Shown: positions 1 to 64,000 of the stretch, one piece after another
Layout: each line of letters begins with the position of its first letter
How positions within the stretch are numbered: position 1 is the stretch's first letter
Assembly (NCBI RefSeq): GCF_000004075.3
Contig: NC_026657.2
Coordinates: 7,068,001-7,132,000 of the forward strand
Reading direction: 5' to 3'
DNA from: Cucumis sativus
Taxonomy: Eukaryota > Streptophyta > Magnoliopsida > Cucurbitales > Cucurbitaceae
Length of the DNA: 64,000 nt
Made by a program: the position numbers and the translations under genes
Notes under the pieces: model-generated
Database searches by the model: none
Told to the model about the DNA's origin: nothing
What the model saw: the letters and a program-made list of their open reading frames with translations, nothing else

Positions 1-3000
1 AATATTTTAGGACTGATTTTATTTAAATATGAGCTTTTGATAATTATGAAATAGTTAAAATGGTTTTTGATAAAGTGAAAATCACTCTAAAACATAGTTT
101 TAATCATTCAAAACAAAATATAATAAAATGAATATCGGATTGCTCCAAATCATTACATCGATGGTTCAATAATAAATAAAAACAGTATAAGTTAAAGAAA
201 TTTCTATACTACTGTAGCGCTATAAATTTTAAAGGTTCGACGGTGTGATTTTAAACGATAATTTCCACATACACGAGTAAATTAATTTTTGTTGTTACTG
301 TTCATTTCTTTAAAGGGATAAAGTAACAAAGTGATCTTATAATAATATTTATAGCATAGTTGGAAATAGTTGTATATATTATATACTATAAAGTATAAAC
401 CCAACTTTATTGGGTAATTCGATGCCTCGATTTTACTAAAATAAGTTCAACTTTGGTCACTAAACCGTTTGAAAACACAATATATTTCCATCAACTTTAT
501 AACATTAATTCAGTTTTATTCAACTTTAAGTTACTCATTAACAATGTTCACTCAATAATAAAGTGTTTTTTCTTTCCCTAAATGCTATTAAACAAACATT
601 TGAATCTATTCACTTTTAACAAAAAAAAAAAATTAAATTAAATTAAAGTACGATAATTATTAAATTTACAAATTACAATCCAATCGAAAATAATTGAATA
701 TTATTAATATTATTTTGAGTTTATTAAATCGCCTCTTCATAGCTCCTACACGAAAATTTGGTATTGTGTCAATATCAATGAAATAAACAGTTCAATTGTA
801 GCATAACTCAACTAGTTAAAATAAAACGTGTAGATGCAAGAATCGAGTATTGATGTAAAAAATATATAATTTTAATTATTTATTAACATGGACGGCAGAA
901 AATTATTAGTTGAATATTTGTGTGTATATCTCTATCGTATGTGATTAGATTGTTGAGCTTATAGAGTGGACCAATCTTTATTGGTTGGACTTTTGGTAAC
1001 TCTTTTCGATTATTGCATTAAAGTTAGAATCAAAGTTTCGTGCTCTTTCCTTTTTACGTACGACAACTAATATTATTGTCGTATGTGTTAAAAACTTAAA
1101 AAGAAACCGAATAAACCATCTTATCTATTATATTAATGTTAATTACTTATTAAATTAATTTGAAAAGAGAGTGAATGCTAATTACTTACTAAATTAAGTT
1201 TAGTTTGACGAAAAAAACATATACTTAAACATGTTAAATATTTGTTTTAATGCAAATAAGAGAATTAATATGAACACAATTAGATATAAATGTGGTCTTT
1301 AATAAACTGTATGATGATGTTAATTATATATTTGTTTGAACAATGTTTGCATGAATATTTTTATAAATGTAAAGTTAGATAAATTAAGATGTAATTAGAA
1401 ATAATTAGGTTTATAAAAAGTGGAAGAAAAGTCAATATATGAGAGAGTGTGAGTGAGACCACTTATTATTGGGCATTGGATTAATTGTTTTGTGGTCCAA
1501 AATCAATTGTGTATTTATACACAAAATCACTTTCAAATATGAAAAGCAAACCGACAATCAATTCTACAATTTCTCTCTTTAATTTCCAAACCCTCACTTA
1601 ACTAATTTTCCGAACTATATCATATACTAAATAGCCTCTCATTTTTCTTCTTCTTCTTGCCTTCTATGGCAATTAAACGTAATTAATTTAATCGACTAAT
1701 GAAAAGATTAGAATCGTGCATTATCCATCCAAAGTATATTAATACAAGGTTAATGTATATTCGATAATAAAAAAAGAAATGAAATGTAAAAGAGTGGAGT
1801 TAAGAGAATTGATTTTATTTATACTTTTTGGTTTATAATGGTAAGAGAATGTCCCACAAAGCTTTAGTCAATATTGAGGATTGAGACATGTCGTATTGAA
1901 GATGGAGATTTTGAATATGCGTTAGTGTTCATCGAAATGGATATCTCTTGTTAAAGTGGTCCATCATGTATTCATACAAATCATCCTCTTAAACCCGTAA
2001 ATGACATAAGGCATTGCGATATTTAGAAAAGAAACAAATAAGGGCTTCTTAGCTTACGGTTAGTGTCGTCTAGCAATTCAAGACTTAGTTTAGTTGTAAT
2101 CTAACATAATGTTTTTGTGGTGGAAGTAAGAGTGTGGATGATTTGATATTATAAATGAAAAATAGAGAAAAAGAAAAACGCCGGAAAAACAATAATGGGG
2201 AAAGGAGAAAGGGAGAGGTGGGGATTAAAGAGAGAAGAAACACGTGTGGAAATAGGAAAGAAAAGAGGGAGTGAGTGAGTAGTGAATGGATGATTATTTT
2301 TAAAGGGTCAAGAAGAAGCCCAAATATATATATATATATATTGATATATTAATATAGAAGAAGTGGAGAAGAATAGACAGGTGGTGTGACATTATCTATT
2401 TCTTTTTGTTAACAATCAATCACTCTCTTCTCTCCTTTCACACTTGGACCGTCCTTCACTCACTCATCGCCCACACTTCAATGCCTATACCTTCCCCCTC
2501 ATACTTTATTACCATATTTCTTACTTCACAGTTCACTCTTAACATAAATACAAAGTTGCACATTTTATCTCTCTCAAAATCTATGACATAGAGATGGATT
2601 GAAAGGAGGGATTTGGGCCATACAAATGTTGCTTGCTTGTGTGACAATAGGGAAAATGTGGGTGGAGAACAAGAGAAAATTAGGGGTTATAACCATTGAA
2701 GAAATATAGGTTGATGCGTATTAGATGGGCCGAGCTTGCTACAGGGTCAGCCCATTCTTTATGTGAGCTAGAAAAGAAAAGAGTCCACAATGGACAATAT
2801 CCGGCCCACATATTATTATGCCCTTTCGTAATCTTCTAATTAAAAAGAAAGAAAGAAAGAAAGAAAATATGAAAATCAATCTTAAAATCCACTAATCAAA
2901 TTAAAATAAAACTCTAGCTTTAAAAATAGAAGTTAATGTAAATAACAAAAATGCTAAAAAAATATATATAGAAAATATACCGAAAGTTATAAATTGGAAA

Positions 3001-3296
3001 TGAAATGGAAAGAAGAAGAAGAAGAAGAAGAAGAAGAGAAGAGAAGAGAAGAGAAAGAAAAGGGAGGTTACGGTTTAAGAGTGGTGGGAATTACGAGTGA
3101 ATATACGGGGAGAATTTGCAATTGAATTCCAGCCTAAGAACACCATCACCCACTCTCATTCCTTTTTTTAACCCTAAAGAATTCTCCACCTCTGGCTATG
3201 GCAACCACAATTTCCTCCATTCTTGAACCTGAACCCCATTATTAATACTCCCCCTTTCCCTCCCTTTCACTTTGCTCCACATTCTTGATATATTCC
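1..3296. other. AT-rich intergenic flank with 5' region of C2 gene
   Basis: No open reading frame here looks like a gene. The stretch is AT-rich with short poly-purine runs. It holds a 27-bp imperfect direct repeat (1135-1161 and 1174-1200), an (AT)n tract at 2324-2340, a (GAAA)n run near 2845-2868 and a long GAA/GAGAA run at 3008-3055. TGGGCC-type motifs near 2727 and a CT-rich leader from about 3150 suggest that the promoter and 5' UTR of the C2 gene occupy roughly 2.7-3.3 kb. Confidence 0.6.
3008..3055. repeat. GAA/GAGAA microsatellite
   Basis: About eight GAA units grade into four GAGAA units about 240 bp upstream of the C2-protein start codon, in the likely promoter or leader. It is a candidate for length polymorphism. 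Confidence 0.85.
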
Positions 3297-4136
3297 ATGG
3301 AGGTCGCCGGAGACTGGGTTCCCAAGAACCCTCCGGCTACCCCCATGCATGTCTTGGAGATCAATCTCATCTCTGCCCAGGACCTCAAAATCCCTTCCAA
3401 CCATTTCAACCCCAAACACACCTACGCCGTCGCCTGGGTTCACCCTTCCCACCGCCTCCGTACTCGTCTCGACACCATCGGAGGCGAAAACCCCACCTGG
3501 AACGACAAGTTCCTCTTCCGTGTCTCCCCTGAGTTTCTTGCCCGCGAAACCTCCGGTGTCTCCATCGAGATCTACTCCCTTGGCCGTTTCTGCGATACTC
3601 TCGTCGGTACAGTCCGCTTCCTAATCGGTAACGTCATCGCCCCTAATGACTGTTCCACTACCCCTTCTTTCACCGCCGTACAGGTCCGTCGCCCTTCTGG
3701 AAGATTCCATGGGGTTTTAAACGTTGCAGTGATGGTCAATGGCAACTCTGATTTCGCTTCCTTGAATGGGGTTTCTGCCATTGGTTATCGCGATTTGATG
3801 GGGGAAAGTTTGAATCGGAAACAGAGAACGAGATCCAAGGTTTGGGGTTCTGAAACTTCTCTTGATTCTCATGACCTAGAGTCATCGGAAATGTCGGATG
3901 GTAGTGAATCATCGAGTTCCTCTGCTTGTTCTCCGTCGAGGAACCCGAATGTGCTTAGGGATTTGAACGCGATCAGGAATAATTTGGGGGGAACGAAAAC
4001 CCTGAAGCCATCGAAGAGTTCAGGGTTCTTGTGCGGGCTGATGATGCAGAAGAAGACGACGATGACGACGCCCGATCTCCCTCAATCGGAGAAGAGCTTC
4101 GAGGTTTCTAGGGAATCGCCAGACATGGAAAGGTAA
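3297..4136 (+). CDS. C2-domain protein (SRC2/BAP-like, calcium-dependent lipid-binding)
   Basis: Intronless, 279 aa. The start is the ATG at 3297 (MEVAGDW...); the in-frame extension to 3285 begins with TTG and is not used. Residues about 16-130 form a C2 domain: the MHVLEINLISAQDL strand, then KHTYAVAWVHPSHRLRT, the NPTWNDKFLFRV motif of C2 strand 4, and SIEIYSLGRFCDTLVGTV. The acidic Ca2+ loops are only partly kept, as in many plant SRC2-like proteins, so calcium dependence is uncertain. The C-terminal half (about 150-279) is Ser-rich, low complexity and probably disordered, with a Lys-rich stretch near the end. Plant proteins of this kind bind membrane lipids and act in stress or defence responses. 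There is no signal peptide or membrane segment. The closest Arabidopsis relative I recall is At4g01200, which fits the conserved gene order of the window. The family is secure; the specific role is unknown. Confidence 0.85.
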   Translation: MEVAGDWVPKNPPATPMHVLEINLISAQDLKIPSNHFNPKHTYAVAWVHPSHRLRTRLDTIGGENPTWNDKFLFRVSPEFLARETSGVSIEIYSLGRFCDTLVGTVRFLIGNVIAPNDCSTTPSFTAVQVRRPSGRFHGVLNVAVMVNGNSDFASLNGVSAIGYRDLMGESLNRKQRTRSKVWGSETSLDSHDLESSEMSDGSESSSSSACSPSRNPNVLRDLNAIRNNLGGTKTLKPSKSSGFLCGLMMQKKTTMTTPDLPQSEKSFEVSRESPDMER

Positions 4137-5283
4137 CAAACAAAATCCATAATGAGAACGTCGGTGGTGGAGGATGCGATTGCTCAGAAATTGAATCTGA
4201 ATTCAATTGTGATTTGTATTGAATAGCTTTCATCAGTTCATTTGATTCCAAAGAAATGAAAGAATGGGAGAGATTTTGAAATTCGTTTCATCAACACCTG
4301 CAATCCGATTCATTCGTATCTGACATTTTTCATTTTTAAAAAAAATCATTTAGCATAAACAAAATAACAAAATAAAAAGATGAATTTATTTTATATTATA
4401 TATATATATATAACAATAAAATATTTATTTCAGTAATTGTTGTTTCACTACGAAAGTTTCTTTAAATTAAAATTGAATTTAAAATGAAGTTAATAATACT
4501 ATTTTGAGTGTTGGATTTAAAAATATGTTATTGGTATTTACGTGTGTATGAATAATTTTGCATGGCCACCTAACGTTATATTTGCATGGATTACTATTTA
4601 AATCAGCAATACGCCTAAACCCTAGCAGTAGTGTTTGATCACCAAAAATAAATTAACATAATGGTTTTAATACAACAATTAGAAACGATAATCAAATTTA
4701 CCACTAATTGATTCTACCTTTGTTAATCTATTTTTCACCAAATGTTAGCAGTCTCGAATTTTATATATTTAAACATTTAAATTTTCAATCAATTAAAATA
4801 ACTCTTTTTAGTTTCAAAATATCAAAGAGAAAAATAGAATTTAATTGGGTAAATTGTAAAAGTAATTATGTTGTTGATAACTTCTAAAAATACTTAAATT
4901 AGATCCTTAAATTTATACAATTATTACGAGATTTGTTGGTGATTTTTGCAATTTATTCCTACTTTTTTTTAATGAACGTTTAGAAATGAATTGATAAGTC
5001 AATTGCTTAATTTAAACAAATAGAATAGAGATAAAGCACAAAAAGTGCATAATGGAGATTAGAAAGGAAGAGATGTTTATGGTGTAATGGAATTTCATCC
5101 GTCAAAATCAAAGAGCTGAATTGCATAATTTTGCAATTCAACTCGAAACCAATTTTCATGAACTGGCCGAAAGCTAAAAGAACGACGCCGTTTGGGTTTG
5201 GGAGAGAGAAACCTTAAGATGAGCACAAATAAGGATTAGGGTTCGAAATGAAATGGAATTGACATGATTTGATTGATTGATTG
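4137..5283. other. intergenic, 3' flank of C2 gene and leader of small ORF
   Basis: AT-rich DNA with no supported gene. An (AT)n tract lies near 4395-4412. A near-palindrome of about 22 bp built on GAATTGC...GCAATTC lies near 5115-5140. A GACGCCGTTT element at about 5186 and a purine-rich leader precede the small ORF at 5284. Confidence 0.5.
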
Positions 5284-5562
5284 ATGGGGACAAAGACGAA
5301 TTTAGCTTTGCCAATTTCTGACGATGTAATTAAACAGCTGGACGGTAGCTATCTCCGATTTCAATCTCTGAATTTCCAGCCGACTTTGCCATTCCGTCGC
5401 CAGCGGCTGTTGTTGCTTCCATCAACAATGACGACCTACGTCGACGAACCACTCATCCAATCTCAGCCTCACCTAACACTAACAACTCAACAAGACGATG
5501 AAATAAAACACTCCCAATTTTCCTTCTTCTTAATTATCATTATTATTACTCTTCAAAAATAA
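5284..5562 (+). CDS. possible small hypothetical protein, 92 aa
   Basis: An ORF starting MGTKTNLALPISDD with GC content well above its surroundings for about 190 bp, preceded by a promoter-like GACGCCGTTTGGG element and a purine-rich leader. The first 60 residues have a normal amino-acid mix. The tail degenerates into a hydrophobic run (FFLIIIIITLQK) that looks like read-through into AT-rich DNA, so the real 3' end may be a spliced exon or the locus may be a remnant. I recognise no domain. The opposite strand also holds a 30-aa open frame (MEATTAAGDGMAKS...) in the same block, so the coding strand is unclear. Confidence 0.25.
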   Translation: MGTKTNLALPISDDVIKQLDGSYLRFQSLNFQPTLPFRRQRLLLLPSTMTTYVDEPLIQSQPHLTLTTQQDDEIKHSQFSFFLIIIIITLQK

Positions 5563-8500
5563 TTATAGTAATACAATATAAAATTTGTTATTAAATGATT
5601 CATTAATTTGTTCACACATTTCTTAAATAATACTTTTGTGGTAATAAGCCGTGAACGAAGTTAGTATAAAAATTTTTACATACTACTAATTTTTTCTTAT
5701 GGAGTAGATAAAGGTTAAAAACCATCCCGTGGCATCATCTCGATTCTCATTGGTTTTTGTTTGATTCAAAGTTTCACTATTTCATTTGTGCATCCAAATT
5801 TAGATTAAAATTAATGTAATTTTTTAATCAATATATTTTTTATTTTAAAATTTTTACAATAACATATACATACAATCAAAGGAGACACTATATTGTAGGG
5901 TTTTTTTTTAGTATTATTTTGACAGTCAATTATGGTATGAGTGATGAGAACATTGTTTTTGAATTAAAGATTGATCCTTTTTTAAACTAGTAAAACAGAC
6001 GTCACTTCTCAACAAATGCCCATTGGCTCATCATATATATTTTGTATACTAAAAAAATTCGTTGGTTCCAATAATAATAATCTTATTTGTTATATAACAA
6101 TCTACAAAGTATAAAATACTCAAACGTCACAGTAGATGTCCTAATATATTAAAAAAGAAAAACAAAGAAATATTTAGTTGATTTTAATTTTATGATTGAA
6201 CTAAACTCATTTAATAAAAGATTAGAAAGTAATTCAGAAGCAATGCTTCAAGTAGAAGGAAAATTGGGGGGAGAGAAAGTGATTTGTTAGTGGTATATAT
6301 GAGAATATGGGTGCCTTTTGGTTTTGCCTAAATTGTATTCTTTTATACAATCTTTTGTGTGTTGGAATACTTTATTGTGTCATTATTTTGTTTAAGTGTT
6401 TTTAATGAAAGGCCATTTGGTTTGGCCTATGCATTACTCCCAACATCAGAATCCTAACTTAGGTGTTGCCAACCAATGAAGGTAGAGTGCCAAAAACAAA
6501 TTGATGTGTGTCCTATTTGCACTCACTTTTCCATTATTCCCACCATTTCTTTCTCAATTTCACTTTCTTCCTTTCTCTTTTTTTAATTTCTCCCATTCAA
6601 TTATTAAAAAGCGGTTTTAGGTCATTTCTTAATCACCCATTACCTCACTTATTTACATAATCTAAACACACAAGTCTTGCTTATCTTAATAAAGCCATGT
6701 TTGATATTTAACATAAAGTTTGCATAATGCCTACAGTCCATCTTAGTATAAGAGTAATTTTGTAATTCTAAGATCAATCAAATCAAAATTTAAGTTTACT
6801 AAAAGTAGTTTCTGGATGTGCTTTTTTCATAATTACGCTTCATAGGGTTCTAAGCATTTATCTTTGTGGGGACTTAAAAACAGTAAATTTCAAGTATGAT
6901 CGGGTGATTTTATTTTACTTTTTACTGTATTTTGTCCACTGACCATTCTGTGTATATTTACCCACTTGTTCCTATTACCATGGCAGCAGCCACTGGACCC
7001 ACACTTCTTTACACTTTTATCCAATACTCTAAATTTAGAGTCTGTTCTGTAGATAATTTGAATTATATCTCATATTGTTTCATTCATTCACTTCAACACA
7101 TATTTGCTTATATTTTAAAAACTGTTTTCGAATTTTGTATAATTATGATTTATGTATATATAATATGAATTAAACGCACCTAAACATTTTAGAATCCAAT
7201 TTTTTAACATGTCGTCAATTACATATTTAATAATTAAATACAACTACGTTCTAATTTACATATATATATATTATTTAAATTGACGTTTTCATATTCTCTA
7301 TCTTGATTTGATAAGACTTGTAAAATAACACATCTGAAGTTGTACTTTATTTGTCTCTATAATGATTTTTTTTTAAATAGATGTAAAAAATATAGTTTAA
7401 ATATTGCAATAAACTGAAATCTTTAATACATTTGAAACATTTACCCTACAAAGTACGTACACCACACCATAAATGTATAAAGTACATTATAAAAAGAGTT
7501 ATTAAAAAAAGTTCAAACCTATACACTCGTTTGTTTGACATCTAAACGTCAATACGTTTAATCATACATTTGATATATGGGAATGTTGGTACGTTTTTTA
7601 ATACAAAGTTAATAATTAATAACTTTAACATATATGTTTCTAAGATGGCCCTCGAGATCTCTTAATTTAATTATCAATATTTGGTATATGGTTAGGGTGA
7701 GAGAAGAGAGAGTCTTTAAACCAAAGTGACAGATCACATATGTCTATTGGTGCTCCAACTTGGAACTCCAAAGTGCTTCATCCACTAACCCTAAAATCAC
7801 CTTTTCACTTCTTCTTAACCCTCATTTGTCATTGCAATATAACAATTACACCCTCAATCCTCTTTACTATTCTTAACTAATTAATCCTCTTTTCATTACC
7901 TTAATCCTCCATTTAATTAACTTTTCCTAGTGCACCAAAAAGGCCATTTTAGATATTATATGATTTCGGTGAACGTGTCACTTTTGTTCTTATTGTATGT
8001 CAAATATTATTATATTTCTATGAAGAAAACCATCGTCATAATTAATTAATATTATTTTCTTCGTATTTTTGTATTGCTCGTTCCTACTAACACCATCCTA
8101 CAAATCGCATATCTCTAAGAATATTTCGTAGCAACCCTGAGTCATCCTTGTTCTTATTATCAATGATTTTAAGAACAAACAACGTAACTTAGTGATGTTG
8201 ATTGAATGTGTTAGTGAGGAAATTTTGATTTTTTTTTTTTTAAAACCATATATAATTATTCTCGATTATTGTTAAATGAAAAATATAAAATTTAAGATTA
8301 AGAAATTTATGTCCACCCAACTAAGCCACTTAATTAAATTAATAAACAACAATTTGGATCCAAACAAACATTTAAAACCATCTTACTGTGAAGATTGTGA
8401 CATCTAACCATAAGATTTCATGATTAATGATTTCGTTAGAGGGAAAAACACACCCATTCAATAATTAATTAATCCATCACCCTTTTTCATGTTTGCTTCT

Positions 8501-9600
8501 TTTAGGAGGATGAATCATGATTTGTTAGGTCTTACAAAAAGTTAATAAACAAAAGAGACGAAATTAAATTCAAATTTAATCCACTGTGTGTAATTTCAAA
8601 TCACTTTAAAAATAAACATAGGATAGTCTTCTTTTGAACAAGTACTTTTACAATTACTGTATCGTAATTACATTAAGAGACTTTCATCACTTTTTTACTT
8701 TTTTTTTTTTTTTTACCCCACTGTCACGAATACCCATATTGATTAATGTTCAACATTAATGACCTTTCCCAAATACAATTCATCATGTTATCAAATAAAT
8801 GAAATCCCACATTCATTAATACTACTCGACAATAATAAATATTCTTCTTCTTTTTTTTCTTTTACAATAATTTGTTAACTTTGTTGTGGAAGAATTGAAT
8901 TGAATTGAACTTTTTATTTGTGGTTAAAAAAGAAGAAGAAAACAAATAAAAGAAGAAGTGTATTGTTCGCTTAAAGTTGCCTCTCTTGGTTGGTAAAGTA
9001 TATACGTAATAAATGTTATTAATTTTCCTATAGATTATATTTCTAAAACTTTATTTTAAAGTATATGTGTGGATGTTGATAGTACAAATTTTGATTATGA
9101 TTTAGGTAGAATGATTAAAATAAAGTAAAATAGAGTTGAATAGAAGTTTATAAATGTGGATGAAAAAATGTGGAGCAGAAGTAGTGAAAAAGAAGAGTGG
9201 GGGAAGAGGAAAAGAAAGAGAAAGGAAAGAAGACATCATAAGCAGTTGGAAGACATTGTTAAAGCTGAATGTGGATATCATCATTATTCCATAATTTAAA
9301 ATTAGAGATAAAGAGAGAGAAGAGTATGTAAATTGGAGGTGATGAGAAGCTTAGTATGAATGCAATATCAAAAACTAATTTTGGCCATTCGAGAATGTGA
9401 CAAAAATAAAAAAAATGTAAGATTATAATTAATTTTAATAATAGAATAAAAAAAATAAAGCATCGTTAAAATCTATCGATGGCTTGGAAAACAGGTGCTG
9501 GACTGAAGCACAAGGGCCTTCTATGGCACAATCCCCACGCTACCCATCAACCCACGCACATCCACGCGCCTCTTTCACTGTAAAGCCGCTAAAACGAAAA
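5563..9600. other. long AT-rich intergenic region
   Basis: About 4 kb without a supportable gene. Short open frames (near 6932-7168 and 9102-9284) have AT-driven composition and no recognisable motif. Poly-T runs occur at about 8700-8714 and simple AT-rich repeats are scattered throughout. The last 120 bp become GC-richer (about 9480-9600), as expected for the F-box gene promoter. Confidence 0.6.
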
Positions 9601-9686
9601 CCGCCTTCCCATTCCTCTTCTCTCCACTGTCGTTTTTCTTATATCTAAAAAGAAGACCAAAGGGAAGGTGGGGAGGGAAGAAGAAA

Positions 9687-9794
9687 ATGAAATTATTAAC
9701 CAAAACAAAACCTATACATCCAACACATCATCACTCTCTTTTTTCTTCTTCTCTCTACCATGCTTCTTTTCTGATTCTTGCCTTTCAAATCTAG
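9687..9794 (+). other. uORF 1 in the HWS leader (35 codons)
   Basis: A reading frame MKLLTKTKPIHPTHHHS... ending TAG at 9792-9794, in the CT-rich segment that is probably the first, non-coding exon of the F-box gene. It lies entirely upstream of the inferred leader intron. If transcription starts near 9600-9680 it would be the first AUG met by ribosomes. Its function is inferred only from position. Confidence 0.4.
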
Positions 9795-9868
9795 CAACCC
9801 TTTCTATCGTTTCTCCCCATTTTGCACAAATCTTTTCTTCTCATCCCCATTCTGATTCCACTGCTTGA

Positions 9869-9934
9869 ATGATAAAAGGGGTTGCTCTGTTTCTCATTTC
9901 CTTCACTCCCTTTTGCTTTTCCACTTGCATCTGA
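9869..9934 (+). other. uORF 2 in the HWS leader (21 codons)
   Basis: ATG at 9869, encoding a short hydrophobic peptide MIKGVALFLISFTPF..., stop TGA at 9932-9934. It lies in the same inferred non-coding first exon as uORF 1, about 65 bases before the putative splice donor at 9999. Two AUGs ahead of the main start would be expected to lower translation. Confidence 0.4.
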
Positions 9935-9998
9935 GGGTTCTTCATCGAATCTGCCCTTACCCCATTTTCAGCTGCCTGCTCAGGAGGCCTTTTACAAG

Positions 9999-11059
9999 GT
10001 TTGTTCATCGTGGGTCCTTCCCATCTGGACCTAATTTTCCCTTTTTTCTATTTGTTTTTGTTTTTGGTTTTGGTTTTGTTGTTGTTGTTGTTGGTTTTTT
10101 TTTTTTTTTTTTTTTGCTTTTCTTGATCTGGGTTTTGTTTTTAATCCCTGTATTTGCTCATTTGCTGATGGATATGGATATGGATTTGGCTTTTTGGCTT
10201 TCCTTTAACGCGAGGTTTTCATATTTTATTGATCCGTAACTCTTGTGTGTTTCACTATTTCCTCACCATTTTTTTTTTCTTTGGTTCTAATTTGCAATTC
10301 TCCGTTGGGGTTAAGCTTTAGAAGTTGAGATGCGTTTTATTTATTTGTTTGTTTATGTTTTTTTTTTTTCTTTCCGTTTGGAGAAGGTAGAGATTTATGT
10401 TGATTTAATGTGGACTGGAACTTCTTTTGGAAAGCTTCCTTTTAAATTGATTTCCATTGCTCATACCCTTTGCAGGGATGATTAGGGGATTTACATTTCT
10501 TAAATCTGTTGTGGCAGTTATTTTCCCTCTTTGGAATTTGGCTTTGGAGATACTTAAATGCTTATACACATTTTTTTGAAAGAATATTGTACTAATGAAC
10601 AGTGTCTTTCTTTTGTTGCTGTCTGCCGCTCTGTCTGCCATGCTTTCCTGTGGATTTGTGTATAATGTCGTTTGTTTGGGTTCAGGTTTTATCTACCTTC
10701 ATCCTAATTTGTGGTTTTCTAACATCTTTGTTTCTTGTGTATGGTCACTAGTTGTCTGGGAAGTATCCTTTCCTCATTTAAGTAGTCTACTAATGTCTGT
10801 AGTTTTTTCACTTACTATCCCACATAGGATTCTTGAAAACATGATGTATCGTATGATTTACGGGTGATGTTTTTACATTAAAGGTTATGTCATGTGTTTA
10901 TGTTATTGTAACTGTAAGATCGGCAATTTTATGTAGGAATCCCTGTGTTGTAGTCATGACCAACTTCCTTCCGTTGTCATTTTTATTAAGTTGAAATTTC
11001 TTTTTTCCCATGACGTTTTCTTTTGGAAGAATGTGTTTTATGACGTGTTCTTGTTCCAG
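9999..11059 (+). other. inferred 5' UTR intron of HWS
   Basis: A donor AAG|GTTTGTT at 9999 and an acceptor TTGTTCCAG ending at 11059 bound about 1.06 kb of T-rich, intron-like DNA with poly-T and GTTGTT runs. Splicing would leave an exon starting at 11060 that carries the main ATG at 11157. It also removes the in-frame ATG at 11010, explaining why that longer frame is not the protein start. Alternative acceptors (for example near 10685) cannot be excluded. Confidence 0.5.
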
Positions 11060-11156
11060 TTCAGAAGACTTGGATTGGTTCATTCCCGCTGCTGCTGCTG
11101 CTTCTTATTGTTTGACTACTGTGATCAGTTCGTCATTGTTTTCATCATTCCTTGTT

Positions 11157-12374
11157 ATGGAGGGACAAACGTCGTGGATAAGGCATTGCCACACTGACAT
11201 GTCAAGAGATCTTGAAGATTTTGATTCTTACTTGGATTTTACAAATGAAGGAGGCAAAGAGGCTGTAGCAGTTTCTGTGGAGTCAATCTTGCCTGATGAC
11301 TTGTTGGAACGAATTCTCTCCTATCTACCGATAGCGAGCATTTTCAGAGCTGGTTCTGTGTGCAAAAGATGGCATGATATAGTTAGTTCAAGGAGGTTTT
11401 TGTGGAATGTCTCGCATATCCTATCACAAAAACCTTGGTATTTCATGTTTACAAGCTCCGATGACCCTATTGGTTATGCCTATGATCCTGTTCTTAGAAA
11501 ATGGTATGCTATCGATCTCCCCTGCATCGACAAGTCAAATTGCTTTATTGCCTCGTCATGTGGCTTGGTTTGTTTCATGGACAATGACAGTCGAAGTGAG
11601 TTACATGTCTGCAATCCCATAACTAAATGCTCAATGAAGTTACCAGAGCCCTTGGGATCAAAGTTCTCTGATTATAGTGCCCTTGCAATCTCTGTAAACA
11701 GGGTTTCACACAACTATACAATCTCTGTCGTGAAATCGAAGCAAGTTCCTGGAAACTTCTTTCAGTGGGATATATCAATTCATATTTATGATTCAGAAAC
11801 AATGATGTGGGTTACCTCCCTGACTGAAGTCTTGACGGGTTGGAGAGGTGGGGACGAGAGTGTGATTTGTGATGGAGTTCTTTACTTCTTAATCTATTCA
11901 ACCGGAGGTGGAGCACCTGATAACCGCCACGGTCTTGTTACCTATAATATCTCTAACCATTCTTCTCATGGTCTGTTGATAAGAAGCTTTATTCCTGCTC
12001 CCTGTTCTCTCACTTGCGGTCGATTGATGAACCTTAAGCAGAAGCTGGTCATGGTTGGGGGAATTGGTAAGCAGGATAGGCCAGACATCATCAAGGGGAT
12101 TGGAATTTGGATTCTTTGTGGGAAGGAGTGGCGAGAAATTGCACGCATGCCCCATAAGTTCTTTCAGGGATTTGGGGAATTCGATGATGTTTTTGCCAGC
12201 TGCGGCACTGATGACCTTGTTTACATCCAGAGCTATGGAGCTCCAGCTTTACTTACTTTCGACATGAATCTAAGACAATGGAGATGGTCGCAGAAGTGCC
12301 CGGTGACAAAGAGATTCCCTCTCCAGCTTTTCACCGGCTTTTGTTTCGAACCAAGGCTTGAGATCAATCCCTGA
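11157..12374 (+). CDS. HWS: F-box/kelch-type protein, HAWAIIAN SKIRT orthologue
   Basis: Single-exon CDS of 405 aa starting MEGQTSWIRH. Arabidopsis HWS (At3g61590) is, as I recall, 411 aa. The F-box lies at about 44-85 (ILPDDLLERILSYLPIASIF, then CKRWHDIVSSRRF) and should bind the SKP1-like subunit of an SCF ubiquitin ligase. The rest is the HWS-type C-terminal domain with strongly conserved blocks PWYFMFTSSDDP, ASSCGLVCFMDND, VKSKQVPGNFFQWD, TGWRGGDESVIC, IGKQDRPDIIKGIGIW and SPALLTFDMNL-like segments, ending CPVTKRFPLQLFTGFCFEPRLEINP. In Arabidopsis HWS controls organ fusion and growth and affects microRNA activity. The start is chosen because it matches the family N-terminus (ME...TSW) and follows the leader intron. 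A MIR159-type gene lies 8 kb downstream and POB1/LRB beyond it. Orthology is supported along the whole length. Confidence 0.95.
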   Translation: MEGQTSWIRHCHTDMSRDLEDFDSYLDFTNEGGKEAVAVSVESILPDDLLERILSYLPIASIFRAGSVCKRWHDIVSSRRFLWNVSHILSQKPWYFMFTSSDDPIGYAYDPVLRKWYAIDLPCIDKSNCFIASSCGLVCFMDNDSRSELHVCNPITKCSMKLPEPLGSKFSDYSALAISVNRVSHNYTISVVKSKQVPGNFFQWDISIHIYDSETMMWVTSLTEVLTGWRGGDESVICDGVLYFLIYSTGGGAPDNRHGLVTYNISNHSSHGLLIRSFIPAPCSLTCGRLMNLKQKLVMVGGIGKQDRPDIIKGIGIWILCGKEWREIARMPHKFFQGFGEFDDVFASCGTDDLVYIQSYGAPALLTFDMNLRQWRWSQKCPVTKRFPLQLFTGFCFEPRLEINP

Positions 12375-14734
12375 CTTGTTTCTTCTCACAGTTCGTTTTT
12401 GTGTGTTTTTATTAACAAGATTGTCTGAAATTTGGTTGATTTTGTTCCTATTTGCTTTATCTATTGAACTGAAGAATCTACATTCCAAGGAAGGAGTATA
12501 TACATGTAACTGCAGATAAAAGCTGCATGCATATTCATGAATATGAGAATAGAATTCTTTACATAGGAAAATACCACTGAAGTAAAACTGGTTACACCCT
12601 CCGAGACTAGTTCATATTTGGTGATTCCTCTCTGCAGTTGCCATTGATGGAACTATACCTTTATTCTTCACTTCAATGGATCAGTCTCTGTTAATCTTGA
12701 GCACCCTCTAAAACTTTACTATTTAACACAAGTATATCTATATGGTCCATGCCAAATCCAGGTTAAACCTAGATTGTCGTTCTAGGCTGTCTGCTGAATT
12801 CTCTTGATGGCGTACACAGACGATGTCATTTTACTTCGGCTCAAACCCAAAGTATACAAGTAGGCACTTTTGCTTGGCTCTTTGATTTTGTTTGCCTGTT
12901 GATCCTAACAGTTGCATCTTGCAAGTTTTTTTACATCCAAATATTACATCATAAAAGGGTCGGATGGTCTGAATACTCAGTCGATATATAAAACAAAGAA
13001 AATTATTATGTTTTATTTTAACAGGAGAGATGTCCCATTATTGGAGGAGTTTTGTCTTCTATGAAAGGGGAGTGAGTCCCACTCCCAGCCTTCCAAAACA
13101 ATGGCAGGTAACTTTAAAAGGCTCTTAAAATACTGAAGCAGCAGTAGGTACAGCAAAGGATAGAAAGTTTATGTTATGAAAGGACCCTTCTTAATATTCA
13201 TATTTTTAATTAGTTGATCTATTGCTCTAATAAATTAAATTTAACTTTAGTGGGTTTTTCTTTTCAAGTTTTCTTAATGGAAGAACTTTTTGGTATATCG
13301 ATCTATTAAGCTTTGTAGAGTGCTCTTTAGATGGGCTCGAATATGATCGTTTTTTAACTTGTTTTTTCTTCTTTTTACCAACTTTATTTTGTGTACATGG
13401 CCAAGTTTTAATCCCTTTTGAAAGAGACTCTTTACTTCATATTATATTTATGTATTTGTATGATATGACCTTTTTGTTATTTACCTATAAGCAGTCCCAA
13501 TTCAAAGGGTAACGGAAGTAGGCATAGGAAAATGTGTGTTTTGAAAGGAAAGGTTGCGGTTTGGATTTACTAGTCATGCCAACGCCAATGAATATAAATC
13601 AATCGAAAAATAACTAAAAGAAAGGGATCAAAGGTTGAGTCCACGAGAGGGCCACAACGACAACAAATACATGCTAAATCCAAAGCACCAACCAACAACG
13701 TTAGCAAGATCCTTAATTCACATGAAAGTCATAAATTTTTTAGGAAAGGAGAAAACCAACTTTGTTTTTCGAAAAATCTATAATGTGTTGATATTGTCTC
13801 TTGTGCGTGTATTTACATCATCATATGGAACGTTTGTCGAATTGTCATCTACTTTTAACTTTTTTTCTTATGAGATTGTTACCTTTCTTTATTTAATTAA
13901 ATTTTGTTTTTCTTGTTTTGAGTTTTGTTCTTCCCATTTGTCCATTCTTGTTATTCTTTTCGTTATAAACCAAAATTCTAACCAGCAATTAACCCTAAAA
14001 ACAAATTTTCTTAATAAATATATGTGTCAATTACTTGGTATGTTCTGTGTGTTGAGCTTTATCTAAATATATATATATTATATATATATAAAGAAAATCC
14101 CATACTTCTCTTTTTTTTCTTTTAATTTGGTGCTTAATCTTTTAAAACTATCAATCTTATCTTCAACACATAAAAACTTAGTTATTTCCACACATATACA
14201 TATGTTAACATCAAGTTAAATAATATTAAGTCATGATATTGTAAACATATGTGAACATGGAACATACCCCTTACAAACCATTTTTAATTCAAAGGTTAGA
14301 TTTTATTGATAGGCAATGGAACCGAATTCATATAAAGACATATCTAAATATGTCAACAAAATAATAGTATGTTAACAACCACTAACTCTCTCTCCAACAA
14401 ATTATTTTAAATTACTTAGATCCAAACAACTTAAACCAATATTGAATGAAGAGGAAATAGTATGGGTTTGAATGTGGAAAGATAAAATCAAAATCTAGAT
14501 TGTATTAGAAACCATATTGTATATTGCTTTTTTCAATTCAATTATATGGAATTTGAAGGTTTGGAAACTTTATTTTGGTGAAGAATATAGGTGAGAGTAA
14601 AAAGGAAATGAGAAATGGGAGTGAGGTAGCTAAGAATGTACTTAAAGGGGAGGGGGACAGGACAAAGGAAGGCACCTTGGCAATGGAGATTTGATTTAGT
14701 GTAGGGTTCCCTAAAATAGGAGAGTTGGTTAGAA
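12375..14734. other. HWS 3' UTR and intergenic DNA
   Basis: The HWS 3' UTR probably runs to about 12.6 kb. Beyond it I see no gene. A short hairpin GGGAGTG-N5-CACTCCC lies near 13070-13088. An almost perfectly alternating AT tract occupies about 14066-14091. The 143-codon open frame at 13635-14066 has AT-driven composition and no recognisable domain. Confidence 0.55.
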
Positions 14735-14753
14735 AATGCCACAACTAAATGTG

Positions 14754-14761
14754 GCGCCAAA
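14754..14761 (-). promoter_or_regulatory. E2F-type consensus upstream of PIP5K
   Basis: GCGCCAAA on the plus strand reads TTTGGCGC on the minus strand, matching the plant E2F consensus TTTSSCGC. It overlaps an inverted repeat GCCACA-N6-TGTGGC (14738-14755) and sits about 180 bp before the likely first exon of the kinase gene. Single short motifs are weak evidence. Confidence 0.3.
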
Positions 14762-14934
14762 AACTGTATTTCCCCTGCAATTCAATCGCCTCTAACCTCC
14801 ATTTCTGACACACCCTTCGTTCATTCCATTCCCAAATCCCCTCAATCAAACCCTTCTAACCATTTCAACAAAACCCAACATTATTCCTCTCTCCCTCTCT
14901 CTCATTTTCTTCTTTTATCTCTTCCTTCCCTTCC

Positions 14935-14979
14935 ATGGCACCCTTATTTTCTCCATCCATCAACCCATTCTTCATCTGA
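14935..14979 (+). other. uORF in the PIP5K leader (14 codons)
   Basis: ATG at 14935 encodes MAPLFSPSINPFFI, ending TGA at 14977, in a CT-rich segment that looks like the non-coding first exon. It ends about ten bases before a candidate donor (GTAATT at 14991, or GTAAAG at 14985). It would precede the kinase start codon in the spliced mRNA. Confidence 0.4.
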
Positions 14980-14990
14980 CAAAGGTAAAG

Positions 14991-16189
14991 GTAATTCTTT
15001 CCTTTTCATCATTCTGTATTCTGTCTCTGTCTCTTTTTTCTCCGCTTCATTTATTGCCTGTTTGCTTTTCTTTTCTTTTTTTTCTTTTTTTGTTGTTGTT
15101 GTTGTAGAATTCAACTGCTTAAATTTCTCAAATGGGGTTTGCTTGATTTACATTTTTGTTTTTTCTTTCACATGCTTCTTGTTTGGGGTAATCTGGGTTT
15201 CTCAGACCCTTAATGAATCTGGGTGTTTTTTTTTTTTTTTTTACTTCTGTTTGTAATTTTACCTTGGGGTCCTATAACTCTGTAACGCTTCCGAGTACAT
15301 CAGAGCAGTTTGGGGGCAGCAATGAAGAGGCCCCCAGAGCTTTTCTGGCTATGATGGCCCACATTTTGAGAAAATAACCTTGCATAAGATGACCCAGAAT
15401 TTCTGATGCTTATAATAAAATAGTTGGAGATAAGATAATCTCAGCTTTTGAAAGATAGCTGGTTAAATCTGAGTAAGGCTTCTTTTAGGCCACAAGTACT
15501 TGTAAATATCGTAAAGGACAAAAGAGCTAAACTGAGATAGATGCCATGGGAGAAGGCAAAATCATTAACCTGATGTTTTGTTATGTGATTTTAGTGTTTG
15601 AGGTTGTGATCCTATCTGGGTTATATGCAAAATAGAAAATGACTATCGTTTTTTACCCTGTATTTGTATATGAATTTACCTTTGTCCTCTAGTATGGCTT
15701 TTGTGACGATTCTGGAGTGCGAAGGATTTGTCACTAACTCTGACATTTGACATTGGTTCTTTTTTTTCTTTTTTTCTTTTTTTTTTTTTTTCTTTTTTTG
15801 GCTGATTCTAGTTATAATCAAGCTGCGAATTCAACGATTACAGGATTAAGCGAGGGAATTTGAGCATTGATCCGGTTCGTATAATTGCTTTACAGGGATG
15901 GGATATTTTAAGACACTATAAGCTTGATTGCAATTCTTATTGCAAACCAAGCTAATCTATATAACCCAAGGAGCAATATTGAACACCATTTCCGATTATT
16001 TTAATCATTATAGGCTTTAGAAAGATTCTCAACTGGGAAATTTTGTTTAATATCACAATCCCTGTGCTTGACCAAGGACTTTTTTTTCGATATTATTTGG
16101 ACTGCTTATGAGTGGTTAGTTTGTGAATCATATCAAAGTTTCTGTTGCAATTGTTTGTCCTTGAATAAGGTTTCTCTGTTGCAGTGCAG
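14991..16189 (+). other. inferred 5' UTR intron of PIP5K
   Basis: A donor at 14985 or 14991 and tandem acceptors ending at 16184 and 16189 (TTGCAG and TGCAG) bound about 1.2 kb of T-rich DNA without coding potential. The poly-T runs near 15055-15085, 15227-15241 and 15760-15800 fit an intron. The exact ends are not decided by any reading frame. Confidence 0.45.
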
Positions 16190-16197
16190 GATAGTTC

Positions 16198-18866
16198 ATG
16201 GCAATGGGGAGAGGGGAACTCTCACCACAGGACTTCAAAGCCACTAAAAATAATTGGATTCAATATACAAAGAAGAATAATATACGACTTCCTCAAGGCT
16301 CATATACTGACTTCGAATGGAAAGACTATTGTCCTGCAGTTTTCAGGTTCTCCTCCCTCGAAAACTTAGTAGCTATTTTAAGATGGGGGGAAAAGGCAAA
16401 TGGAATTGTTTCAAACTGGCTTTGTTTGAAACTAATTTTCTTTTGGAAAAGGGGAAAATAGTCATTAGTTTCATTGGAGGCAACTAATCAAGAGCTATCT
16501 ATATTCTGTGAACCCATCCCCTTAACGTCTAAAATTTTTACAAAACCCAGCAATCTTAAAGCTAGACGAACTTGAACTCTGACAATTTCTATTTTCTGTT
16601 CCTTTTTGATTCAGAAACATACTAGAGCTAGAGAAAATAGACTATGCTGACTATATGTTGTCTATTTGTGGTGATGAGACCCTAAGAGAGGTTTCTTCGC
16701 CGGGAAGAATTGGCAACGTGATATTTCTGTCAAATGACGACCGATTTGTGATTAAAACTCTGCGAAAATCTGAAGTCAAGGTAAGATTATCCCCATGCTT
16801 ATTCAAGAACGACTGCTTCCTTTACAGATAAATAGAATTCAAGTTTCCCAACCAGAAATTTATACCTGAAAAAGATGCTTTTCCCTCTGAAACTTTCTAC
16901 TCTATATATTGAATTAGTGCGTGCATTGAGACTTATTTTAGCTCAAACCGTGATCTCAGGTTCTCAGGGAGATGCTTCCAAAATACTATCGACATCTTAA
17001 AAAACATGGGTTTTCTTTGTTGACTACGTTATATGGACTTCACGTAGTGAGACCAATTGGAGGTATTAAGGTGAAAATTTCAGTAACCTTAGTATCTTAT
17101 TGTTTTGAAAACTTTACTCCTAAAAATATGTGTATGGAGACTATGTGTGTAATTTTCAATATTCTGAAAGACCCTATTTCCAAAAGCTCTAGCTTTCATT
17201 TGAACTAAAGCATAGTGTGATACTTTCTGAATGATTATTCAGAGTAAATGGAGAATTGAGAACGTGATTTTGATTACCCTTTTTACGTGAATTTTAAAAT
17301 TCACTTGTTTAATTGGTTTGTGTTTTCACAGGTTTACTTTGCAGTCATGTCAAATGTATTGCAATCAGATTTGCACTTGCATAGACGATATGATCTCAAA
17401 GGCTCGTCAAGAGGTCGAAATTTCAATAAGGTGATAGTCCATGAGGAGATAGTATATAAGGATATAGATCTTGATTTCTATTTCTACCTGGAACCATCAC
17501 TCCGTAACAAGATATTGACGTAAGTCCATTACTCCAGTACTTTTTAAAATGCTTTAGGATGATTTCTCATTTTCATGAAAATTCATCCAAAAGAAGTCAG
17601 CTTTCGCTGTGGAAAGCTATCTTCTCAACACTTTTCTATCCCCTATCTGTGCCTGCGGCATAGTTGTAAGAGTGTTCTTCTTCCACTTTTGTTTTCCTTT
17701 TCAGGCAACTCAAGTATGATTGTGAGTTTTTGGAGGCTGAGGGCATCATGGACTACAGTCTTTTGCTTGGTGTACATATAGATGCTTCCTCGCGTCAAGG
17801 TATTTCTCTCCCTTATCTATCAGAAGTTTGTTCAATTCAATTCACATACTAATATTTGGAACTCCTTTTTTTCCTTTTTCTCCTTTTTCTTGTGACATCT
17901 ACATCTGAAGTAACTATAGGTTATTAAATTTATATTAGTGATCGTAATATACACTTGTTATATAAGGCGGTCTGAATTCTGCTAAATCATCATTTGTGTA
18001 GCATACTCTGAAAGAATAAATTGTATGCTGAACATGACTTTTCAGGATTCCATTCAGGCTTATTAGACAGGAGAAACTCTGTTTCAGGAACGAGGACCGG
18101 TCCAGTTCATGATAATGCAGACTTGACTGTCGCTGACATTCTTAAACATAATGGCAGGTATCCACCATCAATCTTTGGTTCTTCAGGTCATTCTGAACTA
18201 TATTTAATAGGAAAAACCAGCTTGTTTCTATTAATATGACTTATTTGGTGAATATGAACACAACAGCTGAACTGAATTTTAGCCAGAACGGCTTATTTTG
18301 AACTACTTATGGTCTGCTTTCTAGTTTAAATGTATGATACATGCCAATAGTTCTCTGTTTATCCCACAGATCAAATACTTCCCACAGACGAATTATGGAA
18401 AAAAAACAGTATTTTAACTGACAAATGTGTTGCATACTTTGGTATCAGGTTTGGTGCAAAGCTTCCTGCTAGTGCAGTCAGGACGCCAAGGAACGAAATG
18501 GGGATTGTTTCATCACCAAGCAGGGTCAGGGTGCCTGAGTGCTACAATGTATTGCTATACTTCGGAATAATAGACATTTTCCAGAACTATAATGTTATAA
18601 AGCGGCTCGAGCATGCTTACAAATCGATACAGTATGATTCAAAGTCAATCTCAGCCGTGAATCCCAAAGTGTATTCTTCTCGCTTCCAGGATTTTCTTGC
18701 CAAAGTGTTTCTAGCGAGAGAATCAAATAAAAACTGGTGAGTCTCTTTACCATTGTTCATTTACTTGTTCTAAAGGAAACTGGACAATCCATATTCATTC
18801 TTAAACAGTGGCTTTGGGAATCAACATCCATCTTATATGATCATTTACAGGAATTTTGAGTTTTGA
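16198..18866 (+). CDS. PIP5K: phosphatidylinositol 4-phosphate 5-kinase, MORN-less type
   Basis: Coding exons: 16198-16346, 16615-16780, 16960-17070, 17332-17519, 17705-17799, 18046-18157, 18449-18736, 18851-18866; 1,125 nt, 374 aa, all with GT-AG introns and matching phases. The enzyme makes PI(4,5)P2 at membranes. Seen in the protein: an N-terminal [20 protein letters not shown] block, nucleotide-binding [20 protein letters not shown] (Lys97), DLKGSSRGR, the catalytic [13 protein letters not shown] (Asp221), and [12 protein letters not shown] before an activation segment with [12 protein letters not shown]. There are no N-terminal MORN repeats, which places it with the short Arabidopsis PIP5K10/PIP5K11 type rather than PIP5K1-9. 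The glycine-rich loop is GRIGNVIF instead of the more usual GKSGSFFY. The last exon adds only NFEF; if intron 7 is retained, translation stops directly after Trp at 18738-18740. Confidence 0.9.
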
Positions 18867-19689
18867 TCCATATCAAGTCAAGTCAACCCAGTGGGGGAGA
18901 AATCAACAATAAGCTATGTTTGTTCCTTGCCCACATCATGATTTGCAAGTCATAACGTATAGGAAGGCGTTGAGGGTCAGGTTGTAGAAGAGATTGTTAG
19001 CAGAGACAGATACATTGCAGCTGAATATGAAAAAGTTGGAGCTCCATTGTTTCAGGATGACTCAGAGAGGTTAATAGAAATGGCTCAGGCGTGTTATCTT
19101 TTGATTCATACTAGAGTTATAGTAAAACATTTAAACTGTTTGTGTTGTTTGCCTGAGATTTCTTAACTTTATGGCTCTATTGGCCTTGTTTTGAATTCAT
19201 TCTATCAGGAAGTGTACTTATGACACGAGGAGCAAATGAATTGGATGAAATATGAACTGAAAAAAAAAAATTATAGAAGAAGTTAGAGAAGGAGAAAAAC
19301 GCCATTTGTTCTTTATAAGGGAAAAAATCAAGCAGCAGTGGGAAATGTGAAAACCAGTGCTCACATTTTCAAATTTTCTATAACCACGTTTGAATCTGTT
19401 TCTTAGCAATACTGCTTGATCAAAACTAGCTGTTTCTACACAAAATAAAATTCTAACCGTTGCAAAAAAAAAAGGCTTCTCCAGAAATGGAAATTTGTAA
19501 ATAAGGTGCCTTGCTGCCTTCTACCCCACCATTGACTCTGTAATTTCCATAAAACACACAGATCCGAGATCTCTCTCTTTTCTCTGTTTCTTTCTTTCTT
19601 TCTGTTTCTCTTTTAAAGAGAAGATCCATTTCCCAGATTCGCCTTACCCGTCTCCATTAATAGTTAACACCGCTTCATTCTTACTTCCC

Positions 19690-19697
19690 TATATAAA
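19690..19697 (+). promoter_or_regulatory. TATA box of the MIR159-type gene
   Basis: A strong TATATAAA within CCCTATATAAAGGG, about 87 bases upstream of the miRNA-star arm, giving an expected transcription start near 19720-19730. CT-rich DNA (about 19570-19620) precedes it. Confidence 0.65.
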
Positions 19698-19776
19698 GGG
19701 TGTTTCTGTGAGTGAGTTTATATGCATTGCCTCCACCGATTGAGACGACGGTGGAGGAGGTGAGACAGGGCAGCGA

Positions 19777-19954
19777 TGGAGCTCCCTTCGATTCAAAGAG
19801 AGGGTGGGAAGAAGGTGAAAGGAAGTGCTGCGAGTTCATGAATACCTATGGGGTGCCGCTCTGCCACCATGGCCGCCGCACCTTCCAAAGGTTTGCATGC
19901 GCTCGGAGCTGTTCTAACCTTCTCTTTTCCTTTATTGGATTGAAGGGAGCTCCT
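19777..19954 (+). ncRNA. MIR159: MIR159-type microRNA precursor (closest to miR159c)
   Basis: The 3' arm at 19934-19954 reads ATTGGATTGAAGGGAGCTCC followed by T, identical to Arabidopsis miR159c (as I remember it) except A for U at position 1. The 5' arm starting at 19777 (TGGAGCTCCCTTCGATTCAA) pairs with it with two G-U wobbles and a terminal mismatch. The stem continues inward (GGAAGAAGGT near 19806 against ACCTTCTCTTTTCC ending near 19930). The arm-to-arm span of about 178 nt is typical of the long MIR159/MIR319 fold-backs, which are cut from the loop downward. miR159 guides cleavage of GAMYB-type MYB mRNAs. A TATA box lies at 19690. The overlapping 105-codon open frame is incidental. POB1/LRB follows 2.9 kb downstream, the same neighbour as for Arabidopsis MIR159C. 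Confidence 0.88.
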
Positions 19955-20917
19955 CTTAATAACCCTCTCTTTTCTCTTTCTTTTTTCTTCTTTATCTATC
20001 ATTATTGTTTCCATCTCAATTTACTATAATGTTTCTAATGCTGGAAGATTATTTAAAAAGCCAATCTTTTATGGTAGATTTATTACCCTACTCCCCACAA
20101 TAGTAAATATTGGATGATGATTTCTTTTTGTTTCTCACGCTTTATTAGAGTTCGTTACGATTTGTATTTATCGATAGTGTTTTGTATGATAAAAAAGAGA
20201 CAACGATCAAATTTTAATGAATTTGTCGTTGGTCAGTCACGATATACGTGTCTTAATATAATTTATTGTTTTTCTCTTTTGCTCTTTGAAATTATTGCTT
20301 TTAGAAACGTTGTCGTAATGGTTGGATTGTTCGAAAACGTTAAATGTTATTGTTGTTTTTCAAAATAAATTGATTATAATTTATGAAAGACCAAAGTGAA
20401 ATGTACTCATTTAATTGTTTCTCTTTAACAATAAATAATTGTTGATAATTTTTGTTGATGTGAACACTTCTCTTTAAACAATCAATTGTGTAGGTTGATG
20501 TGAAGATTGTCATGGAAGAGGGTTTGCGGTTTACGGTTAGCTCTTTGTGGTGGAGGTGCGATGTTTTCGTCACACCAATTGATCACAAGATATGGTTGGA
20601 GATGAGCATTGGGCGAAGGTTGAAGCTTTGTGTTTGGTTAATGGCTAGCAAAATTTCCTGACTTGATCTATTGGCTTGGCTTGCCGAAGATGATGCAAAT
20701 ATCTTATTTCTAGAAAAACTCTATTGTATATAGATAGTAACATATATACCATCAACATCTATTCTAAGATGAAAACTATGAACTCAACTATTGAATTTCC
20801 ATTGAGTTATATTTGAGTTTTTGTTTTTTCAAAATAGCTCATTTAATAATGTGCAAAAGAAACATGGTTGGTTTGAGAGAGGAGGTGAATCAAATTTGTG
20901 AGATAAAGAACAAGAGA

Positions 20918-20938
20918 GGGAGAGGGAGAGGGAGAGGG
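20918..20938 (+). repeat. (GGGAGA)n, G-quadruplex-capable
   Basis: Four GGG runs separated by AGA, satisfying the G3-N3 pattern of a compact quadruplex on the plus strand. It abuts the first unit of the degenerate tandem repeats that follow. Confidence 0.6.
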
Positions 20939-21490
20939 TCTTACGTGAGAGTTGAATATGGAGATTCAAACACGTAATCAAAATTGTCACAGTTGTAATG
21001 ATCCTCTGTTACAAATGGAATGAGATTCTACTTACTAAAATTGATGTAACTGTATTGTGTGTGTGAGAATGAGAGAGACAGAGAGATCTTAGTTGAGAAT
21101 AAAATGTGGAGATTCAAACACCTGTCATTTGTAATTGACTCTCATGTCTTACATGTGAGTCAAATATGGAGATTCGAACATCTGTCATTTGTAATTAAAA
21201 TTGTCTCAGTTATAATTGACTTTCAGGTCTTACCTGCGAGTTAAATATGGAGATTCAAACACTTGTCATTTGTAATCAAAATTATCTCCATTGTAATGAG
21301 TTTACATGCATCCATTGTAATGATCCTCAATTATAAATGAAACAAGATTTTACTTACTAAAAATTGATGTAACTGCATTATGCATGTGCGTGTGTGTTTT
21401 ACACGTATCAGTTATAATTATACTCAGTTTCAAACAGAATGACACACTACTTACTAAAAATTGATACAACTGTAGTTTGCATGTATGCAT
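20938..21490 (+). repeat. degenerate two-component tandem repeat
   Basis: Unit A (core TATGGAGATTCAAACAC then TTTGTAATCAAAATTGTC) recurs near 20955, 21103, 21165 and 21246. Unit B (core CTTACTAAAATTGATGTAAC) recurs near 21032, 21353 and 21450. The order is A-B-A-A-A-B-B. Copies differ by several substitutions, so the array is old. No terminal repeats or coding sequence were found. Confidence 0.75.
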
Positions 21491-21980
21491 GTATGCATAT
21501 GCGTGTCAAAATCAAGACAATACATGATATAAATAAAAAAAAACAATATAGTAATTCAAATTTCAATTTAGAAAACGCTTAAAAAAAAGATAAAAAAGAA
21601 GAAAAATACACCATTTTCAAATTAAACATATTTATAAACCAACAATTTTTAAACAAAATCTACTAGTATGTTATTTAATAAGACAATACAATTTGATATC
21701 GATATAGATTACAAATATTGATATGGTTTGTAAATAAAATTGATATATGATGGAAAGTTGGTAAAAGAAAGAAAAAAGAAAAATGTGGGTCCACGAAATA
21801 ATAAGAAAAGAAAACAGAAGAACAATAATGAAATCTTATATTATTCATATTCATATTGACATTTACGCCCAAACAAGAAGTTTGGTAGTAAATTACATGT
21901 ATTTCTGTTAAAGTTGGATTACTTCTTTTAATGTCTACCAATTAAACCCTATGACAAAAGAATCAGCAAACTTTGGTAAA

Positions 21981-22021
21981 AAGAAGAAGAAGAAGAAGAT
22001 AATAATAATAATAATAATAAT
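21981..22021. repeat. compound GAA/ATA microsatellite
   Basis: About six GAA/AGA units run directly into about eight ATA units, just upstream of the TGGGCY cluster of the POB1 promoter. Confidence 0.85.
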
Positions 22022-22026
22022 CATTA

Positions 22027-22116
22027 TGGGCTTAACTTGGGCCTAGCCTGCCTGCATGAGTATGTCCCACCAGATCGTACCAATGGACTTGGGCTGAGCC
22101 ATCATGAGTTTGGGCC
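22027..22116 (+). promoter_or_regulatory. cluster of four TGGGCY (site II-like) elements upstream of POB1
   Basis: TGGGCT at 22027, TGGGCC at 22038, TGGGCT at 22090 and TGGGCC at 22111. Such elements bind TCP-type factors and are common in promoters of broadly expressed plant genes. They lie about 700 bp before the POB1 start codon. Confidence 0.5.
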
Positions 22117-22341
22117 GCACGACCCGTTTTTCAACTTAATTATTTGTTTATTTTTTTAGTAGAATAATATATACGATGCTAAATTTTTTTTTTTAACAAA
22201 AGAATATTATTGAGCTTGTGGTAAAAACATATATCTGGTGTATTTTTAATGTTAATATGGTGAGGTAAAGCATGAAATGAAATAGTGAAAGAAGGAATTA
22301 ATAATAATAGTTAAGGGGAGAAGTAAAAAGGAGTAATAGTG

Positions 22342-22370
22342 TGGGAGGGGGAGGGGGAGGGGGAGGGGAG
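22342..22370 (+). repeat. GGGGGA tract, G-quadruplex-capable, POB1 promoter
   Basis: Five runs of three to five G separated by single A, about 450 bp before the POB1 start codon and close to the likely transcription start. This satisfies the strict quadruplex pattern on the sense strand. The following leader is strongly CT-rich ((CTT)n at about 22505-22545, (CT)n at about 22580-22625). Confidence 0.7.
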
Positions 22371-22812
22371 AAGTGTGTTAGGGACAGGTCATTGAGAGAT
22401 TGATAAATCCAATCCACTTTAGGGTGGGGAAGTTGTTAGGGGCGCGCTCCCTCCCTCTTATTCCCAAGTAACCAAACAAATTGCTAACGAACGATTTTAT
22501 TACCTTTCTTCTTCTTCATCTTCTTCTTCATCTTCTTCTTCTTCAAAGGGCGCCTTCCTTACCGCTTTTACTTCTTCTGCTTCTCTCTCGCTCTCTCTCT
22601 CTCAAAATATTCTCCCTCTCTCTCCCCCAACGTTTCTCCATTGCCAAGGCCTCAATCCATTTCTCACTATCCTCCTTCAAACTGAAATGTAGCGTTTTTC
22701 CATTTTTTTAGGCCTTCCAATTCTTTTTTGTTTGATTTTGTAGATTTAGGGTTTTCTTTTTCTTTTTCCCTTTCTGTTGGTTCTTGGGGGTTCAGTGGGA
22801 GGTGGGAGAAAG

Positions 22813-25800
22813 ATGAAGGATTTGAACTCTGATATTTTTGACCCCACCGCCGGGATGGATTCTGATTATTCTCGTGCCTCTTGCGCTTCATCATCCGACG
22901 CTGATTTCGGTTTCGCTTTTAACGATAGTAATTTCTCTGATCGTTTGCTACGGATTGAGATTATGGGGGAACCGCCTGAGTCCCGTCCCGATTCTGTTGG
23001 ATGTACTAGCATCCTCGATTGGGCCAGACGGAAGAGAAGGAGAGAGGATTGCAAGAAGGATAACGGTAAAAAAATCTTTTCTTTTCATTTTCCTCTTTTG
23101 ATTTCCCTCCCATGGATTTCCCTTTGTTTGGCTCGTTCGTGTTCATGAAAAAGAGAAAACCTGGAATCATTGAAGTCTTTAATTTATTGAAGATATATTA
23201 GGTCCCCCCTGGGGGGGTCGGGGGGAGATAATCAGGAGGTGAAATTTCATAATGATCGGGGGGAAAAATGATGGGGGACCTAAGGTTGCTAGTTGTTAAT
23301 GTTGTTTTATTGAAATTATTAGAGCTCACGACGTTGGATTTTACATTTTGACGGGTGTGTGGATAGAGAAAGGCTGCCACAGCAATGAATGATTTACATC
23401 GTCAACGAATGTTTTTTATAACTTCTTCATTATATGATTTTCGCATACAATGAACCTAAATAATTTGAGTTTTCATAATATTATGTTTGTTTTCAATATA
23501 TGAAAATGAAACTATTGTTTGCCTCATAGTAGTTGCTCTTGTTTGTTATTCTGTTGTTTTGATAGAACTGGCCTGTGACCAAGCAAGTTTCGTTATTGAG
23601 CATGTTTAGCTCTGTAGACATCAGACATACTATTAGTTTTATATTACATTGTCATTAATTGGACGTGGATATTGGTGAATTACACTGTAATTTCAATTAT
23701 TGTTGTATAACATGGCCTTTTATGCGTATTCCCTGTGCACTTGTTTTCTTTAATCTTTATAATAAACTTTGTTTGCAGTTGTTGATCTAAACGGATGCCC
23801 TGAGGAGCAAGTTTTAAATGGAAGCCAACCTGATATGGACGACGCCATACCTTGTGACAATCTAGACGATGAACCTGCTCAAATGATAGAAGAGTTACAT
23901 TCAGGTATAGACAATCCAGCTGAGGAGGCCAACTTATTGCTGTTATTTTGGTCTCCTAATTGCAAATATGTTTTCTTGAATTTTTTTTCTTCTGCAACCG
24001 CATGTTTTACGTGTATTAAGTGTTTATGAAAGTTTTCTTTGTATTATGTAACTTACTCTAAACAAAATGAGGATCATCAAAATGGAGTTGACATGCAATA
24101 TAAAATCATTAGATTACAAGAATAAGATGTCTTCAAATTTTCATGTACTGCAGGTGATGAAGCTGCAAATGGCGACGAATCAAGCTGGGGGATGGATTGC
24201 TCGACTGTTATTAAAGTTAAAACACTGCACATCAGCTCCCCAATTTTGGCTGCCAAAAGTCCTTTTTTCTATAAGGTAAAAGCAAATATGTATTTATACG
24301 ATTCAAAATATCTAGTTTCTTTTGCTGTTATATTTTTGTAGTGACTGTCTTCTATAATTTCTTCTCTTATCTAAGAAATAATTTCCTGTCTAGCTATTCT
24401 CTAATGGGATGAGGGAGTCTGAACAGCGGAATGTGACCTTACGAATTACTGCCTCGGGTAAACATACAATTTTTTATCATCTTTTCTCTGTATGTCCTTT
24501 TATTTGTTACAGGCCCAGTGACCACACTGTTTATAATTTTTCGTTTTATTCTTTCTATCAAACAGAGGAAGCTGCACTAATGGAGTTGCTGAATTTTATG
24601 TATAGTAATACCCTATCTTGTAACACTGCATCGGCTTTGCTCGATGTGCTTATGGCTGCAGACAAATTTGAAGTCGCTTCATGCATGAGGTATTGCAGCA
24701 GACTTCTGCGAAACTTGCCCATGACACCTGAGTCTGCATTGCTGTATCTAGAGCTCCCATCCAGTGTCTTAATGGCTGAAGCAGTCCAACCTTTGACAGA
24801 TGCAGCAAAGCAGTATCTTGCTGTTCGCTACAAGGACATTACCAAGCAAGTTTTCTGATTCTTTCCAGTTATACCTAGTCTTCTAACTTTTCATTACCTT
24901 TTATTCCCCAACCTTTGCCTGTGGTGGTGATGGTGTGGAGGGTTAGGTGGAATGGGACTTTGCAGGCCCATTGTTCCCTTAGAGGAAAACATATATTTCT
25001 TGACATAATTGTAACTGTGGAAAAATGTCAACTACATTCCATTGTTAGTAGTATGTGGTTGTTAGGATTAGGATACCATCTAAGAAAAAAACTCAACATA
25101 TTGCAATATCAAGAGAACTTACCATACAAACCATAGCCCTTCGAGAGGACTCTCTCTCCCAAAGTCCAACAATGGAAACTCTCCCCAAAATTAACCACAC
25201 CCCTAGGGCACTAAATCACGTTATTTATAACCAAGATCCTTTACCTAATTATCACAATGCACCGTACTGGTATCATAATAATCTTACATACGTACCCCTA
25301 ACTTGTTCTCTCAAAGTGGTAGTGCTAGATTTTGGACCTTTAGTCTCACCTTTTGTTTTTAAAAGTTTGATGAACGGACTTGAATATTCCAATTATTTGC
25401 ATCTTGATTTCGTGGTCAGTGCAGTTTTTTTCAACTAATACTTTGTCCTCTTTTGGGGTCTTTTAATTACTTCTGAGTTTTGGTGATACCACCTCACTAA
25501 GAAAGTTGGTCTTAGTTTGCAAGAGAATTGCCCTAAATTCACTTAGATTTTCATTATGAACCTGCAAAATAACAACAGACTCCCAAAACAGAGGAGACGC
25601 TTCAAAGTTCGAATGCACTGGTGATATTGAGATTTCTTAAATATCCAGTGATGATATCTACAGCAATTATGCAATTTCAACAAGTTTAGCTTAGAAAAAC
25701 GTTTGTTTTGTGGATTTTGAATCTAATTGTTCGAATTTGGTATTTGACCAGGTTCCAGGATGAGGTTATGGCTTTGCCTCTTGCAGGAGTGGAAGCAATA

Positions 25801-26568
25801 CTTTCCAGTGACGATCTTCAAGTTGCATCAGAGGATGCAGTATACGACTTCATCCTGAAGTGGGCTAGAACACAGTATCCAAAGTTGGAGGAGAGACGAG
25901 AAGTGTTAGGAGCTAGACTTGCTCGATATATTCGATTCCCCTTTATGACATGTCGAAAGCTCAAGAAAGTTCTGACTTGCAATGACTTCGATCATGATGT
26001 TGCTTGCAAACTTGTGCTTGAGGCCCTTTTCTTTAAGGCAGAGGCTCCTCACAGGCAGAGAATTTTAGCTGCTGATGAGGCATCTACCTCAAACCGCCGT
26101 TTCTTTATCGAGAGAGCTTATAAATATCGTCCAGTCAAGGTTGTTGAGTTTGATCGTCCTCGGCAGCAGTGTGTGGTATACCTGGACCTAAAGCGGGAAG
26201 AGTGTGCAAATTTGTTTCCGTCGGGTAGAGTGTATTCTCAGGCATTCCACTTGGGTGGACAAGGTTTTTTTCTTTCGGCTCACTGCAACATGGATCAGCA
26301 AAGTTCATTTCATTGTTTTGGGCTTTTCTTGGGAATGCAGGAAAAAGGATCGGTATCTTTTGCAGTTGACTATGAATTTGCTGCAAGATCAAAGCCAACG
26401 GAGGAGTTCGTAAGCAAATATAAGGGCAATTACACTTTCACTGGAGGCAAGGCAGTTGGGTATAGAAACTTGTTTGCAATACCATGGACTTCTTTCATGG
26501 CGGAAGACAGTCACTACTTTATTAATGGAGTCCTCCATCTTAGAGCTGAACTTACCATCAGGAACTGA
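22813..26568 (+). CDS. POB1: BTB/POZ-BACK protein POB1 (LRB family, cullin-3 adaptor)
   Basis: Coding exons: 22813-23065, 23779-23904, 24154-24275, 24394-24457, 24566-24845, 25752-26568; 1,662 nt, 553 aa (Arabidopsis POB1/LRB2 is about 561). The N-terminus ([34 protein letters not shown]) is the LRB signature and carries a basic nuclear-localisation-like run. The BTB domain spans about 142-245 ([20 protein letters not shown]...[10 protein letters not shown]), then a BACK domain (about 250-350; [22 protein letters not shown]) and a conserved C-terminal domain to the end. LRB proteins bring targets such as light-activated PIF3 and phytochromes to CUL3 ubiquitin ligases in the nucleus. The start at 22813 matches the family; the upstream in-frame extension lacks an ATG. 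Intron 5 begins with GC, not GT. Intron 1 holds a G-rich inverted repeat. Confidence 0.95.
23198..23283. repeat. G-rich inverted repeat in POB1 intron 1
   Basis: TTAGGTCCCCC at 23198-23208 and its exact reverse complement at 23273-23283 flank G-runs of 7, 6 and 6 bases. The 8-bp termini GGTCCCCC/GGGGGACC sit between TA dinucleotides, the target of Tc1/mariner-type MITEs, so it may be a tiny element. It could equally be a stable intronic structure. Confidence 0.6.
24846..25751 (+). other. GC-AG intron of POB1 (intron 5)
   Basis: The frame requires ...GACATTACCAA joined to GTTCCAGGATGAG, giving the conserved DITKFQDEVM. The only fitting donor is GCAAGT at 24846, and the acceptor is GACCAG ending at 25751. 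GT donors nearby (for example at 24850) would shift the frame. The rest of the donor matches the U1-compatible consensus perfectly, as usual for GC introns. At 906 nt it is the largest intron of the gene. Confidence 0.85.
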
Positions 26569-26928
26569 ACTTTCATTGACCACAATATAAGTTTGATTTG
26601 TTCTGTCTCTAAAGTATCCAAGGGCTCTGTGGTCTAGGTGTGTGTCGTCTAACCATCTAATTTTTGTATGGCTTTCTTTACCCCTTTGGGGGACTCCCCT
26701 TTTGACATCGCCCCCTCTTCTCTGACGGAGGCGATGTAAGTAATAGTAAAGCTGTTTGATTACTAATACTTGGCTCTCAAGTATTTTATACAAAAGTCTC
26801 CCTGGATATTGCTTTACTCTTCTCCTCCATACTTAACATCAACATTTGTAACCTGGAATTGTCGCATCCTTAGATCTTTGAAATGTATTTGGTAGCCTTA
26901 GAAACTTGATTGATCTATTGATATTGTG

Positions 26929-26972
<44 letters not shown>
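26929..26972. repeat. (ATT)n microsatellite
   Basis: About fourteen uninterrupted ATT/TTA units followed by degenerate ACT/ATT units to about 27000, roughly 360 bp beyond the POB1 stop codon. Confidence 0.9.
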
Positions 26973-26975
<3 letters not shown>

Positions 26976-29022
26976 TACTATTACTGTTGTTATTTGTTAT
27001 TACTACTAATATATATATATATATAGCATGTTCATTTCATCTTCATGATTTGATGGTGGTTGACTTTGACATGCCTAATTTCACATTCAGTATCAACAAC
27101 TAATAAAATATTAAAATATTGTAAAATGTCATATTGTTTTAAGTTTAGATTGTTGTTTTAATTTAGTCCTACAAAACATTACAATTTGAGTTCTTAACTT
27201 CTGTTTCAATTTAATCTTTCTAATTCAGTTTTTTTTATTAAATACTCACATTAATTGATTAATTGATTTTATTGTTATGGTACATTCAAAGTGATGAAAA
27301 AGATAGTGAAATTTAATTAGTTAATAATTTGTTTGAAGTATTTCAAATTTATTAAACCAAAATGAAGTGTGTAATATCTTGAAACACTAGGTCCAAAATT
27401 CAAGAATCAACCACATATTTTTCGTCTAAATTCAATGGAAGACTTATTTTCTGGTGGAAATAAAGAGTATACGAAAGAAATTTATTCCAAAATGAAAAGA
27501 TGTTGCTCGTCCATTAAGAATCTTGTCATCAATGATCTTTCTTTTCTTCTTTTTCTGGCGTTCCTCTCCGTCAGTTCCTTCTCTCTTGGGTTTTGGGAGT
27601 TTGACTTTCTAAATCAGTAATAAATACTTTTAATAATTTAGAATCAATATTTGAAGTATAAAATTCACATTTTAAAATATTAAATGCTGAATTAAATTAG
27701 AGTTGAAATGACAAATTTACTCCAAGTTTGGTTAGTCGCACGCAGAAACAAGTCATTCACATACAATTAACCTAAACTCATATGAGCTCTCTCAAAACTA
27801 TTTAAGTTTTTAATGGAACTTATTACGAACTCATACATACAATTAACCTAAATATGTCATTTTGTTGTCTGAGAACACAAAACATGTACGTTTTAAACAC
27901 TTCAGATAAAGAACAATTCATATATATTTATATTTATGATTAGAAAGTTGTGAAAATGATTTTCTTTTTCAACAGGGGAAAAAGGTGTTGAATTTGACAA
28001 AAGAAACCTCTGGAATTAAAAATATCACAAACCCATCGAAATCAATCCAAAAACATAAAACCAACCCCCAAAAATAGTGATAAATAATAATGATAACAGT
28101 AAAGGAATAATGTTGCTCCAAGCATTTTCTTGAAAAAGCCTTGAAGTTACAATCTTGAAAAATTCAGGAGATCTTATTGTTACCACACATCCAATGCTTC
28201 GTGGCTCTTTTCTTTTAAAAAAAATGCAACCACGAGCTTTGGTTTTCAGATTCTAACTGCTACGAACTCTTCTTTTCCAGCCTGCAAGCTTCATCTACTT
28301 GTAATCTAATGCAAACAAAGAAACAACAATAATAATCAATGTGATTGCACCATAGGAAATCTCATCAGTTATCAACCCCTAACGAGCAAATAATTCTCTA
28401 TCTCTAGATTCCCAGAGTGAAATATTAGTGAACAGAAGAAACCAATGCAAATAAAGATAAACCATCAGACAAGAAAGGTTTAGTATATCATATAGTATGA
28501 ACACGACAATGGATAACCATGAAATCTAGAAAGCATTCGAATTTTTATGAACAACGTGGTAAAATGTACTATATTCTCTTAGTTTGACTATTGGATATAT
28601 TGGGAATATTTTCTCCATACGGTGATAATCGAAGGCACTATAAAATGTCAAATTGTATGATTCTTTTAGATGTGATGACCGTGGAAAACTTGGGAAGTCT
28701 CAGTCAGAGCTGAGCAAAGTGCCTGCTTTTCGAGTGGTCTTCTGATATTTAACCAAATACAACCAACAAAAATTGAACGAGTAGCGGTGAGGAAGACAGT
28801 GAAGATTCTTCTGAACCGCCAGAGCCTCCTGCTTTAGCTTAAGGAGATAACGTCATAATCGGACCTTAGTAATTGTTTAACTTTGAAGCAAATGGTAGGA
28901 AGCAAAGGAAACGATCTGAGTCAGATTATACTTCTACATGAGTTCCCAAAAACATGAACAGTAGTGGAATTAATAAAACATGACTTTGCGTTCCTTACAA
29001 TGAATCCTTGAGCTATTCCATA

Positions 29023-29225
29023 CCAAGATCTTGACGGAACAGTGTTGGATTTATTTAGAAGACAATTTGGTTCTTTAGCCAGGTAATTCATAAAACATGT
29101 CTTTCGACTAATTATTGCGAATGATGAACCCCTTTCAACTTCAGCTATTTGGAACCAAGATCTTGGGAAACAGGGTTGGATTTATCCAGAAGATAAACTG
29201 GTTCCTTAGCCAGGTAATCCAAAAA
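29023..29225. repeat. imperfect 130-bp tandem duplication
   Basis: A block of about 70 bp beginning ACCAAGATCTTG and ending TTAGCCAGGTAAT occurs near 29023-29095 and again near 29153-29225, with the same internal order (GTTGGATTTAT, AGAAGA, TGGTTC). The copies differ by roughly 15 percent. It lies downstream of the minus-strand mL40 gene, in its possible 3' UTR. Confidence 0.75.
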
Positions 29226-29635
29226 TCCTTATAATAATGAGAAAACTGCACATTAAATTTACCAATATGAATGTGAAAAGCACGAGTCAGCAATTCCTCA
29301 GTTGAGAAGGTAGAAACCTCTCCTCCAATCTATATTAAATCCTGGAAGTTGTTTCCTAAACCGGTAAAGACTCAAAAGATAACCACCAAAATGAATACTG
29401 CTTTAAAATAAGGGTAAAATATCGATCTTCTTTCCCATAGCTAGCTCATCACTAAGGACAGATAAGTTTTCGACTCAACCCTTCAAATTATGATTCAACA
29501 TTTTGATATGCCTATACTTGAGCAATGCAGTCTCTGAAAATATCACTACAACTGGAATAAAAGATACCAATCTACTAGATAAGTTTGGGGAAATTAAATT
29601 AGAACACAAGCAAAAGAAATTTCTGACCTCTCTGA

Positions 29636-30379
29636 TCATCTAAGTTTCTCTTTCCCAGTACTCTTCTTCGCTGCTTCATCGATCTTTTCCACATACCCTT
29701 CGATTGGAGGCGTCAAAGTCGCCATGAACCTGTCTGCGGGGAACGGGGTCATATCTGGAACCAAAGCAGCAGCTTTCAAATGATCTGGTAATGCTTCAAT
29801 AGCTTCGCTCTTCATCTTCAACAGCATCGTTTCAGCTGCCCGTCTTGCACGATGTTGCTTCATCAACACCCGACTGTATTCCTTTGCAAGTCGCTGCCCA
29901 TCTTCCACTGTCAACTCATACTTGGGAATCTTATCCGCGTCGACTAAACCTAGCGAAATCAAATCCAAACCCGGAGTGCCAATAATGGAGGGAGAATCAG
30001 AAATCCCCAATTTCGATTTATCCATCTTCATCATATCAATCTCACGTTGGCGCTCTTTGCTGATGAGGCCGAGCTTCTCTCGCTTGGCCTCGCGTTCTCT
30101 TTCTTTAGCTTTCAAGAACCGGAGAGGAGTAGGAGCATTTAGGCATTGATCATAGAGCTTTTCCTGGTCGGGAGGGATTTTCTTTCCTCCACCACCATCA
30201 CCACCTTTGGAAGCGGCTCCGCCTTTTTTAACGGTGATTTTGGAGCGCTTCAGCGGTTGGCCAGCTTTGATCTTGGATTTGCCTTTGGCAGTACGACTCA
30301 CCCAGCATCTTTGAAGCAATTGGTGGGCGCCGGAATCTGCAGATAGGGAGAGAGATTTGAATTTGGTGAAACGGATCAT
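29636..30379 (-). CDS. putative mitochondrial ribosomal protein mL40 (MRP-L28/L40-like)
   Basis: Single open frame of 247 aa, ATG at 30379, stop TGA at 29636-29638. The first about 40 residues (MIRFTKFKSLSLSADSGAHQ...) are basic, rich in Ser and lack acidic residues: a mitochondrial presequence pattern. The middle is Lys/Arg-rich (KGKSKIKAGQPLKRSKITVKK), then a Gly-rich linker, then a helical charged region (LRFLKAKEREREAKREKLGL, RQREIDMMK) ending in LPDHLKAAALVPDMTPFPADRFMATLTPPIEGYVEK. This layout matches the plant homologue of the yeast MRP-L28 / animal L40 family (Arabidopsis At4g05400 as I recall). It would be part of the large mitoribosomal subunit. The presequence is visible; the family call rests on remembered similarity. 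It is not part of the conserved gene set described for the window. Confidence 0.6.
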   Translation of the reverse strand: MIRFTKFKSLSLSADSGAHQLLQRCWVSRTAKGKSKIKAGQPLKRSKITVKKGGAASKGGDGGGGKKIPPDQEKLYDQCLNAPTPLRFLKAKEREREAKREKLGLISKERQREIDMMKMDKSKLGISDSPSIIGTPGLDLISLGLVDADKIPKYELTVEDGQRLAKEYSRVLMKQHRARRAAETMLLKMKSEAIEALPDHLKAAALVPDMTPFPADRFMATLTPPIEGYVEKIDEAAKKSTGKEKLR

Positions 30380-31020
30380 GTCTCAAAGCTCGGAAGCTAA
30401 AACCCCTTACTCACCAACTTCACCATCAAATAGGGTTTTTCTTGAAGAAGCCTCACCACACCCCGCGCCCCATATGAACACCCTTTCGGCCAACGGGTTC
30501 GATTTCTTTTTTTAATAATTGAGTTCTTAAGTCGAATTCTTTTCAAAAATTAAAAATAAATCTCTATGATACTATCCAAAAAATTTGATTTCTTTTTTTT
30601 TTTATTTGTAAATACTTTCCACGATTTTTATTTAATTTACAATTTAACTATTTATATTTTATTTATTTATGAAAAATCCAATTTTACCTCTTCCTAATTT
30701 GTAACCATTTTTGCCCTAAAAGCTTATATTTTATCAAATTTTACAAAATTAAGTTCACATAGATTTTAAGTCTATGAATCCACAATTTACTATCAAATAT
30801 CTCTGAAAAACTTTATGTAACAACATGTGCATTTTATAATTTATGAACTTGCCAAAAAATAAATTTTTGGTAAAATATTAACAACCCAAATAAGACTATC
30901 TTGTAAATACTAATTTTTCGTTGCTCTTAAATTTTGGGGATTGGATAATTAAAACTTCAAAATAAATTTCACCATTTTGTGATGAAGGAAGAAGTAGATT
31001 TTGAGAAAGGGGGGGTTTCC
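30380..31020. other. intergenic region between mL40 and CURT1
   Basis: The first about 100 bp (to 30490) are GC-richer and hold the leader and promoter of the minus-strand mL40 gene. The rest is AT-rich with poly-T runs and no gene. The likely 3' UTR end of CURT1 is near 31.0-31.2 kb. Confidence 0.5.
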
Positions 31021-31211
31021 CATAAATGAACTTAACAAATCTTATTACAATGATACAATGAAAGGGAACATGAGTTACAGGGATTAAAGCAAAACCTATT
31101 CCACATTACATGATTTAGATTACCTCTTATAAACGAAAGAGAATAGAGTACAAAATGATAATAAGAGGAACTAAGCATGTCGAACATAGTGACCTATTAC
31201 ACCCATCTTAT

Positions 31212-33332
31212 TCATTCCGCTCCAGCAATCTTCTTCTTCAATGCTTCAATGTCATCAGCTAGTTCCTTTCTGCTTGACTGACGAAGGTGGAAAAAGAACG
31301 TAACAATAACGTTTTTTCAGTTGACATGTAGTTGCAGAGCCAATCAAGAATTAAGGTTTCTATGGTTTCTTAGAACTCATAGAAACCTTAATTCCATCAA
31401 GGGTGAAGAAGCTTGAGAAAGCATCAAAATTTTAAGTTTTGATGGAATCCAAAACCTTGTTTGAAATAAAGCACGGTTCTCTTTTCAACTAACCTTGAAG
31501 AGTAGATATCGGTACACGAACCACCCTGTATATCCAAGCCCTACCAACTCCAGTATCTTCGGAAGCTGAGGAGAAGATGGATGGAGAGTGAGTGTGATTT
31601 GAAAGAAGTATTTTGTGTCGTTAACAAGAGAAAACATCAAATAGCAATGATGATGCCGATCAGTGAATGTAGATGATAGAAAAATAGAGAAGCACGAGTT
31701 TGATGGAATCATATACCAATGGAACAGAGTTGATTGCACCAACAAGAATTGAAGAAAGCCAAACTGCAACAATTGCCCCGCCTCCGTAGAGAAGTACTGT
31801 GGATTTGTTCTCAAGGGCATCCCACTAGTAAACAGTAGGATCAATTTATATCTTAGAGTCATCTCAGAGTCAGTATAACGAACAGAAAGACCATAAAATG
31901 AATAATGAAAAATAAGAGACAAACGTCAACAACTTTTTCGGAATATTATGACAATGACAAGCCTTGCTATGTTTCTTGTAGTTCTACCTTTTCTTTCAAG
32001 TCTGTGAAGAGCTCAGATGCATCAGCAGCAGATGATTCTTCTGAAGATGAGGCTCGGGTTTGAAGCAGAAACGATCTACGTGACTCTGTCACCAAATGAT
32101 AGGTCGGGAAAATCCGATAAATTTTAGGCGTAAAGGATTAAAATCAAGAAACTAATGTGCCCAGTGGAAGTTTACCTAATTCACAATTCAGAAATAGCAA
32201 TGCACAATAAAAGAAGACAATTTATCAGAGAAAAGTGAACAGCTAAACAACAGACGTTGTTTCCAACTATTATTTTTATGAACATGTGGCAGATTCTCCT
32301 CAAGGAAAGTTTCTATCCAAAAAAGGGGGGCAGGTTGCTAACAATTTCTCTAAAACCTAAGTTTCAAAAGCCACACGAATCTAAAATATTTAATGGATGT
32401 ATAAAGCTATGCATTTGCACATCAAAGATCTTAATCTAACATTTACACATAGCAAGGTTTCTCTTGAAAGTAAACATATTTACAGATATTGTCCGAAATC
32501 GGTTTGAAAAACTTTTCATATCTAACTTCTGGATGCTATATCACAGCACAACAATCCGCTTCTTCAAAATCTAAGGCCCCTGAGAAAAAAGGCTATGGTC
32601 AAATTCCTAAATGTATAATGCAGAATTAACCACTAGACTTAAAGCACCTACTCTTTTAGCAGTTGAGTTGGCAGAACTGAATGAACTGTAAAATTAAATA
32701 AACTTCTGGCTCCAATCACATGAACAACAATTAACAATTTTCAAACTAACACAATGATGGTATATATAGACTTATAGTCTATGCTCCTGTTCACCGTCCG
32801 GTCTCCAAATTTAATTAGACAGAAGGCAAATCATAAGGAAAAATGCAATCTCTTCTAACCCAAGATTTTTTGAGAAACCCCAATCTGGGTCCGAGTAGAG
32901 CATAGCAACGCAATGTATTTTGAAAACCCAACTTGCAGTGACTCCATAGATACAATTCAGTTCTCAAGCAAACTTTCTTCACAAACATATAAAAGTCATT
33001 TGAAGAATAAACAAGCAACGAAGCTAAACCAGTTAAAACGCAACTAACAGACTACCCAATGAAACAAAACAAAGCGGGAAACAAAACATTCAGACATTAA
33101 ACAGACCTCAATTTTCAGTTCCTAATAGGTGTTCGACGAAATGCCCCAAAGAGAAACAGCGGAATGTTACGATAATTATACCTAACGAGAATTTGAGGGA
33201 AGTGGAGAAGGAAGACGGAGAGCCGAATCGAGGGGGAAGGAGCGGTAAAACGGAGAGGCGAGTGGGTTGAGAAGCAGCCAGAGAAGGTCTCAGAACGGCG
33301 GTGGCCGCTGTAGGGGAGGCCGTGGCTGCCAT
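31212..33332 (-). CDS. CURT1: CURVATURE THYLAKOID 1 protein (CURT1A/B-type)
   Basis: Minus-strand coding exons: 33182-33332, 31988-32085, 31717-31824, 31494-31565, 31212-31277; 495 nt, 164 aa. An Ala/Ser/Thr-rich transit peptide (about 1-62, MAATASPTAATAVL..., ending near LLQTRASSSEES) is followed by an acidic stretch (ASELFTDLKEK), WDALENKSTVLLYGGG, two membrane segments (about 92-116 and 121-142, GLGYTGWFVYRYLLF) and a C-terminal amphipathic helix SSRKELADDIEALKKKIAG. This is the complete CURT1 architecture at the length I recall for CURT1A. CURT1 oligomers bend thylakoid membranes at grana margins. The ATG context AAATGGC is good. A perfect G-box lies 196 bp upstream of the start codon. 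Intron 1 is about 1.1 kb; intron 4 contains a strong inverted repeat. Confidence 0.93.
31348..31394. repeat. 17-bp perfect inverted repeat in CURT1 intron 4
   Basis: Arm GAATTAAGGTTTCTATG (31348-31364), 13-nt spacer, exact reverse complement at 31378-31394. A second overlapping pair (ATTCCATCAA at 31391-31400 with TTGATGGAAT at 31439-31448) and a third short one (CATCAAAA/TTTTGATG) follow. Transcribed as pre-mRNA it would form a stable hairpin within this 216-nt intron. Confidence 0.8.
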
Positions 33333-33527
33333 TTCTTCGAAGAAAGTTCAACCACACTGGAATCGGCGCCGGAAAGAGAGGGAAATAGTGAATCAAGTGG
33401 CCGTCAAAGAGCAGCTGTAGGTGATGACTTTGCAGAGATTTTTTTTGTTAAATTTCACCATTTTCTATGCTCAGAAATGGCTTGTTTATCCGCGATCACA
33501 TTTTGGGAAGATGGCCTCTTGTGGCGA

Positions 33528-33533
33528 CACGTG
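33528..33533. promoter_or_regulatory. G-box in the CURT1 promoter
   Basis: CACGTG within CGACACGTGGAG, 196 bp upstream of the CURT1 ATG. G-boxes bind bZIP factors (HY5, GBFs) and bHLH PIFs and are typical of light-regulated photosynthesis genes. Confidence 0.65.
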
Positions 33534-33599
33534 GAGACATCCTTCGTTTTGATTGGTTAGTTCCCTATCTGAAATCCTTTTTTGAGGACTCAAATTTTC

Positions 33600-35200
33600 T
33601 TCCCCCCAATGGAATTGGGTTTTTGTTAGCCAATACACCTTTTTATTTTCTTTTCTTTTCTTTTCTTATGAAATTTTAGCCAATACTTTTTTCCCACTCC
33701 ATATAATTATTTATACTTTGATTAACTTCTTAATTTGCTCAAACTCTAACTCTCAAATTATTATATTCTAAGGTAAAATATAAAATGTCGTTTTGGTGAT
33801 TATCTCATTCATTGAATTTAAATGTGATAGTATTTGTTGATCTGCTTATTAGCTTGATGTAGTGTCTACTTTCATTTTTCTATTTCTCTTTTTCTGCTTT
33901 TCACTCTTTTTGAGTATAGGTTGTCAAAAGTCTTGTATCTACATTAAATATAAATTTATTACAAGCGAAGGTGAACAAATGTTCTAGGATTAAAACGAAC
34001 CAAGTATTACGAAACTTAAAAACTTCTATTGTTCCAAATCTAAAGTGAAAATTATGTTCATATCTAGTTGAGCATTGAAAGTGAACAATAACAATACAAC
34101 AACAATGGATTCCAAATAATATCGATGAAACAAAATGAGAAAGAAGTATACATAAACGAACAAAGTAAAGGAGACTACAATCTCCCACTGTGTGTGTTTT
34201 ATTTTATCATTCTAATCCAATATGCAAAGGTAATGGAAGGTATAGATATTAGGTAAAGCATCATTTGAGCACTTGAAAAGTTAGGTTGGGCCGACGTCTC
34301 CCAGTGGACCGGCCCATTTATTTAAGTGTTGGCTAGTTATGAAAGGCCTCATCTGCTACATCAACCCACCCTATCATAAATTAAAAAATACAATTTATGA
34401 AGGGTAATTATAATTAAACAAAAGTGCAAATATACCAAAATAATAATCAAGTATATAGCCATTATAGTCGTGCTTGTCGTATTTATTGTATCAAATAAAA
34501 TAAAAACACTCTACGTTTTTCCAAAAAAGAAAAAATACATACACAGGGAAGATGAGCCAATGTTTAAGTTAGTTGCTAAACACTCCCCTAAATTTCAACA
34601 TAATAGATGAAATAGTCCGTATTATTGGTCTATTGATACCCTTGAACCGTTAAATAGATATGTTACTGATATCATATATCCTCTAAAGAAAACTAAGGTT
34701 TGGCTTGGTATCTTTCATTTAGTTGAAGAGGTGATCGGACTTACAGTGATGCCACTCAAACCCTTCATGATGCCAAGGCCAAAACTAAGTTTCTTTTACA
34801 TCCACCGACTATTTCCATTCATCAGTTTTCTTTTTACCAGTTTACATCAGACATGTATGATTCAAATAGTTATAAAAAAGACAATGAAATAATTATAGTA
34901 TTTAACCTTCTCATCTAATTAAATTCATATCATTGGCTTTATTAATGTAGCTTAATTAACCTATACTATCAATGAAAAGTCTACAGGAGTTTCGTATTTG
35001 GGTTACCATATTATCGGGCACAAAATCAAGGAAATGAATAATTAACATAATTAGTGAAAGACATAAGATTTAGAACTTACAACTCTTACACATGAATTAC
35101 ACCTCGTTTAAAAGAAGATAATAATAATAATAAAAGAAATCAACGATCATAACATAGTTATAATAAAAAAAAAAATATATGATGGGCGTGAATGAAGGTG
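33600..35200. other. AT-rich intergenic region
   Basis: No gene is seen. A paired TGGGCC (34287) and GGCCCA (34311) site lies in a short GC-richer patch but no transcript-like sequence follows. Open frames here are short and AT-driven. Confidence 0.55.
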
Positions 35201-35256
35201 AGGCTGACGTGTACTGTACACTAATCTTGGGTTTGAAATTTTGTAGTTGTAACGTT

Positions 35257-35846
35257 ACACGTGGAGGAAGACAGAGATGGTTAATAATAGCTGCCACTTC
35301 TCAATATGAACTGGAATCAAAAGTGGCAGGTGGGGGGTTACATTCGTCATTTTCTTTCCTAATATCAGGGGCATTCTCGGGAGAAGAGAAGGGGAAAAAA
35401 ACGTAATTTTGACCCGCAATCCCAAATAATATTTTATTTTTAAAAAAAGGAAGAAACAAAATTAAGGGGATTGAAAAGGGTAAATGAAATCCGATCTCAA
35501 CCATTTGCTTCGAGTCCACGTCAATTTGGGCCCCACATAAGGTGAGCCGAAGGTCTGTTGGACACGTCACACTGTCGGTAAAGATGCTTCGTCTCATTCG
35601 CCTCACCGTTGAAATTATTAAAAGAGGAAAAAAGGGGAAATTAAATATATTCAGAATAAAGAGGTTTCTGCCACGTAAGATCCACTCCCTCTCTCTCACA
35701 AAATTGGTTTATCTGGCCTACGTGAAGCACGCGTACCCGTCGATTTTATGCTACCCCAATCAACGGTCTTTAATATTCTTGTTTTTTTAATTTTGTTCGG
35801 CTTTTCCACGCCTGCGTTGCGTCATAGCCCTACCATGCCACGTAAG
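35257..35846. promoter_or_regulatory. ACGT-element island 1
   Basis: Six ACGT cores in about 590 bp: ACACGTGG (35257), CCACGTCA (35516), GACACGTCAC (35561), CCACGTAA (35671), CTACGTGA (35718) and GCCACGTAAG (about 35838). The first is a true G-box and several match ABA-response element cores. The DNA is GC-richer than its surroundings. No gene follows on either strand within about 1.5 kb. Confidence 0.5.
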
Positions 35847-35849
35847 GAC

Positions 35850-38030
35850 CAATGATCTGGAGATAAGTGTGACAAAACAACCAATACTCCAATCCTATTT
35901 TAATTTTGGTTGAGTTACAAATTTGTTCGCTAACCCTTTTGATTACGAAATCTTCCTAGTTTAGGAATGTTTTATCAAACTCTAATAATTAATTTTTTGT
36001 GGACTAAATTCTTGACTTAACATAAATTTTACTGCTGTTTTTCTTTGGAATTTGTGGGATTACGATGCAATATAATAGCTAAAACGAGGTATTGTAAATC
36101 TGTGGACAAAAGTTCAAGGTTTTTTATTTTTAAATTTTTTGCATTTATATGAAGTTTGTCAGAATTATAATGCTTTTCGTAAGAAAGAAAATGTATTTGC
36201 TACTGAATTGTCAACAAATGGATGGTAGTGGTTGAAAAATATATAATAAAATTAGTCTTTCAGCGATATGTATTTTGGTAGTCGTTTTCAAGCTTTTGGT
36301 CAACTTGTTTAGAATGTGTATTTACAAAATAAAAATAAAAATACGTATGGAATGAATTTAATTTAAAAATTAGGTTGGTTTAAAATAAATTGGAGTATTT
36401 AACAAAAGTGTATTTTAATGTTTTTTTAGTGAAAAACGTTAAAATATAAAGAAAATAAACGAAGATGTAAAAAGAAATAAGAAATACACTACTAGTTTAT
36501 TAAAAAAAAGAAAAAAGAGAGACTGAGGGGGCTCTCCAATAAATTGAAGAAAACAACTCAAATTATCCAAATGACCCTACAATTTTGGGCACTTTTCTTT
36601 TGCATTATTAACGCATGCGATCAATTGACACAACAATTCACTATGGTTTTGGGCCTATTTGAAAAAGGCTATGACTTTAGGTCATTCATAAGACAAACAT
36701 TTCATAGGTTTGGCTCGATATCCTATTGAATTGATAAGTCAAAGAAATAAATAATTAACCTATATAAATTAATAAATTGACAATAAAAAATAAATAAAAA
36801 CAATAGTTTTAGTAACAATTTAGTTTCATGGTTGTCTTGTTCAAATATTCGATTCTAATGAATCTATGAACCTATATATTAACATGATGAATAAATAGTT
36901 AGTAATGTACAAGTCGAAAAACTACCAATATTTTTTTACCTTCAAATGTATTCTGTTTATTTTACTTGTGACTTTTACTTTCGTACCTTCGTAATATAAT
37001 TTACAAGATAATAGGTTGAAATCTCTAACTCTCTACCCTAGTTCTTTTTTTATGTATATAAAACATCTCACTAGCATATTTAATACAATATTGGTCACGT
37101 TAACAACTAGGTTTTGATAAATATACGTAACTCCCCGGAAGAAGCCGATTGATAAAACAAGTGTAATTATTAGACTATATGTGTGTAAAATTTTAAAAAA
37201 TAACCAAGTATTGAAAGTATTATATTTTGCTGGACAATTCCTTGAAAAAAAAATCATTTTTTTCAATTATATATATAAATCAACGTGGTCAGTATCAAAG
37301 AATCTTAAAATTAAATAATTATTTTACATGGAGGACAAATTCTAGGCCAGAATTCGAACTTGTTGACTCAAGCAACAAACACAACGTAACGGGCAGCCTC
37401 AATTATCGTTAGAAATTCAAGAATCTCGATAGTGTGTATATATATATACATACCTGAAGAAAAAATAATCAATATTTTTCGGTTTTAAATCATAGCTATA
37501 AACAGATAACACTATGGTCTTTGATTATTATTATTATTGTTTTGGGTGTAAAGTCCAATTTTAGATTTAAACTCCTATTTGTTTATCAACTTGTTAACTT
37601 TTTTATTTACAAAATTCGTGTTTGAAAAGTTAAACCAGTAGCTTTAACTTTTTCCTTTTAGAAAAAGAAGTTTCTAAAAATATAAATATTCATTTTTTTT
37701 TTAACATGTTCGTATATGTAATTTAGATCTTGGTTAATTTAAATTCTTATTATTTCAAGCATATCTTGTATAAGTTTCAATTTAATCTATCAAAGGAGTT
37801 TTTAAATCAGCATATTCACTGCAAGTTTTTAAACAATATTCACGTTTTTATTTCATGTGAAGGTTATTATCCTAAAATACGAAACTATTGTAGATTTGAT
37901 CATGTATATGTATGTACGTATATATATCTATTCATAGATTCTGGGTATCTCTTCTTTTTCATTATTGTGATTCTTTTGCTCTAATTTTGAAGTTGAAAGC
38001 AGGGAGAAGAAATAAAAGGAGGGCCATAGT
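35850..38030. other. AT-rich intergenic region
   Basis: No gene, structured repeat or promoter-like block is apparent. Short ORFs at 36544, 37033 and 37730 have AT-biased composition and no recognisable motif. Confidence 0.6.
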
Positions 38031-38059
38031 GCAATAATGAGCGATGGGCAACGCATCTT

Positions 38060-38695
38060 ACGTGGCGGTTGGAGGGGCTATGGGTGGGATTATTTTAATT
38101 TTATTTCTTTAAAAAGATATTGGTAGAGGAGCGTGACGGTGAGCTGGCTACGCAACCGTAGGCCCCATGTGGTTGTGCTGGGGACACGTCACCCAAGGAC
38201 CATGTACAACCGGCCCTTTTCCTTCCAGTGGGGACCACCCCCTAAGTACGTGTTCAGTTCCATTTTCCTGACACATGCTTGGGTGGCGGAGATCCCCTCC
38301 TCCGCATCATATTCTCCGTGGCGCTCTCCCCACCCTCCGATCCTCTCCATCTCCACTGCTCCAATTATTTTGACGTAAATTGCTGTGGCCCCAACCCCAA
38401 CCCCATTTCCATTTTCTTTCTTAATTAATCATTTTAAGGTTGGTATAATGTTTTTTCTGTTATGTGAAAGTAATTTTGTATTCTTCATCAAATTTTAAAT
38501 TTATTGAAAAACTGCCCACTCCTCATCCAAACTTAAAATATTATTCTTCCAACTTATATAAACATCGACTAATTAATTTCAGGTGAGAAAAAACAAAGTG
38601 ATCCTACGTAAATTGACTTGCATATGGTAATAGTTTGTCAAAGATAAAATTTTATAATTATGAAAAATAAATGTGGGACCGGGTGTATACGTGGG
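38060..38695. promoter_or_regulatory. ACGT-element island 2
   Basis: TACGTGGC (38060), GACACGTCAC (38183), TACGTGTT (38247), TACGTA (about 38605) and ATACGTGGG (38688). The block 38.04-38.40 kb is unusually GC-rich for the region, resembling a promoter or conserved non-coding sequence. The decamer GACACGTCAC is identical to one in island 1. Confidence 0.5.
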
Positions 38696-38699
38696 AGGA

Positions 38700-40370
38700 C
38701 TGTGAGGTGACTTGGAAAAGCGTATAGGATTCAGAGTGGTGAGTGGACGGTCAGGATTTTTAGATTTTCCAGATACTCGACAGAGTGCGCCAGACAGGGG
38801 TTGCTGCTATCCGCGTCGGATTGAGAGGCCCTCTCCCCCCTCCTTTCCCTTCTCCTCAACTACAATTACTTTCCTACCCTTTCTCTTTTCTTCATTTCTC
38901 TTTTCCATCCCTCCTTCCCTTCTCTTCCACTTTTGCCCCCATCACTTTTTCTATATTACAAATTATTCCCCCTACTCATTATTAAAAGAGAAATTGCTTC
39001 TTGTGGCTAAAATTCGTGACGAGACGTCTACCCGATATTTATTAATTTGTTTGTCTACCAATTATTCTATTTATTTTTCGAATAATGTTTTCTAAACCTT
39101 TTTTTTTCTTTTCTTTAAACATGCATTTTAAAGTTGTCTACTATGCATTATCAATAATATAGTTTTGGAAGCTACACTTTAAGTGAAATTATTAACGTAT
39201 GATATATATTTTTGGAAGTTAATCAAATGAATAGTCTTTCTTGTCCGATAATAATAAATTAATAGCTGTTATTCTTTTCTAAATAGAATAATTATTAACA
39301 ATCACCATCGTATTCAACGTTGCCACAACTTTTTTGAATTATGATAAATCGAACAATATTTTTAGATTAATTAAAGGTGTTTTCAATATTAATAGATATA
39401 TGAGCAAATTTTTCAATATATTAGACAAGCAAGCGGATCACTAATATAACTTTTTTATTTTTAAAAATAAAAAAACTGACTTATTTTTTTAAAGAAAATA
39501 AATAAAGTGCGGACTAAACATTACCTATTAAGCTTAATTTCTGAACAAATAATCTATAAATAATCTTACTTAAAATGAGATGTGTATGTGTTTTTCATAT
39601 ATACTTTAAAATCAATATTTTTTTCATCAAATTGTGTAACTAAGATTTAATAGAAAATGATTAGTGCATAGTGCACTTATCAACGTCACTCTATCTCCTC
39701 ACCATGCAAAATTAAAATTTTAATAAAATATTTTTTAATTTGTATTGTTGAGGGGATGGAAAAGTACTATATGTACTTTTTATTTTTTGTGATTCTCACT
39801 AGAGAGAACATTGAGATTATCTTTAAAATATAGCATTTAAACTTTATCGATTATTTGAACTATTTTGGTGAAATCTTAAGTAGTTTGAATGTGGAGGTTC
39901 TACCAAAATTTTGAAATACATGGGAGTGTTTTAAATTTCATACAAAATCTTAACTAATATATAAGTTTCTGGATAGATTTACTAGTTAACATTTGAAAAA
40001 ATAAGGTAAATCTATATACTATTGTTGACGAGATTGAGTAAGATAAGAAGAAAAAGAAAGAATAGATAGGTTTTAATAGAGTTAATATTTATACAAAATC
40101 TGGATATGGAAATGAGAAGAGTTAATTGAAGAAGCTAGTTTTAAAAAACAAATTGAAATTAAAATGAGGAAGAAGGCGAAGGACCCATATGGCATATGGA
40201 GGTGAGATTATTCCAAAAACGGAAGAAAGGTAAATATGAAGAAGAAAAATAGGTGAAAAATCCCGTGAGTTAAAGAGTGAAAGAAAGAAATTAAATAAAA
40301 TTCCAATAAAAAGAAAAAAGAAGTGGAGGTATTTTCCAGGTGGGCATTGCTGTACGTTTCCAGTAAAATC
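38700..40370. other. intergenic region
   Basis: No supported gene. A C/T-rich patch at 38.83-38.94 kb resembles a leader but no coding sequence follows. The remainder is AT-rich. Confidence 0.5.
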
Positions 40371-40373
40371 AAA

Positions 40374-40893
40374 CCACGTGTTCAACGCTTGAATAAAATA
40401 TTTAAAAAGAAAAAAAGAAAAGTAAGGAAAAATCAAAATCTAATCACGATAAAATATCCAAAACCCCTCTCGCCTCCTCCCTTCCCCTTTTTTTTCCAAA
40501 TCCTATTTAAAAAGATAAAACAACTCAATTTAGACCGTCGGATGAGTGGCCGATGGCCAACTCGAAAGGTCTTTGCTGGCGTACAAACGTGGAGCAGTTA
40601 TTTTAAATCGTGTTAATTAATTAATAAAACTATCTTTAGCCACCACGTCAGCCTTATTGGGCCGGGCCGGGGCCCATGACCCATTGGAGACGACTAGATC
40701 GAATCTTGAATGGACACGTTTACGGAGGAGGTGATGTCAGAATAAACAATAATAATTAATTAATTTTAATAAAAAAGAAATCGGGTGCACGAATCTCGAG
40801 GGGCCAGCTCAACAACCACCTTAGCCCACCACCCCCGTATATACGGTATACGTATACATTTTCCATTTATCAGACACGTGTATGGTGACGTGG
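40374..40893. promoter_or_regulatory. ACGT-element island 3, proximal promoter of GBF
   Basis: CCACGTGT (40374), CCACGTCA (40643), GACACGTT (40713), GACACGTGT (40873) and TGACGTGG (40886): two perfect G-boxes and three related cores in 520 bp, directly upstream of the CT-rich leader of a gene that itself encodes a G-box binding protein. GGGCC repeats (about 40659-40676) lie between them. The arrangement suggests feedback or ABA control. Confidence 0.65.
40835..40857. promoter_or_regulatory. two overlapping perfect 12-bp palindromes
   Basis: CCGTATATACGG (40835-40846) and GTATACGTATAC (40846-40857) share one base. The second has an A-box core TACGTA at its centre. They sit about 70 bp before the CT-rich leader of GBF, in TATA-box territory. 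Confidence 0.6.
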
Positions 40894-40909
40894 ACGGTGC
40901 CTTGGCGCT

Positions 40910-42840
40910 CTCTTTCTCTTTCTCAATTCTCTCATTCCCCCGCCTCCCTTCTCCTCTTCCCTTCACCACTTTCATTCTCTATTTCTCTCTCTCTCTCCCT
41001 TTCTCTCCGATAAATTTTTTTCCCCTTTTGAAGAGCTTTTTTTTCCCCGAGAGATAATGCAGAGGATTCAAGCTGCTGTTTTCGCCATCGAAGTTAGTTG
41101 AAGCTCAAGCTGTATGGAATCTTCTCTTTCGTTTTTTTCTCTTCTTCTGGTTACGATTCATAAACCTTACCTAATCGTTATACAACTGAAGTTTATTTGA
41201 AGAATTTTGAGAATTCTTGTGCATTTACTATACTTTTTTTTTTTTTTTTTTGAAGTCTTGAGTTGTGGTTGTTTGCTAGGGAATGGAGAACGGAGTGGTT
41301 TAATTGTGGAATTTTGAAGTCTGAATTTAATTGTTGAAGTATTGTAGTTTGTTGCTGAGAGAAAGTTTGAGAAAAATTAACTTTAATTATACAACTGCAA
41401 AACTTTATTGTTTTCTGGTTGTAGGCGTTGGGAATTTAAACGACTGACTTTTTCCTTCATCTCTAACTGTAATCCCGAGGGTATAAGTTTGTTTCAGCTG
41501 GATCTTTGCAATTACTCTTCTTCCGAATCTCTGTTGCTTAGTCTCTCCGAATTTTCTCAGTCGTTTGTTTCAGTTCGGATTGTGTTCTCGGCCTTGTGCC
41601 CTTTTGATTCGATTCTGCATTTTTATGACGAAGGAGGAAGCAAAATTTGATGAAATAAGAGAATTTGAAACGTGAATTTGTTAAAATTAAACTGCAAATG
41701 TTCCAGATTTTAAATCACTCGCGCAACCAACCGGGGGTCTTCGTAATTGTAACAGAATTTAGCTTCTTGCCCTCATTTTCTTTCTTCTCTGACTCGTATG
41801 TATTAGTTTTCCTTGGAGGGGCAGTTTCGTCATTTAGCATTCCAGAATTTACTTTTCAGTTCGAATTCGGTATCATCATCGAGCCCTTCTTTGTTGAAAT
41901 TCCACATGTGTCCCTTTGTGAATTGGTTTTTCCCCAGAGGGCCTTTTCCCTGCTCTGTATGCTGCGCGCTTTTGTGTCTACAGATTGATAGATACTTACG
42001 TTTTTTCCCCTTTCCGCAGATGTGGTATTTTTACAACTTTGTTGTTTTTTTCTTCTTTTTAAAAATAAATGTTTTAACTTTTTCTTTTTTGTTGAAAACC
42101 TTCGCGGCAATGAGCACTAACAATTATTTTGACTACCTGATACTATCGTATAAACATATTATTTTTTAATTCAGCAGGCTCTAGATAGTTTAATTAAATT
42201 GAGCTTTGTCTGTACTGAAAATGAAGAGAAAAAAAAAACCTTTATCTGGCCTGCGGCAGCTTATGAGTATTAAAATTAACTGCAATAGTAATAATTATGA
42301 GAAGTATTTGGTATCAAGTTGTCTTGTAAAGAAGTCCCCTTATAGACAAAGCATTTGTGGTTGCTTTGAAGGATAGCTACACCCTGTTCTGTGATCTTGA
42401 AATACCAAAAAAAAAAAAAAAAAACACATGGATGGTTTAGTACTGTCAGTTCTATTTTTAAATACTATGTGAGACTCCAAGATGTAATTTGGAAGATGAA
42501 GCGCACAACCTATTTGTGATTTAGAGACGAGCTTTTGAATAAAAGAAAACCTAGGTGAGTTTGGAACCCCCTTCAATATCTTAAAATACCCAAATTGTTA
42601 CTTTAAAATCATTCTTTCTGGGGAGAGAGACTTTAAAATTCATGACCTCTTGATTGCTGGTTCTTATCCGTGTTCCACGTGTTAGTTCAATTTAGCATTC
42701 CTTTCTATCTTCAATCTAACTGATAGCCAGTTCAAATTAAGACTAAAAACGAAGTATTTTCATCACATTTCTAAAATCTTCGTGCTTGATTTCTTATTTT
42801 CTTCTTCGCTTTCCTAATTTTTGGATTGCTTATCCATGCA
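40910..42840 (+). other. inferred 5' UTR exon(s) and leader intron of GBF
   Basis: A CT-rich transcription-start-like segment (40910-41010) is followed by a 14-codon uORF (ATG 41057 to TGA 41101, MQRIQAAVFAIEVS). The main ATG lies 1.87 kb downstream, so one or more leader introns are expected. The acceptor TTATCCATGCAG ends at 42840. The donor is unclear (possibly near 41110). An acceptor-like TTGTAG near 41425 could mark an extra leader exon. Confidence 0.45.
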
Positions 42841-42924
42841 GCTGCCCAGCTGATCATAATCGGTGCCAAAGGTCTGTCATATTAACAGTCAGTTAAATTG
42901 TCCAGTTTGAGCTGTATCTGTAAC

Positions 42925-45900
42925 ATGGGAACTAGTGAAGAGGCGAAGTCTGTGAAGACTGAAAAACCATCCTCACCAACGCCGCCGGTATGTGATTAGC
43001 TAGTATTTCGTTGAGAGAGAGAGCAATGTTTACCTATTTTGAGTTCTCTCGAATTGGATAATGACTCTTTCTATACATTGACAGGATCAGAATGGTGTAC
43101 CAAATTCAGCCAGTATTCATGTTTTTCCTGATTGGGCTGCCATGCAGGTTCGCTTAGGCAGCTGCCTTCTATACTATACTATACCCATTTGTTTCAAATA
43201 TTCACTCAACATGTTATTTGATCAGCTTATAACGGTTAGATTGTTATGGCTAATTGAAGGTATTTGCCACCTTTTCAGGCATATTATGGTCCCAGAGTTG
43301 CAGTTCCACCATACTACAACTCTGCTGTGGCTTCAGGTCACGCTCCTCACCCTTATATGTGGGGTCCACCACAGGTAGTTATTAACTATTGGAGGGATTA
43401 AACAATGAAGCTTTTATTTCATGTTATACTTTGGGGAAGGATTGTGTTTGACTGAAAGTTAATTCTTTTTACCAGATGATTCCTCCATATGGTACTCCTT
43501 ATGCAGCAATCTATTCTCATGGAGGTGTTTATGCCCATCCTGCAGTTTCTGTGGTAAGTTCGTATATTTGTTAGATTCCTCACAGTTGTTATTACTCATA
43601 ACCGTCTTCTTACTCTTGAGAAGTAGCTTAGGTATTGTCTTTTCTCTGCCTTGTTGAAATTCTCAACCAGAAACCAACATTCTTTACTTCTTTTCTAATT
43701 ATTCCTAGATAAGCTTCGTGTTTGGTGATCTGAACTCAATCATAGATGGGTTATCTGTAGCGTTCCATCTCTAAATTGGATTTTCTTTTGCCGATTAGAA
43801 TTAAGCTGTTTGTTATTGTAAAGGTGGAATGGTTCTCATTTTTCACTAATCATTGAGCATTTCTTGACGAATCATTTTGTTTTAAAATCAATGCAGGGAC
43901 CACACTCACATGCCCCTGGTGTTCCTTCATCACCTGCGGTAAGTGAAGCCTTCATGCTGGAGTTTGTATTTGAGTTGTTGAAATCACATGTTTTTGATTT
44001 GTAAATATTATGAAAAAGTATGAAATGGAGGTGATAGAATCTCCTAGCTGCTTAAGCCACCTAAGAACAAATATTAACAAAAAACACATTGGTGCTCACA
44101 GCAGGCTGCAACTCCTTTGAGCATTGAAACACCTTCAAAGGTATCTGGAAATAGCAGTCAAGGTTTAATGAAGAAACTGAAAGGTTTTGATGGCCTGGCA
44201 ATGTCCATAGGCAATGTTAGCACTGAGAGTGCTGAAGGGGGAGCTGAGCATGGGCAATCAGAGAGGTTGACCAAACTTATCTAATTGCCATCTTCTAATT
44301 TCCTGTTAAGAATTTATTGTTCAACCCCAAAGTGCTTTTCTTCAATATTAAATTGTCCCACATTTTTTCACTTATATTTATCTTGTGACTCACCTAACTT
44401 ATATCTCATTCTGTCATGTTAACAGTATGGAAACTGAAGGTTCCAGTGATGGAAGTGATGGAACTACTGCTGGGGTAAGATTTCATGGCTAGAAAAGAAT
44501 TTTTGGTTCATCTAAGCTAACATCTTATAGCTTTATTTTTAATCACTCCGTAATGAATAATTGCTTTTCAAAATCGTGATTTCTTTTACCTCGTGTTATG
44601 TTTAGGCAAATCACAACAAAAGGAAACGAAGCCGTGAGGGAACACCTACCACTGGTATGACTCCACCACCAAGTATTTTCCTTTCATGAGATATGGTGTT
44701 GACTGTTGCCCAATGAACAATACATTTCAAATTGGTTATTGGTTTAACCATTTACATCAACATGACTAATCATTGTTTGTGATAATTATATTTTCCTCTT
44801 TAATGAGCTACGAGTACACCTTAGAAATTTTGCAATATTTGGAATTCCACGAACACCCAATCTCATCTGAAAGATGTGCTCCTAGTTAATTAAAAGTTTT
44901 CAGAATCCTCTAAAGAGAGGATATCTTCTTTTTTTTCATGCATGAGCATGATCGACCCTTTGTTGCCATGTAAGTTCTAGAGTCATGTAACATGTTAACC
45001 GACTCCATATTTATCATGTTCAGATTCAATTTCTGAATGATCTGCTAGTTTTCACGATTACGCCAAGTATTGAATTATAAGCCTCGAATGCTTTTGTACA
45101 CCATTGTTAGAGATTTTGAGTACTTCAGTCTCATATTGCAGGTGGTAAGGATGCAAAAATTGAGCCACAAGCAAGTCCTGTTACTGCTGCTGAAATGAAT
45201 GAAAGCTCTAACAAGTTATTGGGCACAACCAAAGCAACTAATGCTACTGGAAAACTTGGATCTGTGATTTCTCCTGGAATGTCGACTGCATTGGAACTGA
45301 GAAATTCTTCCAGTATGAACGCTATGACAAGTCCAACTACCGTTCCACCTTGTTCAGTGTTGCCTTCTGAAGTTTGGCTCCAGGTATGCATTTGGAAATG
45401 GAGCTCTAGGTTTTCAACACACCGCTTAATGTTTCCAGACAAATTTCGTGCGATTTAACCTTTAGTTATGCATTGCTTAAATTGATGTCTTTTCATATTC
45501 TGGGCAGAATGAAAAAGAACTAAAACGGGAAAGGAGAAAACAGTCTAACAGAGAATCCGCTAGGAGGTCAAGGCTAAGGAAGCAGGTAGACTGCAACTTG
45601 TCTAAGAATCACTTCACTTTCTAATATTGAATTACAATGTCGCCAGCCTCCCTTTGTCTTCCCGCAACTGTCATTTCATTCAAAGCTAATATAATTTTAT
45701 TGCCATTGTCATCAGGCTGAAACAGAAGAACTAGCTCGTAAAGTTGATTCGCTGACTGCAGAGAATGTTGCTATTCGATCTGAAATAAGTAGATTGTCAG
45801 AGAATTCCGACAAACTCAAGAAAGAGAACTCTACACTTATGGTGTTCTACTGCTCTCTTTGATGTACCCGTTAGTTTTTCCTCATCAGAATCAAATCTAT

Positions 45901-46151
45901 AAATTGCTAACAATATAATCTGCCTTACAACTTTACAGGAAAAACTAAAAAACGCTCAATCAGGACGATCAGAAGCATTAGACATGAATGAAAAGAAAAT
46001 GCAACAACCTGTAAGCGCAGAAATGAAAGGACCTGTGAATAAAAGCATTAGCGAAGAAAGTATGATCTGCAAGAAAAACTCGAGTTCGGGTGCAAAACTG
46101 CGCCAGCTCTTGGACACGAGTCCAAGGGCGGATGCAGTTGCTGCTAGCTAA
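42925..46151 (+). CDS. GBF: G-box binding factor, bZIP group G (GBF2/GBF3-type)
   Basis: Coding exons: 42925-42987, 43085-43147, 43279-43374, 43476-43553, 43897-43938, 44105-44265 (or from 44102), 44426-44474, 44606-44654, 45142-45383, 45508-45585, 45716-45841, 45939-46151; 1,260 nt, 419 aa. Residues 1-100 are the proline-rich MFMR region (VFPDWAAMQAYYGPRV, PPYYNSAVASGHAPHPYMWG). MKKLKGFDGLAMSIGN is the conserved motif before a Ser/Gly-rich middle. The basic region is NEKELKRERRKQSNRESARR (282-301) running to SRLRKQ, with zipper heptads Leu313, Leu320, Ile327, Leu334, Leu341 and Leu348; the end LLDTSPRADAVAAS is family-typical. It acts in the nucleus as a dimer on CACGTG. The gene next to LRB1 in Arabidopsis is GBF3 and next to LRB3 is GBF2, so either name could apply. 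Several ACGT elements lie upstream. Confidence 0.95.
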
Positions 46152-47630
46152 AAGAACCAGTTTAATTGCAGTTTCTTTTTTTCTGTGGTTTTGGCATATT
46201 ACAAGCCCAAAATTACTGCTAACAAAAAAAAAAAGAAAAAAAAGAAAAGTTACAAAGAATGAAAAACAACTGAATAGGATTGTCTGTGAGAAAGAGCAGA
46301 CTCTAATTTTAATGGTTAGTTTGCTGAATAGTTGTATTATTATTATGTGTAACGATAAAAGAACATTGGGGTTGGCAACTTTTACAAACAATTTGATGTA
46401 ATCGTTGGAGATTAGAGATTTTTAGCTTTACATCTCTATGCGCACCTCGTGCCACATGATATTCATCAATTCCTGGATTGTAAGTTTTAACCCTCTATGT
46501 GTTTTCAATTAAAGATTACACCTTTTTTGCCTTTTTATACATGAATTGCGATTTACTTGGGAAATATGCTTCTTGTTACCACTTCACGTCTCGGTGACTA
46601 CAAAAATGGAGAGTTGAGTTATTTATTCAGGAGTTTTAAGAAGTTGTTGTAATGTTTTTGTTTATGCATTATCGGAAAAGTTGTTCTACCAAGTGATAAA
46701 ATGAAGCCCTTTTTGAACATTTAATTTGAGAGTTTAGACTAAAAGTTAAGAGATAGAAATGTAAGTTGTTATAGGTAAATAGTTTTGTACAACATTTATC
46801 TGAATTTTAACTACAACTACTTTTACCACATCCATTGGTCGAACCATCATTGTTTTTGCTAAAGTGAGTTTGATCAAATGGTTATTCTTATAATCTTCTC
46901 TTCTACCTGTAGAAAGTTGGATCCTCCCTTTTTCATAACTGTTATATCTTTTTATTTTTAATATTAATTTTGTTCAAGGGGGAAAAAAGAGCACTAGGGG
47001 ACGTTGAAGGGTAAAAGCAAAGTCTGAAAAACAGAAAGATTTTTTTTCGTTTTTTCTGGTTGGGTTGAAGAAAAGACAATCAACAATATTAACCACATTA
47101 TGTTGAAGACGATCTTTTCTTGTTTTTGAGGAAAAGAGCATCTATTAGTCCGAAAGCACTGTGGGGAGGAACAAATGTTGACAGACTACCTAATCCACAC
47201 CAACGTGTAAAATCTTCTTGTGCTTCATGACTGCATTGCAACACAACAAAGAGTGGACTATGGACTACTATTAGTAGGACTATAGGAGTTAAAACTGCAG
47301 TGGTTAGGAAGTTTCATTCTTCCGAATAGAAACTTCAATCAATGGATATACCATGAGGGGCTTTAAAGAACCCACTTTTTTCAGAAATCATAAATTCCAA
47401 TCTCAATTTTAATTGTACAGCAGACAATTGTGTCCGTCAAATTAAGTATAGATCTTAGTGGTAACTAAAAGTAGTACCCCTCTTGAAATTAAATGTTCAA
47501 ATCTTCATCCTCCACAATTAGTGATGGTTCCGAATATCATTTTTTTTAATATAGAAAATAACAATAAAAAACTAATCCAACACCAAAAATAAAGAGAAAA
47601 GCAAAAGAGAAAATGTCCTTTAGACTTCAC
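46152..47630. other. GBF 3' UTR and intergenic region
   Basis: The 3' UTR of GBF runs probably to about 46.45 kb, with a poly-A-rich stretch near 46225-46250. Beyond it no gene is visible. Confidence 0.55.
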
Positions 47631-47633
47631 ATA

Positions 47634-47890
47634 TGGGCCTGGCAAATTTGGGCTCACATAAACGACGGACAGACCCAGACGAAGCCCATAATTCTCATCG
47701 TGGGCCGAGAAAAAAGAAGAAGAAAAAAGGCGGGTCGTGGTGAAATTTGAAAATTGGTGGCGCGTGCGTGATTCACGAGTTGGGTTCGGTTCCCGAGTTG
47801 GGATCTCTCACACGCTTTTATTACGGTGATCTGTTCAAGTCCGGTCCCGACCGTTTCTCCACTCTATGCCCCATTTCTAGACCTGCCCCT
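47634..47890. promoter_or_regulatory. promoter-like island without a following gene
   Basis: Four site II-like motifs (TGGGCC 47634, TGGGCT 47649, AGCCCA 47683, TGGGCC 47701) precede a GC-rich block (about 47730-47890) with TGGTGGCGCGTGCG and CCGGTCCCGACC. This looks like the promoter and leader of a housekeeping gene. However, the plus strand runs into AT-rich DNA with no ORF until 51.8 kb, and the minus strand is the 3' end of GBF. It may be a lost-gene scar, a non-coding RNA promoter or a distal element. Confidence 0.4.
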
Positions 47891-47899
47891 GCCCGAAAA

Positions 47900-50800
47900 A
47901 TATAATTTAAAAAACCCCTCAAATTACTCATAATTTAACTTTTTTTTAGATATTAAATTCAGTATTTTGGAAAAAGTAATTTTATTTGTTTAGTTTCAAT
48001 TTGGTATTTAGTATTTTATCGGTAAGTTTTCATAAACATAATCAAAATCAAAATATATAAGATAACCAAATAAAAAAAAAGTTAATGAAATCGTTTTTTT
48101 TCTTTTATATTTGACGTTTGTTATTCTTTCCATATTCTCAATTTCTTTTTCTACCGCCTTTTTCTTTTTTAAATTTTTCTTTTATTTTTTGGTTCAAATC
48201 TAAATACCATATATAAAATATGGGTAAAATGTAAGAATCTTCGAAATCTAAAAAGAATCGTTTAAATTGGGTGCAAATCTAAACGTAACAAATAAGTTCT
48301 TGTGACAAAAATCTACAAAATATTCATATTCAATGCAGAAATACTGATATGAATTTTGTGTTTTAGTGGTTTTTCATATGGAAGGTAAATAGTTTGATTT
48401 TTTTCTTTATATTTTTTGGAAAAAGCTTATTAATTTGTTCAACAATAATTAAAGAATTACGAATAGTTATTATTTTTTTGCAACATCAATTAGGAAGTGT
48501 TTGGGGGCAGTGGATTATTATAATCCTAAATTATTATAGCTTATGTTTAAAATGTAGAATATTTTAGTTTAAAGTTAGATGTGTAAACTATTTTAGTTTG
48601 ATAAGAAAACAATAAACATTGTATCAAGTAGTATAAAAATGATGAATGTCAAATAGTAAAAAATGTAGAAAATAGTAAATACAATAGCAAATTAAGAGTT
48701 TTAAAATAGTGTCTACAATAGCTAAATATAGATTTTTAAATAGTATTTACCGCAGCAATATGTAGTTATTATAGTTCTAGATAATTTTTGTCCCAAACTA
48801 GTAATAGATGTTATTTTGTAATGAACTAATAAGTATCAATGTCAAATATAATATTGAAAGTGAGTTAAGTATCTACTCGGATGTTAAAAGTGCAAATATT
48901 AAAATCTCAAAATCAAATTGAAACAAAATTGTAAACGTATTCCGAGTCTTATAAATTAGGTTTTAAAACTCGGAAACTAAAATGTGTGATTTTTTTTTTT
49001 ATATATATATATATTTCTAGTAGAAATTTAAAGTTGCAATTTACCACATCCATTTAATGGTTTATTTATTTAGTTTAGTTATTTGAAATTTGAATAACAA
49101 TTCAAATCTTAAGCTTAAGAAATATGAAAACGAAATGTAGCAAATTTGGGAAGAAAACAAAGTATGATTTTGGAAAAACCCAAAATCTTATGTTTGTTAA
49201 AGGAATCCTAACCTTTAAATAGGTATTGTTTTTTTTTTTTCATCAAAACAAAGAAAGGTGGAGATTTAAATGGATTTGATAGGAGATCGTACCTATCTTT
49301 TTATTCAAATTGTGTTAACTAGTTGAGTTACATATTATGATCGACAATTTAATTTAATTACTAAGTTTGTGACTACATTTTAAATTGGTCCAAACAAGAT
49401 GCATGACGTAACTAACAGTAAATTGATATTGATTGATGTGTGAAATATGACACAGGTAAATCAACACGGCTTTAGTAGAGATTTGAGAGAAGTTTACATA
49501 TACAAATTAAAAATTTACACATTAGTGTTTTGCTTTGCAACTACTCACTAACAAATATTTAGAGTTGGTGAAAGATGCAACAATTATTGAAAAGTTGTTA
49601 TAGTATTTTGGAGCCAGGTTCCTCCTTTCCACTATTTATATGTGGTAAACTTAGAGATTCTAGGAAAGTGTATGTTGGATCAAATCGAGTCAGAGTTGAC
49701 TGTTCATCCATATTAGGTCAATCCAAATTGGTAAATGTCGACACTTTTCTACATTTGGTTGATTAGAGTCCAATTTAATATCTTGAATTCTCTCGACTTA
49801 ACTTACATGAATATGAGGTCTAAATATATTTAAGATTTAATTTCTATTAATTGAAATCTCAAAATTTTTACTCAAGAGTGCATACCTTATATGGAATGTA
49901 AAGATTGAAATACGAAATAACAACGTAGTTTTTGAAAACAGTGTGATGATGATTATTGTTAAGCTATTCAATTGTAGTTTTTTGTATTTTTAATTATCTA
50001 ATTTTATTTTTTTTATAAATATTAAATTTAACTATTCAAAGTTGATATTTGTTAAAATTTGATGCAACAGTACAATATGAATATCTTTTCAAAATTTACA
50101 ATGAAAAGACTATATATATATATAAAAGACAAACTAATGTATAATAAACTACCAAAATTGATGAAATTTAAAAAATTGAAAGTCCCAAAGTGTACTAACT
50201 AAAATTATATTTCAACCTAAAATTTATAGGTTACATAGGTTTTAGAAATAAAGTTAAATATTACTTTTAAAAAAATGTCATTGGTTTAGTTATTTAACAT
50301 ATAAAAAGACGAAACTTGCAATTTTTTCCTTCTTTAAAAATACAAAATTTTCTTTACAAGAAAGAAAGAAATGGATATTCTCACATTCCCAATTTCCCCA
50401 AAGGTCCATTTTCAGCCCGACCATAAAGAAAAAAAAAAAGTTTTACATCACTTAATGTCAATTTTTCATTAGAATTTCGCCAACTACTATAGCTTCATCA
50501 AACTTTCCAATCTTCGTTATTCAAATCATAATAAAAGTAACGAAACGTTGATTTAAACAACTCGAATATGGGTCTGGGGAATTTATTCTAAATCCTCCAA
50601 AGAAAGTTCGAAATTTGACATTTTTTGAAAAAAATCCATCATAGTTTCATCGAGTCCAGTCCTTTAAAACAAGGTTAAATGTAAAGTATTAAATTTTGAT
50701 GAAACTATAACCATAGAATGTTATGTTAGTTTATGAATTTGTCTGAATAATTTGTAGCTTTGAGTAGAAAGAATCTTAAGATTTGCTTTATTCTTATTTA

Positions 50801-51600
50801 TTTGAATATTTTAAGGACGAAAAGGAAACATGTTATGGTGTCTTATCTTCTACTTTCTTCCACCTCTAGCGGTCATTATAATCTCGGATTTTGTATGGCT
50901 CTCCTTAAAGAAATGCTAAATAACAAAACTCAATTTTTTTTTTGATTTCCAAGTCTTTGTTTAAAATTTCATAGAGATTGGAAAGAAAAAAAAAGGAGTA
51001 CCGAGAAAGGTATGTTTCTCGCAATTCCATGTCCTAGATCTCTGCAAGTGAATAAAATTTGCAGCTTTTTTTTTTTTTTCCAACCATTTTTCATGTACAT
51101 TTGATTGAATCTACATTCCATGTTCTTGATGGGTTGTGTCAATTTCTGGGTTTTAGGAACTGAAAATCATCTGGGGTTGTTTCAAATTTCTGTCATTGGA
51201 ATCATTTCTTGCTGGAATGGAATTTGAATAAATTTTGATCTCTGTATGTCTTGTTGTCTCTTGGAAAAGGGAAATGTTTATCTGGGCTGTCTGTATGTTG
51301 GCCTTTTTCGAAGGCCTTTCAATGGGAATTCAGTTTTCTTCTTTAAACGGTGGATTTGGCGAATATTCAGAAAAAGGTTTCGAAATAGACCATAATAAAT
51401 GCAGATAAAATCTACCCTTTTTTCCTCTTCCCTAGTTTGACGGTATTTCTTAAAAATATTTATATATAAATGGATTTGAAACGGTCTTGATTATTCGGTT
51501 TTGAATTTTCTGTTTCCATAAACGCGTTACCTCTAATTTCCGTCTTCTGCGTCGCTTCATTTGCGCCTTTTTTCTGTTGGGTTTAGTTCTTCTTTTCCAG
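47900..51600. other. AT-rich intergenic region with a MITE
   Basis: No protein gene is supported. It contains a MITE-like element (48499-48798), several poly-T and AT runs, and from about 51.0 kb a T-rich segment that becomes the epimerase promoter and leader. The 63-codon frame at 49575 shows no recognisable family. Confidence 0.55.
48499..48798. mobile_element. MITE-like element, about 300 bp
   Basis: The ends are imperfect terminal inverted repeats: GTTTGGGGGCAG at the left and TGTCCCAAAC at the right, followed inward by related TTATTATA motifs (ATTATTATAATCC near 48513; AGTTATTATAGTT near 48765). The interior is AT-rich and non-coding. A target-site duplication is not clear by eye. It is a non-autonomous DNA transposon by structure; the superfamily is undecided. 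Confidence 0.55.
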
Positions 51601-51776
51601 TTTTGTAGATCTAAGCCACTAATCGACGAACCCCATTCGTATCTTCTTCAGATTTTCAACCGTTTCAGCTGCACAAATCAAGTGGGGTTGGCTTAATTTT
51701 TTTTTTTCCTGATTTTGAAAATTGAGAAGAGTTTTGGGGTTTGAAGTGAAAGAAGAAGAGCAAAGGAGAGGAACTT

Positions 51777-53637
51777 ATGGGGCATTCGGCGCCGGTTTGG
51801 GATTGCAGAGCGGCGACTGAGATTACACAAGATTGGAACGGCATTGATCAGGTTGTGCTTAGAAATCCCAAAGGGGCTTCCGCTAGGGTGAGTTTTCTTC
51901 TTCTATTTTCATGGCGTTTTGATAAGAAATCACAATGCCGATTACAGTCTTCTTTCAATCTCATAGTTCTTGTATCGTTGTGCCTTTTCTTATATTTTGG
52001 GTTTGATTGATTGAATCTCTGCTTCTGGATTGAGGGTTTTTGGGTTTGGATATGTAGATTAGCTTACATGGAGGACAAGTTTGTTCTTGGAGAAATGAGC
52101 AAGGGGAAGAACTTCTCTTCACTAGTAGTAAGGTAGGTTTCTGATTCTTCTTGTATTGATGAAACTATCGACTGGATGTTTTGTCTGTTATGAGATTGAT
52201 TGCAAAGTTTCATTAAGAGTTTGAAGATTTGATTGGAATTTTGTTAGTTTGGACTTTTGTGGCAGATAGAAGAATAAAACAAAATTTTACTAGAGTTGGT
52301 TTTGTTTAGAGATTCTCTGAGATGCTGTGGTTTCTTGAATTTTAGGCAATCTTTAAGGCACCAAAAGCTATGAGGGGAGGAATTCCCATATGTTTCCCAC
52401 AGGTATGTATAAGATTTTGTTCACTTGCTGATTTCTACAAGAATCTTTCTTCATTCCTGATGTGCCTTCTATGAAAATCATTGTAGTTTGGAAGTTGTGG
52501 ATCATTAGAGCAGCATGGGTTCGTGAAGAACAAGATCTGGACAATTGATGATAATCCGCCGCCAATGTGCTCAGATGACATCGAGGGGGTCTCCTTTGTT
52601 GATTTACTATATAGATCCTCAGAGGAGGATTTGAAATTTTGGCCATATAGGTAATCTTATGCATAAAGTTTCTTAGTAATGTCAAAAACTTATTTGTTTA
52701 GCAATCAATCTTCATTTTCCGAACACAAAAACTTAATTCACACCTTTACTTTCCAGTTTTGAGCTCCGCCTGCGGGCATCTCTACTACCCGATGGAGACC
52801 TGGTTTTGAGATCTAGAATTAGGAATGTAAATGGAAAACCATTTGGTTTCTCATTTGCCTATCACACCCACTTGGTGGTTTCAGACATAAGGTAGCTTCA
52901 GTTTGCGTCTCATCATTCATTTGCTTTGATCTTTATGTATTTCTCTGCTTGTAATTATAGATTCTTATATATGTTTTGAATCTGTATTACATTGAAGCGA
53001 GGTGAGAATTGAAGGTCTCGAAACAGTCGATTTCTTGGACAATCTATGTCAAAAGGAACGCTTTACAGAACAAGGAGATGCCATAACCTTTGAATCTGAG
53101 GTAATTTATGTATTTATTGTTCTTAAATAGAACTTCAGCAAATGCAAGAGTGGTGTTTTTAGTCACAGGCTTGTTCGTTGATTTATAACTTTCCAAAGGG
53201 TGTCAAAGCTGTCCATATTATAATGCTGGATGTTTCTGATTGGCAGGTGGATCGAGTATATGTCAGCACTCCGAATTTAATTGCTGTACTTGATCATGAA
53301 AGAAAGCGGACTTATGTGATAAGAAAGGAAGGATTACCTGATGTTGGTAAGATATAATATTCAAATTTGTAATAGCTAGGAGTTGTGCTGTGCCTGATAT
53401 ATTACTATAGAACGGGCTTAGGCTTATTCATATTATTTTTTGTGTATCAAAGTGGTTTGGAATCCATGGGAAAAGAAGTCAAAAGCAATGGTCGATTTTG
53501 GCGACGAAGAATACAAACAGATGCTTTGTGTTAATGGAGCAGCGTTAGAGAGACCGATCACCTTGAGGCCAGGTGAGGAATGGACAGGGAAACTGCAACT
53601 CACCGTCGTTCCTTCGAGTTTCTCTTTTGACTTGTAG
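51777..53637 (+). CDS. glucose-6-phosphate 1-epimerase-like protein (aldose 1-epimerase family)
   Basis: Coding exons: 51777-51887, 52058-52132, 52346-52402, 52487-52650, 52757-52891, 52998-53100, 53247-53346, 53453-53637; 930 nt, 309 aa, all GT-AG. Family blocks in order: [69 protein letters not shown] (His91), [19 protein letters not shown] (His172), [34 protein letters not shown]. The family interconverts the anomers of hexose 6-phosphates in the cytosol; there is no transit peptide. The usual HTYF motif reads HTHL here. The position where the yeast enzyme has a catalytic Glu (usually CVE in plants) is Asn276 (MLCVNGAAL). The Arabidopsis relative I recall is At3g61610, adjacent to LRB2, consistent with POB1 in this window. 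The fold is secure; activity is uncertain. Confidence 0.9.
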
Positions 53638-54890
53638 AGGAAATCGAACCGGGCACAAGCGCGGGCATATAGACACAAGCAAGGCCAGACTACTTTTATT
53701 GGGTGTAGAAGGGTTGATGCTGTGTTGAAAATAATGTTCTCGTAGCTTTAGAAGAACTGGATACTCTATGTCAAACATGGTGATTTTTCTTTTATTTATT
53801 TGTTATTTTTTGGGTGGAATTGATGAAATTAGGATGTAGGGAAGGGGGTATCCTGCAAGAAACTTGGGAAGCCAATGTTTTTGAAGAATGGCTGCGTGTC
53901 CCCAAAAACTATCTTCTTGTTTTTTAGAGGAAGAGAAGAGTGAATTTGTTATTTTCTTTCTTAGTATCAGAAATTTCCTTCTTTCTGTGTACTTATAAAG
54001 ACATTGTTTTCTCTTTAATGAAGATCTTCAACTATTATCTTGGTTGCAAAATTTTTCATTTTTTTAGTTCAAAGTTTGTCTTCTTAACTTCTAATATCAC
54101 AAATTTAATCTAAAAAGTCCTTGAATTTTGCGGTCATAGAAGCGTTTTTAAAATCCAGAGATGAAATAATGGACACACTGCTCTCAAAACCAATAATTTA
54201 ACCTATGTATTTATTTGTTAGCTTTTGTTCTTATTGTCACCATATTTACTTCAATTTGGTGATTGGGTAGGTGGAGGCTGAATAATGTTTTGGAATTATT
54301 ATATATTTTTTTTATAATAATGTAAATTCCGTACAATTGAAATAGACGTAGTTTATGAAATTATGCATGTATTGGATTTGAATCAATTTGTACTTTATAA
54401 ACAACAGTTGATATGTGAATTGGATAAGTTTTGACTTGAAATATATACATAAACAAAATAAATAAATAATATAAATGTATTTATTTAATGGTATAATGGG
54501 TTTTATCTCAAATTGTGGAATAAAGAGCTTTACTTGGTCTCATTGCCTCCTTTTCATGACTTTATTCATCTTCAGAAAGTCTTATACTATCTTATCCTCA
54601 TTCATAGACGTTGCATTCAAAAGCCCCATATTATCTCCTTTTTTCTTTTTTCTTTTTCTTTTTTTTGACATTTTTTAGTTTTCATCTTCACTCTAAAATT
54701 TCAATATTTTGCAACGTTTGATTTCTTGATCATAGTAAATACTATAGAGTGTTTCTTTTTTATGTGAGTATAGTAAAAAGATATCATATCATCTCCTCTC
54801 AGGTTTATGGATTTCTTCTTCTTCTTCATTTTAATTGATTTGATATTTGGGTTCCATACGAAAAGAGAAAAAAGAGAACGGAAGCCACTC
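53638..54890. other. epimerase 3' UTR and intergenic region
   Basis: The 3' UTR probably extends to about 54.03 kb. AT-rich DNA follows, with T-rich patches at about 54640-54670 and no gene before the tRNA. Confidence 0.6.
54868..54873 (-). terminator. RNA polymerase III terminator of tRNA-iMet
   Basis: Six A on the plus strand give TTTTTT on the tRNA-coding strand, 18 bases beyond the tRNA 3' end, as expected for Pol III termination. A backup T4 lies at 54861-54864. Confidence 0.75.
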
Positions 54891-54962
54891 TATCAGAGCC
54901 AGGTTTCGATCCTGGGACCTGTGGGTTATGGGCCCACCACGCTTCCGCTGCGCCACTCTGAT
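54891..54962 (-). tRNA. tRNA-iMet-CAT: initiator tRNA-Met (CAT)
   Basis: 72 nt on the minus strand. Acceptor stem ATCAGAG/CTCTGAT with discriminator A; D-arm GCGC...GCG; anticodon stem GTGGG/CCCAC with loop CCCATAA (anticodon CAT, plus-strand 54928-54930); T-arm CCAGG ATCGAAA CCTGG. The A1:U72 pair and the ATCGAAA T-loop (in place of TTCGAAN) mark a plant initiator rather than elongator tRNA-Met. There is no intron. The sequence appears identical to the Arabidopsis initiator tRNA as I remember it. Internal A and B boxes are intact and a T6 terminator follows. Confidence 0.96.
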
Positions 54963-57900
54963 TCGTTGATACTTACTGCCATTGTAAATTATTAAACCCA
55001 AGTTGCTTTGTTATCGAATGCATTTTCTAGATATTTTCAAAATAAATCTGGAAACATTGATAACTTTTTCACATTTGCAGAAAAGAAATTTTTTTAATAT
55101 AGTTTTTTTGATTTAAATCAAATACAAATTTATTTTGGGATTCATAGTTTGGATTTTCTTTATTTTAAATTATGTATTTTTCATTATTCAATTTTAGTTT
55201 AGTATTTTTAACAAGTCTTAAAGTTAGGATATCAAAGCTGATTTTTATTGAAATTGATTAAATAATAATAATAATTTTCATGTATGTAAATACAATATGT
55301 AAATATATTCTCAAAATTTGATAAATCAATAGGGAGACTTTAATTAAGATTTATTAAAAATATAAGGACCAAAAAACTCCAGAGATCTTTTGCTTTATCC
55401 ATAGGTATTTCAGTATTTTTACTATGTAGACTTCTCCAATTAAAATCTAAAAAAAATAAGGAAATGATTTTTTTAGAAAAAGAAATTAGTTTTAAAAAGT
55501 TAAAAACTCAACGAAATCATGTGAGGGATTCGATTATCCTACCTTATATAATCGAACTCTACATTTGAGAAATTTCAAATTTTCATCATTCAAGAACGGG
55601 AGAACGACAGGTAAAGGAGGCACCAATTACTTTATCCCAAAGTCACAAACTTAGAATACTATACTCAAGATCTCCAGTCCATTACATAAGTTAGTTTCGA
55701 GTAACGTACTGCACTGATATTATATTCGAGTTGCTTGCCATTTTCTTACACAAAAACAGCAGAAAATTCAAATAACTTAACCATCATCAATAGCAATATG
55801 TTGTTGTTATTATTAATATCACGATGATGATGGAAATTAGTAGATTTAGATTGAATAGTAATGGCTTGTCCTAAGGTAAAACGAGAAAGAAACCAGATAT
55901 ATCAATAGCTACGGCTTTGTAGCCATCAATTTGCAAGCTGCATGAAGTTTTCAGATATCCATCTGTATCAAACGATCATTATATCCAAATGAGCGAAATG
56001 TGTAACAATCAATGAAAGTGAAAATTAATGGCAGAAGACTAGTTCAAGTAAACACAGAAAGAAATACAAAACTGGAAGCAGTCAAAATGACTATACAGAG
56101 GAGAGACAAAACTATAGACCCCATTATTAATTTTCAATTTTTAGCCAACTTTTTTGAACAAAAGCTTCAAACAACAGATCAAGAAAGCCTACAGCGACAT
56201 CATGGGCCACCAGCACTATTCTTCAAATCTGTCCCTATCGTTATATCAATTCATATTAGCTCTCTTGTGAACTAGGAAGAGAACAAAAGAAAAGAAAACC
56301 AAAAGTTATAAGACTCGTTTCTACTCATGAGTTTCTTTGTTTGCTTGTTTCCTTTTAAACAAGATAAAGAAAGTAGTTTCTAAAAACTTCTTGTTTTTAG
56401 AATTTAATTAAGAATATAGATGAAAAATCGCCCTTGTAAAGAAAGAAATCCAATGAGGCCTAAGGTAATAAACAAAAGGTTAAACAAAAACAAAGATTCA
56501 AACTGATTCTGATGAAAGATAAATAAAGATAAACTGCTGAGTATTTGAATGTATGTAGCTAATTTAAAGCCAAGTTTCCCATAATACCATTGGCCTTGTG
56601 TTTGAAGAGGATCGTTGTTACCCTAAAAGGAGTTGTGAGTAGTAAACAATAATTGAACGTCTAGAAAATTATTGGCACGAATGAGGCATATCGAAGAAGA
56701 TAGCCGAAACAGATGAAAATAAAGTTCCAATACTCAGTTTTGTAAAAGAAAACAAAAATAAAATAGATATATGTGAAGACGATGACAAATGTGCAGGAAA
56801 AATGTAAGAAAAGAGAATAGCCACCTAAAGTACTTGGACTAAAACTAGTATATTAAGAGCCATGTCCAATAAATTTAATTATAATTTCTGGATCAAAATG
56901 TCTATCTTCACATAAAAACTAACAAGGAAAGATATAGGTCGAAATCATAGAGGAGCATTATCTCTAAATATGATTGAAGAAAACCATAGACGAATGCATT
57001 AAATGTGTCTACATACACTCGTCCATTGTCTGACAAATAACTAAACACGTCTGTAACGATCATCTGAATGTAACAAATGCCATAAACTTGATTAAAAATA
57101 GTTCTGTTTCCGAATGAATTAACTACACCTGCAATATACTAGTTCTAATTCTACACTAACCATATTCTGAAGAGAGTATTCTCAATGCTACCTGTCATGG
57201 TTCATTATAATTTCCATCAGAACCCAGGCGAGGTAACTGGATCTCCTCCATAAACTCTTCAATCTAAATGGTATACACTAAACTATCTTATTGTCAATTC
57301 ATTTTAAAATAAAATTTGGTGTTATCTATAATTACGTATGCATTTTTTGCGATATTTTTTCATATTGGTATAGATTATTATCAGAGCCCATAAAGGCTAA
57401 ACACATGCTGTCCAAAAAAAAAGTTGGGATCCGATTTAAAGAATGGTAGACTCAAAGAGCCACTATTTTAAGAAGGCATGGTGGGAATCTTATGTTAAAA
57501 CAATAAGGGACTTCGCAAATATATATAAAGTATGATCTCAATTGATTTTGAAACGCAACCTCGTATTATTTAAATCTTTTAATTATATTAATACTTCTTT
57601 GTCCATTTTTTGATTCTCTCTGTACGTGAAATTGTTTTAGGATTGAACCCATGTAACTCACTCCCAACCTTCACTCATGCTTCTTTTTAGTGGAATTAAC
57701 TACAGTCACGATAATGGAATCAGAACTAAAACAAAGTTAAAATTAGCATCCAAATATACCGAGTGGCAAACACAGTAGAAACGCAGAGATTAAAAGAGAT
57801 GACAATAATCAGACAAAGGGTTACCAATGAAAAGTAAGAATTCAAACTTCGAAACAAGAGCATCAAGAATAAAGTGTATAAACAGTAGTGCTTGACCCCT

Positions 57901-60900
57901 CATTTGTGAACTTCAATTCTAGATATTCAAATGTAAGAATGGAATCCATTATCCAACTATAATACAATATAAAAATGTAAAAATGGAAGCTATTTTGAGC
58001 CAGGTGCATACAATACAATAGAATAACACAGAAGAAGAGTTAAACCTCTCTTGGATCGTTTCAAAAACAGCAGAACTAGTTCAGAAAAAATAGCAAAATT
58101 ACAAAGCTGAGGTTATATGATTCTCGAACCCGATTAAGAGAGATTTCGAAAGGCAGAAAGGGAAGTGATAACTGACTAGGGAGAAAACGTTTAATTAGTA
58201 TAGATCAAATGGCCACTTTGGCCTATAATAATAGAAACATATCAATATCTTATTACTAATGATTTCCTAGACTATTTAGGTAATATTATTGAAACAAACG
58301 AATTGAACTATCTTAAAACAAATGTTCTTCGCTGGCGTTTCACAATTTGTTCAGAAGTGTTCTTATTTCTAATGATGATGTGTTACCCAATGCTCATTAA
58401 CAAATACTAACTCTTCAAGAAATTTTAACAATATATAATTTTATTATTATGTATACCATATGGAAAAATATTACAAAAAGAGGCTTGATTTTGTATACCA
58501 ATATCAAATAACTATAAAATACTAAGAAGCACAAATAATTTAAAAGAATAGTGGAGGTGGAGGTTGGAGTTGCGGCTAAAGTTGTTGGGAAGGATGGTGG
58601 TAGAGAAGACCAAAGTTATGGAGGAAAGGCGATGGGTAGAGACGAGAACACATGCAGCATAATGAAAGTGAGGTGAATGAATAAGAAGAGTTTAGATTAA
58701 AAGGACCACACACAGCAAAAATATAATTCATTAATTTGATGACATAATATAATAATGAGAGTTTTATATATTTGAAGTTAAAAAGAGTAGATTATTAGAT
58801 ATGTATTTGTGTATTTAAAAGATTAAAATATGAAGGATGGGAGGATAAAAGAAGAAAGATGGGGGGTGACAGAGGGCTAAGGTGCTCCTAGTGGACTTAC
58901 AAATAAGGAATGAAGGCATAGAGATTGGACATGTGAGCACGTCTGTTACATATTTGGCAATTAATAAGACACATCTTTATTCCATAAGCCACGGAATCTT
59001 TTTCTATTTTTGAAAACTTATTTTTATTTTGTTTTCATTTATGGTTTTGGTTTGGCTCAAAATACAGCACATCCTTCTCTTTTGTTGGATGCATGATTCT
59101 TTTCTAATTAATAATGCTCTCCCATTAACTTTATGCTCTTCCAACTTCTATGCTCAAATACTTTACTCCCAACCCTAAATATATAATAATATATATTAAT
59201 TTGATTAAATGAAGTTGGTTTTTTCTCATATTTGTAATTAATAGATTTTTTTAGTACTAGCTGAAAATTTGTCATGTATATATAATAGGTTCTAGTTCTT
59301 AATGTTTTAAAACTAAATTTATAAACACTCTCTATTTTTTTTTCTAATGTTTTGAAAAGATTTACACATTATTTTCAAATATATCAAATGTTTTAAAAAG
59401 ATTTACACATTGCTTTTAAATATTGCAAAATGTCACTGTTTTAGGATAGACTGTAATATATTTGTATGTTTGTATCATGATAGACACAAATAATAATGTA
59501 TGTTGATCTATTGTTGCCCATCACAAGTGAATTATGATATTTTGCTATATTTTCTAAAATAAATTTGAAGAATTCTAAAAAATAACAAATTTAACGAAAT
59601 ATAACAAAATTTCAAATTCTATCGTTTATCGTTATTGACACATATGCTCCTATTAATGACATTGATAAATAGTGATAGAAGTTTATATAACTTTTATAAA
59701 TATTTTAGTTTATTTTACTATTTTTAAAAATGTTCAAAAAAAATTTATATTTTCTATTGTTTTTAAAATATAATTTTATTTTAATTTACATACTCAGAAA
59801 AATATGCAAATCGTAAACAAAAAAAAAACGTTTAAATTTTTAAAGAAAAAAAAGGTTATCGAAGTTTAAATAAGTGATAATGGATGAATTATAGCCTTAG
59901 ATATATATGTTTTAGATAAGTGAATTGTCATTCAAGAATAAGTTGGTGATTTGGATTTGATTCCACCGTTTAAAAAAGAAAAAAACAAATGCAACCAAAC
60001 AAATATTTATCTTCTTCATATGGTCAAATTTGATGTCAACCATAAAAGAGTACGATTTCTCATGGACGTGCTTATATTCAATTTACTTTTCACATTTTTG
60101 TTTACAAAATAAGGTATAGCTTTAAATCTTTTTAAGATAGAGACATCGATAAATACATTATTTTGTCAGTATTTTATAAATAAGTTCATTATATTATATT
60201 TGAAAATGTATTTAAAAAAAAAAAACAATTTGAAACGATGTTTTTAAAAACTAAATAATGTGTTTAAAAAGTTGTATTTTTTTAAGAATGTAAAATAGGG
60301 TAAGAAATTGAAAAGAAGTATCAAATGATAATTTGGATACAAAATTCTAGGGATGATAGACAATAACACTTATATCATTAATTATATGGTGTACGTACTT
60401 TTTATCAAACTCCTAATTTACTTCTTCTCATTAAGTTTTAATTAATTATTTAATAACAAACTCATAAAATTGCCCCCAAAATTTGTACTTGTACCTATCT
60501 ATATATTAGCCTTCAAATTCTTATATCAATATAAACATGTTGGATTTGATACCAACATTTCTATCAAATATTGGGCATTCAATTTTATACATGCCTATAA
60601 CTTGTGTATTAATATATTTAAAATACAATTCTAATGAAGGTTTTTATAATTGTTTTACTTGAGAAAAATTTAAATTTCAAATTAGAAAATTATTAGAGTA
60701 TTAACAATACATTGACATAACCCAAAATCTATAATTTAAAATTGAATAAAATGTTCCCATGCAAGTTTAATCTCTTAGAAGTTAATTCATATAATTTGAT
60801 AAATGGAAATTTTCAAATATAAATTATTTATACTAGTTTCTTTTTCTTTTTTTTTGTCTATTTGGGACGAATTCCTTTTTTTTTTAAATCTCTAACCACA

Positions 60901-60960
60901 CTTTTATCAGTTAATTATATTTAAGGCTCTACTTAAAATAATCGAATTAAATGTATAAAT
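54963..60960. other. long intergenic region, no firm gene
   Basis: About 6 kb. The part 55.6-58.7 kb is less AT-rich and holds exon-like scraps on the minus strand (57195-57263, about 56560-56632, about 55870-55967) and a minus-strand TATA-like sequence near 58760-58775, but no coherent gene could be assembled. A 42-bp tandem duplication lies at 59346-59428. The stretch 59.5-59.8 kb resembles the fold-back repeat at 63.2 kb. Otherwise it is AT-rich. Confidence 0.45.
59346..59428. repeat. 42-bp tandem duplication
   Basis: Two adjacent copies share ATGTTTT.AAAAGATTTACACATT followed by related AT-rich sequence, with several differences. They lie in AT-rich intergenic DNA. Confidence 0.7.
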
Positions 60961-61157
60961 ATGATAATATGTTTTTACCAAATTGGAATTTATGTGACGC
61001 AATCAATCGAAAGGCATTGCATACCCAAATTTCCGCCACCGTCACAAGACTCACTACTCGTCTTCCTCCTCTGTCTCACTCTCGCATTTTCCATCAATTT
61101 CTTCTCATCGGATGATCGGAATTCCGGCGGGTCTTCAGTCACCGGTTCGCCTCTAAG

Positions 61158-61420
61158 GTGATACTCATCGTCTTCTTCTTCTTTCTTGATCATTTCCGTT
61201 CTCCTGATTCCCAGAGATATGTTCGGTTCAGTTCCACATTACAATGAGATGGAATTCCATTTTCTCCTTCTTTCTTTCCCAAGGAAAACGAAATTCTCTA
61301 TTATATTTCATATTATTTAATGCGATGCATGTATTTGACTGATTAACTGAATTGATTCGGTTCCTTTTTCTTCGTCTCGTTTTCTGCATTGATTTTTTAT
61401 TTCTACTGTAATTAAATCAG
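61158..61420 (+). other. inferred 5' UTR intron of the LEA_2 gene
   Basis: A GC-rich leader-like exon (about 61000-61157) ends CTCTAAG|GTGATA, and the acceptor ATTAAATCAG ends at 61420, 36 bases before the start codon. The region between is T-rich and without coding potential. Confidence 0.5.
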
Positions 61421-61456
61421 ATTTCCGTGAAGAATTTGTTGTGTAGTTCAGAGAAT

Positions 61457-62197
61457 ATGGCAGAGCCACCGCCATTGAAACCTATCCTCCAGAAGCCTCC
61501 GGGGTTTAAAGATCCGAATCACATTGCTCTGCCGGTGCCGAGACCGCCAGCGAGGAAACTGATATTACCGTCGCCTTTAAGCCAGAAGAACAAGAAGCGA
61601 CGGAGCTGCTGGCGGAGATGCTGTTGCTTCTTCTGCCTTTTGGTACTGATCTTAATCGTCGCAATTCTGGCCGTCGGTGGCGTTTTATACCTCTGGTTTG
61701 AGCCCAAACTCCCTGTGGTTCATCTTCAATCATTCCGGATCTCCAAATTCAACGTCACCGACAAATCGGACGGCTCGTATTTAAACGCCAAAACAATCGG
61801 TCGGATCGAAATCAAGAACCCTAACTCAAAGTTATCACTAAATTACGGCGATATCGAAGTTCAAATCGCCGCCGGAGAAGGCACTCGTACTGAATTAGGA
61901 TCGATGATCGTGCCTAGCTTCATTCAATCGGAGGAGAACACGACAAGTTTGAAGATCGAAACAATGGTTAGCAACGAAACAGTAGACGACGGAGCAGGCC
62001 GGAACCTGAACTCCGGCAACCGGACCGGAGAACTGGTGGTAAATGTGGAAGCACGTACGAAAATAGGATTCGTGGTGGATGGCCGTAGAATGCCGCCGGT
62101 AAAGATTGAAGTGAGTTGCGGAAGTGTGAGCTTGAAACGTCTGGACAGAGGGAACGTGCCGAAATGCTCCATTCATTTGCGCCGATGGTTTCTGTAA
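61457..62197 (+). CDS. LEA_2 / NDR1-HIN1-like (NHL) membrane protein
   Basis: Intronless CDS, 246 aa, ATG at 61457 (MAEPPPLKPILQKPPGFKDP); the in-frame extension to 61427 begins with GTG and is discarded. A proline-rich cytosolic N-terminus is followed by a basic Cys-rich patch (KNKKRRSCWRRCCCFFC), one membrane helix (LLVLILIVAILAVGGVLYLWF, about 71-90) and an extracytosolic LEA_2 domain (HLQSFRISKFNVTDKSDGSY, IEIKNPNSKLSLNYGDIEV), ending in the family-typical VKIEVSCGSVSL...CSIHLRRWFL. Two N-glycosylation sequons (NVT, NTT) lie in the outer part. Such proteins sit in the plasma membrane; related NHL proteins act in pathogen responses, but this subgroup is poorly characterised. The Arabidopsis relatives I recall are At2g46300 and At4g01110, next to GBF3 and GBF2. 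Confidence 0.88.
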   Translation: MAEPPPLKPILQKPPGFKDPNHIALPVPRPPARKLILPSPLSQKNKKRRSCWRRCCCFFCLLVLILIVAILAVGGVLYLWFEPKLPVVHLQSFRISKFNVTDKSDGSYLNAKTIGRIEIKNPNSKLSLNYGDIEVQIAAGEGTRTELGSMIVPSFIQSEENTTSLKIETMVSNETVDDGAGRNLNSGNRTGELVVNVEARTKIGFVVDGRRMPPVKIEVSCGSVSLKRLDRGNVPKCSIHLRRWFL

Positions 62198-64000
62198 CCA
62201 AAAAAAGAAAGAAGAAGAAAATTAAATCAAATAAATTTAAGATGGTAATTACAGTGTGATTATTAAACTCTATGAACACAGAAAAGTTTATGCGATTGAT
62301 TTTTACCCACAGAAAAACAAAATATAGGTATGCTTTTGGACTCAATTTTTGGTAACATTTTGATTTTTATAATTGTTCTGTAGAGAAAGATGTTGATAAT
62401 TCATATCATAATTGAAATCATTTTATGTCTCGTGATCTTCTTCTTTGTTTTAACATATATTTTTTAATGTACAATGTGATCGTTTGACATAGAAGTGTAT
62501 TGAAGAACTTTCGTGGTTTGAATTTGAATAAATTGTTTGAGAAACAAAAATAGAACCAAAAAAAATTCTATAAATATACACATGCATAACTTTGTAAATG
62601 TTATCCATTTAATCATTTCAATTTAGTTACATGTTACAGATTTACTTTCTATATTTGAATTTTAGTTCAATTATCCTTTACGACTAACTTTTTCTAATAC
62701 TCAGAGTTTAATCTTTTGATATTGATTTTAAGTTTTGAGTTACGTTAAAATAATATCCAAATGTCTTTTAGGTTTTTCATTTATACTTTCTTTTTGCTTC
62801 TATCCATTGTTATGTTCTTCCTTCTTTTGGTAAGTAATGACAACATCCATCACCATTTAGATTAATATTAGTATAACTTTTTAAGAGTCCATGGTTGATG
62901 GTTTATCTTTTTTTCTAACGTTCAATTAGTTGATAGTTACTCTTTGATACCACTGTATAAAGTCAATATAAGAGATCATTATTTTAAGTTGGCTAGCCTA
63001 CTTTTATGGTTTGTTGTTGGTGTGTTAAATATTTGTTTTTTGGAACCTAACATTTAATTAATATTGAGTTTTAGTCTCTTTTTGCACCTTAAATTGTTGG
63101 GTAGATTCGGATATGATTGAAGCCTTGGAATGAGATGTTTAGTTAATTAGACTACGGCTTTACAACTTTAGTTTTTTTTTTTGGAAAATTGGAATGGATT
63201 ACTATTTTAGCAATAATAATTAAAAATATAACAACATTTTTAAAAAATTACAAATATAGTAAAACTATCACTGATATATTTGTATTGCTAATAGACTTCA
63301 TATGATATATCAGTGATAGACCAATATTTACAACATGGTCTATCATTGATAGAATTTGACAAATTTTATTATATTTGTAATTTTTTTAAAATTGTGTTAC
63401 ATACTTAATTAATTTGAATTTAATTGTTAAATTTGCAACAATTAATTTTTTTCTTTTTTTTTTAATTATAACTTCATAACTATTAGAGAAGCGATTTTAT
63501 TTTCTTTCATTTTTTAATTAACAAACAATGTCTTTTTTTTTTCCTTCCCCTCTTTTAGTTGTGGATTGAACATAAAAAGAAATTAATGTTCAAATTATTA
63601 TATTTTTGTTAGGTTTATCTAACTTCTAAGACTGGAAAAGAAAGATGCCACTAATTTCAAATTTGGTGTCTATTAGATTCTTAATCTTTGTTAACAAGTA
63701 TTTAACGTTACGTCTACTACTTCATCTATACACTCCAATTTTGTGCTTAATTTCTTAATATTTTTTAAATTAATACTACGTCGTTAGTAAGTAAATGACA
63801 AAAATGGTTTTAAATCAAAATTAAAATTAGAAAAATGGTATAAAATAACATTTTGAAAATATGATATAGCAATTATAGCACACTCTTTTATAATTTTGCA
63901 AATATGACAAAATTTTCACTTCTTTATCTTCAATTTGTTATTATTCCTAAACTATCATTCAATAACTTATTTTTTTTTTCATCTTTTTAATATTCTAGTT
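62198..64000. other. LEA_2 3' UTR and AT-rich intergenic flank
   Basis: The 3' UTR is probably to about 62.4 kb. The remainder is AT-rich with no gene. It includes a fold-back repeat at 63237-63390 and, from 63.78 kb, further sequence of similar style (AAAAATGGT...GATATAGCAATTATAG) that continues to the window edge. Confidence 0.55.
63237..63390. mobile_element. fold-back MITE-like repeat, cucurbit-style
   Basis: The outer arms are TAAAAAATTACAAATATA (63241-63258) and its reverse complement at about 63370-63388. The inner perfect 15-bp arms are CTATCACTGATATAT (63266-63280) and ATATATCAGTGATAG (63305-63319), and another CTATCATTGATAG follows at 63350. It is non-coding. The vocabulary matches abundant short fold-backs I recall from cucurbit intergenic DNA. 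Confidence 0.6.

Follow-up and report, generated by a model that had tools for sequence, protein, structure and literature searches.

Six miR159 genes (Csa-miR159a to f), taken from EnsemblPlants, have been described in cucumber, with Csa-miR159b located on chromosome 3 (PMC12058866). According to the qRT-PCR data of that study, Csa-miR159b was 2.44-fold higher in the ovary than in the expanded fruit, was reduced by PEG and salt, and showed regulated expression across the ovary, fruit, stress, and hormone treatments. According to a review, csa-miR159b is also repressed by heat and ABA, so that CsGAMYB1 is induced; the csa-miR159b of the underlying 2016 heat study is not with certainty the locus described here. 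Sequencing of small RNAs from shoot apices, for which 209 million reads were produced, led to the listing of a single csa-miR159 member, whose dominant csa-miR159-3p is ATTGGATTGAAGGGAGCTCC with 14 reads (Table 1 of PMC6238408). That table contains no csa-miR159 5p read, the main text of the report names no MYB target for this miRNA, and miR319 was reported as undetected. By comparison, miR159a was highly expressed in cucumber seedlings (PMC5937831), and levels of the miR159 family ranged from 245 to 441 in tissues of line 9930 (PMC5379521; units as in its table). The lone miR159 and the lack of miR319 in the shoot-apex catalogue therefore point to a possible loss of family members in the pipeline of that study or to a tissue difference.

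Precursors of the MIR159/319 type are cut from the loop toward the base, and many of them contain a second conserved duplex (PMC3118147). The same study found type 4 genes such as ath-MIR159c to be poorly processed.

The MIR159 Hairpin

The analyzed window is a stretch of 64 kb on contig 3 (positions 7,068,001-7,132,000) of the cucumber genome assembly (226.6 Mb, 88 contigs). Its sole miRNA match at the gathering threshold of Rfam was a hairpin on the plus strand (Table 1) that aligned to positions 1-196 of the 196 positions of model RF00638 with 104.5 bits (cutoff 74, E 9.5e-22). Because this model also accepts MIR319 loci, it does not tell MIR159 from MIR319. The segment 19760-19970 (211 nt) folded with a minimum free energy of -105.3 kcal/mol, and none of 200 dinucleotide shuffles reached a value as low. 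Within this fold, 19778-19796 on the 5′ arm pairs without gaps to 19935-19953 (19 pairs, two of them G-U), whereas A19934 is unpaired, with a pairing probability of 0.0 against more than 0.93 for both of its neighbors. A search for TTGGATTGAAGGGAGCTC with up to three mismatches recovered only two sites in the window, namely the two hairpin arms (chance expectation 0.08). The sequence-only reading, which had recognized a MIR159-type gene with complete arms and had placed ATTGGATTGAAGGGAGCTCCT and a shifted species TTGGATTGAAGGGAGCTCCT starting at 19935, was thus accurate in its coordinates, sequences, and family.

Table 1. Features of the cucumber MIR159b locus (positions refer to the window).
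Feature	Position	Strand	Basis
Pre-MIR159 hairpin (Csa-MIR159b)	19767..19966	+	Rfam RF00638 and fold z -8.14
Mature miR159b ATTGGATTGAAGGGAGCTCCT	19934..19954	+	Sequence; published 20-mer read at 19934-19953
Predicted miR159* GAGCTCCCTTCGATTCAAAGA	19779..19799	+	Inferred from pair table, 2-nt 3′ overhang
ACR5-like loop-proximal region, 5′ arm	19826..19846	+	13/21 identity to Csa-MIR159a ACR5
ACR3-like loop-proximal region, 3′ arm	19893..19913	+	12/21 identity to Csa-MIR159a ACR3
TATA-like box TATATAAA	19690..19697	+	Consensus match only; about 70 bases 5′ of hairpin

The assignment to MIR159 follows from the mature core, which lies on the 3′ arm and has T, not C, at nucleotide 7. In the miR319 register, TTGGAT is found at 19935 instead of the TTGGAC with C at nucleotide 6 that marks MIR319, and identification of the locus as a miR319 gene was rejected for this reason. 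The product begins with A and not with U, but a 5′ U does not count as a defining feature of MIR159, as the members from rice, Moringa, and soybean listed below also carry A. The uniquely placed published 20-mer (14 reads) falls within the expected size range of 20-22 nt and defines the 5′ end of the small RNA.

The TATA box previously seen upstream was also recovered, as a consensus match only. In the form CTATATAAA it starts at 19689 and is the sole plus-strand match of the stricter motif between 19000 and 20400 (10 in the window). Since the looser motif TATAWA occurs 2.7 times per kb, the box alone is weak evidence for a promoter.

Several other features surround the hairpin. A small hairpin at 19730-19757 (CCTCCACCG...CGGTGGAGG, -18.1 kcal/mol) is located directly 5′ of the MIR159 hairpin and is probably part of the MIR159 primary transcript. 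Past the TATA-like box, the first ATG starts a frame of 13 codons at 19722-19763 (MHCLHRLRRRWRR), a further ATG at 19776 encodes MELPSIQ across the star arm, which recalls the ELPS(I/L)Q encoded at the miR159 site of two GAMYB-like proteins, and a 105-codon stop-to-stop frame covers the hairpin. Upstream on the same strand are the exons of a PIP5K gene (16954-18740), the last of which ends approximately 1 kb before the locus, and an F-box gene lies at 11079-12374. Exons coding for BTB and BACK domains follow downstream (24394-26568), and a tRNA-Met gene is located on the minus strand at 54891-54962.

Related Loci in the Cucumber Genome

A pattern search of the genome yielded 44 matches, of which 20 were taken as loci, and 17 of these loci were scanned with Rfam (L014, L015, and L020 were omitted); with this procedure, a divergent seventh family member could be missed. 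In this way, six hairpins of the MIR159/319 family were detected, one each on contigs 1 and 3 and four on contig 5, a distribution equal to that of the six published Csa-miR159 genes (PMC12058866). Csa-MIR159a (C1:4446836), the other locus with the miR159 core, gives TTTGGATTGAAGGGAGCTCTA, and the four loci on contig 5 (L003-L006) are MIR319 genes giving products that begin with TTGGACTGAAGGGAGCTCC. The predicted stem of Csa-MIR159a (-84.0 kcal/mol, 228 nt) is less stable than that of the window locus (-105.3 kcal/mol, 211 nt). A candidate seventh hairpin at C6:3883518 was rejected, as it had neither a MIR fold nor an Rfam match and instead represents a GAMYB-like target site. The minus strands of three of the four MIR319 hairpins (L003, L004, and L006) also scored above the Rfam MIR159 cutoff (94.1, 99.7, and 75.8 bits, respectively); the minus strand of the window locus had no match above this cutoff.

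The four contig 5 loci are apparently the genes named Csa-miR159c to f (PMC12058866), and they carry the miR319 core TTGGACTGAAGGGAGCTC, which could explain the absence of MYB targets for three of these four genes in that study. Two published small RNA pairs were also traced to this group. The sequences of csa-miR4414-5p and -3p (716,542 and 123 reads; PMC6238408) are the exact loop-proximal arms of the MIR319 hairpin L006, where the duplex is located at C5:27669501-27669521 plus its 3′ partner and the 5p sequence has its one genome match. Likewise, csa-novel-mir89-5p and -3p (37 and 238 reads) are the exact loop-proximal arms of the MIR319 hairpin L005. Both pairs are assigned to other families in PMC6238408, the report in which miR319 went undetected (compare melon #miR319c), and placing them on MIR319 hairpins would set right names used in catalogues of cucumber miRNAs.

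Published Reads and the 5′ End

The dominant csa-miR159-3p of the shoot-apex study has exactly one match in the genome, which is the window locus at 19934-19953. Five of the many cucumber small RNAs published in PMC6238408 were tried, and all of them matched genome loci exactly. The A-starting 5′ end at 19934 has therefore already been reported by sequencing, in only 14 reads and in one shoot-apex study. This bears out the claim of the sequence-only reading that the product begins with A, and does not support the shifted 5′-U species as the main product. The description of the locus as unannotated, in contrast, does not hold, given the chromosome 3 gene Csa-miR159b (PMC12058866) and a published csa-miR159-3p that matches this locus alone; what had been made was a correct observation of a gene already known. 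As the locus is in print, the main value of the analysis is the correct placement of the published 5′-A read, by which the question of the dominant 5′ end is answered as far as 14 reads permit.

Loop-Proximal Region of the Precursor

The regions corresponding to the second conserved duplex (ACR5 and ACR3) were compared with those of the other hairpins. ACR5 was identical to Csa-MIR159a at 13 of 21 positions, a value reached by 23 of 2000 shuffles, and equally at 13 of 21 positions to the MIR319 locus L005 (10 of 2000 shuffles). For ACR3, 12 of 21 positions were identical to Csa-MIR159a (151 of 2000 shuffles), and both regions jointly reached their similarity to Csa-MIR159a in 5 of 2000 shuffles. 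By this sequence comparison, the window hairpin appears to have a second duplex that is recognizable but degenerate. Local alignments over the whole arms were not significant against MIR159a (438 and 60 of 1000 shuffles) and were stronger against some MIR319 loci (L005 for the 5′ arm and L004 for the 3′ arm, 5 of 1000 each). With similarities this mixed, the inner stem alone does not separate MIR159 from MIR319, whereas the mature core does. The precursor could be of type 1 or of type 4.

Predicted Pairing with MYB and TCP mRNAs

GAMYB-type MYB mRNAs are the classic targets of miR159. Pairing was scored by a rule coded for this analysis (mismatch 1, G-U 0.5, doubled at nucleotides 2-13; lower is better), and open reading frames at target sites were examined at L007-L019 and L031 only, so that other targets could be missed. 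Between the 20-mer ATTGGATTGAAGGGAGCTCC and the GAMYB-like site C6:3883518, nucleotide 7 is the only mismatched position. The 21-mer scored 3.0 at this site, 3.0 at the site on C4, 3.5 on C7, 4.0 at C1:105613 (to which no open reading frame was assigned), and 5.0 at C6:6951103, compared with 3.5, 1.5, 1.5, 2.0, and 3.5 for miR159a in the same order. Thus, miR159a outscored the window 21-mer on four of the five MYB-type sites, and it led at each of the four MYB sites that were rescored without nucleotide 1. Of the five sites, one has U facing nucleotide 1 and four have A; an initial A therefore adds a pair at GAMYB and costs one at the remaining sites. Nucleotide 1 is in any case held by Argonaute and is not known to pair. 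The open reading frames at C4, C6:6951103, C6:3883518, and C7 matched Pfam Myb_DNA-binding, with the matches at C6:3883518 and C7 below the curated cutoff, in exons that hold the domain end only. The gene names GAMYB and DUO1 are presumed from sequence motifs. Complementary sites in GAMYB-type MYB mRNAs thus exist for this miRNA, as judged by complementarity alone.

The four best predicted MYB targets were identical for miR159a and miR159b, with equal expectations, and in the comparison of ovary and fruit by qRT-PCR four of five predicted miR159b targets moved opposite to miR159b, the fifth, Cs3RMYB1, running counter to this pattern (PMC12058866). Since MYB genes alone had been submitted for this target prediction, the all-MYB list is silent on TCPs. 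A degradome-confirmed target of a cucumber miRNA named miR159c is annotated as TMPIT and not as a MYB (PMC5379521).

A TCP pattern matched at ten places, of which L021-L027 were scored, L028 was left out, and L029 and L030 are MIR319 hairpins. On L021-L025 the window 21-mer scored 4.5, 4.5, 5.5, 3.5, and 3.5, compared with 7.0, 7.0, 6.0, 6.0, and 6.0 for miR159a and 3.0-4.5 for four miR319 sequences. At each of the five TCP sites it thus outscored miR159a; at four of them it fell within the miR319 range, and at L023 it was worse than all four miR319 sequences. At L026 and L027, where the site lies in no long open reading frame, the scores were 9.5 and 7.5. Partial scans of the open reading frames of L022-L025 gave a Pfam TCP match for each of the four (L021 was excluded from these scans). 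The advantage over miR159a persisted when nucleotide 1 was ignored, which identifies the 3′ end, and not the 5′ A, as its cause: the window miRNA ends in CTCCT, as miR319 does, and miR159a in CTCTA. The view that the sequence is intermediate between miR159 and miR319 thus has some support in the numbers, with better TCP scores and with MYB scores worse than those of miR159a on four of five sites. New targets are hinted at by this pairing.

Function of the Locus and Alternative Explanations

Starting from the hairpin, its sequence, the published 5′-A read with its unique placement, and the complementary MYB sites, all of which are established, we consider it very likely that the window locus is cucumber MIR159b, an ordinary MIR159/319 gene whose A-starting miR159 silences GAMYB-type MYB mRNAs. 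MIR159b would be transcribed by RNA polymerase II, and DCL1 would cut the long stem, presumably from loop to base, releasing from the 3′ arm a miR159 of 20-21 nt with A19934 as its first base. Strand asymmetry should favor this arm, because its first base stays unpaired in the predicted precursor and a G-C pair lies at the start of the predicted star. The miRNA would then be bound in most cases by AGO1, perhaps shared with AGO2, and would act on GAMYB-type MYB mRNAs, probably by cleavage.

That the locus is instead a decaying copy which, like ath-MIR159c, has a low output and matters little biologically is unlikely. The weak similarity of ACR3 to MIR159a (151 of 2000 shuffles) raises the possibility of a type 4 precursor with low output, ath-MIR159c itself is a poorly processed type 4 gene (PMC3118147), and the read count of 14 (PMC6238408) would fit such a copy; however, the predicted stem of the window locus surpasses that of MIR159a in stability (-105.3 versus -84.0 kcal/mol, 211 and 228 nt), both mature arms are intact, and regulated Csa-miR159b was measured in ovary and fruit and under stress and hormone treatments (PMC12058866). 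A different departure from the family pattern, one form of the neofunctionalization in loading or targets that the sequence-only reading had considered, would have the 5′ A and the gap-free star duplex (nucleotides 2-20) direct the miRNA to AGO2 or AGO4-type proteins rather than AGO1, with another mode of action. In Arabidopsis, miRNAs bound by AGO2 show a 4.2-fold enrichment of 5′ A, and of all single positions only the 5′ nucleotide is significantly informative for sorting (PMC3516803), which would suit the published 5′-A read, and the duplex is paired at 19 positions, two of them G-U. The same data nevertheless show that the 5′-U enrichment of AGO1 is just 1.4-fold over background, that miR408, which also begins with A, loads into both AGO1 and AGO2, and that the duplex pairing pattern has no predictive value. 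Together with the A-starting miR159 members of rice, Moringa, and soybean, this makes altered loading quite improbable as an explanation; the miRNA may be shifted away from AGO1, but such a shift does not follow from these data. No Argonaute data on the miR159 of cucumber came to light in a limited literature search.

Equally doubtful is a miR159/miR319 hybrid that would also cut TCP mRNAs by means of its miR319-type 3′ end. The TCP scores of 3.5-5.5, better than those of miR159a at all five sites even without nucleotide 1, overlap with the range of its own MYB scores (3.0-5.0), and the four scanned open reading frames all matched Pfam TCP, but against TCP mRNAs the miRNA still has a G-U wobble at nucleotide 7, its score at L023 is poorer than that of every miR319 sequence, and the scores come from a rule coded for this analysis. 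Should the TCP pairing be functional, the usual target split between miR159 and miR319 would be called into question. A combination of these ideas, in which miR159b bridges both families because it begins with A and ends like miR319, is partly loaded into AGO2, and restrains both GAMYB and TCP mRNAs, appears highly improbable.

Comparison with Known miR159 Members

A start with A was regarded as unusual by the sequence-only reading. This is correct insofar as A and not U is found at this locus, but such members are not new, having been listed in rice, soybean, and Moringa, and the A start is less unusual than had been held. The rice member osa-miR159e is identical letter for letter to the 21-mer ATTGGATTGAAGGGAGCTCCT (Table 4 of PMC2292181), and osa-miR159c and d also start with A and differ from it in the last base only. 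In the three libraries of that study osa-miR159e had 0 reads, while c, d, and f had 89, 79, and 90 in the untreated sample, near-equal counts that suggest reads shared among near-identical members. From Moringa seed, mol-miR159d (AUUGGAUUGAAGGGAGCUCCG, 21 reads; PMC4773123) has the same first 20 letters and a different last base. The soybean members gma-miR159b and c, AUUGGAGUGAAGGGAGCUCC(A/G), have the 5′ A but G at nucleotide 7, and an unnamed soybean 19-mer, AUUGGAUUGAAGGGAGCUC, equals the first 19 letters of the window miRNA (Table 2 of PMC2335117). The sequence UUUGGAUUGAAGGGAGCUCCU, named miR159c in melon (1 read) and Moringa (1,917 reads), agrees at nucleotides 2-21 but has U instead of A at nucleotide 1; the rows considered from the melon study (PMC3163571) are matches to known sequences and thus uninformative on an A start.

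Within cucumber, Csa-MIR159a and the four MIR319 loci of contig 5 have the Rfam family and the long stem in common with the window locus but differ from it in their mature sequences. With the published Csa-miR159b (PMC12058866) it shares both chromosome and family, and no difference was seen in the features compared. Csa-miR159b was described there as having the most stable stem-loop of the six genes, at -102.5 kcal/mol compared with the -105.3 kcal/mol calculated here for 19760-19970.
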